Shown one piece after another: positions 1 through 64,000 of a stretch of 64,000 bases of DNA. The stretch's first letter is position 1, and the number at the start of each line of letters is the position of its first letter. A program made the translations under genes and the position numbers. A model generated the notes under the pieces. The model was given only the letters and a program-made list of their open reading frames with translations. It did not search any database and was not told the origin of the DNA. The stretch covers positions 868,001 through 932,000 of the forward strand of contig NC_015389.1 of the NCBI RefSeq assembly GCF_000195315.1, given 5' to 3'. Source of the DNA: Coriobacterium glomerans PW2. Lineage in GTDB: Bacteria; Actinomycetota; Coriobacteriia; Coriobacteriales; Coriobacteriaceae.

Positions 1-179
1 GCGGCGTCGCGGCGGCGATGATCTGCTCGCGCGACGATCTGGTAGACTACATCACCCATCCCACGAGGAGCCGGTTGCGCGAGGGCTGGAGATTCGAGTT
101 GGTGGGATCGCTCCTCGATGATCTTCTCGCGGGCAATATGGGTCTTACCGTGAAGGATCGAGGGGTGGAGATCTTGTAG
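1..179 (+). CDS. RNase D-like protein, C-terminal end (partial)
   Basis: This is the 3' end of a gene that begins before the window; the open frame runs from base 3 to a TAG stop at 177-179. The last residues contain GWRFELVG followed by a short leucine-rich helix, which is the pattern that closes the HRDC-type C-terminal domain of ribonuclease D (typically a GWR-x-E-x-x-G motif near the end). RNase D is a 3'-5' exoribonuclease that trims tRNA 3' ends. Only about 58 residues are visible and the catalytic DEDD exonuclease domain is outside the window, so another HRDC-domain protein remains possible. Confidence 0.55.
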   Translation, partial: GVAAAMICSRDDLVDYITHPTRSRLREGWRFELVGSLLDDLLAGNMGLTVKDRGVEIL

Positions 180-245
180 CCAGCGCGCATGCGTCGAGAC
201 GGGTAAAATGCTACCGAATGCAACCGAGTGCTGAGGAGCCACCTG

Positions 246-944
246 ATGCCCATGTATTTCGCATACGGATTCGGTCTCGATCCGGTTTATCTGGTCTTGG
301 TCGTCGTCTCCCTGGCCATGGGACTTCTCACGCAGTCCTATATCAACAAGACCTACCGAACGTGGTCGAAAGTCCGCTCGGATGGTGCCACCGGTGCCGA
401 TGTCGCTCGTCGCATGCTCGACTCGAGCGGCTGCACGCAGGTTGGTATCAAAAGCGTCGCCGGCCGACTCACCGACCATTACGACCCCAGGGACAACAAC
501 CTCTACCTGAGTGATGAGAATCTTCGCGGCGGCTCGGTCGCCAGCATCGCGGTGGCCTGCCATGAGGCGGGCCATGCGATTCAGCGCGAGAGGGGATACG
601 CGTTGATGCGCGTTCGCACGGCGCTCGTGCCTGTTGTCAACTTCACGCAGGGGGCGTGGATGTTCGTGTTCATCTTCGGGGTGATGCTCAGCGCCGTGAA
701 CCTGCAGATGCTCGCTATCGTCCTGTTCGCGTTCTCCGTCGTCTTCCAAGTCGTGACGCTTCCTGTCGAGATCGATGCGAGCCGCCGCGCGGTCGCCTAC
801 ATCGAGGGCTCCGGTATGAGCGAGCTCAACGTCTCCGGCGCGCGCAGCGTGCTCACCGCGGCGGCTCTCACCTATGTCGCAGCCGCGCTCAGCTCGATCA
901 TGCAATTGATCTATCTGCTCAGCCGCTCCTCTCGCAGGAATTGA
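246..944 (+). CDS. Membrane neutral zinc metallopeptidase (YugP family)
   Basis: The 232-residue protein has an HEAGH zinc-binding motif (H106, E107, H110) in a context (CHEAGHAIQ) typical of the YugP/Zn_peptidase_2 membrane peptidases, and a downstream EIDASRRA segment likely to supply the third ligand. A hydrophobic segment lies at about residues 14-30 and two or three more follow the active site, so it is an integral membrane protein. The start is the ATG at 246, seven bases after gaggag; an upstream in-frame ATG at 228 has no such site. The substrate is unknown in this family. It stands alone, 66 bases after the RNase D-like gene. Confidence 0.85.
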   Translation: MPMYFAYGFGLDPVYLVLVVVSLAMGLLTQSYINKTYRTWSKVRSDGATGADVARRMLDSSGCTQVGIKSVAGRLTDHYDPRDNNLYLSDENLRGGSVASIAVACHEAGHAIQRERGYALMRVRTALVPVVNFTQGAWMFVFIFGVMLSAVNLQMLAIVLFAFSVVFQVVTLPVEIDASRRAVAYIEGSGMSELNVSGARSVLTAAALTYVAAALSSIMQLIYLLSRSSRRN

Positions 945-1057
945 GTCGCGCGCCGGCGCTTCACAGGAGGCGCTCGTCGTCGTTCGCGTCGCGCCGGCAT
1001 CTCGGCTCGCGGCCACGGCACCCGTAGTCACGCAGGCGTCGCAAGGGAGGTCTGGCA

Positions 1058-2542
1058 ATGAGCGGTTGGGATCTGACAGGTGGGGTACGTGATGCGGGCG
1101 AGGGGGCGCTCACGGTGTCGCAGGCGGTTCAGCGAGCATCCGATGCGCTGGAGACCATTCCCTCGCTCACCGTTATCGGCGAGGTCACAGGGTTTCGCGG
1201 ACCGAATGCGCGAAGCGGACACTGTTACTTTCAGATCAAGGACGAGGCTGCCGCCGTCGACTGCATAATATGGCGCGGCGCCTACGCGAAGAGGCCGGTC
1301 GATCTCCGTGATGGCATGCAGGCGCAGTTCACCGGCGCGTTCAATCTGTACAAACCTCAGGGACGCATGAGCTTCGTGGCTCGCTCGTTCGCACTCGCCG
1401 GAGAGGGGCTTTTGCGTCAGCAGGTCGCTGCGCTCGCAGAGAAGCTCCGGCGCGAGGGACTCATGGAGGAGGCGCGAAAGCGGCCCATTGCGGCGTTCTG
1501 CTCACGAGTGGCGGTGGTGACCTCGCTTTCCGGGGCGGTGATCGATGACGTAAAACGCACGCTGCGTCGACGCAACCCGCTTGTGGAGCTCATCTGCGTC
1601 GGCGCCAAGGTGCAAGGGGAGGGCGCCGCCGACGAGCTCATCGAGGGCCTTCGACGCGCCGCGTCAACGAGACCGGCACCCGATTGCATTCTGCTGGTGA
1701 GAGGCGGCGGTTCGTTCGAGGACCTCATGACATTCAATGACGAGCGGCTCGCGCGCGCCGTAGCTGGAAGTCCCGTGCCGGTGGTGACCGGTATCGGACA
1801 TGAACCGGATACCTCGATCTGCGACATGGTGAGCGATCGGCGCGCCTCGACGCCCACGGCGGCGGCCGAATCCGTCGCACCGGACATGAGCGACCTCATC
1901 GAGGTCCTGAGCAGCCGTGAGCATCGCATCGCGCTCGCGATGGCGGCGCGCGTGCGCACGGCGGCCAAGGAGTGCGCGATGCTCGAGCAGCGGGACCGTC
2001 GCGCGATCAGCGGCTACTTGGATCGGGCTCAGATGACGCTTTCAGCTTGGGCCGCGCGTCCATGCCTGCTCGACCCCACGCAAATCGTCGATCGACGTCG
2101 CTCAGAGCTCGCCCAGACATCCGATCGGCTTGCGCAGGCGCTCGTGAGGGCTCAGGCGCGCTATGATGATGATCTCGCACGGCTTGTTCCGCGGTTCAAG
2201 GAGAGCGCATCGAGGCTCTCGGATCGCAGACATGAGCTGGTGCTGAGCGCCTCGCGGTTGAGCCATGTCGGACGCGATGCGCTCGCAGACGCCCGAAGCG
2301 GACTGGCATCGGATGCAGCCTCGCTCGATGCTCTGTCCCCCTTGGCCGTGTTGGCCCGCGGCTATTCGATCGCCTACGGAGACGCGGGCGTCGCTGGTAG
2401 CATCGAGCTGTTCTCAGCAGGAGATGAGATGCGCCTTCGCATGGTCGACGGCGAGCTCGCAGCGACGGTCACATCCGTATCGCCGGGAGAGGCATGTTCG
2501 GATGGGAGCTCGCCTGCGGCACCCCGTTCGGGGCGCGGGTGA
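1058..2542 (+). CDS. xseA: Exodeoxyribonuclease VII large subunit
   Basis: XseA is the catalytic subunit of exonuclease VII, which degrades single-stranded DNA from both ends into acid-soluble oligonucleotides. The 494-residue product begins with an OB-fold nucleic-acid-binding domain (about residues 15-115, containing GEVTGFRGPNARSGHCYF) and continues with the family core, including AVVTSLSGAVIDDVKRTLRRR, LVRGGGSFEDLMTFNDE and GIGHEPDTSICDMVSDRRASTPTAAAE blocks seen as separate stretches. A coiled-coil region follows. A GGGAGG site precedes the ATG. xseB follows 64 bases later, so the two subunits are probably made from one transcript. Confidence 0.96.
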   Translation: MSGWDLTGGVRDAGEGALTVSQAVQRASDALETIPSLTVIGEVTGFRGPNARSGHCYFQIKDEAAAVDCIIWRGAYAKRPVDLRDGMQAQFTGAFNLYKPQGRMSFVARSFALAGEGLLRQQVAALAEKLRREGLMEEARKRPIAAFCSRVAVVTSLSGAVIDDVKRTLRRRNPLVELICVGAKVQGEGAADELIEGLRRAASTRPAPDCILLVRGGGSFEDLMTFNDERLARAVAGSPVPVVTGIGHEPDTSICDMVSDRRASTPTAAAESVAPDMSDLIEVLSSREHRIALAMAARVRTAAKECAMLEQRDRRAISGYLDRAQMTLSAWAARPCLLDPTQIVDRRRSELAQTSDRLAQALVRAQARYDDDLARLVPRFKESASRLSDRRHELVLSASRLSHVGRDALADARSGLASDAASLDALSPLAVLARGYSIAYGDAGVAGSIELFSAGDEMRLRMVDGELAATVTSVSPGEACSDGSSPAAPRSGRG

Positions 2543-2606
2543 GCATCGGCGCAAATCCGCGCGGGATGACGATATTGTTCTTTCTAGTGTATGGGGAGTG
2601 ATGAGC

Positions 2607-2873
2607 ATGGCTGATCAGAAGCGCATCGAAGATCTGAGCTACAAGGAGGCCTCTCAGGAACTTGAGCGCATCATCCGAAGCCTCGAGTCGGGTGACATGG
2701 AACTGGAGGACTCGCTCGAGAGCTACTCACGCGGTGTCGAGCTCTTGAAAAGTCTGCGGGGCCGTCTTGCAGATGCCGAGCAGAAGGTCTCGGTTCTGCT
2801 CGCCGATGTTGACGGAGCGGACGAGCTCGTCTGCGCCGATCCGGGGAAGGACGATGACAGCCCCAACTTCTGA
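2607..2873 (+). CDS. xseB: Exodeoxyribonuclease VII small subunit
   Basis: The 88-residue XseB is the helical small subunit that binds the XseA coiled coil. The family signature is clear: LSYKEASQELERIIRSLE, GDMELEDSLESYSRGVELL and a final LADAEQKV helix, followed by an acidic tail. Two in-frame ATGs are possible, at 2601 and 2607; the site ggggag at 2593-2598 is only two bases from the first and eight from the second, so 2607 is preferred. It lies directly downstream of xseA and 32 bases upstream of the HIT gene. Confidence 0.92.
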   Translation: MADQKRIEDLSYKEASQELERIIRSLESGDMELEDSLESYSRGVELLKSLRGRLADAEQKVSVLLADVDGADELVCADPGKDDDSPNF

Positions 2874-2905
2874 GATTACAGGGATCTTATTGAGAGGAAA
2901 CCACC

Positions 2906-3241
2906 ATGCAGGACTGCATCTTCTGCCGGATCGCCGCGCACGAGATCACCGCGCGGGTCGTGTACGAGGACGATGAGGTCATCGCTTTTGACGATAACTC
3001 ACCTCAGGCGCCGGTGCACACGCTTGTCGTGCCCAAGCATCATTACGACAGCATCATCGATGACGTACCGGGCGAGACGCTCGCTGCAATGGCCCGCGCC
3101 GTGCGCGTGGTCGCCGAGCGCAAGGGGCTCAAGGATGGCTTTCGGGTGATCACCAACACCGGCGAGGCTGCCGGACAGACGGTCGGGCATCTTCATTTCC
3201 ACGTGCTCGGTGGAAAGGACCTTGCTGCGAAGCTCATCTAG
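2906..3241 (+). CDS. HIT family nucleotide hydrolase
   Basis: The 111-residue protein is a histidine-triad hydrolase of the Hint/YcfF branch, which cleaves nucleoside phosphoramidates and related aminoacyl-AMP species. The triad HLHFH is at residues 95-99 (H95, H97, catalytic H97/H99 pair), and C4-x2-C7 together with H45/H46 resembles the zinc site of this branch. FCRI at the N-terminus and VVPKHH in the middle are typical. A GAGAGGA site precedes the ATG. It is 32 bases behind xseB and is probably cotranscribed; the physiological substrate is not deducible. Confidence 0.92.
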   Translation: MQDCIFCRIAAHEITARVVYEDDEVIAFDDNSPQAPVHTLVVPKHHYDSIIDDVPGETLAAMARAVRVVAERKGLKDGFRVITNTGEAAGQTVGHLHFHVLGGKDLAAKLI

Positions 3242-3322
3242 AGGCCGCTCGCCGCGATTCGCGGTATCATAGACAGGTTATCGGGATCGTGCGGCAAGGC
3301 CGCCTTACGCAAAGGGAGATCA

Positions 3323-4498
3323 ATGAACGTACTAGTAGTCAACGCTGGCAGTTCCAGCCTGAAGTATCAGCTTCTCGACACGGAGTCCCGCGAGGTGTTC
3401 GCGAAGGGCAATTGCGAGTGCATCGGCCAGGACAAGGGCATCTTCGGTCATGCCGAGCTGGGGGGCGACAAGGTCAAGGAGGATGCGGTCTTTCCCGATC
3501 ACAAGACGGCGATCTCCCTGGTCCTGAAGACCCTGAACGAGCTCGACATCTCGATCGACGGCATCGGACACCGCATCGTGCAGGGCGGTTGGTACTTCGA
3601 TGACTCGGTCATCGTCGACGACGATGCGATGGCCAAGATCCTCGAGGTCGCCCCGCTTGCGCCGTTGCACAACTACTGCGAGGCCGAGGCGATCGATTAT
3701 TGTCGCAGCGCCTTTCCGGAGCTGCCCAACGTTGCGGTGTTCGACACATCGTTTCACATGACGATCCCCGAATGCGCCCACACCTACGCGCTGCCCAAAG
3801 ACATACGCGAGAAGTTCCATATCCGGAAGTACGGCGCGCATGGCACGTCGCACCGCTACGAGTGGATGCGGGCGCATGAGATCCTGGGAGACAAGGTCCA
3901 TCGCCTGCTCTCCTGTCATCTGGGCAACGGCTGCTCGCTCGCTGCGATCGTTGACGGCTACTGCATGGACACCACGATGGGCCTGACCCCGCTCGATGGC
4001 CTCATGATGGGGACGCGCTGCGGCTCGATCGATCCGGCTACCGTGTGCTATCTGCAGCGCGAGGGCGGCTACACCTACGATGAGGTCGACGACATCATGA
4101 ACAAGCGCTCCGGCTTCCTTGCGATGTCCGAGCTCACCAATGACGTGCGCGTCATCCGCGACCGGGCGACCGAGGGCGATCCGAAGTGCCTCATGGCCTT
4201 CGACATGTTCGGCTACCGTCTCGTGACCATGGCCGGGGCCATGATCGCGGGCATGGGCGGCCTCGACACGATCTCCTTCGCCGCCGGCATCGGCGAGAAC
4301 GATCCGACGACGCGCAAGGCCTTCTGCGATATGTTCGAGTGGTTCGGCGTGCACATCGATCTGGCGCGCAATGAGATCAGAAGCGACGAGCCCCGCATCA
4401 TCTCGACCGATGACTCGCCGATCCGCGTCATGGTGATCCCCACCGACGAGGAGTACATGATCGCGCTCGACGTGAAACGGCTCGTGGAGGCGCGTTAG
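3323..4498 (+). CDS. ackA: Acetate kinase
   Basis: The 391-residue product matches acetate kinase along its whole length: MNVLVVNAGSSSLKY at the N-terminus, the VFDTSFH and KYGAHGTSHRY blocks, CHLGNGCSLAAI and the C-terminal GGLDTISFAAGIGEN. It makes ATP and acetate from acetyl phosphate and ADP, the last step of acetate fermentation. The start has a clear AAAGGGAG site. Its partner pta lies immediately downstream but on the opposite strand, which differs from the common pta-ackA operon. A strong terminator follows at 4567-4615. Confidence 0.97.
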   Translation: MNVLVVNAGSSSLKYQLLDTESREVFAKGNCECIGQDKGIFGHAELGGDKVKEDAVFPDHKTAISLVLKTLNELDISIDGIGHRIVQGGWYFDDSVIVDDDAMAKILEVAPLAPLHNYCEAEAIDYCRSAFPELPNVAVFDTSFHMTIPECAHTYALPKDIREKFHIRKYGAHGTSHRYEWMRAHEILGDKVHRLLSCHLGNGCSLAAIVDGYCMDTTMGLTPLDGLMMGTRCGSIDPATVCYLQREGGYTYDEVDDIMNKRSGFLAMSELTNDVRVIRDRATEGDPKCLMAFDMFGYRLVTMAGAMIAGMGGLDTISFAAGIGENDPTTRKAFCDMFEWFGVHIDLARNEIRSDEPRIISTDDSPIRVMVIPTDEEYMIALDVKRLVEAR

Positions 4499-4566
4499 CG
4501 CGTCCGCGCGTCGCCGCGAACCGCCGCGCCCGAGTGGCGTTTCGTTTCGTGATCCGCGAGGTGCGC

Positions 4567-4615
4567 GATCGCCCCCGCCGATGCCGAGCCGTGCATCGGC
4601 GGGGGCGATCTTGTT
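4567..4615 (+). terminator. Intrinsic terminator downstream of ackA
   Basis: The stem gatcgcccccgccgatgc (4567-4584) is matched perfectly by its reverse complement at 4593-4610, an 18-bp stem with an 8-base loop, followed by ttgtt. It lies in the 151-bp space between the convergent ackA and pta genes. The T-rich tail is on the plus side, so it mainly ends the ackA transcript, although a stem this strong could also block transcription arriving from pta. Confidence 0.85.
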
Positions 4616-4649
4616 CGGACGCGCAGCTCGCATGCGAGCCCGCGGGCTC

Positions 4650-5630
4650 TTACGCCTCGGCCATCTGCGCCTGCACCGCGGTGATGGCGACGACGCCGAC
4701 GATGTCATCGACGGAGCACCCCCGTGACAGATCGTTGACCGGCTTGGCGATGCCCTGCAGCAGCGGGCCGTACGCCTCGGCTCCGGCGAGACGCTGGACG
4801 AGCTTGTAGCCGATGTTGCCCGCGTCCAGGTTCGGGAAGATCAGGACGTTCGCTGCGCCGGCGACCGCAGAACCAGGTGCCTTGAGTTCGGCGACTGAGC
4901 GCACCAGCGCGGTGTCCAGCTGCATCTCGCCGTCGCACAGCAGATCCGGGCTCTTTCTGCTGACGAGCTCGGAGGCCTCGCGCACCAGATCGACATGCTC
5001 GCCTTTCGCAGAGCCCTTCGACGAGTAACTCAACATGGCGACCTTCGGCTCGGTGCCCATGAACGCCTTCCAGGATGTGGCGCTCGAGATCGCGATGTCG
5101 GAAAGCTGCTCGGCATCCGGGTACTCGTTGAGGCCGATGTCGGCGAAGATGAACGTTCCGTTCTGGCCGAGATCGCACTCGGGAACGACCATCATCATGA
5201 AACTCGACACGATTCTGGTGCCCGGGGCGGTCTTGAGTATCTGCAACGCGGGCCGAAGCGTGTCAGCGGTCGAGTGGCACGCGCCCGAGACGAGACCGTC
5301 GGCGTCTCCCATCTTGACCATCATGGTGGCGAAATACGTCGCGTCGCGTATGGTTTCTCGAGCCTGCTCGATCGTCATCCCCTTTTTCGCGCGCAGCTCG
5401 CAGAGAGCCCGAGCGTAGGCCTCTCTGCGGTCCGCGTTCTCCGGATCGATCACAGAGACGCCTGCGACGTCGATCTCGGCGGGATCGCCCAAGATGATGA
5501 TCTTGGCGAGATGCTCCTTCACGATCGTTCGCGCCGCCTCCACGGTGCGCGGATCCTCGCCCTCGGGCATCACGATCGTTTTGAGGTCCGTTTGCGCCGC
5601 CTGTTTCATTCGAGTCAGAAATGAGTTCAT
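4650..5630 (-). CDS. pta: Phosphate acetyltransferase
   Basis: The 326-residue protein is a short, single-domain phosphotransacetylase that interconverts acetyl-CoA and acetyl phosphate. Recognisable blocks are VMPEGEDPRTVEAA near the N-terminus, FATMMVKMGDADGLVSGA, and the C-terminal NVLIFPNLDAGNIGYKLVQRL with GPLLQGIAKPVNDLSRG. The start at 5630 (MNSFLTRMKQ) has a gggaggag site just upstream; an open frame extends 25 residues further but lacks family similarity. It converges on ackA, so the two enzymes of the same pathway are transcribed from separate promoters. Confidence 0.96.
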   Translation of the reverse strand: MNSFLTRMKQAAQTDLKTIVMPEGEDPRTVEAARTIVKEHLAKIIILGDPAEIDVAGVSVIDPENADRREAYARALCELRAKKGMTIEQARETIRDATYFATMMVKMGDADGLVSGACHSTADTLRPALQILKTAPGTRIVSSFMMMVVPECDLGQNGTFIFADIGLNEYPDAEQLSDIAISSATSWKAFMGTEPKVAMLSYSSKGSAKGEHVDLVREASELVSRKSPDLLCDGEMQLDTALVRSVAELKAPGSAVAGAANVLIFPNLDAGNIGYKLVQRLAGAEAYGPLLQGIAKPVNDLSRGCSVDDIVGVVAITAVQAQMAEA

Positions 5631-5751
5631 AGCTCTCCTCCCTTCGGGCCCCCAAGCCGGTTCGGCGCACGTCTCGAAGCATCGACACCCTAAGGGGGTC
5701 TGCAATCAGGCTGCGCGCGTTCAGCTTGTTGAGCTTTCCTTGTGTGGCACG

Positions 5752-5780
5752 GCTCATTATAGGCTTGTGAGCGCTATAAT
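5752..5780. promoter_or_regulatory. Candidate divergent promoter region, pta / glf
   Basis: Two perfect TATAAT hexamers lie close together in opposite orientation: on the plus strand at 5775-5780, 62 bases before the glf start, and on the minus strand at 5756-5761, about 125 bases before pta. Neither has a convincing -35 hexamer at 16-18 bases, so both are -10-like elements only. The close pairing suggests competing divergent transcription. Confidence 0.35.
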
Positions 5781-5842
5781 CGCTCTATTAAATCGACACG
5801 TGTGCGCTGCTTGCCTTGCACTCGAGCGTCAAAGGAGCCTTG

Positions 5843-7045
5843 ATGCAGACAGTTTCCGGACTTCCCGAAGCCTTCAGCCCTGAATCCTATGACATGATCG
5901 TCGTCGGAGCCGGCTACGCCGGTGCCGTGTGCGCCCGGCGTCTCGCGGAAACCGCGGGTTTTCGGGTGGCGGTGCTCGAACGGCGCGATCACATCGCGGG
6001 CAACGCCTTCGACTTCGTGAACGATGAGGGGATTCTCGTCCACCGCTATGGTCCCCATATCTACCATACGTATAACGAGGATGTCCACGGCTTCCTGTCT
6101 CGCTTCACGAAGTGGACCGACTATCAGCATCGGGTGCTCGCGGATATCGACGGCACCCTCATGCCGGTGCCGTTCAACCATCAAAGTCTTCTGCTCGCGT
6201 TCGGTGAGACGCGCGGTGAAGAGCTGTATCGCAAGCTCATCTCCACCTTCGGTGCGGATAAGAAGGTTCCGATCATGGAACTGCGCAAGAAAAACGACCC
6301 CGATCTCATCGAAGTTGCTGATTACGTCTACAAGAACGTCTTCTTGTTCTACACCATGAAGCAATGGGGCCAGACCCCAGACGAGATCGACCCCTCGATC
6401 ACCGGGCGCGTTCCCATCTACATCGGTGATGACGATCGGTATTTTCCGCAGGCCCCCTTCCAGGGAATGCCCCGTCACGGTTACACGGCGCTCTTCGAGA
6501 ACCTGCTCGATCACGACCGCATCGATGTGTTTCTGAACGTCGACGCTCGCGAGATCTTTGAGATCACCGAGACGACCGTCAAGGTGCTCGGACGCGTCTA
6601 CGGTGGCGAGATCGTCTACACCGGTCCACTTGACGAGCTGTTCGGTCTCGATCTGGGTGCGCTGCCCTACCGTACGCTCGACATGCGTTTCGAGACGCTC
6701 GACATCGATCGGTTCCAGCCGGTGGCGACGGTGAACTACACCACGAGCGAGGACTTCACACGCATCACCGAGTTCAAGAACATGACCGGACAGATCGTTC
6801 CGGATAAAACGACCATCATGCGAGAGTACCCCGGCCCCTATGCCGCCGGGACCGGCCAGACCCCCTACTATGCGATTATCGATTCCAAGAATCGAGAGCT
6901 CTATGAGCAGTACGCTGAGCGCGTGCAGAACCTGACGAACTTCCATCCGGTTGGACGTCTGGCGGAGTACCGATACTATGATATGGATGCCGTCACACGC
7001 TCGGCCCTCGACCTATCAGATGAGATCATCGCCTATCATGCGTAA
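5843..7045 (+). CDS. glf: UDP-galactopyranose mutase
   Basis: Glf is a flavoenzyme that converts UDP-galactopyranose to UDP-galactofuranose, the donor for galactofuranose-containing wall or capsule polymers. The 400-residue product has the FAD-binding VVGAGYAGAVCARRLAE near residues 19-35, then ERRDHIAGNAFD, GPHIYHT and the active-site region KQWGQTPDEIDPSITGRVP, and ends with GRLAEYRYYDMD. The ATG at 5843 follows AAAGGAG by five bases; an ATG 27 bases upstream lacks a site. The next gene, a glycosyltransferase, overlaps its 3' end by eight bases. Confidence 0.96.
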   Translation: MQTVSGLPEAFSPESYDMIVVGAGYAGAVCARRLAETAGFRVAVLERRDHIAGNAFDFVNDEGILVHRYGPHIYHTYNEDVHGFLSRFTKWTDYQHRVLADIDGTLMPVPFNHQSLLLAFGETRGEELYRKLISTFGADKKVPIMELRKKNDPDLIEVADYVYKNVFLFYTMKQWGQTPDEIDPSITGRVPIYIGDDDRYFPQAPFQGMPRHGYTALFENLLDHDRIDVFLNVDAREIFEITETTVKVLGRVYGGEIVYTGPLDELFGLDLGALPYRTLDMRFETLDIDRFQPVATVNYTTSEDFTRITEFKNMTGQIVPDKTTIMREYPGPYAAGTGQTPYYAIIDSKNRELYEQYAERVQNLTNFHPVGRLAEYRYYDMDAVTRSALDLSDEIIAYHA

Positions 7046-8069
7046 GGTCGTCTCGTTCGGCATCCCATGCTACAACTCAGCCAATGATATGGATCATTGC
7101 ATACGCTCGATTCTCGAAGGGGCCGGACATGCGACAGACATCGAGATCATCATCGTAGATGATGGCTCGACCGATGAGACGGCATCCAAGGCGGATGCGT
7201 GGGCCGCTCGCGCCCCAGGGCTCATCCGCGCCCTGCATCAGCCGAACGGCGGGCACGGCATCGCTGTGCTGGCGGGTTTGCGCGAGGCGACCGGGATATA
7301 CTACAAGGTCGTTGATTCCGATGACTGGCTCGACGCCCGGGCTCTCGCCTCCATGCTCTCGGTTCTACGCGGCTTTCTTGATCGAGCCGAGCGCGTCGAT
7401 CTGTTCATCTCGAACTACGTCTACGAGAAGGTTCATGAGGACAAGCATGTCGCGATCAACTATCGCTCGGCGTTGCCCGTCGGTCGAGTTTTCGGTTGGG
7501 ACGCTATCGGACGCTTCCGTCCCGATCAGAATCTTCTCATGCACAGTCTGTGCTACCGCGTCGACGTTCTGCGCAAGGCGGCGCTGCCGCTGCCCGCGCA
7601 CACGTTTTACGTGGACAATATCTATGCCTATGTGCCGTTGCCGCATTGCGACACGATCTATTATGCCGATATCGACCTGTATCGGTATTTCATCGGACGC
7701 GAGGGGCAGAGTGTGAACGAGAGCGTCATGATTCGACGCCTCGATCAGCAGCTTCGCGTCACCCGTATCATGATGGAGGCGTATCGGCTCTACGAGGACG
7801 TAGCCGCCCCGCGCCTGCGTTCCTATATGATGGGCTACTTCACGATGATGATGGCCATCTGCTCGGTGTTCACAAAGCTCTCCGATGACGCGACTGCCCG
7901 CGTCGCGCTCGCTTGTCTGTGGAGCGATCTCAAGAGACGCGATGCGCGGATGTATCGTCGCGCGCGCTACGGGGTGCTCGGTGTGAGCACGAATCTTCCG
8001 ACGTCGCTCGGCGAGCGGATCACGATCGGTCTGTACCGCGCCGCGAGAAGAATCTTCAATTTCAACTGA
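7038..8069 (+). CDS. Family 2 glycosyltransferase
   Basis: The 343-residue protein has the GT-A fold hallmarks of family 2 transferases: GIPCYNSANDMDHCI at the N-terminus, VDDGSTDET near residue 38, and the metal-binding VDSDDW near residue 95. No membrane segments are evident, so it should act on the cytoplasmic face. Its ATG lies inside the last codons of glf (eight-base overlap), implying translational coupling, so a role in using or extending galactofuranose-containing glycans is a reasonable inference. The acceptor and the exact sugar are unknown. Confidence 0.85.
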   Translation: MRKVVSFGIPCYNSANDMDHCIRSILEGAGHATDIEIIIVDDGSTDETASKADAWAARAPGLIRALHQPNGGHGIAVLAGLREATGIYYKVVDSDDWLDARALASMLSVLRGFLDRAERVDLFISNYVYEKVHEDKHVAINYRSALPVGRVFGWDAIGRFRPDQNLLMHSLCYRVDVLRKAALPLPAHTFYVDNIYAYVPLPHCDTIYYADIDLYRYFIGREGQSVNESVMIRRLDQQLRVTRIMMEAYRLYEDVAAPRLRSYMMGYFTMMMAICSVFTKLSDDATARVALACLWSDLKRRDARMYRRARYGVLGVSTNLPTSLGERITIGLYRAARRIFNFN

Positions 8070-8099
8070 GCGCGCACGTCGACCTCGCCGCAGATCTCC

Positions 8100-8705
8100 T
8101 CAGGCATCGCAAAGACGCTTGAGGTGTCTCGCGACCGCGGCTATGGGAAGTCCCATGACGTTGTAGAAGTCCCCGGAGATACTCTTCACGAGCATGCGAC
8201 CGCCGATTCCCTGGATGCCGTAGGCCCCCGCCTTGTCGAAGGGTTCTCCCGACGCGATGTACTCATCGATCTCCGTTTGGTCGAGCGGATAGTACACCAC
8301 ATCTGTAACGACGGTAAACTCCTGTGAGACGAGCGCGGGCTCCGATCCTGTCGCGTTCGCGCCGAGGGCGATGCAGACGCCGGTGGCTACCTGATGCATG
8401 CGATCCGAGAGACGCGCGAGCATGCGGCGCGCATCAGCTTCGTCTTTGGGTTTCCCCAGCGCGACGCCGTCGGCTATGACGACGGTGTCCGCCGCGAGCA
8501 CGATCTCACGCCCGCTGGCGGCGCTGGTGGCGACGCTCATCGCCTTCGTGCGCGCCAACCGCTCGACGAGCGAGAGCGGCTCCTCACGGGGAAGCGGTGT
8601 CTCATCGATATCAGCGGGTATCACGTGAAACGTGTAGCCGGCGTCGCGCATGAGCTCAACGCGTCGCGGGGAGCGCGATGCAAGAATCAAACTGGAACAC
8701 CCCAT
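8100..8705 (-). CDS. maf: Maf family nucleoside triphosphate pyrophosphatase
   Basis: The 201-residue product starts LILASRSPRRVELMRDAG, the Maf signature, and contains VLAADTVVIADGVALGKPKDEADA and GEPFDKAGAYGIQGIGG, both typical of the family. Maf proteins hydrolyse dTTP/UTP and modified nucleotides to monophosphates and have been linked to septum control in Bacillus. The chosen ATG (8705) has only a weak purine stretch before it. An open frame extends about 94 residues upstream but is low-complexity arginine-rich translation through the hairpin region and is not family-like. It converges with the glycosyltransferase gene. Confidence 0.92.
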   Translation of the reverse strand: MGCSSLILASRSPRRVELMRDAGYTFHVIPADIDETPLPREEPLSLVERLARTKAMSVATSAASGREIVLAADTVVIADGVALGKPKDEADARRMLARLSDRMHQVATGVCIALGANATGSEPALVSQEFTVVTDVVYYPLDQTEIDEYIASGEPFDKAGAYGIQGIGGRMLVKSISGDFYNVMGLPIAAVARHLKRLCDA

Positions 8706-8777
8706 TTCGCCCACTCGTCTGAGAGGTCTTGAAACATTTGAAGCCAAGCGGGGCAGCACTCGGCTGTTCGTATTCTC

Positions 8778-8821
8778 GCGCTCGACATCGCTCGTCGCGC
8801 ACGACGCGCGATGTCGAGCGC
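8778..8821. other. Long perfect hairpin between rlmD and maf
   Basis: gcgctcgacatcgc (8778-8791) pairs perfectly with 8808-8821 (14 bp), and an inner cgtcg (8793-8797) pairs with cgacg (8802-8806). On the minus strand it lies 24 bases beyond the rlmD stop and 72 bases before the maf start. There is no T-run on either side, so it is either a non-canonical terminator or an RNA processing/stability element. Confidence 0.5.
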
Positions 8822-8845
8822 TCCGCCTCCCAGCTCGGCTCTGGA

Positions 8846-10162
8846 TCATGAGCATCGCGAGAGATGCGCGACGGCCTCGCAATGAAATGTCTGCGGGAAG
8901 AGATCGACTGCCGTTACGGCAACCGGTCGGAACACGCCGTCTCGTTCGAAGCGCGCGAGGTCTCGGGCGAGGGTCGCGGGGTCGCAAGAGACGTATGCCA
9001 CATCGCGCGCGCTCGTCTGGCCGATCAGGGTGATCGCCTCGGCGGCGAGTCCCGCGCGGGGCGGATCCACGAGGAGCACGTCTGCGTCCTGATCGGGGAA
9101 CTCGCGTACCGCGTCGCCTCCGATGACCTCCACGTTATCGGCTCGGGCGCGCTCGAGGTTGCGTCTGAGATCACGGACGGCGGGTCCAAACGACTCCACA
9201 GCGGCGACGCCGGCGCACCGAGATGCGAGCGGCAAGGTGAACGTGCCCGCTCCGCTGTACAGATCGATCGCGATCTCGTCGGATGAAGGCGACAGAGCTG
9301 TGAGCGCCAGATCGATAAGGATCTCCGCTCCGATAGTGTTGACTTGGAAAAACGATGGAGCGGACACGCTCAGCTCCTGCGGCCCGAGCCGCTCGGTCCA
9401 GGAGCCTCTGCCGTGCAGCGTCTCCTGCGCGCTTACGCGTCTGGCCCGTCTCTCCCCTTTGCACATCACGCGCACCACACCGGTCGCCTCGACGGCGTCG
9501 GAGAGAACCCGCACCGTCTGAGCGCGCGGGAAGCCCCCCGTCGGTGTCCACAGCGCGATCTCCAGAGCCCGCGTGCGACGCGACGCGCGGATACCGACGC
9601 GTTCGAGTGACAGATCGCGCGAGTTGCCCAGATACGAGAGAGCACCTGCGATTGAGCGCGGGGCGCTGGCGAAGGACTTCTCAAAAAGGGGGCACGTTTT
9701 CACCGAGACGATCTGCGTCGGATCGCATCCATGGAGGCCCAGACGCATCCGACCGCCTTCGATGATCGGCGTCATCTCGATCTTGTTGCGATAGCCCCAA
9801 GCCTGCGGAGTGCTGCGAATCGGTTTTACCAGCTCCCGCACGCGCTCCGAGGAGAACCTTCCGATGCGCTCGAGCGCTGAGACAAGATTCTCCTGCTTGG
9901 CGGCAAGCTGCTCTTGTCGGGCGAGCGCCCCCCAGGGGCAGCCGCCGCAGATGCCAACGAGCGGACATGGCGGCTCGACGCGCGATGGAGAAGGCTCGAG
10001 CACCTCGGTCGCGGTCGCGCGGACATGCGAGGAGTTCTCCGAGGTGATCACTGCTTCGACGACGTCGCCGACGACTCCGCCTGTCACGAAGGCGACCCGG
10101 CCGTCTTCAACATGCGCGAGGCCGCAGGCACCGTAGGTCATGCGCTCGATCGCAAGCCTCAT
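8846..10162 (-). CDS. rlmD: TrmA/RumA-family 23S rRNA (uracil-5-)-methyltransferase
   Basis: The 438-residue protein is a SAM-dependent RNA m5U methyltransferase of the RumA branch. It has an N-terminal TRAM-like segment (about residues 1-55), a cysteine cluster CPLVGICGGC (about 66-75) that would hold a 4Fe-4S centre, the IDLYSGAGTFTL SAM motif, VDPPRAGL and the catalytic VSCDPATLARD segment near the C-terminus. Enzymes of this type methylate U1939 and/or U747 of 23S rRNA; which site is modified here cannot be told. Its ATG overlaps the ppk1 stop as ATGA, so it is coupled to ppk1. Confidence 0.88.
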   Translation of the reverse strand: MRLAIERMTYGACGLAHVEDGRVAFVTGGVVGDVVEAVITSENSSHVRATATEVLEPSPSRVEPPCPLVGICGGCPWGALARQEQLAAKQENLVSALERIGRFSSERVRELVKPIRSTPQAWGYRNKIEMTPIIEGGRMRLGLHGCDPTQIVSVKTCPLFEKSFASAPRSIAGALSYLGNSRDLSLERVGIRASRRTRALEIALWTPTGGFPRAQTVRVLSDAVEATGVVRVMCKGERRARRVSAQETLHGRGSWTERLGPQELSVSAPSFFQVNTIGAEILIDLALTALSPSSDEIAIDLYSGAGTFTLPLASRCAGVAAVESFGPAVRDLRRNLERARADNVEVIGGDAVREFPDQDADVLLVDPPRAGLAAEAITLIGQTSARDVAYVSCDPATLARDLARFERDGVFRPVAVTAVDLFPQTFHCEAVAHLSRCS

Positions 10163-12477
10163 CGATTGACGTCCGGACGACGGAAGTGCGAGCCGACCGG
10201 CTCGGTCGGCTCCTCTTCAAGCGCTGCGCCGACTGCCAGCGGCACCGTTGAATCAGCTGATATCACCGGCCTGACGCGCGGTCGCGCCCCTGCTTCCATC
10301 TGTCTGCGGCGCTGGGCCGCATCGGCCTCCACGGCGTTCGCATAGGCTCGTTGCAGCAGGTACTCCTGAGAGTTGAACGGAGTCTCATCGGCGTGGTGCG
10401 CCACCTTCTCCCACTCGCCCGCGCTTGTGAGCTGGCGGGCCTTCACGTTATCCGCGAGCTGCACGCGGATGAACTCCTGCACCAGGCCCCGGCAGATCGG
10501 ATCGAGCACGGGAAAGGCGATCTCGACGCGATGCTCGGTGTTGCGGGTCATCATATCGGCCGAGGAGAGATAGACGATATCGGTGTCCACGCCGAACGAG
10601 TAGATGCGCGCATGCTCCAGAAAGCGTCCCACGATAGAGCGCACGTGCACGTTGTCGGTCTTGCCCGGGATGCCGGGCAGCAGGCAGGAGATGCCTCGAA
10701 TGATCATCTGCACCTCGACGCCGGCTTGCGACGCTTCGGCGATCTTGTCGATGACCTCGCGGTCTGTAAGGGAGTTGAGCTTGAAGAACACGCGCGCCGG
10801 CATGCCCGACCGCGCTCGATCGATCTCGCGGTTCAATCCGTTCATGATGAGCGGTTTCAAGCCTGCGGGCGCGACACCGAGATAGCGATAGTCGCCTGTG
10901 AGGTTGCCGAGCGAGAGATTTCGGAAGAAGTCGTTCGCGTCTGCCGCGATGCCCTCGTGCGCCGTCATGAGCATGAAGTCGGAGTAGAGCTTCGCTGTCA
11001 GCTCATTGAAGTTGCCGGTTCCGAGCAGCGTGATCCGAGTGACCGCGACATCGTCTTTGTAGGTGATCTGGCAGATCTTCGAATGGCACTTGAAGCCCTC
11101 CGAACCGTATATCACGGTGCAGCCCGCCTCGTCGAGGCGTCCGGCCCACTCGATGTTGTTCTGCTCGTCGAAGCGAGCGCGCAGCTCCATGAGCACGGTG
11201 ACGTCCTTGCCGTTTTCCGCCGCATCGATCAGCTGCTCGCACAACCTTGACTGCTTGGCCACGCGATACAGCGTCACCCTGATGGAGATGCAGCGATCGT
11301 CGTAGGCGGCCTCGTGAATGAGATCGAGCAGCGTCCCCATGGATTCGTAGGGATAGGTCAGGAGCTTATCCGCCTCGAGGACTTGATCGCGAATGGGTCG
11401 GTCTGCCTCGAACATAGCGCTCGCCTGCGGCCTGAACGGCGCAAACAGTAGCGTCGGGCGCCGGGCCTCCGGCAGACGCGTCTCGAGGATCTCGACGTAG
11501 CTGAGATCGAGCGGCGTGGTCGTGGAGATGATCGAGCGATTGGCGAGCTTCAGCGATTTTCGGATGATCTTGTACATATCGCCATCGAGCGTGCCATTGA
11601 TGTGCAGACAGACCGGACGCAGACGCAGGCGCTTCTTCAGGATGCGCTTCATGTGCTGACGATAGTCCTCTTCCTCCTCGACCCCTTCGCCGTCCGGATC
11701 GATATCAGCGTTGCGCGTGACTCGAATGACCGCTTGGTCGCGTGGAACGTAGGCGCCGAAGCACATCGTGAGGCATGCGCGGATCACGTCCTCGAGAAGG
11801 ATGTAGCGGTACTCGTCCTTCTTGCTGGGCAATGAGATGACTCGGTTCATGGAGGTCGGGATCTCGATGAGACCCACGAGCGCATGCTCGTCCTCCTTAT
11901 CCAGCGAGCAGACGAGATAGAGCACGCCGTTTCGAAGATTGGGGAAGGGATGCCTGGGGTCGATGATGAGCGGCGAGATGATAGGGGACACGTATGACTG
12001 GAAGTACCGTTCGACGAACGTCCGGTCGTCGCTGCCGAGCGAGTCCGGCAGCGCTCGATGGACCCCGCCGATATCGAGGTTCTTCTCCGTTTTATGGAAT
12101 GCATCCTCATAGCGAATGCTGAGCGGAAGGAGCGCCTCCAGGACCCGGTCGATCTGCTCGGTCGGAGTGAGATTGGTCTTGTTCTCGACCGGCTGATGCT
12201 TGAGCCTTGCCAGCTCGGAGAGTCCCCCTATGCGGATCATGAAGAACTCGTCAAGATTCGACTCGAAGATGGAGACGAACTTGAAACGCTCTAAAACCGG
12301 AACCGTCTCGTCGAATGCCTCGTCAAGCACTCGGTTGTTGAAGCGCAGCCAGCTCAGTTCGCGATTCTGAGTGTATGAGAAGTCGTGACGCTGCTCAGGT
12401 GCCACCTCGGTAACCGACTCTTGGCCGATATTCTCCGCAGACTTGCCTTTCTGCTTTCTCTTGCCTTTCGAAGCCAT
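10159..12477 (-). CDS. ppk1: Polyphosphate kinase 1
   Basis: PPK1 makes inorganic polyphosphate from ATP reversibly. The 772-residue protein has the usual order: N domain with RELSWLRFNNRVLDEA and SNLDEFFMIR, the head domain, and two phospholipase-D-like C domains. The catalytic histidine is H465 in FKCHSKICQITYKD. A lysine-rich N-terminal tail of about 30 residues precedes the conserved part, and the C-terminus has an extra 40-residue arginine/proline-rich tail. A gagg site precedes the ATG. rlmD overlaps its stop by four bases on the same strand. Confidence 0.96.
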   Translation of the reverse strand: MASKGKRKQKGKSAENIGQESVTEVAPEQRHDFSYTQNRELSWLRFNNRVLDEAFDETVPVLERFKFVSIFESNLDEFFMIRIGGLSELARLKHQPVENKTNLTPTEQIDRVLEALLPLSIRYEDAFHKTEKNLDIGGVHRALPDSLGSDDRTFVERYFQSYVSPIISPLIIDPRHPFPNLRNGVLYLVCSLDKEDEHALVGLIEIPTSMNRVISLPSKKDEYRYILLEDVIRACLTMCFGAYVPRDQAVIRVTRNADIDPDGEGVEEEEDYRQHMKRILKKRLRLRPVCLHINGTLDGDMYKIIRKSLKLANRSIISTTTPLDLSYVEILETRLPEARRPTLLFAPFRPQASAMFEADRPIRDQVLEADKLLTYPYESMGTLLDLIHEAAYDDRCISIRVTLYRVAKQSRLCEQLIDAAENGKDVTVLMELRARFDEQNNIEWAGRLDEAGCTVIYGSEGFKCHSKICQITYKDDVAVTRITLLGTGNFNELTAKLYSDFMLMTAHEGIAADANDFFRNLSLGNLTGDYRYLGVAPAGLKPLIMNGLNREIDRARSGMPARVFFKLNSLTDREVIDKIAEASQAGVEVQMIIRGISCLLPGIPGKTDNVHVRSIVGRFLEHARIYSFGVDTDIVYLSSADMMTRNTEHRVEIAFPVLDPICRGLVQEFIRVQLADNVKARQLTSAGEWEKVAHHADETPFNSQEYLLQRAYANAVEADAAQRRRQMEAGARPRVRPVISADSTVPLAVGAALEEEPTEPVGSHFRRPDVNR

Positions 12478-12791
12478 TGATCCTCGCCCTCATCGCGATC
12501 AGTCGTTGCTCTGTGTTCCGCGCTCGGCGGTGAACCTCAAAGTATACTCTACGAGATGTGCGGGCAATGGTTCCGCTGGTGTGTCGGCAACATATTTTAC
12601 GGGTTTCCCACGTATACCCGGCACCGATGCGCGGCGCGCGCCGATATTGAAATGTCAGAGACCGTTCGGGTACTATGATACGGTTTGCTCTTGTCAGAGA
12701 CATGATCGCGCGGCGCAGACGCACTTCACCGCGAGTCCCTGAGCGCGCGAGCTGACATGGACCGGCCGCTGCCGGAGAGGTGAGCAACAAC
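12478..12791. promoter_or_regulatory. Divergent control region, ppk1 / arcA
   Basis: This 314-bp gap between divergently transcribed genes holds no plausible coding sequence. On the plus strand ttgaaa (12647-12652) and tactat (12671-12676) are 18 bases apart and would serve arcA. On the minus strand a TATACT -10-like hexamer lies at 12541-12546, about 64 bases before ppk1. Neither is strong. The arcA ATG at 12792 is preceded by agaggtga, a near-perfect match to the ribosome 3' end, which is why it is preferred over the GTG at 12780. Confidence 0.4.
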
Positions 12792-14033
12792 ATGGATAAA
12801 GGCGTACACGTACATACCGAGATCGGGCCGCTCAGACGGGTGTGCCTGCATAGGCCCGGTGACGAGTTGTTGAACCTTCCGCCCGGCGAGCTCGATCGGC
12901 TGCTGTTCGATGATATTCCCTTTTTGGAAGTCGCTCAGCGCGAGCATGACACATTCGCTCGAGAGCTGCGCCGCCAAGGCGTCGAGGTGGTGTATCTGGA
13001 GGATCTGGTCGCCGCCGCCTTCGATGCCGCTCCTGAGGCGCGCGGGGCGTTTCTGGATCGATACATCTCGGAGGCCGGAATCAAAGGGGAGCACACGCCC
13101 GGTGCCGTTCGAAGTCGGCTGGAGGTGATAGAGGATAACGTGGAGTTCGTAAAGAAGACGATGGCCGGACTCACGAGAGCCGAGATCGATATCCCGCTCA
13201 GAAGCTCGTCGACGCTCGACGCTCTGCTCAGCGGCTCGCGCGAGTCGCATCTGATCGTCGATCCCATGCCCAACCTCTATTTCACACGCGATCCGTTCGC
13301 GTCGGTCGGCTCGGGTGTGAGCCTGAATCGGATGTATTCTCGCACTCGCAACCGTGAGACGCTCTATGGCGAGATCATTTTCCGATACCATCCCGATTTT
13401 CGAGATGTTCCGCGCTACTTTGATCGGGACGCGTCCTTTCACATCGAGGGCGGCGACGTGCTCAACATCAACGAGAAAACCGTTGCGATCGGCATATCTC
13501 AGCGTACGCAGGCGGCGGCCGTCGACGTGATCGCTCAGAGCATCCTGTGGGATCCAGCCGCCGGCATCGAGCGCATATTGGCTTTCAACATCCCGGTTTC
13601 CCGCGCTTTCATGCACCTGGACACCGTGTTCACGCAAATTGACGTCGACAAGTTCACTATTCATCCAGCGATCATGGGAACGCTTCAGGTGTTCGAGTTG
13701 AGCGCGGGCGACCGCCCTCGCGAAGTCAGGATCCGCGAGATCAACGACACGCTCGAGCACATCTTGGAGAATGCGACGGGCGTCGATCAGATCAAGCTCA
13801 TTCCGTGCGGTGGAAACGATCCGATCGCGGCTGATCGAGAGCAGTGGAATGACGGGTCGAACACGCTTGCGATCGCACCGGGGCGGATCTGCGTGTACGA
13901 TCGCAACACCGTCACGAACGACCTTCTCGATCGGGAGGGGCTCGATCTCATCACCATTCCCTCCGCGGAGCTCTCTCGCGGCCGCGGAGGCCCCAGATGC
14001 ATGAGCATGCCGCTATGGCGCGAGGACATGTAA
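12792..14033 (+). CDS. arcA: Arginine deiminase
   Basis: ArcA hydrolyses arginine to citrulline and ammonia, the first step of the arginine deiminase pathway that yields ATP and raises pH. The 413-residue product has the five-bladed propeller family blocks: EIGPLRRVCLHRPG, MPNLYFTRDPFASVG, HIEGGDVL, HLDTVFTQID, CGGNDP and a C-terminal CMSMPLWR whose cysteine (about C403) is the nucleophile. arcB follows 115 bases downstream. No carbamate kinase or arginine-ornithine antiporter gene is in the window, so the last steps must be encoded elsewhere. Confidence 0.97.
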   Translation: MDKGVHVHTEIGPLRRVCLHRPGDELLNLPPGELDRLLFDDIPFLEVAQREHDTFARELRRQGVEVVYLEDLVAAAFDAAPEARGAFLDRYISEAGIKGEHTPGAVRSRLEVIEDNVEFVKKTMAGLTRAEIDIPLRSSSTLDALLSGSRESHLIVDPMPNLYFTRDPFASVGSGVSLNRMYSRTRNRETLYGEIIFRYHPDFRDVPRYFDRDASFHIEGGDVLNINEKTVAIGISQRTQAAAVDVIAQSILWDPAAGIERILAFNIPVSRAFMHLDTVFTQIDVDKFTIHPAIMGTLQVFELSAGDRPREVRIREINDTLEHILENATGVDQIKLIPCGGNDPIAADREQWNDGSNTLAIAPGRICVYDRNTVTNDLLDREGLDLITIPSAELSRGRGGPRCMSMPLWREDM

Positions 14034-14108
14034 ATTCTTCGCTGGCGGCGCGTCTGCTCCAAGCTGATGCAAGGCGGGCTATCATGTTGATGTCCCCCGA
14101 ATCAGACG

Positions 14109-14128
14109 AGGGGCTCATGCGAGCCCCT
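14109..14128 (+). other. Hairpin in the arcA-arcB spacer
   Basis: aggggctc (14109-14116) and gagcccct (14121-14128) form a perfect 8-bp stem with the loop atgc. It ends about six bases before the arcB ribosome-binding site and has no T-run. It may be a processing or stability element setting relative ArcA and ArcB levels. Confidence 0.5.
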
Positions 14129-14148
14129 ACGATGGAAAGGAATGCTAC

Positions 14149-15144
14149 ATGGCGGTCAACCTCTCCGGTCGCAGCTTTCTCAAGCTTCTCGATTTCAGCT
14201 CAGCTGAGATACGATACCTGCTCGATCTGTCGCGCGATCTCAAGCGCCTCAAGCGCTGCGGTACGCCTCATCGCTATCTCGAGGGCAAAAACATCGTTCT
14301 GATCTTTGAGAAGACGTCGACGCGCACGCGTTGCGCATTCGAGGTCGGCGCGAGCGATCTTGGCATGGGGGCAACCTACCTTGACACGTCAGGTTCGCAG
14401 ATGGGCAAGAAGGAATCCATACAAGATACCGGGCGCGTGCTGGGACGCATGTATGACGGGATCGAGTTCAGGGGGTTCTCTCAAGATGACGTCGAGCAGC
14501 TCGCCGCCTGCTCCGGTGTGCCCGTCTGGAACGGCCTGACTGATCAGTGGCATCCCACGCAGATGCTTGCAGACATGCTGACCATCTCTGAGAACTTCAA
14601 CGGCGAGATCAGAGGCAGAAAGCTCGTCTTCATGGGTGACGCCAAGAACAACGTGGGTCGCTCGCTCATGGTCGCATGTGCGAAGCTCGGGCTGGACTTC
14701 GTCGCGTGCGGTCCTGTTGAATGCATGCCCTCGGCAGATGTGGTCGATGCGTGCAAACCGATCGCCGAGGCGAACGGGTGCACCGTTGCGCTGACACAAG
14801 ATGTCAACCGCGCTTGCAGCGGAGCGCATGTCATCTACACGGATGTGTGGGTGTCCATGGGGGAGCCTGATGATGTGTGGGCCGAAAGGATCAAGCTGCT
14901 GAGCCCGTATCGCGTCACGAGCAAGGTCATGGGGATGGCTGATGCCTCGGCTATTTTCTTGCATTGCCTGCCATCATTTCACGATACGCGAACCGAAATC
15001 GGGGCGGCTGTCGCGAAGAGATACCATATCGACGAGATGGAAGTCGCCGATGAAGTGTTCGAATCAAGTCAATCGAAGGTCTTCGATCAAGCTGAGAACC
15101 GCATGCACACCATAAAGGCGGTCATGCTCGCGACGCTGAGATGA
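14149..15144 (+). CDS. arcB: Ornithine carbamoyltransferase (probably catabolic)
   Basis: The 331-residue enzyme carries the carbamoyl-phosphate motif STRTR (residues 57-61), HPTQ in DQWHPTQMLADML, the ornithine-side FMGDAKNNVG region and HCLP in the C-terminal half, all diagnostic of ornithine carbamoyltransferase. Its position right after arcA argues for the catabolic direction, citrulline plus phosphate to ornithine and carbamoyl phosphate; the sequence alone does not separate ArcB from the anabolic ArgF. The start has an aaagga site. Confidence 0.92.
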   Translation: MAVNLSGRSFLKLLDFSSAEIRYLLDLSRDLKRLKRCGTPHRYLEGKNIVLIFEKTSTRTRCAFEVGASDLGMGATYLDTSGSQMGKKESIQDTGRVLGRMYDGIEFRGFSQDDVEQLAACSGVPVWNGLTDQWHPTQMLADMLTISENFNGEIRGRKLVFMGDAKNNVGRSLMVACAKLGLDFVACGPVECMPSADVVDACKPIAEANGCTVALTQDVNRACSGAHVIYTDVWVSMGEPDDVWAERIKLLSPYRVTSKVMGMADASAIFLHCLPSFHDTRTEIGAAVAKRYHIDEMEVADEVFESSQSKVFDQAENRMHTIKAVMLATLR

Positions 15145-15452
15145 GTCTCTTTGCACGGAGCAGATCGAAGAAGCGCTCGCATCGAGTTCTCACAGCGCTT
15201 CTCACGGACTCCGAGCAGATGTCCTCACATGCGGATGCGATGCCTCAGCATCGATCGGGGTTCAACCTCTGGCATCGAGGCGAGTGACGTCTCGTAGGGA
15301 CGGCACGGCTCTTCTCAACCGGTTCGCGCACGTTCCCCGATTGCGATCCAGTAGGGTTTCTGCTGATATTTCGCCTGTTCCGTGTATACCCGAGGTTTCC
15401 GATATACTTCGTAGGTCGTCAGTTGATCCAGCTATGAAAGGAACTCGCGGAC
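15145..15452 (+). promoter_or_regulatory. Spacer arcB-DUF1846 with hairpin and -10-like element
   Basis: No coding sequence is evident in these 308 bases. Just after arcB, agaagcgct (15169-15177) pairs perfectly with agcgcttct (15194-15202) around a 16-base loop; without a T-run this is a possible but unproven arcB terminator. A TATACT hexamer at 15403-15408, 45 bases before the DUF1846 start, is a candidate -10 with no clear -35. Confidence 0.35.
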
Positions 15453-16934
15453 ATGCGCCAGGGATTCGACAACGAGAGATATATCGAGCTGCAGGCCGAG
15501 AGGATTCGTCGGCGCATCAAGGAACTCGGCGGCAAGCTCTATCTTGAGTTCGGAGGCAAACTCTTCGACGACTATCATGCCGCGCGCGTGCTTCCCGGCT
15601 TCGAGCCCGATTCGAAGCTTCGAATGCTTGAGAGCATGACCGATGAGGTTGAGATCCTGATCGCGATCAATGCGAACGATATCGAGAACGGCAAAGTTCG
15701 AAGCGATCTCGGTATCACCTATGACGAGGACGCGCTGCGTCTCATGGACGCATTTCGCCAGCGCCGATTCCATGTCGGCGGTGTCGTGATCACGCGCTTC
15801 GCGAATCAGCCGGCCGCTGAGGCGTTCCGCAACAGGCTGATCGGCCTCGGGGTTTCAGTGAGCCTGCATTATCCGATCGCGGGGTATCCCTATGATATCG
15901 ACGCGATCGCTTCGGATCGGGGATTCGGTGCAAACGATTTCATCGAGACCACACGGCCACTTGTCGTGGTCACCGCGCCGGGGCCCGGCTCGGGCAAGAT
16001 GGCGACATGTTTGTCCCAGCTCTATCATGAGCTTCGACGCAACACGCGCTGCGGCTATGCGAAGTTCGAGACCTTTCCCGTCTGGAACCTGCCGCTCACT
16101 CACCCTGTTAACATCGCCTACGAGGCCGCGACCGCCGATCTGGATGACGCGAACATCATCGATCCTTTTCATCTGGACGCCTATGGCGACACAACGGTGA
16201 ACTACAATCGCGATGTCGAGATCTTTCCGGTTCTGCGCGCTCTTCTGGCGCGCATTCTCGGAGAGAGCCCCTATCGATCCCCGACCGATATGGGCGTAAA
16301 CATGGTCGGCTTCGCGATCGCAGATGACACGGAGGTGCGCTCAGCTGCGCGCATGGAGATCGTGAGACGCTATTTCCGTGCCGCTGAGGCCGTGAAGCGC
16401 ACCGGTCTCGGTGCGGATGAGATAAGCAAACTCAAGATGCTCATGGAACGCGCCGGAGTGGACGTAGACCTGTTCGGAGGACGACGGGCAGCATTGGAGC
16501 GCGAACGCGAAACGGGGGCTCCGGCGGGTGCCATGGTGCTGCCCTGCGGCAGCGTCGTGACGGGGAAGACCTCCGAGCGCCTGGGTGCCGCGAGCTCTCT
16601 TCTCATGAACGCCCTGAAAAGGGTGAGCGGGGTGGACGACGACAGGAATGTGATCGATGACGCGGCGATCAATCCCATATGCGAGCTCAAGGTGGATCAT
16701 CTTGCAAGCGCGAACCATCGCCTGCATTCGGATGAGACGCTCATAGCGCTGTCGATCACGTCGGCAACCAGTCAAGAGGCCGCTCGCGTCATCAAGGGGC
16801 TGGAGCTCCTGCGCGGGTGCGATGCGTTCTTCTCGGTCATCATCTCGCGTACCGATGAGGAGCTGTATCGCAGACTCGGCATCAACGTGTGCTGCGAGCC
16901 TCGATACGAGCTCCACACCCTGTATCATCGCTAG
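15453..16934 (+). CDS. DUF1846 family protein
   Basis: The 493-residue product is a full-length member of the DUF1846 (UPF0371) family. Recognisable stretches include KLYLEFGGKLFDDYHAARVLPGF near the N-terminus (read in two parts), VTAPGPGSGKMATCLSQLYHE with a nucleotide-binding-like GPGSGK, and KFETFPVWNLPL. No experimentally established activity is known to me for the family; the GPGSGK motif suggests nucleotide binding. The ATG follows gaaagga. It lies between the arginine deiminase genes and pyrG, all in one direction, but the large spacer on its 5' side suggests its own promoter. Confidence 0.9.
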   Translation: MRQGFDNERYIELQAERIRRRIKELGGKLYLEFGGKLFDDYHAARVLPGFEPDSKLRMLESMTDEVEILIAINANDIENGKVRSDLGITYDEDALRLMDAFRQRRFHVGGVVITRFANQPAAEAFRNRLIGLGVSVSLHYPIAGYPYDIDAIASDRGFGANDFIETTRPLVVVTAPGPGSGKMATCLSQLYHELRRNTRCGYAKFETFPVWNLPLTHPVNIAYEAATADLDDANIIDPFHLDAYGDTTVNYNRDVEIFPVLRALLARILGESPYRSPTDMGVNMVGFAIADDTEVRSAARMEIVRRYFRAAEAVKRTGLGADEISKLKMLMERAGVDVDLFGGRRAALERERETGAPAGAMVLPCGSVVTGKTSERLGAASSLLMNALKRVSGVDDDRNVIDDAAINPICELKVDHLASANHRLHSDETLIALSITSATSQEAARVIKGLELLRGCDAFFSVIISRTDEELYRRLGINVCCEPRYELHTLYHR

Positions 16935-18749
<1,815 letters not shown>

Positions 18750-18751
18750 GC

Positions 18752-19696
18752 ATGGAGCACGGTGCTGCTCACGGCCGACCAGCCGACACGCAGATCGCGC
18801 GCGCAGCTGACAGCTATCTGAGTTACCTGTCCGTCGAGCGCGGACTGTCCGAGAACACGATCGCCGGCTATCGCCGCGATCTATCGAGCTATATCGCGTT
18901 TCTCTTGGACGAGGGCATCGACCGGCTTGATGGGATCGACCGCGCCGACGTCGAGGCATTCGTCTGCGCCAAGCGCGACGGCGGGTATAGCTCGGCTTCG
19001 ATCGAGCGCGCTCTTTCGGCTGTCAAGGGGTTTCATCGCTTCGCGATCCGCGAGGGTCTCACCGAGACGCATCCGACCGCGTCTCTGCGTCTTCCCAGAA
19101 GAGAGGACCGCCTTCCCGCCGTCATCTCCATAGAACAGGCGCGCGCCCTGCTCGATCAGCCCTTCGCGCCGACGGCGGCCGGTGCCCGCGACCGGGCCAC
19201 ATTGGAGGTCCTCTACGGCTGCGGCCTGCGTGTGAGCGAGCTGATCGGGCTCGACGTTCGCGATCTTCATCTCGACGAGGAATTTCTCCATGCACTCGGC
19301 AAGGGATCCAAGGAGCGCCTCGTGCCTATCACCGGGACGGCCGCGGCGGCCATGGAGGCATATATGAGCGGACCGCGCTCCGAGCTCGCGGCGCATGCGC
19401 GGCGCGCCTCTCCATCGCCGGCGGTGCTGCTGAACAAGAACGGCGGCCGTCTCTCTCGTCAGGCGGTGCATGCCTGCTGCGAGCGATGGGGAAGAATCGC
19501 GGGCATCGATGGCCTCCATCCCCACACGCTTCGCCACTCGTTCGCGACGCACATGCTCGCCGGCGGGGCGGACCTGCGAGTCCTGCAGGAGATCCTGGGC
19601 CATGCGAGCATAACCACGACACAGCTCTACACGCATCTCGATCGCGCGCAGATCACAGAGATCTATCTCGGCGCCCATCCCCGCGCCCGTCTGTGA
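18752..19696 (+). CDS. xerD: Tyrosine recombinase XerD
   Basis: The 314-residue protein is a Xer-type site-specific recombinase that resolves chromosome dimers at dif with a partner recombinase. It has the SAM-like core-binding domain (about residues 10-95) and the catalytic R-K-H-R-H-Y set: R in YGCGLRVSELIGLD, K in GKGSKERLVPI, HTLRH, LGHASI and the tyrosine in TTTQLYTHL. Length and order are complete. It directly follows pyrG and precedes the division cluster. XerC versus XerD is assigned by overall similarity and is the softer part of the call. Confidence 0.9.
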   Translation: MEHGAAHGRPADTQIARAADSYLSYLSVERGLSENTIAGYRRDLSSYIAFLLDEGIDRLDGIDRADVEAFVCAKRDGGYSSASIERALSAVKGFHRFAIREGLTETHPTASLRLPRREDRLPAVISIEQARALLDQPFAPTAAGARDRATLEVLYGCGLRVSELIGLDVRDLHLDEEFLHALGKGSKERLVPITGTAAAAMEAYMSGPRSELAAHARRASPSPAVLLNKNGGRLSRQAVHACCERWGRIAGIDGLHPHTLRHSFATHMLAGGADLRVLQEILGHASITTTQLYTHLDRAQITEIYLGAHPRARL

Positions 19697-19779
19697 GACG
19701 CATCCGGCCGTTATCGGTGCAAATCGGATCTTCACATTCGGATGTGCAAGATGTGCACCCGAAAAAACGGCTCAATGTG

Positions 19780-19797
19780 AAGTTGAAGGTTAGGCTT
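19780..19797 (+). repeat. Motif shared with the ftsZ upstream region (copy 1)
   Basis: aagttgaaggttaggctt matches aagttgagggttaacctt upstream of ftsZ (34258-34275) at 15 of 18 positions. This copy lies about 240 bases before mraZ. It may be a regulator site common to the division genes; this is inference from similarity and position only. Confidence 0.4.
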
Positions 19798-19889
19798 TTG
19801 CGCTGAGCACAACAAATGCCTCCCAGCAGTTGTCAAAACACAATATATGGCTATCACTTCGCGTATCGCCGCTATCGCTCCATTGAAGC

Positions 19890-19962
19890 AGTGGGGGAGA
19901 TGAATAGAGAAAGGGGGGAAAGTGGGAATAAATGTTGCGTAATGTTGAGGCGGCCCATAGTA
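19890..19962 (+). promoter_or_regulatory. mraZ promoter with possible MraZ-binding G boxes
   Basis: TTGCGT (19934-19939) and TAGTAT (19957-19962) are separated by exactly 17 bases, the best promoter in the 338-bp xerD-mraZ gap, 73 bases before mraZ. Immediately upstream are G-rich boxes, tgggg at 19891, ggggg at 19912 and tggga at 19922, roughly on a 10-base phase. MraZ is known to repress its own operon by binding tandem TGGGN repeats spaced this way, so autoregulation is plausible, although the second expected box (near 19902) is missing. A second possible promoter, ttgtca (19830) with tatcac (19852), lies further upstream. Confidence 0.5.
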
Positions 19963-20034
19963 TTAGGACATCGATAACAGGGGCGGGCCTCGTATCGAGA
20001 ACGTCGAGCAAGGTGAGAGGAGGACGCGAAAACG

Positions 20035-20463
20035 ATGCTGACCGGAACATACGATCGCAATCTTGATGCGAAAGGTCGGCTGTCGCTCCCCGCGCCTCTG
20101 CGCAAGGAACTCGACGAGCACGTGTACGTTCTGCCCGCCCCCGATGTCGAAGCCCTGTATGTGTTTTCGAGCGATGAGTACAAGAACTGGGTCATGGGGT
20201 TGTTCGAGGTCCGAGGGGGCTTCAATCCGCGCGGTCGCGAGGATCAGGAGCTCATGAGGAAGATCAACTCTCGAGCGACGCGAACGGATATCGACGCCGC
20301 GTCTCGCATCGGCCTGTCCGAAGCGCTGCGACAGAAGGCGAATCTGAGCCGCGAGGTAGCGGTCATCGGCAACTTCGACCACCTTGAGATCTGGGACCGC
20401 GAGGTCTGGGAGCGCACCCAGATGCAGTCCGAGGACGATCTGTCCGATCTCTTCTTCTCATAG
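20035..20463 (+). CDS. mraZ: Transcriptional regulator MraZ
   Basis: MraZ is the ring-forming AbrB-fold regulator that heads most division/cell-wall clusters. The 142-residue protein begins MLTGTYDRNLDAKGRLSLPAPLR, the first family motif (the DxKGR loop), and has the second DAASRIGL repeat near residue 88. A gagagga site lies 14-20 bases before the ATG. It is the first gene of the long dcw run and G-rich boxes lie in its promoter. The acidic C-terminal tail is slightly longer than usual. Confidence 0.95.
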   Translation: MLTGTYDRNLDAKGRLSLPAPLRKELDEHVYVLPAPDVEALYVFSSDEYKNWVMGLFEVRGGFNPRGREDQELMRKINSRATRTDIDAASRIGLSEALRQKANLSREVAVIGNFDHLEIWDREVWERTQMQSEDDLSDLFFS

Positions 20464-20479
20464 CGACGGAGCACCGCAG

Positions 20480-21445
20480 ATGGCGAACGGAACATTGACA
20501 CCTGAATATCAGCATGAACCCGTAATGGTCGCAGAGGTGCTCGAGGCGTTGCGACCGGAGGAATCATCGGTGATCGTCGACTGCACGCTCGGGGGCGCCG
20601 GTCATGCCGTGCGGCTTGCCCGCGAGATGGGTCCGGAAGGTCAGCTCATCGGGATCGATCAAGATGACATGGCGCTGAACTCAGCTGCCGCAAGGCTCGA
20701 TCGCGAGGTGCCCGGCGTCGCCCACCGGCTCATGAAAGGCAACTTCCGAGATCTGGATGAGCTTCTGTGCGCAGCGGAGGTCCCCGGTGTCGACGGCTTT
20801 CTTTTCGATCTGGGGGTCTCGAGTCCGCAGCTCGACATTCCGAACCGCGGATTCTCATATCATGAGGACGCTCCGCTTGACATGCGCATGGATCCGCAGA
20901 GCGGCGGCCCGAGTGCAGCCGATGTCGTCAACGGTTACAGCGAGGCGGAGCTCATCCGGATACTGCACGCGTTCGGGGAGGAGCGCTTCGCTGGCGCGAT
21001 CGCCCGCGAGATCGTGAGACGTCGGAAGACGAAGCCGATATCCACTACGACCGAGCTGGTCGAAGTGATCAAGGCGGCAATTCCGGCCGCAGCGCGCCGT
21101 CAGGGGCCGCATCCTGCCCGACGCAGCTTTCAGGCCATTCGCATCGAGGTGAACCATGAGCTCGATGCGCTCTTGATCGGACTTCAGGCGGCGCTTCGCT
21201 GGCTGAATCCGGCCGGTCGCATCTGCGTCATCTCGTATCACTCGTTGGAGGATCGCATCGTGAAGCGCTTGTTCCAAAGCGCGAGTCGAGGTTGCACCTG
21301 TCCGCCGGATATTCCGGTGTGCGTATGCGGGAACGTGCCGATACTCAAGGTCATAACCAAAAAGCCTCTGGTCGCCACGACCGAGGAGGTCGAGCGAAAT
21401 CCGCGGTCGCGATCTGCGAAGATTCGCGTGGCGATGAAGCTCTAG
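20480..21445 (+). CDS. rsmH: 16S rRNA (cytosine(1402)-N(4))-methyltransferase
   Basis: RsmH (MraW) methylates N4 of C1402 in the ribosomal P site. The 321-residue product has HEPVMVAEVLEAL, the SAM-binding VDCTLGGAGHA, DQDD, FLFDLGVSSPQLD, GFSYHEDAPLDMRMD and the C-terminal RNPRSRSAK-type ending, here VERNPRSRSAKIR. The ATG at 20480 follows a cggag site; the longer upstream frame overlaps mraZ and is not family-like. It lies 16 bases after mraZ. Confidence 0.96.
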   Translation: MANGTLTPEYQHEPVMVAEVLEALRPEESSVIVDCTLGGAGHAVRLAREMGPEGQLIGIDQDDMALNSAAARLDREVPGVAHRLMKGNFRDLDELLCAAEVPGVDGFLFDLGVSSPQLDIPNRGFSYHEDAPLDMRMDPQSGGPSAADVVNGYSEAELIRILHAFGEERFAGAIAREIVRRRKTKPISTTTELVEVIKAAIPAAARRQGPHPARRSFQAIRIEVNHELDALLIGLQAALRWLNPAGRICVISYHSLEDRIVKRLFQSASRGCTCPPDIPVCVCGNVPILKVITKKPLVATTEEVERNPRSRSAKIRVAMKL

Positions 21446-21514
21446 TCAGCGTTACGGAAACGTCAACCGTCGGCAGCAGTGTTCGACGTATTCGAGATGG
21501 GAGGCATGCATACC

Positions 21515-21970
21515 ATGGGTTACTACACATCGAACGCAGCCTACGCTTATGATATGCAGGCTCAGCCGCAATTCGAGCAGGATCCTCGGCCGCAGCGCGG
21601 ATCGGCACCTGAGGGACGCCCCCGCTTCGACGTCTACACCGGCGAGGGACTCGAGGCCAACCAAGCGGTCAGCCCCGTGTTCACTCATGTCGTAAAAGTG
21701 TTCTGCGTGCTGATGGTGCTGTTTTGCGCCCTCGGTGGGGTTCGCGTCGCTCTTGCGAGTCTGACCGCCTCCTCGCTCGATGCCAACGCCAGGTTGTCGA
21801 GCAAGCTCGAGGACGCACGGCAGCAGAGTTCGACTCTGGAGGTCATGAAGGCGGTCTATGGTTCCGATACGCGCATTCGCGATCTTGCGACCGCGACGTT
21901 CGGTATGGTTCCATGCAACGAGGGGGTCGATCTCGATCTGAGCGGCTCCTCCGGGCATTCTCCGGAGTAG
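21515..21970 (+). CDS. ftsL: FtsL-like division protein
   Basis: The 151-residue product has a cytoplasmic N-terminal part of about 60 residues, one membrane segment (about residues 64-87, VVKVFCVLMVLFCALGGVRVAL), then a short heptad-like helix with KLEDARQQSSTLEVMK. This bitopic layout and its place between rsmH and ftsI identify it as the FtsL equivalent, which recruits and activates FtsW-FtsI with its partners. Sequence similarity in FtsL proteins is weak, so the call rests on position and topology. The ATG at 21515 is ten bases after gggagg; ATGs at 21497 and 21506 are too close to or upstream of it. Confidence 0.72.
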   Translation: MGYYTSNAAYAYDMQAQPQFEQDPRPQRGSAPEGRPRFDVYTGEGLEANQAVSPVFTHVVKVFCVLMVLFCALGGVRVALASLTASSLDANARLSSKLEDARQQSSTLEVMKAVYGSDTRIRDLATATFGMVPCNEGVDLDLSGSSGHSPE

Positions 21971-21977
21971 CCCGATC

Positions 21978-23753
21978 ATGTCTGGGCACCGTGACAGCAC
22001 AGGTCGGCCTCGCGCCCCCCATGGCGCAGGTTCACCGCCCTCGGGTGGTTCGCGCGGACCTCGGCCTGCGACCGATCTGTTTCACAGCGATATGGCGCAT
22101 GAAAGCATATCCCGTTGGACGTTTCTCATGGGTGGTCTGGGTTTGGGACTCGCAGCGGGCATCGCCAAGCTGACGGATTATCAGATCATCAATGTCCAGA
22201 AAGATCGGAAGCGGGCGGACGAGCGGCGCGTATCGAACCAGGTTCTCCATGCGAAACGCGGAACCATGTACGATCGAAACGGAAACGTTCTGGCATCCAG
22301 TGTGGAGTGCCAGAATATCTACGTGAATCCCAGGCTCATCGAAGATCGCGACAAGGCGGCGGAGACGCTGTCCTCGGTACTGGGGCTTGACAAGGCGAGC
22401 TGTCAGGAGAAGGTCAGCCGCGACTCATCATTCGCCTACGTCAAGCGCCAGGTCGATCAAGAGGAAGCCGACAGGCTGCTCGCGGAGAACATCAAAGGCA
22501 TCGAATCGGAACCGGCGATCAAGCGCGTCTACCCGTACGGCGCCCTCGCTTCGCAGGTGCTGGGTGTTGTAAGCACCGACAACGAAGGGGTCTCCGGCCT
22601 CGAGAAGCAATATGACGACATCTTGGCGGGAGAGGATGGCTCGCTGGTTCGCGAGCGAGGCAGAGACGGCTCCTATATCGCCGGGGGAGCCTACAAGAAA
22701 ATTCCCGCGAGCAACGGTACCGATATCGTCACAACGCTGGATGCGAACATCCAGCGCGCCGCCGAGGAGGCGATCGCCGCATCCGTGGAGCAGACGAAGG
22801 CTCACTACGGGTCGGTGGTCGTGACCGATCCGAGATGCGGAGAGATACTCGCGGCGTGCTCATATCCAACGTACAATCAGCTCGATCTCGCGAACACCCA
22901 AGCGGCCGATATGAACCTGCGCGTGGTTACAGACGCCTACGAGCCCGGCTCTGTCTTCAAGGCGCTCGTCTGCGCAGCCGCACTCGATCTCGGCGTGGTC
23001 ACCCCGGAGACGACCTTTGAGGTACCAGCCAAAATCAAAGTCGGCGATGATTGGGTGAGCGACGCGGACAAGCGCACCTTCGGCATGACCATGACAGTCC
23101 GCGAGATCATGCGACGTTCCTCCAATACCGGCATGGTGATGGTCGGTGCAAAGATCGGTGCCGATCACTTTTCCGAGTATCTGAAACGATATGGCATAGG
23201 AACCCTGTCAGGTGTCGATTTTCCGGGCGAGGCGACCGGCATCGTTCGGTCGCGCGACAGCTATGACGGATCGAGTTTGGGCTCCATGTCTTTCGGACAG
23301 GGTATCTCGGTCTCACCGATCGAGATAACCCGCGCGGTGGGGGCCATCGCCAACAAGGGGATCATGGTCACGCCGCACCTCCTGAAGTCGATGCATGGCA
23401 AAGCGGTGGACAAAAGCGACGAGGACGTGCGCGTCATCAGCGAAAAAGCCGCCTCGAAGGATATCTCCATGATGATCACGGTCGTTGACGAGGGAACCGG
23501 CAAAGGCGGAAGAATCGACAACTACGAGATCGCCGGCAAGACCGGAACCGCCCAGCGGGCATCGCAATCAGGGGGCTATCAGAAGAACAGCTACATGGCT
23601 TCATTCATGGGCTTCGCTCCGGCGCGCGACCCGAGAGCGCTGGTCTATATCACCCTCGACGGCACGCCGAACGGCTCCGATGCCGCAGCGGTGCCGTTTC
23701 GCAGCGTGATGTCCTCCGCGCTGTCGGTGCTTGGCGTCGCGCCGACGCGCTGA
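21978..23753 (+). CDS. ftsI: Septal class B penicillin-binding protein (FtsI/PBP3 type)
   Basis: The 591-residue transpeptidase crosslinks septal peptidoglycan. It has a 45-residue cytoplasmic tail, one membrane anchor (about 46-66), a dimerisation/pedestal domain with RGTMYDRNG, and the penicillin-binding domain with the active serine S325 in SVFK (325-328), SSN at 381-383 and KTGT at 521-524. No PASTA repeats follow. It begins eight bases after ftsL. In most clusters murE follows; here murF follows directly. Confidence 0.95.
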   Translation: MSGHRDSTGRPRAPHGAGSPPSGGSRGPRPATDLFHSDMAHESISRWTFLMGGLGLGLAAGIAKLTDYQIINVQKDRKRADERRVSNQVLHAKRGTMYDRNGNVLASSVECQNIYVNPRLIEDRDKAAETLSSVLGLDKASCQEKVSRDSSFAYVKRQVDQEEADRLLAENIKGIESEPAIKRVYPYGALASQVLGVVSTDNEGVSGLEKQYDDILAGEDGSLVRERGRDGSYIAGGAYKKIPASNGTDIVTTLDANIQRAAEEAIAASVEQTKAHYGSVVVTDPRCGEILAACSYPTYNQLDLANTQAADMNLRVVTDAYEPGSVFKALVCAAALDLGVVTPETTFEVPAKIKVGDDWVSDADKRTFGMTMTVREIMRRSSNTGMVMVGAKIGADHFSEYLKRYGIGTLSGVDFPGEATGIVRSRDSYDGSSLGSMSFGQGISVSPIEITRAVGAIANKGIMVTPHLLKSMHGKAVDKSDEDVRVISEKAASKDISMMITVVDEGTGKGGRIDNYEIAGKTGTAQRASQSGGYQKNSYMASFMGFAPARDPRALVYITLDGTPNGSDAAAVPFRSVMSSALSVLGVAPTR

Positions 23754-23845
23754 GCCGCAAGGAGAACTCACAGGGCCTGCACGAACCGGATGCGGTCTGT
23801 AGGGTACAATTGCCAGCTGGATGTCAGGCTATGAAGGAGCATGGA

Positions 23846-25282
23846 GTGATTGAGATCACGGCAGCGGATATGACGGCGATCACGGGGTCGCGCCTTTGCG
23901 CGGGCCCGTCCGACCGCGTCTGCCGCGGTTGCGTGATAGATTCGCGCGATGTCGGCAGCGATGCGGTGTTCGTGGCGTTTCCCGGTGAGCACGTCGACGG
24001 CAACGATTTTGCGATCGCCGCCGTACAAGCGGGCGCCGGAGCGGTCGTTCTCACGCGTGAGCCGTCGCGCGAGCTGTGCTCGGCGGCCGATCAGCGCGGC
24101 TGCGCCGTTGCGTACACGAACGATGCCGAAAGGTTTCTTCTCGCGCTTGCACATGACTACCGTTCTCGACTCGGGTGCCCTGTCGTGGGCATTACCGGCT
24201 CGATCGGCAAGACGACGACGAAGGACATGGTCGCGGCTCTGCTTTCAACGCGCTATCGCGTGCACGCCACGATCGGCAACCGCAACAATCTGATCGGAAT
24301 GCCGCTCACGGTGCTCTCAGCTCCTGAGGACACCCAGGCCCTCATCCTGGAGATGGGCATGAGCGCCAGCGGTGAGATCGAGCGGCTCTCTCGCTGCGCC
24401 GCCCCGACGCACGCCATCATCACCAGGATCGGAACATCTCATATAGGCATGCTTGGCAGTCGAGACGCGATCGCGCGCGCGAAGGCCGAGATCGTATCCG
24501 GGATGATCCCCTGGTCGGCACCCGAATGCGAGCGCTCACCGCTTCTCGTTCTCAGCAGCGAGGATGATTTCACGTCCTTCATAAGCGATCGCTTCGCCGA
24601 GCCGGCGGGGGTTCGCATCGCGCTGGCGGGAACGCGCGCAGACGCTGATGTCACGGTCCGGCGGTGTCGCCTCGATGATCAGGGGTGCGCGTCATTCGAG
24701 CTATCGTTTCGCGACGGGTGCCAGCTCAAGGCGAACCTTGCCGCCCCCGGCGCCCACGCGGTTCAAGACGCCGCGCTCGCCGCCGCGCTCGCCTATGATC
24801 TGGGCGTCTCGCCGCGTGATATGATCGCAGCGTTCGGTGCGCTTGCGATCACGTCTCACCGGCAGCAGATACGTCTAGCGTCGGGCGGCGCCAAGATCAT
24901 CGACGATTCCTATAATGCGAGTCCGGAGTCCATGGCGGCGGGCTTGGACCTGCTCCTCGCGCTCTCCGGGGCCCGCAGACGCATCGCCGTTCTCGGGGAG
25001 ATGGGCGAGCTGGGTGAGCGGTCGGAGCGAATGCACGCTCTCGTGGGGGCCTATGCGGCCGCCAAGCAGCTCGACCTGCTCGTGTGCGTCGGCCATGAGG
25101 CGGCTCGCACCATGGCCGACGCGGCGCGTCTCATGGGCATGCCCGCGCATCGCATCGAGATCGCATCGAGTGCCCATGCCGTGCTCGACCGCTTCGGTTC
25201 TGGGCTCGGCCGGGGGGATCTCGTGCTTGTGAAGGGATCGCGTTTTGTTGGACTCGATCGGTTCGTGGAGGGGGTTTGTTGA
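23846..25282 (+). CDS. murF: UDP-MurNAc-tripeptide--D-Ala-D-Ala ligase
   Basis: MurF adds D-Ala-D-Ala to complete the UDP-MurNAc pentapeptide. The 478-residue product has an N-terminal substrate-binding domain, the ATP loop GITGSIGKTTTKD, the EMGMSASGEIERL block and the C-terminal IIDDSYNASPESM and LGEMGELG motifs. The best start is the GTG at 23846 (IEITAADM), six bases after aaggag; in-frame ATGs at 23810 and 23831 have no site and the sequence before the GTG is not conserved. mraY begins in its stop codon (TGATG). Confidence 0.95.
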   Translation: MIEITAADMTAITGSRLCAGPSDRVCRGCVIDSRDVGSDAVFVAFPGEHVDGNDFAIAAVQAGAGAVVLTREPSRELCSAADQRGCAVAYTNDAERFLLALAHDYRSRLGCPVVGITGSIGKTTTKDMVAALLSTRYRVHATIGNRNNLIGMPLTVLSAPEDTQALILEMGMSASGEIERLSRCAAPTHAIITRIGTSHIGMLGSRDAIARAKAEIVSGMIPWSAPECERSPLLVLSSEDDFTSFISDRFAEPAGVRIALAGTRADADVTVRRCRLDDQGCASFELSFRDGCQLKANLAAPGAHAVQDAALAAALAYDLGVSPRDMIAAFGALAITSHRQQIRLASGGAKIIDDSYNASPESMAAGLDLLLALSGARRRIAVLGEMGELGERSERMHALVGAYAAAKQLDLLVCVGHEAARTMADAARLMGMPAHRIEIASSAHAVLDRFGSGLGRGDLVLVKGSRFVGLDRFVEGVC

Positions 25283-26316
25283 TGTTGGGCAACCCCGCCT
25301 ACCCGACCTACCAGGCGTTTATCGCGCTCGGGGTTGCCGCATGCGTGGCCATGGTCCTCATGCCGCTTTGGATCTGGCTGCTCAGGTTCGAGGGCATCGG
25401 CCAGCAGGTGCGCGCCGACGGTCCCAGTCGCCACCTCGTCAAGCAGGGCACTCCGACGATGGGCGGCGTGGTCATCCTCGCTGCGATCTTCATCTCGTGT
25501 CTGCTCGTCGGCCACGTGTCCATACGGCTCGCGCTCGTGCTCGCCGCCACCTTGGCGACCGGTCTGCTCGGCCTCATCGATGATGCCATCTCGGTCACAC
25601 GCGGCCGCTCGCTCGGACTCACGCCGCATGCCAAGATGATCAGCTTGACCCTGATCTGCGTGCTGTTCTGTCTGGCGATCGTCAACTGGGGAGGCGTGAC
25701 GCCGACGGTTCGCTTTCTCGGGGGATTCGAGATCGATCTCGGTGTATTGTCGAGTGAACTTTCGATAGGGGATCGGCTGATCTCGGTTCCTTGGTTGTAT
25801 CTCGTGTTCACATGGGTGCTCATCGCGGGTTTTTCCAATGCGGTCAACCTGACCGACGGTCTGGACGGCCTGGCGGGAGGAACCTCGATGATCGCTATGC
25901 TCGTCATGGCCGCCCTCGCGTTTCTGAACGGCGACCCCGGACTGTCGGTCTTCTCGGCTGCGTGCGCCGGTGCCTGCTTGGGCTTTCTCTGGTACAACTG
26001 CTATCCTGCGAGCATCTTCATGGGCGATACCGGTTCGCTTTCGCTTGGAGCCGCGTTCGCCTGCGTCGCGATCGCGACGAGCACCGAGATCGCCTCGCTG
26101 CTCATCGGTGCGCTTTTCGTCATCGAGGCCCTGTCTGTCATAATCCAGGTCATCAGCTTCAAGGCGACCGGTCGCCGCGTCTTCCTCATGGCGCCCATTC
26201 ACCATCATTTTGAGAAGCTGGGATGGGCAGAGACGAAGGTCGTGATTCGGTTCTGGTTGATCTCCGCAGCGTGCGGGGCACTCGGGTTCGCGCTTCTCTT
26301 TCAGCTGGGTCTGTGA
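25282..26316 (+). CDS. mraY: Phospho-N-acetylmuramoyl-pentapeptide-transferase
   Basis: MraY transfers phospho-MurNAc-pentapeptide to undecaprenyl phosphate, making lipid I at the inner membrane face. The 344-residue, roughly ten-pass membrane protein has KQGTPTMGG, LIDDAIS, the catalytic NAVNLTDGLDGLAGG, FMGDTGSLSLGA and the IHHHFE motif followed by a final membrane helix. The ATG at 25282 overlaps the murF TGA by one base and has ggaggggg seven bases before it. Confidence 0.97.
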   Translation: MLGNPAYPTYQAFIALGVAACVAMVLMPLWIWLLRFEGIGQQVRADGPSRHLVKQGTPTMGGVVILAAIFISCLLVGHVSIRLALVLAATLATGLLGLIDDAISVTRGRSLGLTPHAKMISLTLICVLFCLAIVNWGGVTPTVRFLGGFEIDLGVLSSELSIGDRLISVPWLYLVFTWVLIAGFSNAVNLTDGLDGLAGGTSMIAMLVMAALAFLNGDPGLSVFSAACAGACLGFLWYNCYPASIFMGDTGSLSLGAAFACVAIATSTEIASLLIGALFVIEALSVIIQVISFKATGRRVFLMAPIHHHFEKLGWAETKVVIRFWLISAACGALGFALLFQLGL

Positions 26317-26322
26317 TCATAC

Positions 26323-27735
26323 ATGACGCTGCCTGATTCGTTCGATCTGCTTGTTCTCGGTCTCGGAACGACCGGTGTCGATGTGGCGCGCTGGGGAGCG
26401 ACCCATCTGGGAGGCCGGGTCAGCTCCGTGACGGTTTTTGCGGGCGCGTCCTGCGAGCCGAGCGACGCCCATCGCGATCTCGAGGACTCGGGTGTGAGGA
26501 TCGAGTACGGGACCGATTCTGTTCGAGGCGGCTATGACGTCTGCGTCGCCAGTCCGGGCATCTCCGAGTTCTCCGCGTTCTTCGGATCCGCCCGCGCGCA
26601 CGCAGCCGAGATCATGGGCGAGCCCGAGTTCGCCTGGCGGCTGAGTCCGGAGCGCTGGATCGCCGTGACCGGTACGAACGGCAAGACCACGACGGTCTCT
26701 CTGACCGGTCAGCTGCTGAGCGCCGCGCGCATTCCCTGCGAGGTGGTCGGCAACATCGGGGAGACGGCGATATCGCAGGTGGACCGTCGTCAGGACGGTG
26801 ATTGGTTCGTCGCGGAGCTTTCGAGTTATCAGCTGGCGACGACATCTGAGTTCCATCCTCGCGCGGCGGTGCTGCTGAACATCACTCCCGACCACCTGCG
26901 ATGGCATCGCGGCTTTGAGAATTACGCACGGGCCAAGCTCAAGATTCTGCAAAATCTTGACGAGAACGATCTCGCGATCATCGATGTCGACGATCCGGGT
27001 CTCAGGCGTCTCGGCTCGCAGGTGATCGCTTCGCATCGCCGCATTCTGAGACTCGCGCATGATGATCCGGCATCTGTCGACGCCGCCTTCGTGCGCGCCG
27101 GAAGGCTTGTCGTGCGTCTGGACGGCATCGAACATGATCTGGCGCGTGTCTCAGAGCTTGCGGTGGCCGGAGCGCACAATGTGTCGAATGCGCTTGCCGC
27201 TTCGGCTTCGGCGCTCCTCGCGGGTGCATCCGATGCCGCGGTCTCAGAGGGCCTGCGCGCCTTTTCGTCACTGGAGCATCGCATGGAGCCCGCGGGGGAT
27301 ATCGATGGCGTGCGTTTCTACAACGATTCGAAGGCGACGAACACGGATGCGGTCGAGAAGGCGCTCACGGCGTTTCCCGGCGACCGTGTCATCCTGCTGC
27401 TCGGAGGATATGACAAGGGGACGCCCCTCCACGGGTTCGCTACTCGCGTCGTGCAGCAGATCGGCGCGGTCGTGTGCTTCGGTCAGGCGCGTCGACGTTT
27501 CATGGATGCGATGACAGGCGCCGCGAGCGGTCTGGATGTCGATGTCGCCGAGGCGGACGACCTTCTTGATGCCGTGGACGTCGCTCGCTCCCTCGCCTGC
27601 CGCGGCGATGTGATCCTGCTCTCGCCGGCATGCTCCTCATTCGACGAGTTCCAAGACTTCGAAGAGCGCGGAAGGCGCTTCAAAGCCTATCTAGACGAGC
27701 TGCGCGCGCGCGGATCAGGCGGGCAGGGACAGTGA
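26323..27735 (+). CDS. murD: UDP-MurNAc-L-alanine--D-glutamate ligase
   Basis: MurD adds D-glutamate to UDP-MurNAc-L-Ala. The 470-residue protein starts with a Rossmann-like LGLGTTGVDVARW segment, then VASPGIS, the ATP loop VTGTNGKTTTVSL, ELSSYQL, LNITPDHLRWH, the carbamylated-lysine region and FYNDSKATNTDAVEKAL with LLLGGYDKG near the C-terminus. It lies six bases behind mraY; the ribosome site is weak, consistent with coupling to the gene ahead. Confidence 0.95.
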   Translation: MTLPDSFDLLVLGLGTTGVDVARWGATHLGGRVSSVTVFAGASCEPSDAHRDLEDSGVRIEYGTDSVRGGYDVCVASPGISEFSAFFGSARAHAAEIMGEPEFAWRLSPERWIAVTGTNGKTTTVSLTGQLLSAARIPCEVVGNIGETAISQVDRRQDGDWFVAELSSYQLATTSEFHPRAAVLLNITPDHLRWHRGFENYARAKLKILQNLDENDLAIIDVDDPGLRRLGSQVIASHRRILRLAHDDPASVDAAFVRAGRLVVRLDGIEHDLARVSELAVAGAHNVSNALAASASALLAGASDAAVSEGLRAFSSLEHRMEPAGDIDGVRFYNDSKATNTDAVEKALTAFPGDRVILLLGGYDKGTPLHGFATRVVQQIGAVVCFGQARRRFMDAMTGAASGLDVDVAEADDLLDAVDVARSLACRGDVILLSPACSSFDEFQDFEERGRRFKAYLDELRARGSGGQGQ

Positions 27736-27743
27736 GGGGCGAC

Positions 27744-29327
27744 GTGACAGAGACGGCCAGGCGTCCGAAGAAGTCCGATCCAGCCTCCGGGGGCTCTCCG
27801 AGCGCGGGACCGGCGAGCTCGGAGCATTCGAGACTCGCCGAGCGCCTCATAGGGGGCGTCCCCGCGCGCATCATGCGGCCGCGTCTGATCTTTCTCGTCT
27901 GCTTGGCCGCCCTTTTGGGTTTCGGTCTGCTCATGGTCTACTCCGCATCATCGGTCGAGGCGCTCAAGGAGGTCGGCAGCTCCACGTACTATCTCGAGCG
28001 CCAGGCGCTGTTCATTGCCGTGGGCGCGGCGGCTATGCTCGCGATCTCGCGCGTGCCGTTGGAGATCATGAGGCGAGACGTCATATGGGGGGTATGGGCA
28101 GGTCTGCTCCTTTTGCTTTTGGCCGTGCTGGTGCTCGGCCATGATGCAGGCGGGGCCCGTCGCTGGGTCTCAATCGGATTCGTTCAGTTCCAACCCTCGG
28201 AGTTCGCCAAGGCGATCGTCATCGTCACGGCGGCGAAGCTGTTTCACGAGTACTACGAAGCCCGCGCCCTTCAGACCGAGAACTTTCTCATCCTGCTCGC
28301 GGTTTGCGTGTGCATCCCGCTGCTCCTCATAATCGTCGAACCGGATTTCGGAACGTGCGCGATAATCGGCACGACGATATTCGCGATGTGCTATCTCGCC
28401 GGCTTCTCCTATAGGCTGCTCGCACCTCTGACGGCGCTGGCCGTGATCGCGTGCGCGGTGATCGTTTTGTCCTCGAGCTATCGCTCGGCTCGGCTGCTCG
28501 CCGACCCCTGGGCGGATGCGCTCGGTGATGGCTATCAAGCCACGCTCGCTATCATGGCCTTCGCCTCGGGCGGGCCGCTCGGTCGCGGTATCGGGAACTC
28601 GACGATGAAGTACAGTTACCTGCCCGAGGCGCACAACGACTACATCCTCGCCATCATCGGAGAGGAGCTGGGCTACGTCGGAACGATCATCTTTCTCGCC
28701 GTCGTGGCCCTTCTGATCTATGCCGCGCTCACCATAGCGAAGCGCTCGCCGACGATTCAGGGTCGCATGATCGCGACGGGCTGCGGCGCCCTCATCGCGA
28801 TTCAGTTTCTGGTCAACGCGCTGGGGATCCTGGGTGCCATTCCCATGACCGGCAAGACCATGCCGTTTATCTCATACGGTGGATCCTCTGTGGTGGCATC
28901 GCTTGTTTTATGCGGGCTCATCTTGCGCGTCTCCATCGAGAGCGCCACCAAGACGGTCTACGACGAGCGGCGGGAGGATTTTGCGGTGCTGGATGAAAGC
29001 ACCGCAGGGCAGGTTCACGTTCGTTCCTCTCGACGATCGGGTGCGCCGTTCACGGTCGTGGACGGCTCCGGCTCCAGGACCGCATCGGACCCCCCGGGGC
29101 GCCTTCGGGCCGCATCGTGGCGCGGACACTCATCAGCCCCATTGCCGCAGCGAGCCGATGAGCGCGCTTCCGGTCGCGCGCGGGGGCGGGATCGCGTCGA
29201 GCCGGCCGAGCGGTTGAGGAGGCGCGCTGAGACGTCGTCTCACGGGTATGATGGAGGAAGGGGTGCGACCCGCTCGCGCCCGGACACGCAGAGACGCCCA
29301 GCAAGGAGGAGCCGTCATGATCGATAG
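27744..29327 (+). CDS. ftsW: Septal peptidoglycan glycosyltransferase FtsW with long C-terminal tail
   Basis: FtsW is the SEDS-family polymerase working with FtsI at the septum. The 527-residue protein has a cytoplasmic N-terminal tail of about 45 residues, around ten membrane helices, and the SEDS signatures SSFYLERQ-like STYYLERQ, FQPSEFAK, EPDFGT, LPEAHNDYILAIIGEELG and GKTMPFISYGGSS. A basic, Gly/Arg/Ser-rich tail of about 130 residues follows, unlike compact FtsW proteins. Start choice is between GTG 27732 and GTG 27744; the latter follows gagggg. It overlaps murG by 11 bases. Confidence 0.92.
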   Translation: MTETARRPKKSDPASGGSPSAGPASSEHSRLAERLIGGVPARIMRPRLIFLVCLAALLGFGLLMVYSASSVEALKEVGSSTYYLERQALFIAVGAAAMLAISRVPLEIMRRDVIWGVWAGLLLLLLAVLVLGHDAGGARRWVSIGFVQFQPSEFAKAIVIVTAAKLFHEYYEARALQTENFLILLAVCVCIPLLLIIVEPDFGTCAIIGTTIFAMCYLAGFSYRLLAPLTALAVIACAVIVLSSSYRSARLLADPWADALGDGYQATLAIMAFASGGPLGRGIGNSTMKYSYLPEAHNDYILAIIGEELGYVGTIIFLAVVALLIYAALTIAKRSPTIQGRMIATGCGALIAIQFLVNALGILGAIPMTGKTMPFISYGGSSVVASLVLCGLILRVSIESATKTVYDERREDFAVLDESTAGQVHVRSSRRSGAPFTVVDGSGSRTASDPPGRLRAASWRGHSSAPLPQRADERASGRARGRDRVEPAERLRRRAETSSHGYDGGRGATRSRPDTQRRPARRSRHDR

Positions 29328-30444
29328 GCCCGCCATCGCCATCGCCGCCGGCGGGACTGCGGGACATGTGAACCCGGCCCTCGCCCTGGCCGAGGAGCTG
29401 AGGCGACGCGGGGCGACGGTCAGATTCTTCGGTGAGCGACGCAGACTCGAAGGCAGGCTCGTCCCTCAAGCCGGCTTTGATCTCTTTCCGATTCACATGA
29501 GCGGTTTCGACCGTCAGCGCCCCTGGACGCTTGCGAGCGCCCTTGCTCGTCTCCGTCGCGAGCGCCGCCGGATCTGCAAGGCCTTCAGGGATGATCCGAT
29601 GATGCGACCCGATGTCGCTATGGGGTTCGGTGCCTACGTGGAGCTTCCCCTTCTCCGAGCCGCTCTCGACCTCGGGATACCGGTCGCGCTCCATGAGCAG
29701 AACTCGATTCCGGGTCTCGCGAACAAGCGATTGGCGTCTCGGGCCGGACTGATCGCCGTGTCGCTGCCGAGCGCGCAGAGCGCGCTCGAGCGCGCCGGGG
29801 CGAATTCGTCTGCTATCAGGCTGACGGGCAATCCGGTCAGAGCATCGGTTCTCAGCGGCGATCGCTCACGGGGTCGCGCCGCCGCAGGCGCACAGGCGGA
29901 TGATACGGTGCTGCTCGTCTTCGGGGGCTCGCTGGGCGCTCACCATCTCAACGAGGCGATCGCTCGTCTCAAGGGGACCCTCTTGGGAATCGAAGGAGTG
30001 CGCATCGTCCACGCCACCGGCGCTGCGGACTACGAGGCGACCAGCGCGTTGCTCGATCTCAGCGAGGATGAGCGGCAGCGCTACCGCGTCACATCCTATA
30101 TCGACGACATGGGCGACATGCTCGCCGCCGCCGATGTCGTGCTCTCTCGGGCCGGGGCCTCTTCCATCGCCGAGATCGCCGCCGCCGCGGTTCCCTCGAT
30201 ACTGGTGCCCTATCCTCTTGCCACACGGGATCACCAGACGACGAACGCTCGATACCTCGTCGATGCCGGCGCGGCGATCATGTGCGCCGACGATGAGATC
30301 GACAGCGAGGGGTTCGCGAGCCGCTTGATCGGACTTCTCGGCGATTCGGACCTGAGAAGGCGGATGCATCTGCGCGGTCTCGGTCTCGGCCAGGCCGACG
30401 CCGCCGGAAGGCTGGCTGACGCGGTTCTCGCACTGGTCGTGTAG
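29317..30444 (+). CDS. murG: UDP-GlcNAc:lipid I N-acetylglucosaminyltransferase
   Basis: MurG converts lipid I to lipid II on the cytoplasmic membrane face. The 375-residue GT-B protein has the N-terminal glycine loop IAAGGTAGHVNPALALA, GFGAYVELPLL, LHEQNSIPGLANK, VFGGSLGAHHLNEAI and the C-terminal SRAGASSIAEIAAAAVPSILVPYP with DHQTTNA. The ATG at 29317 has a strong aaggagga site inside the end of ftsW. An upstream ATG (29248) is in the ftsW tail region and is not conserved. Confidence 0.96.
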   Translation: MIDRPAIAIAAGGTAGHVNPALALAEELRRRGATVRFFGERRRLEGRLVPQAGFDLFPIHMSGFDRQRPWTLASALARLRRERRRICKAFRDDPMMRPDVAMGFGAYVELPLLRAALDLGIPVALHEQNSIPGLANKRLASRAGLIAVSLPSAQSALERAGANSSAIRLTGNPVRASVLSGDRSRGRAAAGAQADDTVLLVFGGSLGAHHLNEAIARLKGTLLGIEGVRIVHATGAADYEATSALLDLSEDERQRYRVTSYIDDMGDMLAAADVVLSRAGASSIAEIAAAAVPSILVPYPLATRDHQTTNARYLVDAGAAIMCADDEIDSEGFASRLIGLLGDSDLRRRMHLRGLGLGQADAAGRLADAVLALVV

Positions 30445-30530
30445 ATCCGCGTCGAGGGGCCGCGTCAGCGAACTTGCGCTACAGTAGATAGGCGATGCGA
30501 GAGCACATGAGACACTAGGGGAAAGATGGC

Positions 30531-31952
30531 ATGGCAGATTATTCGAGCACACAGAGCGGAACCGCCTTCAGGAGCGCTCATTTCATAGGTGCAGGCGGTG
30601 CGGGCATGAGCGGTATCGCGCTTGTGCTGCATGAGCGCGGCTGCATCGTCACAGGGTCGGATCTCAAGACATCGCGCTATATCAGACAGCTCCTCCGCGC
30701 GGGCGTCTCGGTGCATGTCGGCCACGACGCGAGCCTCATCGACGAGGCCGAACCCGATGTCGTCGTCGTGTCCACCGCGATTCCGGAGACCAATCCCGAA
30801 CTGGTTCGCGCTCGCGAGCTCGGTATCCCGGTTTGGCCTCGAGCAAAGATGCTCGCCGCTCTCGGACACGGCTGCACCACGATCGCGGTGGCGGGCACGC
30901 ACGGCAAGACAACGACCGCCTCGATGTGCGCGACGATGCTCGATCGTATGGGCTTGGATCCGAGCTTCCTGATCGGCGGAATCGTCGAGGGCTACAAAAC
31001 GAATGGTCGCAACGGCAGCGGCACCTACTTCGTGGCAGAGGCCGATGAGTCTGACAGCTCGTTTCTCTATCTCGAGCCGCGCGTCGTCGTCGTGACCAAC
31101 GTCGAGGCCGACCATCTCGACCACTACGGCTCGCTCGCGGAGATCGAGAACACGTTCGCTCAGTTCATGTCCCTCGTCGGCGAGCAGGGTGTCATCGTCG
31201 CGTGCGGTGATGACAAACAGCTCTACGAGCTCGCCCGCTCGACGTCCAAGCGCATCGTCACCTACGGCTTCGACGCTCGCAACGACATCGTTTGCGAGGT
31301 CTGCGACGACCGTTGCGCCCAAGCGAGCGGCTGTCGCATTCGTTTTCCCGACGGGAGGCTCCACGAGGTCGACATCGCTCACAATCCCGGTCGTCACAAC
31401 ATGCTGAATGCGAGCGCCGCGATGGGCGTCGCCTTCGCGCTCGGCTTGGATACCGCCGCCGCAGCTCGAGCGCTGTCGACGTTCGAAGGCGTGCGCCGTC
31501 GCTTCACTCGCGTCGGCGACGTTTGCGGCGTCACCGTGGTGGATGATTACGGTCATCATCCGACCGAGATCAAAGCGACGCTCGCGGCCGCGCGCGGCTT
31601 GGATTATCGTCATATCGATGTCGTGTTCCAGCCTCATCGCTACTCCCGGCTCAAAGCGTTTTTGGACGATTTCGCCGATGCGTTCGCCGACGCGGACAAA
31701 GTGGTGCTCATCGACGTGTTCTCCGCCGGCGAGATGCCGATTCCCGGTGTCACGAGCAAGGCGCTCGCCGATACGGTGCGCGCGCGCCACCCGGACAAGC
31801 AGGTGAGCTATGTTTCGGATCGCATGGCGCTCATGGAGCGGTTGGAGACCATCACCGAGCCGGGTGATCTTCTCATCACCATGGGGGCCGGCGATATCTC
31901 AGCTGTGGCTCCGGAGTACATCGAGTATCTCGACAAGAAGAAGGTCGAGTAG
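30531..31952 (+). CDS. murC: UDP-N-acetylmuramate--L-alanine ligase
   Basis: MurC adds L-alanine to UDP-MurNAc, the first amino acid of the stem peptide. The 473-residue product has HFIGAGGAGMSGIALVL at the N-terminus, VAGTHGKTTTASM for ATP, EADESDSSFL, NVEADHLDHY and the C-terminal VDDYGHHPTEIKATL and FQPHRYSR motifs. A gggaaag site precedes the ATG. An 86-bp gap separates it from murG, the largest inside the murF-ftsQ run. Confidence 0.97.
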   Translation: MADYSSTQSGTAFRSAHFIGAGGAGMSGIALVLHERGCIVTGSDLKTSRYIRQLLRAGVSVHVGHDASLIDEAEPDVVVVSTAIPETNPELVRARELGIPVWPRAKMLAALGHGCTTIAVAGTHGKTTTASMCATMLDRMGLDPSFLIGGIVEGYKTNGRNGSGTYFVAEADESDSSFLYLEPRVVVVTNVEADHLDHYGSLAEIENTFAQFMSLVGEQGVIVACGDDKQLYELARSTSKRIVTYGFDARNDIVCEVCDDRCAQASGCRIRFPDGRLHEVDIAHNPGRHNMLNASAAMGVAFALGLDTAAAARALSTFEGVRRRFTRVGDVCGVTVVDDYGHHPTEIKATLAAARGLDYRHIDVVFQPHRYSRLKAFLDDFADAFADADKVVLIDVFSAGEMPIPGVTSKALADTVRARHPDKQVSYVSDRMALMERLETITEPGDLLITMGAGDISAVAPEYIEYLDKKKVE

Positions 31953-31957
31953 GCGCC

Positions 31958-32869
31958 ATGGGGCTGTTCAATGCATTTATGGCGCTGTCCGGAGCGGTCG
32001 ACACGGATGCGATCGAAAACGAGCGGCTCGCCCGGCATACGAGCTATCGCATCGGGGGCCCCGCGGGGCTGTTTCTCACCTGCCATAGCTACCATGCGCT
32101 GCGTCGCGCCACAGAGGTGCTGGAGCGCGAGGGGGTCTCTTGGGTCGTGATCGGCAAGGGGTCGGATCTGCTTGTGAGCGATCAGGGTTTCGATGGAGCG
32201 GTTATCACGCTCGGTCGCGAGTTCCAGCGCACTGTGATCGGCGATGACGGAGTTACGGTTTCGGTGGGATCGGGCGTGATCCTGGCTCGGCTTGTCAACG
32301 ACGCGCTCTCAGCGGAGCTGAGCGGTCTCGAGTTCGCCGTGGGGATTCCCGGCAGCCTGGGTGGAGCGGTGTCCATGAACGCCGGCACGCGCACGGAATG
32401 GATCGGCGCGCTCATCGAGAACGTCGTCACCTATAGGCCGGGTTTCGGCATCCGTCGCTACCGCCACGATGATGTGAAGTGGGGGTACCGCTCTTGCGGT
32501 CTGCCGCGCGATGAGATCGTGCTGGAGGCGACGCTCCGCTTGGCTCCAGGTGAGAAGAACACCATTCGCGCGAACATGGAGCGTTATCTGTCGCTCCGTC
32601 GTCGCTCTCAGCCGCTCGGCAACGCCACGTGCGGATCGGTATTCAAGAACCCTCCTGAAAAAAGTGTGGGAAAGATGATAGAGGACTGTGGATTGAAGGG
32701 TTTTTCCATCGGCGGAGCCCAGGTTTCCACCATCCACGCTAACTTTATCGTCAACACGGGCACCGCTCGGGCATCTGAGGTAGCGGCCCTCATCAAGCAT
32801 ATTCACGACAGGGTAAGGGAAACGTATGGCATCGAGCTCCAACCGGAAGTCAAGTTCCTCGGCTTCTAA
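31958..32869 (+). CDS. murB: UDP-N-acetylenolpyruvoylglucosamine reductase
   Basis: MurB is the FAD enzyme that reduces enolpyruvyl-UDP-GlcNAc to UDP-MurNAc using NADPH. The 303-residue protein has NERLARHTSYRIGGPA, the FAD-binding VIGKGSDLLVSDQGF, AVGIPGSLGGAVSMNAG, and the type II active-site region CGSVFKNPPEKSVGKMIEDCGLKG (read as two parts) with the serine as proton donor and a final GAQVS block. It starts five bases after murC and its last 44 bases overlap ftsQ in another frame. Confidence 0.95.
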   Translation: MGLFNAFMALSGAVDTDAIENERLARHTSYRIGGPAGLFLTCHSYHALRRATEVLEREGVSWVVIGKGSDLLVSDQGFDGAVITLGREFQRTVIGDDGVTVSVGSGVILARLVNDALSAELSGLEFAVGIPGSLGGAVSMNAGTRTEWIGALIENVVTYRPGFGIRRYRHDDVKWGYRSCGLPRDEIVLEATLRLAPGEKNTIRANMERYLSLRRRSQPLGNATCGSVFKNPPEKSVGKMIEDCGLKGFSIGGAQVSTIHANFIVNTGTARASEVAALIKHIHDRVRETYGIELQPEVKFLGF

Positions 32870-34124
32870 CGCCTCGAAGCCCACGTTTCGTCGAGCGGGC
32901 GCCAAAAGGGCGGGGAGCGCGCGAGCTCAGCGCGCATCGCGATCCCAAAAAGCGAGATCCAGGACCTCGGACCAATCGGTTGCGCTGAGATCGCAGCCGA
33001 GCCGCACCGCCTCAGGGGATTTCCATCAGATCAGATCGTATCCCGCCTCCTCGAGGAAGTCGGGTGTCGGGGGCTCGCCCGCGACGAGACGCACCGGGCG
33101 CTCGCAGGGTCGTCCCGCCTCAACCGGTACCGCGAGTTCGAAATACAAGCCGGTATGGGTGGCCAATCGTCGCGAGACCGATCGGTCCGCGACGACAAAA
33201 ACCGCTCCGAGCGAACGGACTGGCGCCACCCGATCGACGCGCGAAGCGCCGGCTGACGCCTCCGCCCGGGTGGCGCGCAAGGAACCGGCGCGCGCAGAGG
33301 GCGCACCGCAGCGCGCCTCGCTTCATCGGCCGCGGTGGCTCCTTTTCATCGCGATCTCGGTGGTCGTGCTCATCGTGCTTTCCGTCGGTGCCGTCATCAT
33401 CGTCAACTCCGGTCTGTTCGCCGCGACCGATATCCAGGTCCGTGGCAGCGAGCATGTCTCGCAGCAGGATGCCGCGCAACTCACGAAGGTTCCCGATGGC
33501 GCGACGCTTCTGAACGTCGATGCCGAGAACATCGGTGCCGACATGCTGAAGAATCCATGGGTGGACAGAGTCGACATCGAGCGCAGATTCCCGCACACGC
33601 TCATCGTGACCCCTCACGAGCGCACCGTCGTCGCCATAGCCTGCATCGGAACAGAGGACATCGCCTGGGCGATCGGATCCGACGAGAGCTGGATCGCGCC
33701 CGTATCGCTATCGGTGGATGACGATGGCGCGGACGAGGCGAAAGAGCCCTCGACTCTGACCGGCATCGAGGCCGCCTGCGCCATCGCCCATGCCAGCGAC
33801 GCCGTCGTCCTGACGCAGGTTCCCGCGAACGTGATGCCCGCTTCGGGAAGGAAGGTGGATACAGACGTGGTTCTGGCGGGCCTCAAGTACGCGCAGGGTT
33901 TCTCGCGTGACTTCATCTCGCAGATCAAAAGCATCGATGTCACAAAGGTCGAGGGTATCGAGGCGAACCTGACCTCGGGCGTTCAGGTGCTGCTGGGCGA
34001 GCCCGAGGACATCGCGACGAAAGAGAAGGTGATAAAGCGCTTTCTCGCACAGGAAAAGGGGGTTTCGCTCATCAACGTTCGCACACCGGGCAAGTACACC
34101 TTCAGAGGTGCTTCAACAACGTGA
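32826..34124 (+). CDS. ftsQ: Division protein FtsQ/DivIB with long basic N-terminal tail
   Basis: FtsQ is the bitopic scaffold that joins FtsL and its partner at the septum. The 432-residue protein has a 170-residue cytoplasmic tail very rich in Ser, Arg, Ala and Thr, one membrane segment at about 171-196, a POTRA domain (about 200-270, starting ATDIQVRGSEHVSQQDAAQL and containing NPWVDRVDIERRFPHTLIV) and a C-terminal FtsQ domain. The tail is much longer than in most relatives. It overlaps murB by 44 bases; aaggga precedes the ATG. Confidence 0.9.
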   Translation: MASSSNRKSSSSASNASKPTFRRAGAKRAGSARAQRASRSQKARSRTSDQSVALRSQPSRTASGDFHQIRSYPASSRKSGVGGSPATRRTGRSQGRPASTGTASSKYKPVWVANRRETDRSATTKTAPSERTGATRSTREAPADASARVARKEPARAEGAPQRASLHRPRWLLFIAISVVVLIVLSVGAVIIVNSGLFAATDIQVRGSEHVSQQDAAQLTKVPDGATLLNVDAENIGADMLKNPWVDRVDIERRFPHTLIVTPHERTVVAIACIGTEDIAWAIGSDESWIAPVSLSVDDDGADEAKEPSTLTGIEAACAIAHASDAVVLTQVPANVMPASGRKVDTDVVLAGLKYAQGFSRDFISQIKSIDVTKVEGIEANLTSGVQVLLGEPEDIATKEKVIKRFLAQEKGVSLINVRTPGKYTFRGASTT

Positions 34125-34312
34125 TTCGGCAGGTACCGTTCAATGGTCAAGCGTTTGACCTGCGATTTGCCCGTGAAATTCATAAATCCCGGTGGCGTAT
34201 TTGCTTTTTACCCGTTTTTGTGTAAAGATAACCCGGTTTACCTCGACATTTAATATCAAGTTGAGGGTTAACCTTCGCCAGTTCTGCATGAAACGATGTT
34301 CGGAGGACCGAC
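34125..34312 (+). promoter_or_regulatory. ftsZ upstream control region
   Basis: This 188-bp, AT-richer gap separates ftsQ and ftsZ and contains no gene. An inverted repeat ggtcaagcgtttgacc (34145-34160; arms ggtcaa and ttgacc) lies 20 bases after ftsQ, and its right arm could double as a -35. TAATAT at 34251-34256 is a -10-like hexamer without a good -35. The arrangement fits an ftsZ-specific promoter in addition to readthrough from the mur genes. Confidence 0.45.
34258..34275 (+). repeat. Motif shared with the mraZ upstream region (copy 2)
   Basis: aagttgagggttaacctt matches aagttgaaggttaggctt at 19780-19797 at 15 of 18 positions. It lies 38 bases before the ftsZ start, just after the TAATAT hexamer, a position where a bound protein could block transcription. 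The function is unproven. Confidence 0.4.
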
Positions 34313-35443
34313 ATGCACGAGAATGAGATCAACAATTACCTTGCGGTCATCAAGGTTGTCGGCGTCGGCGGCGGTGGCACCAACGCGGTCAACCGCATGA
34401 TTGAAGAGGGCATTCGCGGTGTCGAGTTCGTGGCGATCAACACCGACGCCCAGGCGCTGGCGATCTCGGATGCGGATATCAAGGTCCATATCGGCACCGA
34501 TTTGACGCGCGGGCTCGGTGCCGGCGCGAACCCCGAGATCGGTCGCAAGGCGGCCGACGAGAGCCGCGATGACATCTCCGAGGCGCTGGCCGGCGCAGAC
34601 ATGGTCTTCATCACCGCCGGCGAGGGCGGCGGAACCGGTACCGGTGCGGCACCCATCGTCGCCGACATCGCCATGAACGACAACGGCGCTCTGACGGTCG
34701 CGGTCGTCACGAAACCCTTCACCTTCGAGGGCAGCAAGCGCATGAAGGCGGCCGAGGAGGGCACGCGCACCCTAGCGCAAAGCGTCGATACGCTGATCGT
34801 CATCCCGAACGATCGCCTGCTCGATATCGCTGAGAAGAAGACCACCATGCTCGAGGCGTTCGCCAACGCCGACGGCGTCCTGTCTCAGGGCACGCAGGGC
34901 ATCACCGACCTCATCACCGTTCCGGGGGTCATCAACCTCGACTTCGCCGATGTGAAGACCATCATGAAGCAAGCTGGCACCGCGATGATGGGCATCGGCA
35001 TCGCCTCCGGGGACAACCGGGCGGTTGATGCCGCTCAGCAGGCGATCTCGAGCCGTCTGCTCGAGAGCTCCATCGATGGCGCGACGCGCGTTCTGCTCTC
35101 CATCGCCGGGAGCAAGGATCTCGGTATCCAAGAGATCAACGACGCGGCCGATCTCGTCGCCAACGCGGTCGACCATGAGGCGAATATCATCTTCGGCACC
35201 GTCGTGGACGAGTCGCTGGGCGATCAGGTGCGCATCACCGTCATCGCGACGGGCTTCTCAGATTCCAACGTGAGCCGCCAAGACGAGCTGTTCGGTCAGG
35301 CTTCGAGCAAGGGCGATCAGATGAGCGGTCGCAGCGCGGCATCAGATGGGGCGAGTTCGCGCAACATCGGCGGCACCGACGTCCCGAACTTCGGAAACGA
35401 CCAGTTCGAGCTTCCTGACTTCCTCAAGCGCGGCAACCTCTAG
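34313..35443 (+). CDS. ftsZ: Cell division protein FtsZ
   Basis: FtsZ is the tubulin-like GTPase that forms the Z ring. The 376-residue product has the N-terminal [18 protein letters not shown], the GTP loop GGGTGTG at 105-111, [17 protein letters not shown] with the synergy loop, a variable linker of about 50 residues and the conserved C-terminal peptide DFLKRGNL that docks SepF. cggagga precedes the ATG. It has its own upstream control region. No ftsA is found nearby, so SepF (41.6 kb) is the likely membrane tether. Confidence 0.98.
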
Positions 35444-35524
35444 TACAGGACGCATCATGGCACGCTGTGCTCTCGGACAGCCCGTATCGCTCGGGTGTCG
35501 CCCTGTCGATCGGAGGTCTCGCGC

Positions 35525-36319
35525 ATGGCACTGGCGCTGAGGCGCCGCTCACGCGACGGCGTGACGCTCATCGGAAATGTTCATGATCGCATGCGCTTCG
35601 GATTCACCGAGCGCACCGGTGGTGTTTCCGCGCCTCCATTTGCGTCGCTGAATCTCAGTGCGTGCGTGGGCGACGATGAGCAGGCTGTCGCGGAGAACCG
35701 ATCTCGCGTTCTCGCGGCGCTCGGCGCGCAGAATCTCTCGGAGAGGCTCCTCGTACCCAATCAGGTGCATGGGGATCATATCGTGTCCATCAGCTCCTCT
35801 GCTGCCGACGATCTCGCCGCCGCGCGAGCTGAGATCTCCCGTGGAGCAGACGCTATCGTCTGCGCTGCGCCGGATGTGCCGGTCATGCTGTGCTTCGCCG
35901 ATTGCGTCCCCGTTGTTCTCGTCTGCCGCGGGGCCTTCGCCGTTGTGCACTCCGGATGGAAGGGGACGTACGCTCGAATCGCCGGAAAGGCGGTCGGTGC
36001 CCTTCTGCGCGCGGCATCGGCTGACGCATCCGAGGTGAGCGCCTATATCGGCCCGCATATCCTCGGCGATGAGTACGAGGTGTCCCAAGAACTTCACATC
36101 CGTTTTCAGAGAGAGTTTGCTAATATGGGTACGTCCGCAAAGCGGACGCTCGACCTCGGTCGGGCCATCAGCCAGACGCTCGAGGAAGCGGGGGTTACTC
36201 CGTGCGCCATCCACGATCCGCACCTGTCGACAGTTCGTTTGAATTCCCGTTTCTATTCCTATCGCCGAGAACACGGATGCTGCGGCAGACACGCTGCCGT
36301 GGCCGTGCTGCTCTCATGA
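35525..36319 (+). CDS. pgeF: PgeF/YlmD-type multicopper-fold (laccase domain) protein
   Basis: The 264-residue protein belongs to the DUF152/YfiH family. It carries the zinc ligands expected for the family: H in NQVHGDHI, C in CFADCVPV and H in VVHSGWKG(T). Members act on purine nucleosides, and E. coli PgeF removes mis-incorporated serine from UDP-MurNAc; in Gram-positives the gene (ylmD) sits by ylmE-sepF. Here its stop overlaps pstS as ATGA. The ATG at 35525 is eight bases after ggagg; the earlier in-frame ATG is unsupported. Confidence 0.9.
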   Translation: MALALRRRSRDGVTLIGNVHDRMRFGFTERTGGVSAPPFASLNLSACVGDDEQAVAENRSRVLAALGAQNLSERLLVPNQVHGDHIVSISSSAADDLAAARAEISRGADAIVCAAPDVPVMLCFADCVPVVLVCRGAFAVVHSGWKGTYARIAGKAVGALLRAASADASEVSAYIGPHILGDEYEVSQELHIRFQREFANMGTSAKRTLDLGRAISQTLEEAGVTPCAIHDPHLSTVRLNSRFYSYRREHGCCGRHAAVAVLLS

Positions 36320-37161
36320 AGCGACTTCTCGCGATCTGCGCCACCGCGATCTGCGCCGTCGCGCTGACGGGCTGCTCTGCGGCTCAGGTATCCGAACATG
36401 TGACCGTATCGGGCTCGACCACCTGCTTGCCCATCGCGGAGATCGCCGCTGAGAACTTCAAGCAGCGGACCTCGACCGATGTTCTCGTCTCCGGCCTCGG
36501 CTCTTCGGCGGGTATCGAGGCCGTGAGCAATGGAACGGCTGACATCGCCACTTCCTCGCGCGATCTGAACGACGACGAGCGGTCTTTGGGCCTGACGCCG
36601 ATTCCCATCGCGCATGATGGCATCGCCATCATCGTGAACACGAGCAATCCGGTCAATCGAGTCACGACCGAGCAGCTTCGTCGCATCTACGCCGGACAGA
36701 TCACGAACTGGTCCGAGCTCGGTGGCGACGATGAGCCGATTCAGCTTGTCAATCGCGATGAGGCTTCGGGGACCCGCGAGGCGTTCAACACGCTTGTCAT
36801 GAAAAAGGTCCCCTTCGACCGGCGAGCAGCCGTGCTGCCGGGCACCGGTCAGGTGCGCGATGTCGTGTCGCGCTCAAAGGGGGCGATCGGTTACATCTCG
36901 ATGGGTTTCGTGAAGTCGAGTTTTGCTGACACGGAGGTGAAGACCCTCGACGTTGACGGCATCAAGGCCACTGAGGAGACGGTGACCTCCGGTGTCTATC
37001 CGATCTCGCGCGACCTGTACTTCTTCGTCAAGGGCACGCCGTCGGAGGCGGCGAGGCGCTATATCGATTACATGTTGAGCGATCAGATGGATGCGATGAT
37101 CCGCGAGGCGGGGTTCATCCCGATGAGCGCATCGAAGGACACAGGGAACGAGGTGAGCTAG
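36316..37161 (+). CDS. pstS: Phosphate ABC transporter substrate-binding lipoprotein
   Basis: The 281-residue protein captures phosphate outside the membrane for the PstCAB transporter. It has a lipoprotein signal peptide with lipobox LTGC (lipidated cysteine C20), the phosphate-binding SGSTTCLPIAE and SGLGSSAGI segments, and NRDEASGTREAF. Its ATG overlaps the pgeF TGA by four bases. The original start chosen is supported by the signal peptide; an upstream frame through pgeF is not. Confidence 0.94.
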   Translation: MKRLLAICATAICAVALTGCSAAQVSEHVTVSGSTTCLPIAEIAAENFKQRTSTDVLVSGLGSSAGIEAVSNGTADIATSSRDLNDDERSLGLTPIPIAHDGIAIIVNTSNPVNRVTTEQLRRIYAGQITNWSELGGDDEPIQLVNRDEASGTREAFNTLVMKKVPFDRRAAVLPGTGQVRDVVSRSKGAIGYISMGFVKSSFADTEVKTLDVDGIKATEETVTSGVYPISRDLYFFVKGTPSEAARRYIDYMLSDQMDAMIREAGFIPMSASKDTGNEVS

Positions 37162-37164
37162 ACG

Positions 37165-38103
37165 ATGGATGAACCGGATGCTGTGACAGATCCGACTGAG
37201 GACGGTCCCAACGGGCTGGACCGGGACCGTCGGCGACTGGCATTGGTCAGCCACGGCACCTATATGAAGGAGAGGGGATTGCAGTGCCTGTTCTTCGCCT
37301 GCGCTCTCGTTGCGGTCATCACCGTGGTTCTGATCTTCGCCTTCACGATGATCGAGGCGGCCCCCGTGTTCTCCGATATCGGCATCGGTGAGTTCTTCGG
37401 TCTCAGGTGGGCTCCGACCGAGGGTTCCTTTGGTATAGCAGCGCTCGCCGCCGGATCGGGCGTGGTCACGTTGGGCGCTCTCGTGCTGGGCGTCCCGCTC
37501 GGTATCGGCACCGCGGTCTATCTCACTGAGATTGCCACCGAGAGAGTGCGGGGCATCGTGAGCCCGGCAGTCGATCTTCTCGCTGGCATTCCCTCGATCA
37601 TCTACGGTTTCTTCGGGATGGTTATCATCAGGCCGTTCGTCGCCGCGGTATCGGGGGGTTTGGGTTTCGGGGCGCTCACGGCATGGTTCGTTCTCGCGAT
37701 CATGATCGTGCCCACCATCACGACGCTCACGATGGACGCGCTGAGATCTATCCCGATGGGCATTCGCGAGGCTTCGTTCGCCATGGGTGCGACGAAGTGG
37801 CAGACGATCTACAAGGTTGTGTTGCCCGCCGCCCGTTTCGGCATCGTCGACGCCATCGTGCTCGGCATGGGCCGCGCGATCGGAGAGACGATGGCCGTTC
37901 TCATGGTCGTGGGAAACGCCCCGGTCATTCCGGGCTCTGTGACGAGTCCGATATCGACGCTCACGAGCCAGATCGCTCTCGATATGAGCTATGCTTCGGG
38001 ACTGCATCGTACGGCTCTGTTCGCTATGGGCGTGGTTCTGTTCGTCATTTCCGCGTCGCTTGTCGGTTTCGTGCGGCTGCTTTCCAAAATGGGCAGGAGG
38101 TGA
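37165..38103 (+). CDS. pstC: Phosphate ABC transporter permease PstC
   Basis: The 312-residue protein is one of the two transmembrane subunits of the phosphate importer. After a 40-residue cytoplasmic N-terminus it has about six membrane helices; the cytoplasmic EAA loop that contacts PstB is seen in IREASFAMGATKWQTIYKVVLP, here read as SFAMGATKWQT followed by VVLPAA, and GRAIGETMAVLMVVGNAP is typical of PstC. It starts three bases after pstS and pstA follows six bases behind. Confidence 0.94.
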   Translation: MDEPDAVTDPTEDGPNGLDRDRRRLALVSHGTYMKERGLQCLFFACALVAVITVVLIFAFTMIEAAPVFSDIGIGEFFGLRWAPTEGSFGIAALAAGSGVVTLGALVLGVPLGIGTAVYLTEIATERVRGIVSPAVDLLAGIPSIIYGFFGMVIIRPFVAAVSGGLGFGALTAWFVLAIMIVPTITTLTMDALRSIPMGIREASFAMGATKWQTIYKVVLPAARFGIVDAIVLGMGRAIGETMAVLMVVGNAPVIPGSVTSPISTLTSQIALDMSYASGLHRTALFAMGVVLFVISASLVGFVRLLSKMGRR

Positions 38104-38109
38104 TCGCGC

Positions 38110-39006
38110 ATGGCTTCTGAGATGCGCGAGCCGATCAGCTCTCGCGAGAGGATCAAGCGGGCGCTGGCTCGCGGGGCCGTCCACCGCGTTTCCAAGGAGA
38201 CCTCGAATGCGGTCATGCTCGGCGTCTTCCGCGCAGCCGCTTATATCACGGTTTTCGTACTCGTTGCGATTCTTGGGTACGTATTGGTGAACGGCATTCC
38301 GAATATCTCGTTGGAATTCATATTCGGTTGGCCCGAAGGAGTCAACGCCGAGGGAGGCATCTGGCCCGCTATCGTCTCGACCGTCTACGTCACGGCGCTG
38401 GCGATGCTCATCTGCACGCCTGTCGCCGTGCTCGCGGCAGTCTATCTCGCCGAGTATGCCAAGCAGGGGCATCTGGTTGAGATCATACGCTACGCAGCTG
38501 ACACGCTGGCGTCGGTCCCCTCCATCGTCATGGGACTTTTCGGCTATGCCCTGTTCGTCGAGACGATGGGGTTCGGCCTTTCCATGCTCTCGGCCGCTCT
38601 CGCCCTCGCCCTGCTCATGCTTCCCATCGTCATGCGCACGACCGAGGAGGCCATCCGTGCCGTTCCGCGCTACATCCGATGGGGGGCCTACGGGCTGGGG
38701 GCAACCAAGTGGCAGGTGGTTAGCAAGATCGTGCTGCCGGGCGCGTTCGGGCGCATCGCGACTGGTATCGTTTTGGCCATCGGGCGGGCCATCGGCGAGA
38801 CGGCCGTGGTTCTCTATACCATGGGTCAAGCGATCAACCTGCCTGTCACTCCACTTGATTCCGGCCGACCGATGACCGTGCATCTCTACCTTCTCGCCAA
38901 TGACGGCATCAACATGAATGCAGCCTACGGTACGGCACTTCTGCTGGTCATCATTATTCTGACGTTCAACCTGTTCGCGCGATATCTCTCGCGCAAGGGC
39001 AAATGA
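38110..39006 (+). CDS. pstA: Phosphate ABC transporter permease PstA
   Basis: The 298-residue second permease has about six membrane helices, the [17 protein letters not shown] segment, the EAA loop [19 protein letters not shown] and [16 protein letters not shown], the PstA counterpart of the PstC motif. The ATG at 38110 follows aggaggtgatcg, a nearly ideal ribosome-binding site inside the pstC end. It works with PstC and PstB to move phosphate inward. Confidence 0.94.
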
Positions 39007-39025
39007 GACAGTGAGGGGCAATTTC

Positions 39026-39829
39026 GTGTCTACCTATCAATCCGCACCCGATGCAAGCATGGCCGCAATCGCCATACGGGACTTCGAGTTCTGGTACAGC
39101 GAGTTCCATGCGCTCACCGAGGTGAATATGAACATCGCAAAGGACAGCATCACAGCGTTCATCGGGCCATCGGGTTGCGGGAAGTCGACGTTTCTGAGGT
39201 GCGTGAACCGCATGAACGATCTCATCGAGGGCACGCACGTCGAGGGCCGCATGGAGCTCGATGGATCGGACATCTACGCCGAGGGCGTTGACCCGGTCGA
39301 TCTCAGACGCCGTGTCGGCATGATCTTCCAGCAACCGAACCCCTTTCCGAAATCCATCTACGAGAATGTCGCCTTTGGACCTCGTCTGCAGGGTGTGACC
39401 AAGAAGAGCGATCTCGATGACATCGTCGAGGAGTCGCTCAAGCGCGCGAACCTCTGGAAGGAGGTGTCCAGCCAACTGGGCAAGGACGGCCTCGCCCTGT
39501 CGGGGGGTCAGCAGCAGCGGCTGTGCATCGCTCGCGTCCTGGCTGTTCAGCCGGACGTCCTGCTCATGGACGAGCCCTGCTCCGCGATAGATCCGACGTC
39601 GGTGCAAAAAGTCGAGGATCTCATGGCGGAGCTGGCACCTCAGATGACGATCGTCATCGTGACGCATAACATGCAGCAGGCTGCGCGCATCTCGGATTAC
39701 ACAGCGTTCTTTTTGCAAGAGGTCGCCGGAGAGCCCGCTACGCTCATCGAGTACGGTCAGACCGATTCGATCTTCACGAGTCCGATGGACCAGCGAACAG
39801 AAGACTACATCACAGGTCGCTTCGGCTGA
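39026..39829 (+). CDS. pstB: Phosphate ABC transporter ATPase
   Basis: The 267-residue ATPase energises phosphate import. It has Walker [11 protein letters not shown]-loop FQQPNPFP, the signature [15 protein letters not shown], Walker [14 protein letters not shown] and the H-loop VTHNMQQA, with the extended phosphate-type insertion between. The GTG at 39026 is preferred because gagggg lies seven bases before it; the GTG at 39011 has no site. It is the fourth gene of the pst operon, before phoU. Confidence 0.96.
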
Positions 39830-39885
39830 TTCCAAGCGATGCCGCGACCTGCTCGGCACGAACGCGAGAAAGTTTAGGAGAGATC

Positions 39886-40740
39886 ATGCGCAAGTTATTC
39901 TCAAGCCAGCTCATCGAGGCTCGACACGAGATGCTGTCTATTTTCGAGTCGCTGGATCTGACGCTGCACGATGCGATCAAGGCATTCGTGACCGATGACA
40001 AGAAGCTCGCCGGCAAGGCGAAAAAACGCACGCTCCAAGCGGATGCGCGCTGCGCCAACTTGGAGGCGGTCTGCTACAATCTCATCGCCACGCAGTCTCC
40101 GGTCGCATCTGATTTTCGGCTTCTTCAGACGATCATCTACATGAATTTCAACCTCGAGCGGATCTCCGACCACGTGCGCTCTATCGCGCGAGGCGCCAAG
40201 CGGAAGGCCAAGGCCGAGGTCGCTTTGCCCGCCGAACTCGTCGAGCTCGTGGAGAAGGAAGCCAAGCTCGTCTATCGTGTCATGGGTACCACGGCGACCG
40301 CTCTCGTCGACAATGATCTCGTTCTCATGCGCTCCCTCACCGATCAGGACGAGCCGGTTCGTGCCGTGTACGAGGAGTTCTTTCGCGTGTACAATCATCT
40401 GCTCACCGCAGAGGAGCCTGATGAGGGCGCTTTTGATGATCTGCGCCGCACGATCATGACATCGCGCTATCTGGAGCGAATCTCGTTCATCTCCGTCGAA
40501 CTCGCAAGTCGACTGACCTTTCTTCTGACGGGGCAGCGATGGAGCACGGCTGATGTCGTCGAGGCAGATGTGGAAGAGCTCGAGAGCATGCGCATCCCGT
40601 CGGGCGAGGGCGTGATTCTCGAACCGACTGCGGATGCGCGCTACGTGGCCGGCATACCGGCCGAGGAGATGGGGGAGAGCCTCAGAGAACTGATCGAGAA
40701 CGCATCGGATGAGGACTCTGACGAGAGCGACGAGGACTGA
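39886..40740 (+). CDS. phoU: Phosphate signalling protein PhoU
   Basis: PhoU links the Pst transporter to the PhoR-PhoB two-component system and damps phosphate uptake. The 284-residue product has the two three-helix bundles with the metal-binding E/D-x-x-x-D pattern (ERISDHVRSIARGAKRKA region and YLERISFISVELASRL), about 215 residues in total. A C-terminal extension of about 65 residues ends in a strongly acidic run (DEDSDESDED), unusual for PhoU. taggaga precedes the ATG. No phoR/phoB genes are in the window. Confidence 0.92.
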   Translation: MRKLFSSQLIEARHEMLSIFESLDLTLHDAIKAFVTDDKKLAGKAKKRTLQADARCANLEAVCYNLIATQSPVASDFRLLQTIIYMNFNLERISDHVRSIARGAKRKAKAEVALPAELVELVEKEAKLVYRVMGTTATALVDNDLVLMRSLTDQDEPVRAVYEEFFRVYNHLLTAEEPDEGAFDDLRRTIMTSRYLERISFISVELASRLTFLLTGQRWSTADVVEADVEELESMRIPSGEGVILEPTADARYVAGIPAEEMGESLRELIENASDEDSDESDED

Positions 40741-40819
40741 GATCGCCGTCGTGGAACCGATTCGGACCAGAGCATCCGCATCGACGTGGAGTTGAGATTC
40801 GAGTGAGGGAGGCCGTCTG

Positions 40820-41557
40820 ATGGACGAATACGAGGATGCCTTGCGTGAAAGGCGATACGCGATCCTCAGTCGGATGGATCGGGCGCTGCAGCGCAGCGGC
40901 CGGCCTCGCAAAGCGGCGCAGCTCATGGCGGTATCCAAGACCGTTGATCCTGTGAAGGTGGAGGCCGCGATCCGCGTGGGCTACCGCGTATTCGGGGAGA
41001 ATCGCCCACAGGAGCTGGTTCGCAAGATGAATGCCTTGGCGCCACGGCAGGAGCTTCCACAGGTTCGCTTCGACATGATCGGCAATTTGCAGAAGAACAA
41101 GATCAACGCCGTCCTGGGACGTGCGGCGTATATCCAGTCGATCAGCTCGGAGTCGATCGCGCGCGCGGTTTCGGTGCGTGTCGAGCGTGAGATCGCAGCG
41201 CGGCACATGATCGAGCCGCAACCGGTGCTGCTTGAAGTGAATGTGTCCGGAGAAACCTCAAAGGCAGGATTTGCTCCCGAGGAGCTGCGTGCATCCATGG
41301 ATAGACTCCGCTCACTTTGTGGAATTCGCATCGCGGGCATGATGACGATGGCACCGCGCGCTCAGCCCACGCTGGCCCGAGCGACGTTTCGAGGACTGCG
41401 GGAGCTTCGCGATGAGCTGGTAAAAGCCTATGACGGACTGGATCTCTCCGTGCTTTCATGTGGCATGAGCGAGGACTTCGAGATAGCTCTCGAAGAGGGC
41501 GCGACGCTGATTCGGCTGGGACGTGTGGTGTTCGATCCGTCCTTTGAGCTAGAATGA
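40820..41557 (+). CDS. YggS/YlmE family PLP-binding protein
   Basis: The 245-residue protein is a PLP homeostasis protein with a single alanine-racemase-like barrel. The PLP lysine is in LMAVSKTVD, followed by FGENRPQELVRK, DMIGNLQKNKIN, LLEVNVSGETSKAGF and a final LSCGMSEDFEIALEEGATLIRLG, all family hallmarks. It binds pyridoxal phosphate and affects amino-acid and vitamin B6 balance without known catalysis. It is the ylmE position of the ylmDE-sepF-yggT-divIVA cluster; phoU is 79 bases ahead and sepF 70 bases behind. Confidence 0.93.
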   Translation: MDEYEDALRERRYAILSRMDRALQRSGRPRKAAQLMAVSKTVDPVKVEAAIRVGYRVFGENRPQELVRKMNALAPRQELPQVRFDMIGNLQKNKINAVLGRAAYIQSISSESIARAVSVRVEREIAARHMIEPQPVLLEVNVSGETSKAGFAPEELRASMDRLRSLCGIRIAGMMTMAPRAQPTLARATFRGLRELRDELVKAYDGLDLSVLSCGMSEDFEIALEEGATLIRLGRVVFDPSFELE

Positions 41558-41627
41558 TACGGTCTGCATGGGGTGGCTCTGCAGCATATGAACATGAAAC
41601 GCACTTCTGGCAGAGAGGTTGAGAGAC

Positions 41628-42362
41628 GTGGGTTTTCTAGACGAGATAAAGAGGAAGCTTCCTTTCGGTCAGCGAACCGATGGCTATGAGCAGGCAAACG
41701 GCTATGATGACGATTATTACGATGGTCAATCAGAGCCCTATGACGATAGCGGGTACAAGGAGGATTCAGCTGATTTCGCATCCGATGCCGCTGCTGACTT
41801 CGTTCCCTCTTATTCGGAAGATGGATCGCGTGGCGTGCTCGGTCAAACCCGTCGAGGGGAGGCGGAGTCGGTTGCGGTCTACACTCGGTCAGGTCAGCTG
41901 ATCGGCGACGCTGAGAGGCACGCGACGACATTCAACCCTCCTTCTCGGTCGCAGGAGTCATTCAGGCCGGGGGCCTATGACACACCGTCGAGCTATGCGG
42001 AGTCGTCCCATGGCCGCTCAGCTCGCGGGTCCTCCGCTTCGCCCGCAACGACATCGCAGCATGCAAGCTCCATCATGAATTCTGTTCCCCAGCTGCCGGC
42101 GTATGTCCTCAAGCCGGAGAGCTACGATGATGTGGAGACCGTTGTGCGTCGCGTGCGCACCAAGCAGCCGGTCGCGCTTGTTTTCGCCGGTGTGCGTACC
42201 GAGGTTGCCAAACGGGTGCTCGATTTCAGTTATGGTTTCGCCTGCGGCTTTGGAGCGTCGGTCAAAGAGGTCGGAGATCGCGTCTTCGTGGTGCTCCCGG
42301 CTGGCTGCGAGGTCAAGAACTCCGATATCACCAAACTCCGCACCGACGGTTATCTGAAATAG
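41628..42362 (+). CDS. sepF: Cell division protein SepF
   Basis: SepF binds the FtsZ C-terminus and tethers the Z ring to the membrane, replacing FtsA in actinobacteria. The 244-residue product starts GFLDEIKRKLPF, an amphipathic membrane-binding helix, then has a long acidic and Ser/Gly-rich linker (about 15-155) and a C-terminal SepF core of about 80 residues (SYDDVETVVRRVRTKQPVAL, then VLDFSYGFACGF and VFVVLPAG). The GTG at 41628 follows agagagg by nine bases. Its TAG stop is in the same frame as the downstream YggT protein. Confidence 0.94.
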   Translation: MGFLDEIKRKLPFGQRTDGYEQANGYDDDYYDGQSEPYDDSGYKEDSADFASDAAADFVPSYSEDGSRGVLGQTRRGEAESVAVYTRSGQLIGDAERHATTFNPPSRSQESFRPGAYDTPSSYAESSHGRSARGSSASPATTSQHASSIMNSVPQLPAYVLKPESYDDVETVVRRVRTKQPVALVFAGVRTEVAKRVLDFSYGFACGFGASVKEVGDRVFVVLPAGCEVKNSDITKLRTDGYLK

Positions 42363-42374
42363 CAGGAAGGCGGG

Positions 42375-42653
42375 ATCATCATTACTTTCCTTAGGCTCGT
42401 TGACGAAGCGATTTCGTTATACACGTTTCTCATTTTGGTGAACTCGGCTCTCAGTTGGGTTCCTTTGGGACGCTTGGGCATGATGAGCGGTATCGCAGCG
42501 GCCATCAACGCGATTTGCGAACCCTTTGTCGGCTTGTTTCGGAGAATCATCCCAACGTTCGGAGGAATAGATTTCTCTCCATTTGTTGCGATTCTTGCAT
42601 TAATGGCTCTTCGTAGGATTCTAACGGCTATACTACTACCCACCGTGTATTGA
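42375..42653 (+). CDS. YggT family membrane protein with non-canonical start
   Basis: The frame reads IIITFLRLVDEAISLYTFLILVNSALSWVPLGRLG, a clear YggT/YlmG N-terminal helix and loop (given here in pieces: LRLVDEAISLYTFLIL, NSALSWVP), then a second helix near the end (FVAILALMALRRILTAIL). Family length is 80-100 residues; starting at 42375 gives 92. However no ATG, GTG or TTG exists between the sepF stop (42362) and 42435, and a start there would delete most of the first membrane helix and has no ribosome site. An aggaagg site at 42364-42370 instead points to ATC 42375/42378 or ATT 42381. YggT proteins act in membrane and division-site organisation; the exact role is unclear. Confidence 0.8.
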   Translation: MIITFLRLVDEAISLYTFLILVNSALSWVPLGRLGMMSGIAAAINAICEPFVGLFRRIIPTFGGIDFSPFVAILALMALRRILTAILLPTVY

Positions 42654-42694
42654 TTGATTTGAACAACGATCATGGTCATGTAAAGGAGTTTCAG

Positions 42695-43342
42695 ATGGCT
42701 ATCACACCTGCCGACATTCAGGCGCAAACCTTTCCAGAGGCAAAGCGCGGTTACGATCCGGCTGCGGTCGATGTCTTTCTTGAGCAACTCGCAAACGAGG
42801 TCGATGCGATGCTCTCGAAAATCGTGGACCTGAAAGGCAGGCTTACCACCACCGAGCAGCAGCTGAGCGAGGCGAGATCGCAGGTCACCCAGAGTTCTCA
42901 GTCACCGGTTTCGGTACCGGTCGAGCAAAGCGCCACCGAGCGACAGATCTCCGCTGCCCTCATCGCCGCGCAGCGCTCCGCGGACATGATCGTGGGCGAG
43001 GCGCAGGAGAACGCTGAGCGCATTCGAGCCGAGGCGGATACGAAGGCCCGCGAGGTCATTCGCCAGGCGCTGACGGAAAAGCAGAACGAGCTCGAGGAGA
43101 TCGACCGCCTCAAGACATCGCGTGAGGAGTTCAGAGGTGAGTACATCAAGCTCGTTCAGCATTTTATGGATGAGGCTCAGAACACCTTTCCGGCGGATCT
43201 GCTGACGGTTTCTCCCGTCGGCTCTGGATCGTCGCATGTATCGCAGATGCCCGCGGCTCTTGAGTCTTCCACCTCGGCCGCGCCAACCGCTGCGGATCCC
43301 TTCGCCCCGCTTGACAACTTCGGTGCCGACGACTTGGATTAA
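42695..43342 (+). CDS. divIVA: DivIVA domain protein
   Basis: The 215-residue coiled-coil protein marks negatively curved membrane at poles and septa and directs growth or division in Gram-positives. The N-terminal lipid-binding domain is typical: ITPADIQAQTFPEAKRGYDP followed by VDVFLEQLANEVDAML. Long heptad segments occupy about residues 30-65 and 85-150, and a Ser/Ala-rich tail closes it. aaaggag precedes the ATG at 42695. It ends the division block and is followed by a terminator. Confidence 0.95.
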   Translation: MAITPADIQAQTFPEAKRGYDPAAVDVFLEQLANEVDAMLSKIVDLKGRLTTTEQQLSEARSQVTQSSQSPVSVPVEQSATERQISAALIAAQRSADMIVGEAQENAERIRAEADTKAREVIRQALTEKQNELEEIDRLKTSREEFRGEYIKLVQHFMDEAQNTFPADLLTVSPVGSGSSHVSQMPAALESSTSAAPTAADPFAPLDNFGADDLD

Positions 43343-43396
43343 GCGGGCACCAGATTCGAGCCCGATGAAACGAGGGCTTTTACAGGTAAGATCAAG

Positions 43397-43425
43397 CGGC
43401 TCCGTTTCGACGGGGCCGTTTTTTT
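43397..43425 (+). terminator. Intrinsic terminator after divIVA
   Basis: cggctccg (43397-43404) pairs with cggggccg (43411-43418), an 8-bp stem with one G-T pair and a six-base loop, followed by seven T residues. It lies 54 bases after divIVA and touches the stop codon of the convergent treR gene, so it marks the end of the division transcript. Confidence 0.88.
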
Positions 43426-44195
43426 CAGCTTGAAAGCATGTCTCTCGCTCGTTTTCCACTGGGAGATTCGAGGTTTGCGACGTCACGTGTTGCCGTGTCG
43501 TTGAAACAGAAGTAGTCGGGTCGGTGACGAGATTGCGTGTACTCGAATAGCTCCCCTTTGCCGCTGTACGTCCATCCGCTGACCACGGCGAGAAAATCGA
43601 AGCCCTCGATGGACAGCAGTTCCTGATCACGTCGCGTACACCGCTCCACGGTGATCATTCGCCTGCTTGTTGCGATGGACATGTGAAGTACGTGCTCGAT
43701 GTACTCATAGACCGAGTTCTCGGCAATACTTGGCGTTAATCCCGAAACCGCAGACGCCAGAAAATAGTTGTTATCAAAGATGAGGCGCATGCCGTTCAAC
43801 CGTCTTACCCGCTCGATATGGATGAGCTGCGAGCCCATAGTGAAACCGGTCAGATCTGCAAGAGATTGGTCGACCTCGAGCTGCTCGAATGTTACAACTT
43901 CCGTGGTTGCCAGAAGATGGTTGCGCGCTGCCGTCTCCTTGAACGTCTCGATACCGCCCACGATGAATGCCGCCTTGGCCGGCTGACGGTGGATGACCAG
44001 CACGCCTTTACCTTGGATCGGCTGGACGCAGCCTTTGGCCGCCAGCATCGCCAGTGCTCGACGCAACGTGTTGTGAGAACAGCCGTAGACGTCGATCAGC
44101 TTGTTCTCCGAAGGCAGGAGTGTCTGATAAGGGTAGGTGCCATCCTCTATATTATGCAGAATATCGCGATATATCGCGTCATATCTCATCTTCAT
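43425..44195 (-). CDS. treR: GntR-family trehalose operon regulator (TreR type)
   Basis: The 256-residue protein has an N-terminal winged helix (about residues 3-70: YDAIYRDILHNIEDGTY, LPSENKLIDVYGCSHNTLRRAL) and a C-terminal UTRA ligand domain of the HutC subfamily (FDNNYFLASAVSGL, SGWTYSGKGELFEYTQSRHRPDYF). Family members of this type sense trehalose-6-phosphate. It is divergent from the trehalose PTS gene and two palindromes lie between them, so it probably represses both directions. The start at 44195 has gagaggg seven bases before it; an earlier GTG/ATG region lacks it. Confidence 0.88.
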   Translation of the reverse strand: MKMRYDAIYRDILHNIEDGTYPYQTLLPSENKLIDVYGCSHNTLRRALAMLAAKGCVQPIQGKGVLVIHRQPAKAAFIVGGIETFKETAARNHLLATTEVVTFEQLEVDQSLADLTGFTMGSQLIHIERVRRLNGMRLIFDNNYFLASAVSGLTPSIAENSVYEYIEHVLHMSIATSRRMITVERCTRRDQELLSIEGFDFLAVVSGWTYSGKGELFEYTQSRHRPDYFCFNDTATRDVANLESPSGKRARDMLSS

Positions 44196-44352
44196 GATAC
44201 GACCCTCTCGATCTTGATCATTTTCGTGCAAGTTGTCTCATAAGCTGCCGGCATCGTGAGATCTCAGGAAAATCACGAGATTCGCTACACAATCCTATGG
44301 GCCGCTCACGGGCATAAAACTGCCGTAGAACCGATTGCAAACATATTTCTAA

Positions 44353-44368
44353 ACTTATTCAAATAAGT
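44353..44368. promoter_or_regulatory. TreR operator candidate 1
   Basis: acttattcaaataagt is an almost perfect palindrome in the treR-treP intergenic region. A ttgcaa hexamer at 44335-44340 lies 12 bases upstream and could be the -35 of the PTS gene, with the -10 inside this operator. It is the exact reverse complement of operator 2, so both can be bound by the same dimer. Confidence 0.75.
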
Positions 44369-44386
44369 TGTAGCATGATGAAGGCA

Positions 44387-44402
44387 ACTTATTTGAATAA
44401 GT
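44387..44402. promoter_or_regulatory. TreR operator candidate 2
   Basis: acttatttgaataagt is the exact reverse complement of operator 1, with centres 34 bases apart. It ends 40 bases before the PTS gene start, where a bound repressor would block transcription. The pair and spacing suit cooperative repression. Confidence 0.75.
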
Positions 44403-44442
44403 AGTGCTTGTATATCAGCATGAGACATCGAAGGAGCCTGAT

Positions 44443-45921
44443 ATGGGAAGATTCAAACAAGATGTCATCGATCTGCTCGAACTTGTCGGAGGAGCGGAGA
44501 ACATCAGCGCAATATCGCATTGCGTCACGCGTATGCGGTTTGTTCTCCGCGATCCCGGTTTGGCGGATGTTGAAAAAATCGAGATGCTCCGATCGGTGAA
44601 GGGAACGTTTACGCAGGCGGGACAATTTCAGGTTATCATCGGAAACGAGGTTGATGATTTCTACAATGAGTTCATCTCCGCCTCGGGACTAGAAGGGGTC
44701 TCGAAGGAGGAGACGAAAAAGGCAGCGGTCAAGAACCAAAATGTGCTCCAGCACGTCATGACCTCGATCGCCGAGATATTCGCTCCGCTCATTCCCGCAA
44801 TTATCGTCGGCGGGCTGATTCTCGGGTTTCGCAACTGCATCGATAGCCTGCTCCTGTTCGAGAACGGTACCAAGACTCTCGTGCAAATAAGTCAGTTCTG
44901 GGCGGGCGCAGACAGCTTTTTGTGGCTTATCGGCGAAGCGGTGTTTCAGACCGGCATCCCGGTTGGGATCTGCTGGTCGGTGAGCAAGAAGATGGGTACG
45001 ACCCAGATGCTTGGCATCGTGCTCGGCTTGACGCTCACCTCCGGGCAGCTCCTGAATGCATATAGCGTTGCGGGCACCCCGGCCGACCAGATTCCGATGT
45101 GGAACTTCGGAATTGCTCAGGTCAGGATGATCGGATATCAGGCTCAGGTCATTCCCGCAATACTGGCTGCGCTCACCCTCGGGTATCTTGAACGGTTTTT
45201 TCGTAAGATATTCCCCGCTGCCATCTCCATGATCGCCGTGCCCATCTGCAGTCTGATTTTTGCGGTCATGGCTGCGCATTTTGTGCTCGGACCGATCGGT
45301 TGGACGCTGGGAAGCGCTATCTCTTCTGTCGTGTACGCCGGCATCACCGGTCCGGCTCGAGTCGTCTTCGGCGCGATCTTTGGTTTCTTCTATGCTCCCC
45401 TGGTCATCACAGGGTTGCATCACATGTCGAATGCAATCGATCTGCAGCTCATCGCCGACTACGGTGGGACCATGCTCTGGCCGATGATCGCGCTGTCGAA
45501 CATCGCACAGGGATCAGCGGTTCTCGGCATGGCCGCTCTGCAGCGCAGGAACGCTCGGGCACAGGAGACGAACATCCCCTCGATCATCTCCTGTTATCTT
45601 GGTGTCACCGAGCCTGCGATGTTTGGTGTGAACCTCAAATACGTGTTTCCCTTCATATGCGCGATGGTGGGCTCTGGGGTTGCCGGAGTTGTCTGCACCG
45701 CGACCAATACCACCGCCAATGCAATAGGCGTCGGCGGGCTTCCGGGCATTCTGTCCATCAAACCGCTGTCCATGGGTTCATTTGCGATATGCATGCTCAT
45801 CTCGGTGATCGTCCCATTTGTGCTCACGCTTGTGTTGGGTTCTCATCGCGGGATCGGAACAGATACAGAGAAAACAGCTTCGGGACCGGATCTCTCAGAC
45901 GCGGTCGCGCAGATGAGATGA
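44443..45921 (+). CDS. treP: PTS trehalose-specific EIIBC component
   Basis: The 492-residue protein imports trehalose and phosphorylates it to trehalose-6-phosphate. The EIIB domain (about 1-90) has the phosphorylated cysteine C27 in ISHCVTRMRF; the EIIC domain (about 110-460) has about ten membrane helices with GTPYVY-independent sugar-family blocks such as FGAIFGFFYAPLVITGLHHM and SCYLGVTEPAMFGVNLKY. There is no EIIA domain, so a separate glucose-type EIIA must supply phosphate. aaggag precedes the ATG at 44443. treC follows 70 bases later. Confidence 0.93.
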   Translation: MGRFKQDVIDLLELVGGAENISAISHCVTRMRFVLRDPGLADVEKIEMLRSVKGTFTQAGQFQVIIGNEVDDFYNEFISASGLEGVSKEETKKAAVKNQNVLQHVMTSIAEIFAPLIPAIIVGGLILGFRNCIDSLLLFENGTKTLVQISQFWAGADSFLWLIGEAVFQTGIPVGICWSVSKKMGTTQMLGIVLGLTLTSGQLLNAYSVAGTPADQIPMWNFGIAQVRMIGYQAQVIPAILAALTLGYLERFFRKIFPAAISMIAVPICSLIFAVMAAHFVLGPIGWTLGSAISSVVYAGITGPARVVFGAIFGFFYAPLVITGLHHMSNAIDLQLIADYGGTMLWPMIALSNIAQGSAVLGMAALQRRNARAQETNIPSIISCYLGVTEPAMFGVNLKYVFPFICAMVGSGVAGVVCTATNTTANAIGVGGLPGILSIKPLSMGSFAICMLISVIVPFVLTLVLGSHRGIGTDTEKTASGPDLSDAVAQMR

Positions 45922-45991
45922 CCGTCCGATTGAATGGTTCAGCATAGGCATCTCGGATCATCTTGAAATATACCGCTAGGCTGAAGGGAAC

Positions 45992-47680
45992 ATGATGGCG
46001 GAGGGGGTAAAGGATTGCGTTTGCTGCTCGAACGATGCGTGTCGATTCGGCGACAGCACCGTTTACCAGATTTACGTGAAATCGTTCAAAGACTCGAATG
46101 GTGACGGGATAGGCGATCTGGCTGGGATTATCGAGAAGCTCGATTACCTCGCCGAACTCGGTATCGATTACCTTTGGCTAACGCCCTTCTTCGCGTCTCC
46201 TCTTCACGACAACGGTTACGATGTGTCTGATTACAAAGCGGTGAACCCGCTGTTCGGCAGCATGGATGATTTCGACCGGCTTGTGGAGGGAGCATCCGCT
46301 CGCGGTATGAAGATCATGCTCGACATGGTTTTCAACCATACATCTTCAGAGCATACCTGGTTTCAGCGCGCACTGGCAGGGGATGCGCGTTATCAGGATT
46401 ACTATATCTTTCGTGAAGGGGTCCGAGATGAGCCTCCCACCAACTGGAAGTCAAAGTTCGGCGGATCCGCTTGGGAATACGTATCGGCACTGGGCAGGTG
46501 GTATCTGCATCTCTTCGATGTGACCCAGCCTGATCTCAACTGGGACAATCCTGCGGTTCGGGCTCAGCTGGCAGATGTTGTCAGATACTGGAGGCGCAAA
46601 GGGGTATCGGGCTTCCGCTTTGATGTCGTGAATCTCATATCAAAGCCTAGAGTCTTCATAGATGACCTGAAGGGAGACGGCCGTTCTCTTTATACCGATG
46701 GACCAAGGATCCATGAGTATTTGAAGGAGCTCGTAGCCACTGCCGGCATCGGCTCGATGATAACAGTCGGAGAGATGTCTTCGACGTCTCTTGCAGACTG
46801 CATGCGCTATACAGATCCCACTCGGCATGAGCTGTCGATGATCTTCAGTTTCCATCATCTCAAGGTAGACTACAAAGATGGTGACAAGTGGTCCCTCATG
46901 AGACCGGATATCTTGAGATTTCGCGAGCTGATTCGAACGTGGCAGCTAGGACTGCAATCTTGCGGGGGCTGGAATGCTCTGTTTCTGGGGAACCACGATC
47001 AACCAAGACCGGTATCGCGATTCGGAGACGACAAGACGTACTGGGATGTTTCGGCAAAGATGCTGGCGATCTTCATGCATCTCATGAGGGGCACCCCCTA
47101 TGTGTATCAGGGTGAGGAGATCGGCATGGGGAATCCGGGCTTCTCCTCGATCGAGCAGTACCGCGACGTCGAGAGCCTGAACTACTATCGAATTCTTCGA
47201 CATCGAGGTAAAAGCGAGCAGGAGGCGCTCGCCGTGCTCGCTCAGCGCTCGAGAGATAACTCGAGGACGCCGATGCAGTGGCAGGCCCGAACTCAGGCGG
47301 GTTTCACGGATGGCACCCCTTGGATCGAGACGTCTCGAGACGCTGCGAGAGCGAATGTAGCCAATGAGATCGTTGATCCGAACTCCATCTGGTCACTGTA
47401 TCGTCATCTCATCGAGCTTCGCAAGCAGATGCCGCTGATCGCGCGAGGATCAATCGCCTTTCTGGAGGTTATCTCTCCGAAGGTCATAGCCTATGTGCGC
47501 GAGCTGGATTCAAAGCGGTTGGTGGTGCTCAGCTCGTTTTCCAATGCCGTTGAGGCGGCGGTGCCGGCAGGGGAGATCGCCGGCATGAGGTTGCTCGCGA
47601 GCAGCTACCCCACTGATCCTGAAACAGATGACGGCATTGTCGTGCTTCGCCCCTGGGAGGGCGCGGCACTCATCCGATGA
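45992..47680 (+). CDS. treC: Alpha,alpha-phosphotrehalase (GH13)
   Basis: TreC hydrolyses trehalose-6-phosphate to glucose and glucose-6-phosphate. The 562-residue GH13 enzyme has VYQIYVKSFKDSNGDGIGDL, DMVFNHTSSEH, the nucleophile Asp in GFRFDVVN, the acid/base Glu in VGEMSS and the transition-state Asp in LGNHDQPR. The N-terminus has about 20 extra residues with three cysteines before the barrel. aaggga precedes the ATG. Close relatives split glucosides such as isomaltose, but the neighbouring trehalose PTS and TreR support this call. It ends eight bases before the left attachment repeat. Confidence 0.92.
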   Translation: MMAEGVKDCVCCSNDACRFGDSTVYQIYVKSFKDSNGDGIGDLAGIIEKLDYLAELGIDYLWLTPFFASPLHDNGYDVSDYKAVNPLFGSMDDFDRLVEGASARGMKIMLDMVFNHTSSEHTWFQRALAGDARYQDYYIFREGVRDEPPTNWKSKFGGSAWEYVSALGRWYLHLFDVTQPDLNWDNPAVRAQLADVVRYWRRKGVSGFRFDVVNLISKPRVFIDDLKGDGRSLYTDGPRIHEYLKELVATAGIGSMITVGEMSSTSLADCMRYTDPTRHELSMIFSFHHLKVDYKDGDKWSLMRPDILRFRELIRTWQLGLQSCGGWNALFLGNHDQPRPVSRFGDDKTYWDVSAKMLAIFMHLMRGTPYVYQGEEIGMGNPGFSSIEQYRDVESLNYYRILRHRGKSEQEALAVLAQRSRDNSRTPMQWQARTQAGFTDGTPWIETSRDAARANVANEIVDPNSIWSLYRHLIELRKQMPLIARGSIAFLEVISPKVIAYVRELDSKRLVVLSSFSNAVEAAVPAGEIAGMRLLASSYPTDPETDDGIVVLRPWEGAALIR

Positions 47681-47688
47681 GCAACGAG

Positions 47689-47712
47689 ATGCGAAGTGGG
47701 CCGATAAGCCGG
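47689..47712 (+). repeat. Left attachment-site repeat (duplicate of the rnpB 3' end)
   Basis: These 24 bases, beginning atgcgaagtggg and ending taagccgg, are identical to 52075-52098. Beyond base 24 the two sites diverge (ttttaata here, gttctgtc there), so this copy is only the terminal piece of rnpB left behind by integration. It starts eight bases after treC. Confidence 0.9.
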
Positions 47713-47750
47713 TTTTAATAAAATAGCAGGTAGATAGCTTGCATAAGCGA

Positions 47751-47770
47751 AAAATGTCCTAAAATGTCCT
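47751..47770 (+). repeat. Tandem 10-bp repeats, probable integrase arm sites
   Basis: aaaatgtcct occurs twice in direct tandem (47751-47760 and 47761-47770) at the integrase end of the element, 38 bases inside the left repeat. The core aatgtcct recurs at 51971-51978 near the right end. This is the layout of arm-type binding sites for a lambda-type integrase. Confidence 0.55.
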
Positions 47771-48916
47771 AAGTGCTGACTACCTCGTCCGTCCAAGATT
47801 CTGCATACGGATGCATTTTATATGCGGCTGCAATCGTCTTTGCTAGCATCTCTGCCTCTGGTCTGTCGTAGTATCTTTCCGTTATTGTCTTGCCTACATG
47901 TCCCATCATCCGTTCAATTTTTGACGGCTCGATTTCTAGCGTCCATTTAGTAAATGTCTGCCAGGAGTTGCGAAGATTGCGAACAGGATGACGAACAACA
48001 CCAGAATCGCGAATCTTGCGGTTGAAGCGATCTCGAAGCTTTTCTCGCCCGATTACGTCTCCGCATCCGTCATCGAGCAACCATTTGTCGCCCGTTTCCT
48101 GGCACAACTGATAGCGACGGTATCCGAGGATTCCTGGTATGACGGCTGCATGAACGCTTTGCGCGGTCTTAAGTCTCTTGCTGACCTTACCAAGCTTATT
48201 AACTTGACGGATAATTGGCACAATAGCAACGGATACGCCATCGTATTCAGCGAGCTCTATTTCTGAGTTCATGACACCCAGAGATTCGCCGACGCGCGGC
48301 CGCCGAACGCTGCTAAGATGAACCAGCGCTCCATGTAGCTGCCCCTAAGACTTTTCCAAATGCTGCAAAGTTCGTCAAGCGTCCAGATGCCCTTGTCTCG
48401 CTGAGCAGATGTACCGGGCATGCGATATCTTCTGTATGCTACTTCTGTGCTGCAAACCTCATGGGTGCCGCATTCGTCGAAAATTAACCTAAATGGAATA
48501 CGGGCCATTTCCGCCTGAGATCTGGTCATGGAGTCGTACCAATCTTGAACGGCGGCAGGTTTAACATCAGTTACATAGACATCAGCCCATCTAGGTTCAA
48601 TGTGCTTTTTCCATGCGATATGATAATGCTCAATAGTGCCCAGTGAAATTTCATTCGCATCGAGCCTACGTTTTAATACCGGCACCACCCATTGCTCGTA
48701 AGCTGCGGCCACAGTTGGAGCTGGGACATCGTTCGAGCAATCAATCTGCATTTTCGCCAGAAATCCGGATGCTTCCAAACGTGATCCTCGAATAGTTTTC
48801 GAGTGTCTTCTATAGCCCGTACCGTCGCCTGTGTTGCCCATCCAGCGGACGCGGTACCTGTTCTGTTCCAAATGTTCCACAGCTCCAAATGCACTGCGTT
48901 GTCTGCGCCGTGGCAT
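47769..48916 (-). pseudogene. int: Tyrosine integrase, frameshifted
   Basis: Two minus-strand frames make one phage-type integrase. The first (48916 down to about 48295) has an AP2-like arm-binding segment (YRVRWMGNTGDGTGYRRHS) and a core-binding domain. The second continues to 47769 with RVGESLGV, MMGHVGKTITERYY and the terminal tyrosine. The join falls in a cgcgcg run at 48293-48298: removing one CG gives FGG-RVGESLGV, exactly the first catalytic arginine box, so a two-base expansion is the likely lesion. The usual HxxR box reads RNLR (PVRNLRNSW), so its His is replaced. An ATG at 48916 follows an aaagga site. Confidence 0.85.
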
Positions 48917-49010
48917 AATAGCATCGTCCTTTCCTTTCGGGTATCGGACACGCCCCGCTCCCATCGCAGCCAAGCAAACAGGGAGCGGGGCATCTTGGCT
49001 TCTGTTCGAC

Positions 49011-49220
49011 CTACTTCTGCCTCCAGCGCTTACCGCACTCGCGGCACTGAAAATCGCCCTTCCCCCGTTTGCCGAGGCCGGCACCGCCTGCGACGGCCCC
49101 AAGAGGTCCCAGCACCAGTCCGCCGAGGGCGGCCTTCGTGATCGACATCTTTTTTCTGCCGCCGCTAAGCATGATGAAATCGGTGCTGCCGCATGCCGGG
49201 CACTTGATCTGCTTTGCCAT
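49011..49220 (-). CDS. Small zinc-ribbon protein with glycine-rich hydrophobic segment
   Basis: The 69-residue product has two CxxC pairs, CPAC at residues 7-10 and CREC near 59-62, that could hold one zinc ion, separated by a glycine/alanine-rich hydrophobic stretch (AALGGLVLGPLGAVAGGAG). Such zinc-ribbon plus hairpin proteins recur in phages and mobile elements, but no function is established. gggagga lies six bases before the ATG. It is in the element between the integrase and the membrane-anchored protein, all on the minus strand. Confidence 0.75.
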   Translation of the reverse strand: MAKQIKCPACGSTDFIMLSGGRKKMSITKAALGGLVLGPLGAVAGGAGLGKRGKGDFQCRECGKRWRQK

Positions 49221-49250
49221 GATTTCCTCCCATTGTCCCAGATAGATATA

Positions 49251-49988
49251 TCAATAGACGTTGAACTCGATAACCTGCGGAGCATCACTCGTGCCGGTGA
49301 CCTTCGCCTCGATCGTCTTGCCTTTCGTCTCCGCTCCGTAGCCGTTTGTGATATCGCAGGTGGACTTCAGACCCCAGGTGTTCTCGTCGAGCGGCTCAGC
49401 GGAGAGTTCGTTAAGCATGTAATGTACCTTGAAGCCATAGGGGTACTGTTTCTCGCCATAGGTCTTGACTGCTATCCATGCATCGGTTTTGTCAAGCTTC
49501 TTCTCGAGGGCATCACGCGTCGCCTTGGCCTGCTTCTCGCGCTCGATTCCCGCCTTGTCCTGTATGGTGATCTTCGCGTCATGGCCTCCAGCAGAGTCCT
49601 TCTCGACCTTTGTCACGACCATGTTCTTCGCATTCTCCTTCAGCGTGAAGCTGTAGGGGTCGTCGCTTTCGAACAGAGCGCCGTTGCTCTTCGTGCCGTT
49701 GTTGTACGTCACCTTCAGACCCGCATCATTTATTGATGCGATCGCCTCATCGAGCGGCTTGTCGACCAGACCGTCGAGCAAGTCCTCCTTCGCGTTTTTC
49801 TTCTTATCGCTTTTCTTCTTGCTAGTTTTCTGCTCCTGGGACTCTTTCTTCGGCGTCTCGGGTTGCTTGCTTTTTGACATAGCGTTACCGATCCCGGAAA
49901 TAATGAGAATAACTAGGATGATTGCCAGAATTTCTTTCTTCCCAAGCTTCTTCTTCGGTGCCGTTTTCCTCGAGTAGTGCTGAGGCAT
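49251..49988 (-). CDS. Membrane-anchored protein with PASTA-like segment, unknown function
   Basis: I do not recognise a named family. The 245-residue protein has a short basic N-terminus, one membrane helix (about residues 18-36), a Lys/Ser/Gln-rich linker (37-65), a PASTA-like unit (about 66-100, DKPLDEAIASINDAGLKVTY), a variable middle and a compact C-terminal domain (about 165-245, including WGLKSTCDITNGYG and VEFNVY-like VIEFNVY). The bulk would be outside the cell if the helix is a signal anchor. PASTA-like units bind muropeptide or lipid II in other proteins, so a cell-envelope role is inferred, not shown. aagga precedes the ATG at 49988. It is more AT-rich than the core genome. Confidence 0.7.
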   Translation of the reverse strand: MPQHYSRKTAPKKKLGKKEILAIILVILIISGIGNAMSKSKQPETPKKESQEQKTSKKKSDKKKNAKEDLLDGLVDKPLDEAIASINDAGLKVTYNNGTKSNGALFESDDPYSFTLKENAKNMVVTKVEKDSAGGHDAKITIQDKAGIEREKQAKATRDALEKKLDKTDAWIAVKTYGEKQYPYGFKVHYMLNELSAEPLDENTWGLKSTCDITNGYGAETKGKTIEAKVTGTSDAPQVIEFNVY

Positions 49989-50043
49989 TTTTAATCCTTC
50001 CCTTTCAACCCTCTCGACTGAACTCATGTATCAGATTATCGAT

Positions 50044-50676
50044 TCACGCCCTCCAATCTGCGGGTGCCGTATAGCTTACGACCTTGCCGATGACACGTAT
50101 CTCCGGGGCATCGGGATCGTCTTGACGGATCACGTAGTCTCGGTAATCCGGATCGTAACTTTCCGGATGTAGCCTGATTGCGTCATCGTCGAAAAAGATG
50201 CGTTTAAGTGTCGCATCCTCACCGTTGACAAAGACGACCCCTACATCTCCATTTTGCACGGGTAGTGCAGGATCAATCAATACGAGCGAACCATCAGGAA
50301 AAAGCTTATTCATCGAATTTCCAGAAGTAATAAGCCAGAAGCTGCTCTTGTGCGCTCGATACAAGCTCTCCTCAGTGTCGTGGACTATATCTGATTGAAG
50401 CAGAGCTTCCCGAGGTGTTCCGGCAGCTATGTTGCCGAAAACAGGAATAGGAAAAGAAGGGGCCGGCTGAGCCGCGACGGTATTTTCAAGACCAAGCAAA
50501 TAGGAGATCGTTACGCCTAACGCGGAGCTGAGCTTGATCAGGACACTTGATTTGACGTCATTGTCACCACTTTCATAGCGGGCTATCTGCTGCTGCGTGG
50601 TGCCGATTCGTTTTGCCAGCTCAGCCTGGCTCCATCCCTTTGCGTGTCTAGCCTCGCTGATTTTATAAGCTGCCAC
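50044..50676 (-). CDS. CI/LexA-type phage repressor (XRE HTH + S24 peptidase)
   Basis: The 210-residue protein has an N-terminal XRE helix-turn-helix (about 5-62, WSQAELAKRIGTTQQQIARYE) and a C-terminal S24 self-cleavage domain with serine S121 (SGNSM) and lysine K158 (ATLKRI). The likely cleavage site is A85-G86 (NIAAG). This is a lysogeny repressor inactivated by RecA during DNA damage. The start is GTG at 50676 with ggagg four bases before it. It is divergent from a small HTH gene, with operators between. Confidence 0.93.
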   Translation of the reverse strand: MAAYKISEARHAKGWSQAELAKRIGTTQQQIARYESGDNDVKSSVLIKLSSALGVTISYLLGLENTVAAQPAPSFPIPVFGNIAAGTPREALLQSDIVHDTEESLYRAHKSSFWLITSGNSMNKLFPDGSLVLIDPALPVQNGDVGVVFVNGEDATLKRIFFDDDAIRLHPESYDPDYRDYVIRQDDPDAPEIRVIGKVVSYTAPADWRA

Positions 50677-50794
50677 GGTACCTCCAAGAAACTCGGGTTA
50701 GTCGTATTCTACACACAAAAATGTTGTTGACAAACACGGAAATGTTGTTATAGGATACCAGACAACACGGTAATAATGTAAATGGGGTAGATGG
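50677..50794. promoter_or_regulatory. Lysogeny-type switch: divergent promoters with overlapping -35 boxes
   Basis: On the plus strand TTGACA (50727-50732) is followed at 16 bases by TATAGG for the HTH gene. On the minus strand TTGTCA (complement of 50728-50733) is followed at 16 bases by TAGAAT (complement of 50706-50711) for the repressor. The -35 boxes overlap on opposite strands. The direct repeat aaatgttgtt (50719-50728 and 50740-50749, 21 bases apart) and related acaacacgg copies are candidate operators. Confidence 0.7.
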
Positions 50795-51049
50795 ATGCGC
50801 AAGAACATGAAAGCGGAACGTGCCCGAAGAGGGCTCTCAGCAAAAGAGGTAGCTGGGAAGATCGGAGTGCATGAGAATGCTTTGCTGCGGTGGGAATCAG
50901 GTGAAACCGATCCGCTTGGATCAAATCTGATAAATCTTTCATCTTTTTATAAATGCTCCCCGGAGTATCTGCTGGCACAGACAGAGGAGCGAATGGGAAA
51001 GGTCATCTGCACGCCTAATGACATCTGCGATTTCCCAACGAGCAGCTAA
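50795..51049 (+). CDS. Small XRE-family HTH protein (Cro-like position)
   Basis: The 84-residue product is almost entirely a helix-turn-helix domain (AERARRGLSAKEVAGKIGVHEN, then LLRWESGETDP) followed by a short tail with LINLSSFYKCSPEYLL. Its position, divergent from the S24 repressor across a shared operator region, is that of a Cro-like antagonist. The ATG at 50795 is used; the purine-rich ggggtagatgg precedes it. Cro-type function is inferred from position. Confidence 0.82.
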   Translation: MRKNMKAERARRGLSAKEVAGKIGVHENALLRWESGETDPLGSNLINLSSFYKCSPEYLLAQTEERMGKVICTPNDICDFPTSS

Positions 51050-51129
51050 ATCTCTTCGAACCTTGACAACCGCACGACCGCACGCGACGCAGACCGGGGG
51101 AGCCGGCAGCGTCCGCCGAGCGGCAGGGC

Positions 51130-51158
51130 TCGGGCGCTCCCGCAGAGTAAGCGCCCGA
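51130..51158 (+). other. Hairpin between the HTH gene and the small membrane peptide
   Basis: tcgggcgct (51130-51138) pairs perfectly with agcgcccga (51150-51158) around an 11-base loop, with no T-run. It lies in the 145-bp gap upstream of the 32-residue peptide gene and may attenuate or stabilise its message. Confidence 0.4.
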
Positions 51159-51194
51159 AACAGTAACCATTCAAAGGAAGAAAGGGGGACCGAC

Positions 51195-51293
51195 ATGGAT
51201 GAAAGAGGACACTTGACGACCTCGGAAGTGGTGATCATATCAAGTTCCGTCTCTTTCACGATCAGTTTGATCCTATCTGTGCTTCTGAGATGA
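51195..51293 (+). CDS. 32-residue single-helix membrane peptide
   Basis: A 32-codon gene starts at ATG 51195 with a strong aaaggggg site seven bases ahead. The peptide has a charged start (MDERGH) and a hydrophobic helix (about residues 11-31, VVIISSSVSFTISLILSVLL) ending in arginine. It is too short for family assignment. Its size and topology resemble toxic or holin-like membrane peptides of mobile elements, which is inference. It follows the HTH gene in the same direction. Confidence 0.55.
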   Translation: MDERGHLTTSEVVIISSSVSFTISLILSVLLR

Positions 51294-51415
51294 CACGACT
51301 AAAAGGGGGTCGAATTCAACCCCTTGGTTATAGGACTCGAATTAGATTCATCCGCCGGCTCGGCATCAAAGTGGTGCTCGCGTCGAGATGGCTCTTTTCA
51401 TCGTCGCTAGCTGGC

Positions 51416-51958
51416 TCACCCGATGAAAGCTCTGATCAGGGAAATCACCGCGATCAGAAGCGATCCGACAGCGATCAGCACCGAAGTGACTGTGAGCCTG
51501 AAGTTGCGCGCCGCCGCCTCGTCGGCGGATTCGGCGAATCTGGAGAAGGCGTCGAACTGGTTTTTCAGGATGTCATGTATGCGCATGAACGCCGGGTCAT
51601 CTTCCAGCGTGCGAGGCTTCAATTCCTCGACGGCTCTCTCCAGCTGATCCGTCGCGGGATTCAATCCCTCGACCTGTCTTTCGCTCTGATTGATGTCGAG
51701 GGCAACTCTTTCCGAGGAGCGATCGCATGCGCTTCTGAGCGACTCGGTCAGATCAGTCATGTCGATGCTGGGGAGCTTCAAGTCCCTGAAGGGATGCGCG
51801 AGGGCGCTAATCCCCTTCAAAGATTCCGAAAGGGATTTGAGGCCCACAAACGATTGCGAGGTCGATCTTATGTCTTTGAAGATCCGGGGTGCTTCTGCGG
51901 TCCTCTTCGGATCCTCGTCGCCGGGGGATTCTTCTCCATCGGTTTCGTCATCCAGCAT
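51416..51958 (-). CDS. Tail-anchored membrane protein, unknown function
   Basis: I do not recognise a family. The 180-residue protein is acidic at the N-terminus (MLDDETDGEESPGDEDPKR), has helical, Ser/Leu-rich and then Glu-rich segments (about 25-125), and a single C-terminal membrane helix (about 155-178, LTVTSVLIAVGSLLIAVISLI). Most of it would be cytoplasmic with the tail in the membrane. The ATG at 51958 follows aaggtgag. An antisense frame covers the same bases but has no ribosome site or domain-like order. It is the last gene before the right attachment site. Confidence 0.65.
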   Translation of the reverse strand: MLDDETDGEESPGDEDPKRTAEAPRIFKDIRSTSQSFVGLKSLSESLKGISALAHPFRDLKLPSIDMTDLTESLRSACDRSSERVALDINQSERQVEGLNPATDQLERAVEELKPRTLEDDPAFMRIHDILKNQFDAFSRFAESADEAAARNFRLTVTSVLIAVGSLLIAVISLIRAFIG

Positions 51959-51970
51959 TGCCCTCACCTT

Positions 51971-51978
51971 AATGTCCT
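51971..51978 (+). repeat. Right-end copy of the arm-site core aatgtcct
   Basis: aatgtcct repeats the core of the tandem repeats at 47751-47770 and lies about 100 bases inside the right attachment repeat. An 8-base match alone is weak, but its end position supports an arm-site role. Confidence 0.35.
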
Positions 51979-52074
51979 TAATAAGACCTAACTCAATACA
52001 AAATAGATAAATTCAGATACTTCAGAGTGTATAACCGCAGGTCAAAGACATATGCAAACTCACAGATAACAACA

Positions 52075-52098
52075 ATGCGAAGTGGGCCGATAAGCCGG
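52075..52098 (+). repeat. Right attachment-site repeat within the rnpB 3' end
   Basis: This copy of the 24-bp repeat lies inside rnpB, covering the 3' strand of the terminal P1 helix and the bases leading into the conserved region near the 3' end. Because the element reconstitutes the gene end, rnpB remains complete. Confidence 0.9.
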
Positions 52099-52446
52099 GT
52101 TCTGTCGCGGACGATCATTTATCTTGGCGTGCGCGTTGCCACGCAGCTCTGTGCACGCTACCCGAGCGCGGTGCGGGTCACACCATAGCGCCCCTATTTG
52201 CGCTTGCTCCGGATGGGGTTTGCCAAGCCATCGCGTCGCCGCGATGCTGGTGGTCTCTTGCACCACCGTTTCAGCTTTTCCCTTGGCGCGGCCAAAGGGC
52301 CGGTCGGTGGGAGTCTTCTTTTCTGCGGCACTTTCCGTCGGGTCGCCCCGCCTGGCCGTTAGCCAGCATCCTACCCTGTGGAGCCCGGACTTTCCTCACG
52401 CGGTGAGATCTCGCTCAGCCGCGCGCGATCGTCTGGCCCGCTTCGC
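52077..52446 (-). ncRNA. rnpB: RNase P RNA (bacterial type A)
   Basis: The minus strand holds the conserved bacterial RNase P RNA segments: gaggaaagtccgggctcc (complement of 52380-52397) near the 5' end, a gatgctggctaacggcc block, and acagaacccggctta (complement of 52091-52105) near the 3' end. The two ends form the P1 helix (gcgaagcgggcc at the 5' end against ggcccacttcgc at the 3' end, one mismatch). Length is about 370 nt. It is the catalytic RNA that matures tRNA 5' ends. Ends are set by P1 pairing and are approximate by a few bases. Confidence 0.95.
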
Positions 52447-52453
52447 GTATGCC

Positions 52454-52459
52454 ATTGTA
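52454..52459 (-). promoter_or_regulatory. -10 hexamer of the rnpB promoter
   Basis: TACAAT on the minus strand lies seven bases before the P1 helix start of rnpB, as expected for a -10 box. The -35 is weak (ttctcg at 17 bases). Confidence 0.5.
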
Positions 52460-52560
52460 GCAGCTGCGGACCGCAACGAGAAGCGGAGATGCTATCCTTG
52501 TGACAGACAGGCGGAAATGCTTCATCGAATGTAGGTTCACGCGCTCGGGCGGGAGGGGCG

Positions 52561-53196
52561 ATGGAGGGCTATCTGACCCTGAGGCCGGGACTGGAGGCGG
52601 CAGCCACCTTGGTCGAGCGCAAAAGCCGCTTCATCGCACAGCTCGCACACGTAGAGGATGAGTTGGAGGCGTCTCGATACATCGCGCGGATGCGAACGCG
52701 CTACCCCGATGCGAGACACCAAGTCAGCGCGTGGGTCCTCGCCGATGGTCGCGAGCGGGCCGGTGACGACGGCGAGCCGTCCGGTACGGCTGGGATTCCC
52801 GTGCTCAGGGTTCTTCGCGATGCGGGATTGCGTGATGCGTGCTGCGTGACGTCGCGTTATTTCGGCGGAACTCTGCTGGGTCGCGGAGGTCTCGTGCGCG
52901 CCTATGGCACCTGTGCGAAGAGAGCCGTCGAGGCGGCACGTGCTGCCGGCTCGATTGCGGAGATGGTCTCGGTCGTGCGCATCGTCATCAAGCTTTCTCA
53001 CGCGCATCGCGGACGCGTGATCCGCCTTGTCAAGATCATGGACGGTCGCATATCTCAGATTGAGTATTCCGATGAGGTTCAACTCGATGCGAGATTCAGG
53101 CAGACGGATGCGGATCGCTTCCTTCGCGCGATCGCGGAGTTCGGCTCGGGCTGCTGTCGTGTCCGCGTGGATGATCCTCGCATCGCCGAATTCTAG
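52561..53196 (+). CDS. YigZ/IMPACT family protein
   Basis: The 211-residue protein has the IMPACT signature RYFGGTLLGRGGLVRAYG (about 100-117) and the preceding DDGEPSGTAGIPVL block; the C-terminal DUF1949-like domain follows. Eukaryotic IMPACT binds GCN1; the bacterial role is unsettled. gggagggg precedes the ATG. It reads away from rnpB and converges with the next gene, separated by 30 bases. Confidence 0.93.
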   Translation: MEGYLTLRPGLEAAATLVERKSRFIAQLAHVEDELEASRYIARMRTRYPDARHQVSAWVLADGRERAGDDGEPSGTAGIPVLRVLRDAGLRDACCVTSRYFGGTLLGRGGLVRAYGTCAKRAVEAARAAGSIAEMVSVVRIVIKLSHAHRGRVIRLVKIMDGRISQIEYSDEVQLDARFRQTDADRFLRAIAEFGSGCCRVRVDDPRIAEF

Positions 53197-53226
53197 CGAA
53201 GTGAATCGCGCATCGCGGACGCGTGC

Positions 53227-53685
53227 TCAGATGGCCAGATCAGAGCGATGCTTCTGTGAGATGAGATCTGTCAGGATGTCGATGGCATTCTCGATGCATT
53301 CCGGGCACGAACGAAGCGGGGCGGATGACGATCCCACGCCCTTGATCGTTCCGCAGATCGTGGAGCCAGTCAATTGCTGAAATCGACTCGCGGCATCGCG
53401 TGCGAGCCGATAGGTGGCAGCCTTCGTGGTGGGATCGAGAGGACCCCGGCTGACAAGCTGTCCCAGAACCATCACGGCACCGGAGAGCGCCCCGCAGGTC
53501 TCGCTCATTCCACCCATGCCGAGCCCAAGTCCCTCCGCCAAGCGGAAGGCGGTGTCGGCGTCGAGCGCGATCTCGGGAGCGAATGAGCACACCACGCACT
53601 GCGCGCAGTTGAACCCTCGCTCATGATATGCTGCGGCTCGCGCCTTCAGAGTTTCTCGTTTCGCGTTGAGATCGGTCGAAGCCAT
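53227..53685 (-). CDS. C_GCAxxG_C_C family redox-type protein
   Basis: The 152-residue product has the family cysteine pattern: NCAQCV near residue 25, a glycine-rich SETCGALSGAVMVLGQL near residue 65, and further cysteines in STICGTI and RSCPECI near the C-terminus. Members are putative metal- or cofactor-binding proteins, common in anaerobes; the biochemical activity is not established. The ATG at 53685 follows aaggggg. Confidence 0.9.
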   Translation of the reverse strand: MASTDLNAKRETLKARAAAYHERGFNCAQCVVCSFAPEIALDADTAFRLAEGLGLGMGGMSETCGALSGAVMVLGQLVSRGPLDPTTKAATYRLARDAASRFQQLTGSTICGTIKGVGSSSAPLRSCPECIENAIDILTDLISQKHRSDLAI

Positions 53686-53878
53686 GTTTCCCCCTTGAGT
53701 CCTCATCGTTCTCGCACCATCATACACAAGATCGCGGTGGGGTGCTCATCGCCGGCCGCTCAGACTCTGAGAGGGGCTTGCCGTCCGCCGCGGAGTCATA
53801 TGCGACCTCGCCGAATGAGAGTAAGATTGTCTTCGCTGTCGGGTTACCGGCAGGCATGAGACATCCTGGGGAGGGGCC

Positions 53879-54823
53879 ATGAGAACAACCGAGCTGAGCT
53901 ACCCGAGCGCAGATGGCGCGTCGAGCGTCCATGCGCTGATCTGGGAGCCCGACGAAGATGCAGCGCTGTCGCGGCGCGGCGTCATTCAGATCGTTCACGG
54001 GATGTCCGAGCATATCGGTCGCTATATCGAGTTCGCCGAGTTCCTGACCGCTGAGGGCTTCTCCGTATGCGCGCATGATCAGGTCGGTCACGGTGAGACC
54101 GCATCCCGCGAGGCGGACCTGGGGCATATCCCGCTTCGTCGAGGAAAGGATATCCTCATCGCGGACGTGCACAGCCTGCGCACCCGGGCTGCGGAGGTCC
54201 TCGGCGCAGATGCGCCCTACATCATATTCGGCCACTCCATGGGGAGCTTCGTGACTCGTGTCTACGCAGCCGAGCACGGCACGGGAGTTGCGGCGGCCAT
54301 CATATGCGGCACAGGCCAGCAGTCGCCCATTCTGACAGTCGCGGGGACCGCTATCACGCATGTCATCGCAGCGATCGAGGGCGAGCGCCATCGCAGCCGT
54401 CTCGTGGATGCGCTGGGGGTGGGGTCCTATGCGAAGGCCATCAAAGGCGCAACGACAGAGCTTGACTGGCTCTCGCGTGACCCCAACGTCGTCTCAGCCT
54501 ACATCGCCGATCCCGCGTGCGGTCAGATGTTCACGGTCGGGGGCTATGCGACCGTTGCCGCGCTGGTGGCGTCTTCGCAGAGGGTCGCTCTCACGGAACG
54601 GATCCCGCGGGATCTGCCTATGCTGTTCATAGCCGGGGCGGAAGATCCGGTGGGTGCATGCGGTCGCGGTGTGCATCGCGCTGTCGAGCAGTATCGCCGA
54701 GCCGGTATCAAGCGGGTCGACGAGATCATCTATCCGCATGCGCGTCATGAGATCCTCAATGAGACCATCGGGACCGACGTCCGTCGCGACATCGTCTCTT
54801 GGTTGAGCGAGCGCGGGATATAA
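53879..54823 (+). CDS. Alpha/beta hydrolase (serine aminopeptidase/monoacylglycerol lipase type)
   Basis: The 314-residue hydrolase has the oxyanion VHGMSEHIGRY, the nucleophile GHSMGSF (Ser about residue 122), DPVGA for the acid and a final HARHEILNE for the histidine, the layout of the Hydrolase_4/monoglyceride lipase group. No signal peptide is seen, so it is cytoplasmic. gggaggggcc precedes the ATG. Likely substrates are lipid or carboxyl esters; the true one cannot be read from sequence. It converges with mscL. Confidence 0.9.
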   Translation: MRTTELSYPSADGASSVHALIWEPDEDAALSRRGVIQIVHGMSEHIGRYIEFAEFLTAEGFSVCAHDQVGHGETASREADLGHIPLRRGKDILIADVHSLRTRAAEVLGADAPYIIFGHSMGSFVTRVYAAEHGTGVAAAIICGTGQQSPILTVAGTAITHVIAAIEGERHRSRLVDALGVGSYAKAIKGATTELDWLSRDPNVVSAYIADPACGQMFTVGGYATVAALVASSQRVALTERIPRDLPMLFIAGAEDPVGACGRGVHRAVEQYRRAGIKRVDEIIYPHARHEILNETIGTDVRRDIVSWLSERGI

Positions 54824-54841
54824 GGCTCCCTGAGCATCTGC

Positions 54842-55309
54842 TCACATGCCTTCGAGCTCTGAGGTGCAGTGCGGGCAGCGGATGGCATCTTGGGCGATCT
54901 GCTCTTTGCAATAGGGGCAGATGCGCGGCACGGGAGCGCTGTCCTCATCGTCGGGCGCTGCGAGCCCGACTTTCCGAGCGGCAGCCTCCCTCATGTCATC
55001 GAAGGAATTCATCGCCTTCACGATGGCGAACACAGCAACCGCCGTGATCAGAAACGTTATAACCGCCGAGATGAACGCTCCGAAATTGATGACGTTGCCC
55101 CGAAGCGAGATGGCGAGGCCGGGCACATCGATATCGCCACCGGTCACAAATGAGATGAACGGCCGGATGATATGTTCGACGAGTGCGTTCACCAGCGAGG
55201 TGAACGCCCCGCCGACGATGACGCCGACCGCGAGATCGATCACGTTGCCCCGGCTGATGAACTCTTGAAACTCCTGTACGATTCCTTTTTTCGCGTCCTT
55301 TTTTGCCAT
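54842..55309 (-). CDS. mscL: Large-conductance mechanosensitive channel with C-terminal zinc ribbon
   Basis: MscL is an osmotic safety valve. The 155-residue protein has the N-terminal amphipathic helix and first helix FISRGNVIDLAVGVIVGGAFT, the loop, and the second helix near residues 78-98. Beyond the usual bundle it has CPYC at about 131-134 and CPHC at about 146-149, a zinc ribbon with the spacing C-x2-C-x11-C-x2-C. aaggagca precedes the ATG. It may bind metal or a partner; function of the extension is unknown. Confidence 0.95.
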   Translation of the reverse strand: MAKKDAKKGIVQEFQEFISRGNVIDLAVGVIVGGAFTSLVNALVEHIIRPFISFVTGGDIDVPGLAISLRGNVINFGAFISAVITFLITAVAVFAIVKAMNSFDDMREAAARKVGLAAPDDEDSAPVPRICPYCKEQIAQDAIRCPHCTSELEGM

Positions 55310-55551
55310 ATCTGCTCCTTCGTGTCTCTTTCACATCATTCCCCGCCAGGCCCCCCGACACCGGGAATGGTACAACGCGCGATGCGATCTCGACAGCGTA
55401 TCCATGAGAAGCCGATGATCGGTTATGATGCGCGCAGTGCTTCGGGCGAGACCGGGGCGCACGGAAGCGCGGTCGCCGCGTGCGGGAGTATAATGCACTC
55501 GGGGATCGCCGGCGGCTCGGGTGCAAGCTATGACTCGACGGGAACGGATGG

Positions 55552-56559
55552 ATGATGCACAGGCGCGAGAATCTCGGTCGTACGCTCATCATCGCGAATC
55601 CCCGTGCCCATGCGGGAGCGGCCGATGTCGTCGCTGCTGACCTGCAGCGCTTTCTCGAACTGCATCATCAAGACATCGTCTCATTCGAGCTTGTGCGCAC
55701 CGAGCGTCCCGGACATGCCGCAGAGCTCGCCTGCGATGCGCAAGGCTATGACACGGTGCTCGCTCTCGGCGGTGACGGCGTGGTACACGAGATCGTCAAC
55801 GGCCTCATGAAGCAGCCGATGCATTCGCGTCCGAACCTTGGTCTGGTCCCAGTTGGTTCGGGCAACGACTACGCTCGGACGCTCGGGATGGATCCCGGGG
55901 CTTCGGAAGACTTCGCGAAGCTCTTTTGCTGCGAGCGCGTGAGCATGGATGTCGGTCGCATCAGGTTCTGGGACGATCTCTCCGAACAATCCGGTGCCTC
56001 GGGTGGTAAGGGGTTCTCATCCGAGCCGCACTGCGAGGAGTTTTTTGTCGAGACATTCTCGGTCGGGCTCGATGCCGCGATCGCACTCGGTTGCGCGATG
56101 CTGCATGAGAGAACCGGACTCAAGGGGCATGCCCTGTACACGGTGAGCGGGCTCGATGTGTTCATCCGGCGCTATCGCAGGTATCCGCTGAGCGTCTCAT
56201 ACGATCGCGAAAAGCCTCGCGAGATATCCGCATTGATGCTGGCGGTTCAGATCGGGCCGACGTACGGATCAGGATATCGCGTCTGCCCAGATGCCGATCC
56301 CGCAGACGGGCTGTTCGATATCTGCTGCGCCCAAGGCGGCATACCGCGCGCTCAGGCGATCTCGCTGTTTCTGAGATCGAAGAACGGACGTCATATCGCC
56401 TCGAAGCGGATCGATCTTCGTCGCGCGCGCCGGGTCGAGCTCGTCTTGGACAGTCGCGACTATCCCATTCAGGCTGATGGCGAACGCATCGTGGCTCGCC
56501 ATCTGATCCTGGAGTCGCTGCCACATGCTCTCAGAGTCCTCAGGCCACTGCGCACCTGA
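55552..56559 (+). CDS. Diacylglycerol kinase family lipid kinase
   Basis: The 335-residue protein is of the DgkB/YegS type, which phosphorylates diacylglycerol or related lipids using ATP. It has IIANPRAHAGAA, the ATP loop LALGGDGVVHEIVNG and LVPVGSGNDYARTLG, and a C-terminal sheet domain ending DYPIQADGERI. The ATG at 55552 is followed by a second ATG at 55555; the ggaacgg before them is weak. A TATAAT at 55489-55494 is a candidate -10 without -35. It converges with the tetR gene. Confidence 0.88.
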   Translation: MMHRRENLGRTLIIANPRAHAGAADVVAADLQRFLELHHQDIVSFELVRTERPGHAAELACDAQGYDTVLALGGDGVVHEIVNGLMKQPMHSRPNLGLVPVGSGNDYARTLGMDPGASEDFAKLFCCERVSMDVGRIRFWDDLSEQSGASGGKGFSSEPHCEEFFVETFSVGLDAAIALGCAMLHERTGLKGHALYTVSGLDVFIRRYRRYPLSVSYDREKPREISALMLAVQIGPTYGSGYRVCPDADPADGLFDICCAQGGIPRAQAISLFLRSKNGRHIASKRIDLRRARRVELVLDSRDYPIQADGERIVARHLILESLPHALRVLRPLRT

Positions 56560-56632
56560 GGCATCAGGGCCGCGCTCGCGGCTGGCACCGCGCTCGACGG
56601 CGCGCAGACAGATCATGAGGTGCGCCGTCATC

Positions 56633-57349
56633 TCACGCGGAGAGCGCCCCTCGGACAAATGTCAGAATGGCTCGCTCCACGTCCTCGATGTTTTCCAGCC
56701 GATCATCTCCGAGATAGATTCTGAGCCGTTCTCGATAGTACTCGGAGGAGAGGGAGAACTGATACATCATGAAGATGTTGTCGATGCACAGGGCGAACAC
56801 CCTCTCATCGGCATCTGGGCGCACGATGCCCGCGCGCTTGCCCGCGCGAATCAGCTTTCCGGCGACATCGGGGGTGATCATCTCGATCTTGTCCGACAGC
56901 CTCACCGACATCGAGGAAAGGGCCTGGGTTGTCATATCCAGATACAGCTGGTTGAGCTTCGGGTATTCGAGCGCGAATCGCCGGCATGCCACAAGCATCT
57001 TGGCCGTGTAGTCGAAGATGTCGGCGCTCGAGTCGGCGATGTCGTACAGCACGCCGGTCATGAGGCGATACGCGCTGTTGACGATCGTGAAGTACAGATC
57101 CTCCTTGGAGGCGAAATAGCTGTACATCGCACCGATGCTGATGTGCGCATCGCGAGCGATGTCGTTGATGCTCGTCGCGCTGTACCCGTGTTCGGCGAAG
57201 AGGTTGATCGCCACGTCGAGAACCGTCTTGCGCCGTTTCTCGGTCGTTCGATCGAACGCATCCTTGTGAAACCTCTCTGCGCCGCATTCGATGCGATCGC
57301 CCATCGTGTATTCGCCCGCTCCCTTTGTCGTTGCCTCGTATCCGATCAT
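56633..57349 (-). CDS. TetR family regulator
   Basis: The 238-residue protein has a TetR helix-turn-helix (about 40-85, RRKTVLDVAINLFAEHGYSATSINDIARDAHIS read in parts, then MYSYFASKEDLYF) and a helical ligand domain. A 30-residue N-terminal extension precedes it. Its start overlaps the alcohol dehydrogenase stop by four bases (ATGA), so it is coupled to that gene and probably regulates the same MFS-dehydrogenase unit. Confidence 0.9.
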   Translation of the reverse strand: MIGYEATTKGAGEYTMGDRIECGAERFHKDAFDRTTEKRRKTVLDVAINLFAEHGYSATSINDIARDAHISIGAMYSYFASKEDLYFTIVNSAYRLMTGVLYDIADSSADIFDYTAKMLVACRRFALEYPKLNQLYLDMTTQALSSMSVRLSDKIEMITPDVAGKLIRAGKRAGIVRPDADERVFALCIDNIFMMYQFSLSSEYYRERLRIYLGDDRLENIEDVERAILTFVRGALSA

Positions 57350-58545
57350 ACGCTGATCTTCTCGAAGATACGCTGGAGTTCGGCGGCGCCTAGGATTCGA
57401 GGTACCGGATAGAGCGGATTGGCCTCCCGGAGCGCATGCCGCGTGAGCTCACCGATGTCACAGGCGTCTATCTCGGCGATCCCGGTCGGAATGCCCATGT
57501 TCGCATTGAGATTGCGGATGGCCGCGATGAATGCCTTCGAGCAGGCACTCAAAGAGAGCCCGGCGTCTGCGACACCGGTTGCCAGCGCCAGCTCGGCGAG
57601 ACGTTTTTGCGCGGCGTCACCATAGGCTTCGAGCACGACGGGCAGGGTCACGGCGCAGGCGAGTCCGTGCGGCGTGCCGTAGCGGCCGCCGAGCGCGTGA
57701 GCGACGGCATGAGCATAGCCGACATAGGCCCGGGTGAACGCGACGCCGGCGAAGTAAGAAGCCCGCTGCATGGCGGCGCGCGCCCGCAGATCTCCGCCGT
57801 CTCGGTAGGACGTCTCGAGGTTCTCGAAGATCAAGACCGCCGCTCTTGTGGCCATCGCTCGGGTCCGGCGCGTGTTGCTGCGACCGATGTATGCCTCGAC
57901 AGCGTGCGTCAGCGCGTCCATGCCGGTCGTCGATGTGATCGAGGCAGGCAGACCGACGAGGAGCGCCGGATCGAGCAGCGCCAGGCGCGGGATGAGCGAA
58001 GGGTCGTTGATGACGAACTTGTCATGCCCATCGGGATCTGACAAGACGGCGGCGAGCGTCGTCTCGCTGCCCGTACCGGCGGTCGTGGGAACGGCGATAA
58101 GCATCGGCAGGCGGTGATGGACCCTCAGCAGGCCGCGAAGCTGTCGCAGGGTACGCCGAGGCCGAGCGACGCGGCAGGCGATTCCTTTGGCGCAGTCGAT
58201 GGGGGAGCCGCCTCCGACGGCTATAAGGGCCTGACAGCCGGCTGCGCGGTAGCGCTCAAGCGCGGTCTCGACGTTGTCGATCGTAGGATTCGCGACGGTC
58301 TCGTCGAAGATATCATAGGCTATACCATGTTCCCCGAGCGCCTCTGTCAGCGAGTCGATAAGGCCGAGCTCGCGAATCGTGTGATCGGTGACGATCAGCG
58401 CCGATGCGATACCGGCATCGGATAGCCGATCCGGCAGAGCCGCGAGACTTCCCGCCCCCTCGATCAGCTCGGGAACCCGCCAAGGCAGCGCATAGGAGAC
58501 AAGGCGCAGCAGCAGTTGGTAGCCGCGGTATAAAATGATATGCAT
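57346..58545 (-). CDS. Iron-containing alcohol dehydrogenase
   Basis: The 399-residue enzyme is a group III (iron-type) dehydrogenase. It has VGGGSPIDCAKGIA, PTTAGTGSETT and the metal ligands in MDALTHAVEAY, YAHAVAHALGG and TPHGLACA. It would interconvert an aldehyde and alcohol with NAD(P)H. The ATG at 58545 follows aaggggt. It lies 30 bases behind the MFS gene and overlaps tetR, so the three form one operon. The substrate is unknown. Confidence 0.92.
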   Translation of the reverse strand: MHIILYRGYQLLLRLVSYALPWRVPELIEGAGSLAALPDRLSDAGIASALIVTDHTIRELGLIDSLTEALGEHGIAYDIFDETVANPTIDNVETALERYRAAGCQALIAVGGGSPIDCAKGIACRVARPRRTLRQLRGLLRVHHRLPMLIAVPTTAGTGSETTLAAVLSDPDGHDKFVINDPSLIPRLALLDPALLVGLPASITSTTGMDALTHAVEAYIGRSNTRRTRAMATRAAVLIFENLETSYRDGGDLRARAAMQRASYFAGVAFTRAYVGYAHAVAHALGGRYGTPHGLACAVTLPVVLEAYGDAAQKRLAELALATGVADAGLSLSACSKAFIAAIRNLNANMGIPTGIAEIDACDIGELTRHALREANPLYPVPRILGAAELQRIFEKISV

Positions 58546-58575
58546 CTCAGACCCCTTGCGTGCGTTTGACATACA

Positions 58576-59799
58576 TCACGATCTCCCGTTGAGATTTGAT
58601 TCGCGCATGCCCCGGACGATCGGCAACTCGGCGATCGTCGCGACGACAATGAGAAGCATGGGCACCAGCGCGCTCCCCGAGAGTTCTCTCATCTGCTCGA
58701 ATAAATAGACGAACAGCACGCCGGAGATCTGACCCATCAGAAGGATAATGCCCAGCGAGGTGCCCTCTTGAACAGGGTAGGCGACTTCGGAGCCGTGCTG
58801 GAACAGAATGGGTGCGACGCCCATGATCATGAAACCGGCCATGGCGGCGATTCCGGCGAGCGCAGCGAAGCTGTGCAGGAGCGCGAAGCCGAAATACGCC
58901 GGGATGAGCACGATGATGGAGCAGACGAAAAACGGAATGCGCGCTCTCATCCGATCCGAGAGCACCGGCAGCGCCACGGCGCCGATCACCCCTGCGACGA
59001 CGAACAGCGCGCCGATCACACCTGCCTCGGACGAAGTTATGCCATTCGGGAGCAAGATGGTCTCGAGTACGGTCAGCACCGTGTTGAAGATCCCCATGGA
59101 GATGAAGCAGACGATGAGCACGCGCAGATATGCGCGATTCGCGAACAGCTTTCTGATGGAGGGAACGCTGAAATCCTCCTTGACGGCGACGGGGCCAGGC
59201 GGAGGCGTAGGCGGCCGCTCCTTTGTGCATGCGACGCTCACCACCGCCGACGCGACCGCGATGCCGGCGAAGACCCACATCGTGTAAGCGATGCCGCGCT
59301 GCTCGACCAGGATCGGGGAGATGAGCATCGGCACCGCGAAACCGACGTATTGCGCCATCGTCAGAATGCCCGCGGCCGTTGAGCGCTCGTTGGCTGGAAA
59401 CCAGTTGGCTGGTACCTTGGTTGAGATATTCAGCAGAAACGGCTGGCCGATCGCGATGGCGAACTGAGCTGCGAGCACGATCGCGAAGTCATTGGCAAAA
59501 GCGGCGCGCACGACGCCGAAAACCGATGTCAGCAGCGCACCGACGATGAGCGAGGGTCGATAGCCGATGCGGTCGATGGCCCAGCTGGCAGGTACGGTGA
59601 ATACGATGAACATGAGCATGTAGCTGACGGACAGAATGTTCACGCTCATGGCGTCCACGCCGTAGAACTCCTGCGCGCTGCTGCTGACGGGTGCCAGAGA
59701 CAGCCACATGATCTCGGTCGATACGATCATGGGGAAGATCGAAAACAGGATCACCCATCTGTATTTTGACACCCTTGTCGGCGCGATTCCGGCTTCCAT
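58576..59799 (-). CDS. MFS transporter
   Basis: The 407-residue protein has about twelve membrane helices and the MFS loop sequence (SWAIDRIGYRPSLIVGALL) after helix 2. Its closest-looking group is the nitrate/organic anion type of MFS symporters, but the sequence does not name a substrate. The ATG at 59799 follows cggag by seven bases; the upstream GTG has none. It leads the MFS-dehydrogenase-TetR unit. Confidence 0.88.
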   Translation of the reverse strand: MEAGIAPTRVSKYRWVILFSIFPMIVSTEIMWLSLAPVSSSAQEFYGVDAMSVNILSVSYMLMFIVFTVPASWAIDRIGYRPSLIVGALLTSVFGVVRAAFANDFAIVLAAQFAIAIGQPFLLNISTKVPANWFPANERSTAAGILTMAQYVGFAVPMLISPILVEQRGIAYTMWVFAGIAVASAVVSVACTKERPPTPPPGPVAVKEDFSVPSIRKLFANRAYLRVLIVCFISMGIFNTVLTVLETILLPNGITSSEAGVIGALFVVAGVIGAVALPVLSDRMRARIPFFVCSIIVLIPAYFGFALLHSFAALAGIAAMAGFMIMGVAPILFQHGSEVAYPVQEGTSLGIILLMGQISGVLFVYLFEQMRELSGSALVPMLLIVVATIAELPIVRGMRESNLNGRS

Positions 59800-59905
59800 G
59801 TGTCGCTCCGTTCTCCTCACTGAGACAGTCGGGTCCTGCGCTGCCGCCGTCTGCGTCTCCGCTGAAGATCAGACTCCGCGATCGATTCCATGCAGAATCT
59901 GGCCT

Positions 59906-61168
59906 CTAGGGGAAGACGCTGCGTATGCGCTTCGCCTTGGCGATCCTGTCGATCGCCGTCATGTAGGCGCCCATGCGCAACGTCGTCCCGTGGTCGCATC
60001 TGCTCTCCCATACCTCGTTGAAGGCCCTGATCATGATCTTCTCGAGGTTGCGATTGATCTCGTCTTTGTCCCACGTGAGCGCTTGGATGTTTTGCACCCA
60101 CTCGAAATACGACACGACGACGCCGCCGGCGTTGGCCAGGATGTCGGGCACGACGAGCACGTCGTTGGCTTCGAGAATCTTATCGGCCTCCACGGTCGTG
60201 GGCCCGTTGGCTGCCTCGACGACGATATTAGCTCGCACGTCGTTGGCGTTGTCGGCGGTGATCTGATTCTCGAGCGCCGCCGGGATCAGAAGATCGGTGT
60301 CGATCGCCAGCAGCTCCGCGTTCGTGATATGCACGACCTCGGCTGCATCGTAATCCTGAAGCAGCGCGCCGGGGTGTTCGGCCAGAAATGCGAAGATCCC
60401 CTCGACGTCCAGACCATTGCCGCAGTGGACGCCACCGCTCACATCGCTGAGCGCGACGATGGAGAACCCCTTTGAGCTCATCAGCCTGGCGGTGACGCCG
60501 CCGACGTTTCCGAGTCCCTGTATGGCGACGCGCGTTCCCTGTACCGGTAGACCCAGACGGTGCAGGATCTCTTCGGCGATCATGGTGACACCTTGTCCGG
60601 TCGCGTCATGGCGACCGAGCGAGCCGCCTATCTCAATGGGCTTGCCCGTCACGACTCCGGGTACGGTATAGCCTTTGAACATGCTATAGGTGTCCATGAT
60701 CCACCCCATGACCTCAGCGTTCGTGCCGACGTCGGGTGCTGGTATGTCGCGCTCGGGTCCGATCAGCGGCAGTATCATCGCTGTGAACCGGCGGGTCAGC
60801 GCCTCGAGTTCGCGTCTCGAAAGCTCGGAGGGATCCACCTTGATGGCGCCCTTGCCGCCGCCATAGGGGATGTTGACGACCGCGCACTTGAGGCTCATCC
60901 ACGCCGCCAGGGCGCGCACCTCGTCCAGATTCACATCTTGGTGGTAGCGAATTCCGCCCTTGCATGGACCGCGAGAGCTGGAGTGCTGAACGCGGTAGCC
61001 CTCGAATACGCGAACGGTCCCGTCGTCCATGCCGACCGGGATCGAAACCTTGAGCTCGCGCTCGGGGTATTTGAGGCAGACGTAGTCGTTCTCGGGTATC
61101 CCGAGCATCTTGGCCGCCCGCTCCAAGACCTCAAGCATGTTGTCGTAGGGGTTGTACGTCTTTTTCAT
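59906..61168 (-). CDS. gdhA: Glu/Leu/Phe/Val dehydrogenase (glutamate dehydrogenase type)
   Basis: The 420-residue enzyme oxidatively deaminates glutamate or the reverse, linking 2-oxoglutarate and ammonia. It has RVQHSSSRGPCKGGIRYH, the catalytic lysine in IPYGGGKGAIKVDP, PAPDVGTNAEVMGW and a Rossmann GLGNVGGVTARLM. The length fits the small hexameric type. aaggagcgg precedes the ATG. It lies 57 bases behind the FGGY kinase. Substrate specificity is by similarity. Confidence 0.92.
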   Translation of the reverse strand: MKKTYNPYDNMLEVLERAAKMLGIPENDYVCLKYPERELKVSIPVGMDDGTVRVFEGYRVQHSSSRGPCKGGIRYHQDVNLDEVRALAAWMSLKCAVVNIPYGGGKGAIKVDPSELSRRELEALTRRFTAMILPLIGPERDIPAPDVGTNAEVMGWIMDTYSMFKGYTVPGVVTGKPIEIGGSLGRHDATGQGVTMIAEEILHRLGLPVQGTRVAIQGLGNVGGVTARLMSSKGFSIVALSDVSGGVHCGNGLDVEGIFAFLAEHPGALLQDYDAAEVVHITNAELLAIDTDLLIPAALENQITADNANDVRANIVVEAANGPTTVEADKILEANDVLVVPDILANAGGVVVSYFEWVQNIQALTWDKDEINRNLEKIMIRAFNEVWESRCDHGTTLRMGAYMTAIDRIAKAKRIRSVFP

Positions 61169-61224
61169 ATGCCGCTCCTTCGTATTGTTCCGTCTTGAGC
61201 CGTTGCCGTCGTGTCAACTTTCTC

Positions 61225-62829
61225 CTATGAGCCCCCGTTCAGGATACGAAACGCCTGGCGATTCGTTTTGTACAGTTCGCGAAAGACTCGGAAGCTCCGA
61301 TCATAGACGTGTTTGACCGCCGGATCGCTTCTGTAGACGCCGACGGCGTCGATCAGCCCGCAGGCGTCCTCGACGGAAGAAAAGATCTTGAGTCCGACGC
61401 CGGCGAGCACCGCTGCACCGAAGGCTCCGACGTTTTGCGGATCCTTAACGGTCTCGACATCGACGCCCAAAACATTCGCCAGCATCTGACAGGTGATGGG
61501 TGCCAACGCCCCGCCTCCGACGAAGCGCACGACAGGGGAGGTGCGGACATGCCGTCGCTGGGCCTCGAGCTGCCAACGCAGGTGGTAGCAGATACCCTCC
61601 ATGACCGCATGGATCAAATCGCGCTTACCGGTCTCCAAGCGGATGTTGAAGAACATTCCGCTTGCGCTCGGGTCTTCGAACGGGCAGCGATTGCCCTCGA
61701 GCCACGGCGTGAATATCACCCCGCCGCTCCCGGGGGGCACGTCGCGGGTCTCAGAGAGCATGAAATCATACAGATTCGTTGTGATCGCTTCCAGCGATTC
61801 GTTGACCGGAGTTTTTTTCAGATAGATGTTGATCTCATCGAGCGCGAGGTGGTCCTTGACCCATTCCAGGCACTTGCCAGCTGTCTCGAGTTCTGCGAAA
61901 TAGTTATAGGTCGTCGGGCTCGCGCCCACCACCGATGCGATCATCGAGCTGAGGTCTACGCGTCGCTTCTCGACTACCGTTGAGACCCAGCCTGAGGTGC
62001 CTGAGTAGATATGGGTCGATCCCACGGCCGCCGCCCCCGCGCCGACGCCGATGAGAGAGGCGTCGCCGCCTCCTCCGAAGACCGGGGTTCCCTCGGCGAG
62101 TCCGAGTGCGCGGGCGGCTCGATCGATCAGAGGTCCCACGTTGTCGGTGCCGTCGATGATACGCGGGAGATGATGTATGTCGACGCCGAACATGGTGCAC
62201 ATCGTCGGGCTGAAGCCCGCCTTGTGGCTCCTTGTATCGAGCAGCAGCGTGCCGAAGGCGCTGTCACGGGTCATCACGAATCTTCCGGTGCACCTGAGAA
62301 TCAGGTACTCCTTGATGTCGAGCCATTTGAAGACCTGGCCAAACACATGCGGCTCATGCGCTTTGACCCAAAGATATTTCCAGACAGGGTCCTTCACGCT
62401 TGCCGGCACCGCGCCGGTTATGGCAAGCGAGCGAGCGAGCTTGATCGCGTTCATGCCCGCGATCTTGGGGCCGCGACCGAGGCCGTGCTCGATCTCGCGG
62501 GTGGCGCGCTGATCCATGTAGCTCATCATGGGTCGCACGGGATTGCCCTGCCGATCCACCAGGACGAGCGCCTGCATCTGGGAGCACAGCGAGATGCCGT
62601 GGATTTCATCGGACGCGAGCCCGCTTTGCGCCATGACCGCCGAAGAGGTGGCGCACATGGCTTCCCACAGCTCATCGGGATCTTGCTCCGCTGCGCCGCC
62701 CTTCTCGATGTTCAGCGCGTAACCCGCCATCTTCGAGGCGACCAGCTCGATGCCTGAGGCGCTCACATCGTAGATACAGGTCTTGATTCCGGTCGTGCCC
62801 ACGTCGCAGGCCATGATGAGATCGCTCAC
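61225..62829 (-). CDS. FGGY family sugar kinase
   Basis: The 534-residue protein phosphorylates a pentulose or related sugar. It has MACDVGTTGIKTCIYDV for ATP, a central SFGTLLLD-like DSAFGTLLLDT, GGGGDASLIGVGAGA and the C-terminal FVGGGALAPITCQMLANVLG signature. The start is GTG at 62829, five bases after gggagggg. It lies 35 bases behind a class II aldolase gene, so a fuculose/ribulose/xylulose-type pathway is likely, but the sugar cannot be set by sequence alone. Confidence 0.9.
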   Translation of the reverse strand: MSDLIMACDVGTTGIKTCIYDVSASGIELVASKMAGYALNIEKGGAAEQDPDELWEAMCATSSAVMAQSGLASDEIHGISLCSQMQALVLVDRQGNPVRPMMSYMDQRATREIEHGLGRGPKIAGMNAIKLARSLAITGAVPASVKDPVWKYLWVKAHEPHVFGQVFKWLDIKEYLILRCTGRFVMTRDSAFGTLLLDTRSHKAGFSPTMCTMFGVDIHHLPRIIDGTDNVGPLIDRAARALGLAEGTPVFGGGGDASLIGVGAGAAAVGSTHIYSGTSGWVSTVVEKRRVDLSSMIASVVGASPTTYNYFAELETAGKCLEWVKDHLALDEINIYLKKTPVNESLEAITTNLYDFMLSETRDVPPGSGGVIFTPWLEGNRCPFEDPSASGMFFNIRLETGKRDLIHAVMEGICYHLRWQLEAQRRHVRTSPVVRFVGGGALAPITCQMLANVLGVDVETVKDPQNVGAFGAAVLAGVGLKIFSSVEDACGLIDAVGVYRSDPAVKHVYDRSFRVFRELYKTNRQAFRILNGGS

Positions 62830-62864
62830 GTCCGCCCCTCCCGTCCTTTGATGCGCTCGGTGGC

Positions 62865-64000
62865 CTATCTCGCTGGGACCTTGATCTGCTTGGAGTATTT
62901 CTTGAGGTAGACGATGCGCATGAGTCTGCAATCCAGATGTTTGAGCGGCACCGCGCCACCCAGGAGCGCGCCCCACAGATAGGCCCGACAGTTCTTCTCC
63001 ACGATCATGCGTATCGCATGGGCGTCATCGGCGTTCGCGGCGCAGCACAGCGCGCCGTTTCCGGCGAGCAGCACCGCAGATGAACTCGTGAGAGCCGATG
63101 CGGCTCGTCCAGCCGCATCGGATATCGTTCTCATCCGCGTGCCGACGATCTGCGCGAAGTCGTCGAGCAGGGGCCGCATCGTGATGCCCGCGCGCGATAC
63201 GGCGATGACATCGGGATCCGCTGCGTGCACGATGCATCGGATGCGGGGATTTTTCGCATAGACGCTGCGGTGCAGTCTCTGCTCGCGGGTGAGCGCGGAG
63301 TCCGGAGCATCCGGAGCGATCTCGACGCGGCTGCCAGCTTCGGTCAGAACCATGCCCTCGGGTGCGCGCTCGCTGTTTGCATAGCTCGCATACCGCGCCT
63401 CAAGGTCTGCTCGGGCGACATGTGAGTTCGCCGACAGGATCTCGACGGCGCGCCGTCGCATCTCATCGTCCAGATCTCCCGCATCGCACTGCTTCGCATC
63501 TGCGCGTCCATCCAGATATCGGTCGCACGCGAAACGTCTGGCTGCGGTCTCGAGATCGCGCGCGGCCGAAAAGGCCGCCTGCTCGTCTCTGCCGAAGCAG
63601 ACCGCGCCGTGATGGCTCATGATGATCGCGTGTCCGCGGGTGGATTCAAGCGCGCTGAGCACGTTTTTGCGCAGCGTCTTGGTACCGGGCAGACCGTATG
63701 CGGCGCAAGGGATCGTGCTGCTGAGTTCGGTGAGATCCAGTGCGGCATCGATAGAGGACAGTCCCGCTGCGCTCACGGCAGAGGCGTTTATCTGGTGCGT
63801 GTGGATGATGAAATTGACCCATGGTCTCGCGGCGTAGATCTCGGCGTGGACGCCCTTCTCGCTTGAGGGCTTCGTGTCCCCGTCCCAGCTGAGATCGTCG
63901 ATGCGGACGGGGACCATGTCATCTGGTGAGAGCGAGTTGTAGTCTCTGCCGCTTGGCGTGATCACGAACCGGTCGGCATCGAGCCGGCAGCTCACGTTGC
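62865..64000 (-). CDS. Class II aldolase/epimerase, two-domain, 5' end cut
   Basis: The gene runs off the right edge; the visible part begins with a GNVS-like NVSCRL. The first domain has the class II features FVITPSGRDY, the zinc ligands in IIHTHQIN and MSHHGAVCFG. A second, similar module (about from residue 215) has HRSVYAKNPRIRCIVHAADP but lacks the HTH pair and looks degenerate. It acts on a phosphorylated ketose (aldol cleavage or epimerisation) in the pathway of the kinase behind it. The substrate is unknown. Confidence 0.82.
   Translation of the reverse strand, partial: NVSCRLDADRFVITPSGRDYNSLSPDDMVPVRIDDLSWDGDTKPSSEKGVHAEIYAARPWVNFIIHTHQINASAVSAAGLSSIDAALDLTELSSTIPCAAYGLPGTKTLRKNVLSALESTRGHAIIMSHHGAVCFGRDEQAAFSAARDLETAARRFACDRYLDGRADAKQCDAGDLDDEMRRRAVEILSANSHVARADLEARYASYANSERAPEGMVLTEAGSRVEIAPDAPDSALTREQRLHRSVYAKNPRIRCIVHAADPDVIAVSRAGITMRPLLDDFAQIVGTRMRTISDAAGRAASALTSSSAVLLAGNGALCCAANADDAHAIRMIVEKNCRAYLWGALLGGAVPLKHLDCRLMRIVYLKKYSKQIKVPAR

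Follow-up and report, generated by a model that had tools for sequence, protein, structure and literature searches.

Integrated elements at tRNA and tmRNA genes are the subject of Islander (PMC4383910). In such prophages and islands, which tyrosine recombinases insert, the 3′ end of the target gene is regenerated, a displaced fragment of it marks the other end, and the integrase adjoins one att site. Protein genes can also serve as integration targets, dusA being a known example, and the dusA islands tie one integrase family to one housekeeping target (PMC4482086).

The element described here, from Coriobacterium glomerans PW2, has the regenerated 3′ end, the displaced fragment and the adjoining integrase of the tRNA and tmRNA islands, but its target is the RNase P RNA gene, rnpB. 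It also resembles the dusA islands in its housekeeping target; however, the site used by dusA integrases is a protein gene's 5′ end, whereas the integrase family found here shares a common arm-type site and has various targets, including rnpB. A full-text literature search, with subscription papers outside its scope, gave no report of an att site in rnpB or of phage integration into rnpB; matches to rnpB together with attB or attL were unrelated.

A 64-kb stretch of the chromosome (the window) was analyzed. It contains a 24-bp direct repeat with identical copies at positions 47689–47712 and 52075–52098, and these enclose an integrated element. With high confidence, it is a decayed temperate prophage that a tyrosine recombinase inserted at the rnpB 3′ end.

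The rnpB gene is on the minus strand at 52075–52444 and is a bacterial class A RNase P RNA (Rfam RF00010, 271.3 bits, full length at 1–367). Its last 24 nt form the right copy of the repeat (the attR core, minus strand), so placed by the first-pass annotation also. The left copy (the attL core, minus strand) is a displaced copy of the rnpB 3′ end and lies 8 bp from treC, annotated by NCBIfam as alpha,alpha-phosphotrehalase (45992–47680); the distance of eight bases given previously agrees with this. No tRNA or tmRNA gene is present in the window. A pattern search of the whole 2,115,681-bp genome shows two matches to the 24-bp sequence, even with three mismatches allowed, and it is therefore not a dispersed repeat, one of the conditions that had been named as fatal to an integrated element. 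As in other elements integrated by a tyrosine recombinase, direct repeats flank the segment, one of them completing the target gene, and an integrase gene of the family (here frameshifted) adjoins an att site.

The ends of the element display a second pair of signals. Read on the minus strand, the left end is ACCTGCTATTTTATTAAAA followed by the core, and the right end has ACCTGCGGTTAT 32 bases after the core. The P arm-type integrase site, ACCTGCTATTT, is at 47721–47731 (minus strand) and starts 19 nt before the core start, the same offset as in four phage contigs described below (L126, L127, L132 and L142). The P′ arm-type site, ACCTGCGGTTA, is at 52032–52042 (minus strand) and starts 56 nt after the core start; motif and offset are the same in L126, L127 and L132. 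The pattern ACCTGCNNTTW is found three times in the 64-kb window, where 0.22 matches would be expected; the arm sites account for two of the three. When the element ends are joined in silico, the product has the layout of an attP: an ACCTGC arm at −19, a core of the rnpB 3′ end, and a second arm at +56, counted from the core start. This matches the attP of L126, L127 and L132. For recombination between the attP of an rnpB phage and the rnpB end, the predicted overlap is the 7-bp CGGCCCA. Thus the repeat, the split attP geometry and the phages with the same core in an intact attP all back integration at the rnpB 3′ end, as had been proposed.

The integrase gene (47769–48916, minus strand) is a pseudogene in this genome, being split by a frameshift near 48300. 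The two integrase open reading frames align contiguously to the intact integrase of Lancefieldella rimae, with 45% and 53% identity; since the parts align without a break to one protein, one base has been lost. The first-pass annotation placed an integrase next to the left repeat copy, which is correct as to position, but it overlooked the frameshift as well as the matching arm-type sites at both element ends. Programmed frameshifting was rejected as an explanation, as the gene shows no slippery site and lacks one base relative to the homolog. A sequencing error is, in principle, a possible cause of the frameshift.

From the left copy, the gene order is integrase, zinc-ribbon protein, YPYG protein, CI, Cro-like regulator, and a 183-aa orphan. 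The zinc-ribbon protein of 69 aa (49011–49220, minus strand) matches the zinc-finger domain protein PHROG_24502 (E-value = 1.9e-12). It is followed by a membrane-anchored protein with a C-terminal YPYG domain (49251–50027, minus strand; NCBIfam YPYG_dom, 2.3e-27), a possible cargo of the superinfection-exclusion type. The CI-type repressor (50044–50676, minus strand) has HTH_3 and Peptidase S24 domains (Pfam S24 3.7e-21, HTH_3 4.2e-16; PHROG_4 transcriptional repressor 2.2e-39). Divergent from it on the plus strand is a Cro-like HTH regulator (50795–51049; Pfam HTH_3 1.2e-12; PHROG CII-like/transcriptional regulators). The gap between CI and Cro has two similar 16-bp repeats (50713–50749), in which ACACNNAAATGTTGTT is present twice, 21 bp apart; these putative operators cover two facing promoter-like sites, which are consensus matches only. 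The orphan (51416–51967, minus strand) is acidic and coiled, with a C-terminal hydrophobic helix as judged from its sequence, and has no match in Pfam, PHROG, NCBIfam or PADLOC. The G+C content is 51% in the element and 60% in the window.

An integrase, CI and Cro order of this kind is usual for the lysogeny module of temperate siphophages. Searches of 47713–52074 against Pfam and PHROG show no structural, packaging or lysis genes, which are expected of a functional prophage. There is no family match to satellite replication or packaging genes of the PICI type (Pfam, PHROG, NCBIfam, PADLOC), and no match in the element to the relaxase or conjugation genes of an ICE or IME (Pfam, PHROG, NCBIfam). 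The earlier view of the gene content, a repressor switch with no structural or conjugation genes, is borne out by the CI/Cro pair; the membrane protein at 49251–50027, previously listed among unknowns, has the YPYG match. By its predicted genes, the element is a lysogeny module only (integrase, zinc-ribbon, YPYG protein, CI and Cro) with the integrase frameshifted, so that the ability to move on its own has probably been lost.

The same features bear on a different reading, that of a compact but complete mobile element, either a phage satellite or a minimal integrative element, that borrows helper functions, its frameshift being either recent or an error. In favor of this, the att sites and arms at the two ends are intact, and so is the CI/Cro region with its operator-like repeats. 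However, the integrase frame is broken, searches gave no gene for packaging, replication, a relaxase or a satellite hallmark, and the same gene set was not found a second time in phages or relatives. This reading is considered very improbable, and that of a decayed prophage is preferred.

Phages with an rnpB core are found in IMG/VR. A pattern search with the rnpB 3′ end yielded L119, where this core comes directly after the end of an integrase gene and before lysis genes, an arrangement as expected of a free attP. Two other pattern matches (L120 and L121) have no integrase open reading frame in the stretch around the match and are probably due to chance. A search with the L119 integrase gave 19 related loci, and pattern scans added L193, L195 and L196. 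In each of L126, L127 and L132 an rnpB-like core is accompanied by arms at −19 and +56, and L142 combines such a core with the first arm. L124, which is the same contig as L119, displays the core, an inverted first arm and a variant of the second arm. In all, eight IMG/VR contigs from several metagenomes have an rnpB 3′-end core beside a related integrase. L195 is a near-repeat of L193, and L196 repeats L127, so the eight represent about six distinct phages.

Tail tape-measure proteins are encoded in L124, L142 and L196, and endolysin-like proteins in L124, L126 and L142; L126 also has a RecT-like protein, and L193 a ParB-like one. Such genes identify several of these contigs as siphophages. 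None of the cargo genes of the window element aligns with the rnpB phages, apart from weak matches between repressor-like HTH proteins. The N-terminal part of the integrase and CI have no close relatives in the viral contigs, and the former has none in phage records.

The rnpB gene is unoccupied in relatives of the same family (38 loci). None of these loci has a match to the element proteins. The yigZ side of rnpB is conserved in many of them, and treC is near rnpB in none; a genome with treC beside rnpB and no insert was not found among the 38. Among 397 genomes of the order, the second arm comes after rnpB only in the window genome and in one other (G225). In the latter (L199, contig G225:C3, around 98160–98290), the second arm is part of about 130 bp next to rnpB that resemble the right ends of phage attP, and no integrase is present in the 80 kb read. 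This locus is the scar of another prophage at rnpB, in another family of the order.

Pattern doubles are found in 18 genomes of the order and are mostly coding sequence or duplicate rnpB contigs. In one genome (L064, G397:C2, 1501–1594) the rnpB 3′ end has an exact 24-bp copy of itself 70 bp further on, over the stretch that forms the att core in the window; this copy is possibly a shrunken insertion at the same site. In another genome (L060, G353:C87) a second copy of the 3′ part of rnpB lies 169 bp from the first. The short tandem copies of the rnpB end in G353 and G397 could suggest that in the window, too, this end was partly duplicated by a chromosomal rearrangement, the nearby integrase being unrelated, but this has next to no probability and is strongly disfavored by the attP geometry, with arm sites at −19 and +56 as in phage attP, and by the phages that carry the same core beside related integrases.

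Almost all bacteria have an RNase P RNA, and it is essential to them. The 3′ strand of its terminal helix, P1, lies within the att core. P1 of the window rnpB (52075–52444) has a C·A mismatch where nearly all of 60 distinct sequences have a C-G or U-A pair; the same mismatch is present in L004. The mismatch was rejected as proof of editing by a phage, both att copies carrying the same A. That integration and excision swap the P1 3′ strand, so that phages alter RNase P itself and the C·A mismatch is the scar of a phage-borne 3′ end, is an unlikely though conceivable interpretation.

The closest integrase to that of the window is from a prophage of L. rimae ATCC 49626 (L045), with 48% identity over 379 columns. 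As in the window, an ACCTGC motif is found shortly after the integrase gene. The core in L. rimae, however, is not rnpB, its rnpB being on another contig; an att repeat of this prophage was looked for and not found. A tree of 54 integrases, with fragments among its labelled rows, joins the window and L. rimae integrases as sisters with 100/100 support, the pair being on fairly long branches. Six rnpB phage rows form one group (support 93/87); the L124 integrase is a short fragment and its placement is unsure. The window integrase shares the target of these phages but probably not their origin. Constraining all rnpB rows to one clade is rejected (p-AU 1.3e-7), and thus rnpB targeting probably had two or more origins in this integrase family.

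Related integrases in Coriobacteria often have the ACCTGC motif shortly after the gene, and 19 bases on from it, an offset taken from the rnpB cases, these loci show cores other than rnpB. Where both arms are visible they are 74 to 76 bases apart whatever the core. By eye, the core position in L167 resembles the 3′ end of rpoD, and that in L168 the 3′ end of an ornithine carbamoyltransferase gene. One contig (G005:C6) has the same integrase twice (L175 and L184), about 42 kb apart.

The proposed history of the window element is as follows. The attP of a phage would have carried a copy of the rnpB 3′ end between two arm-type sites, and recombination with the chromosomal copy would have produced an intact rnpB at one end and a displaced 24-bp copy beside treC at the other. 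We infer that structural, replication and lysis genes were then lost, which would leave the present lysogeny module with its frameshifted integrase.

Convergence seems to have brought two lineages of integrase to the same rnpB end with a common attP layout, and relatives that share the arm-type site appear to use other gene ends. This convergence, together with the other targets in relatives, would make integrase retargeting testable by sequence, and the rnpB end offers integration tools for Coriobacteria a landing site that is conserved.
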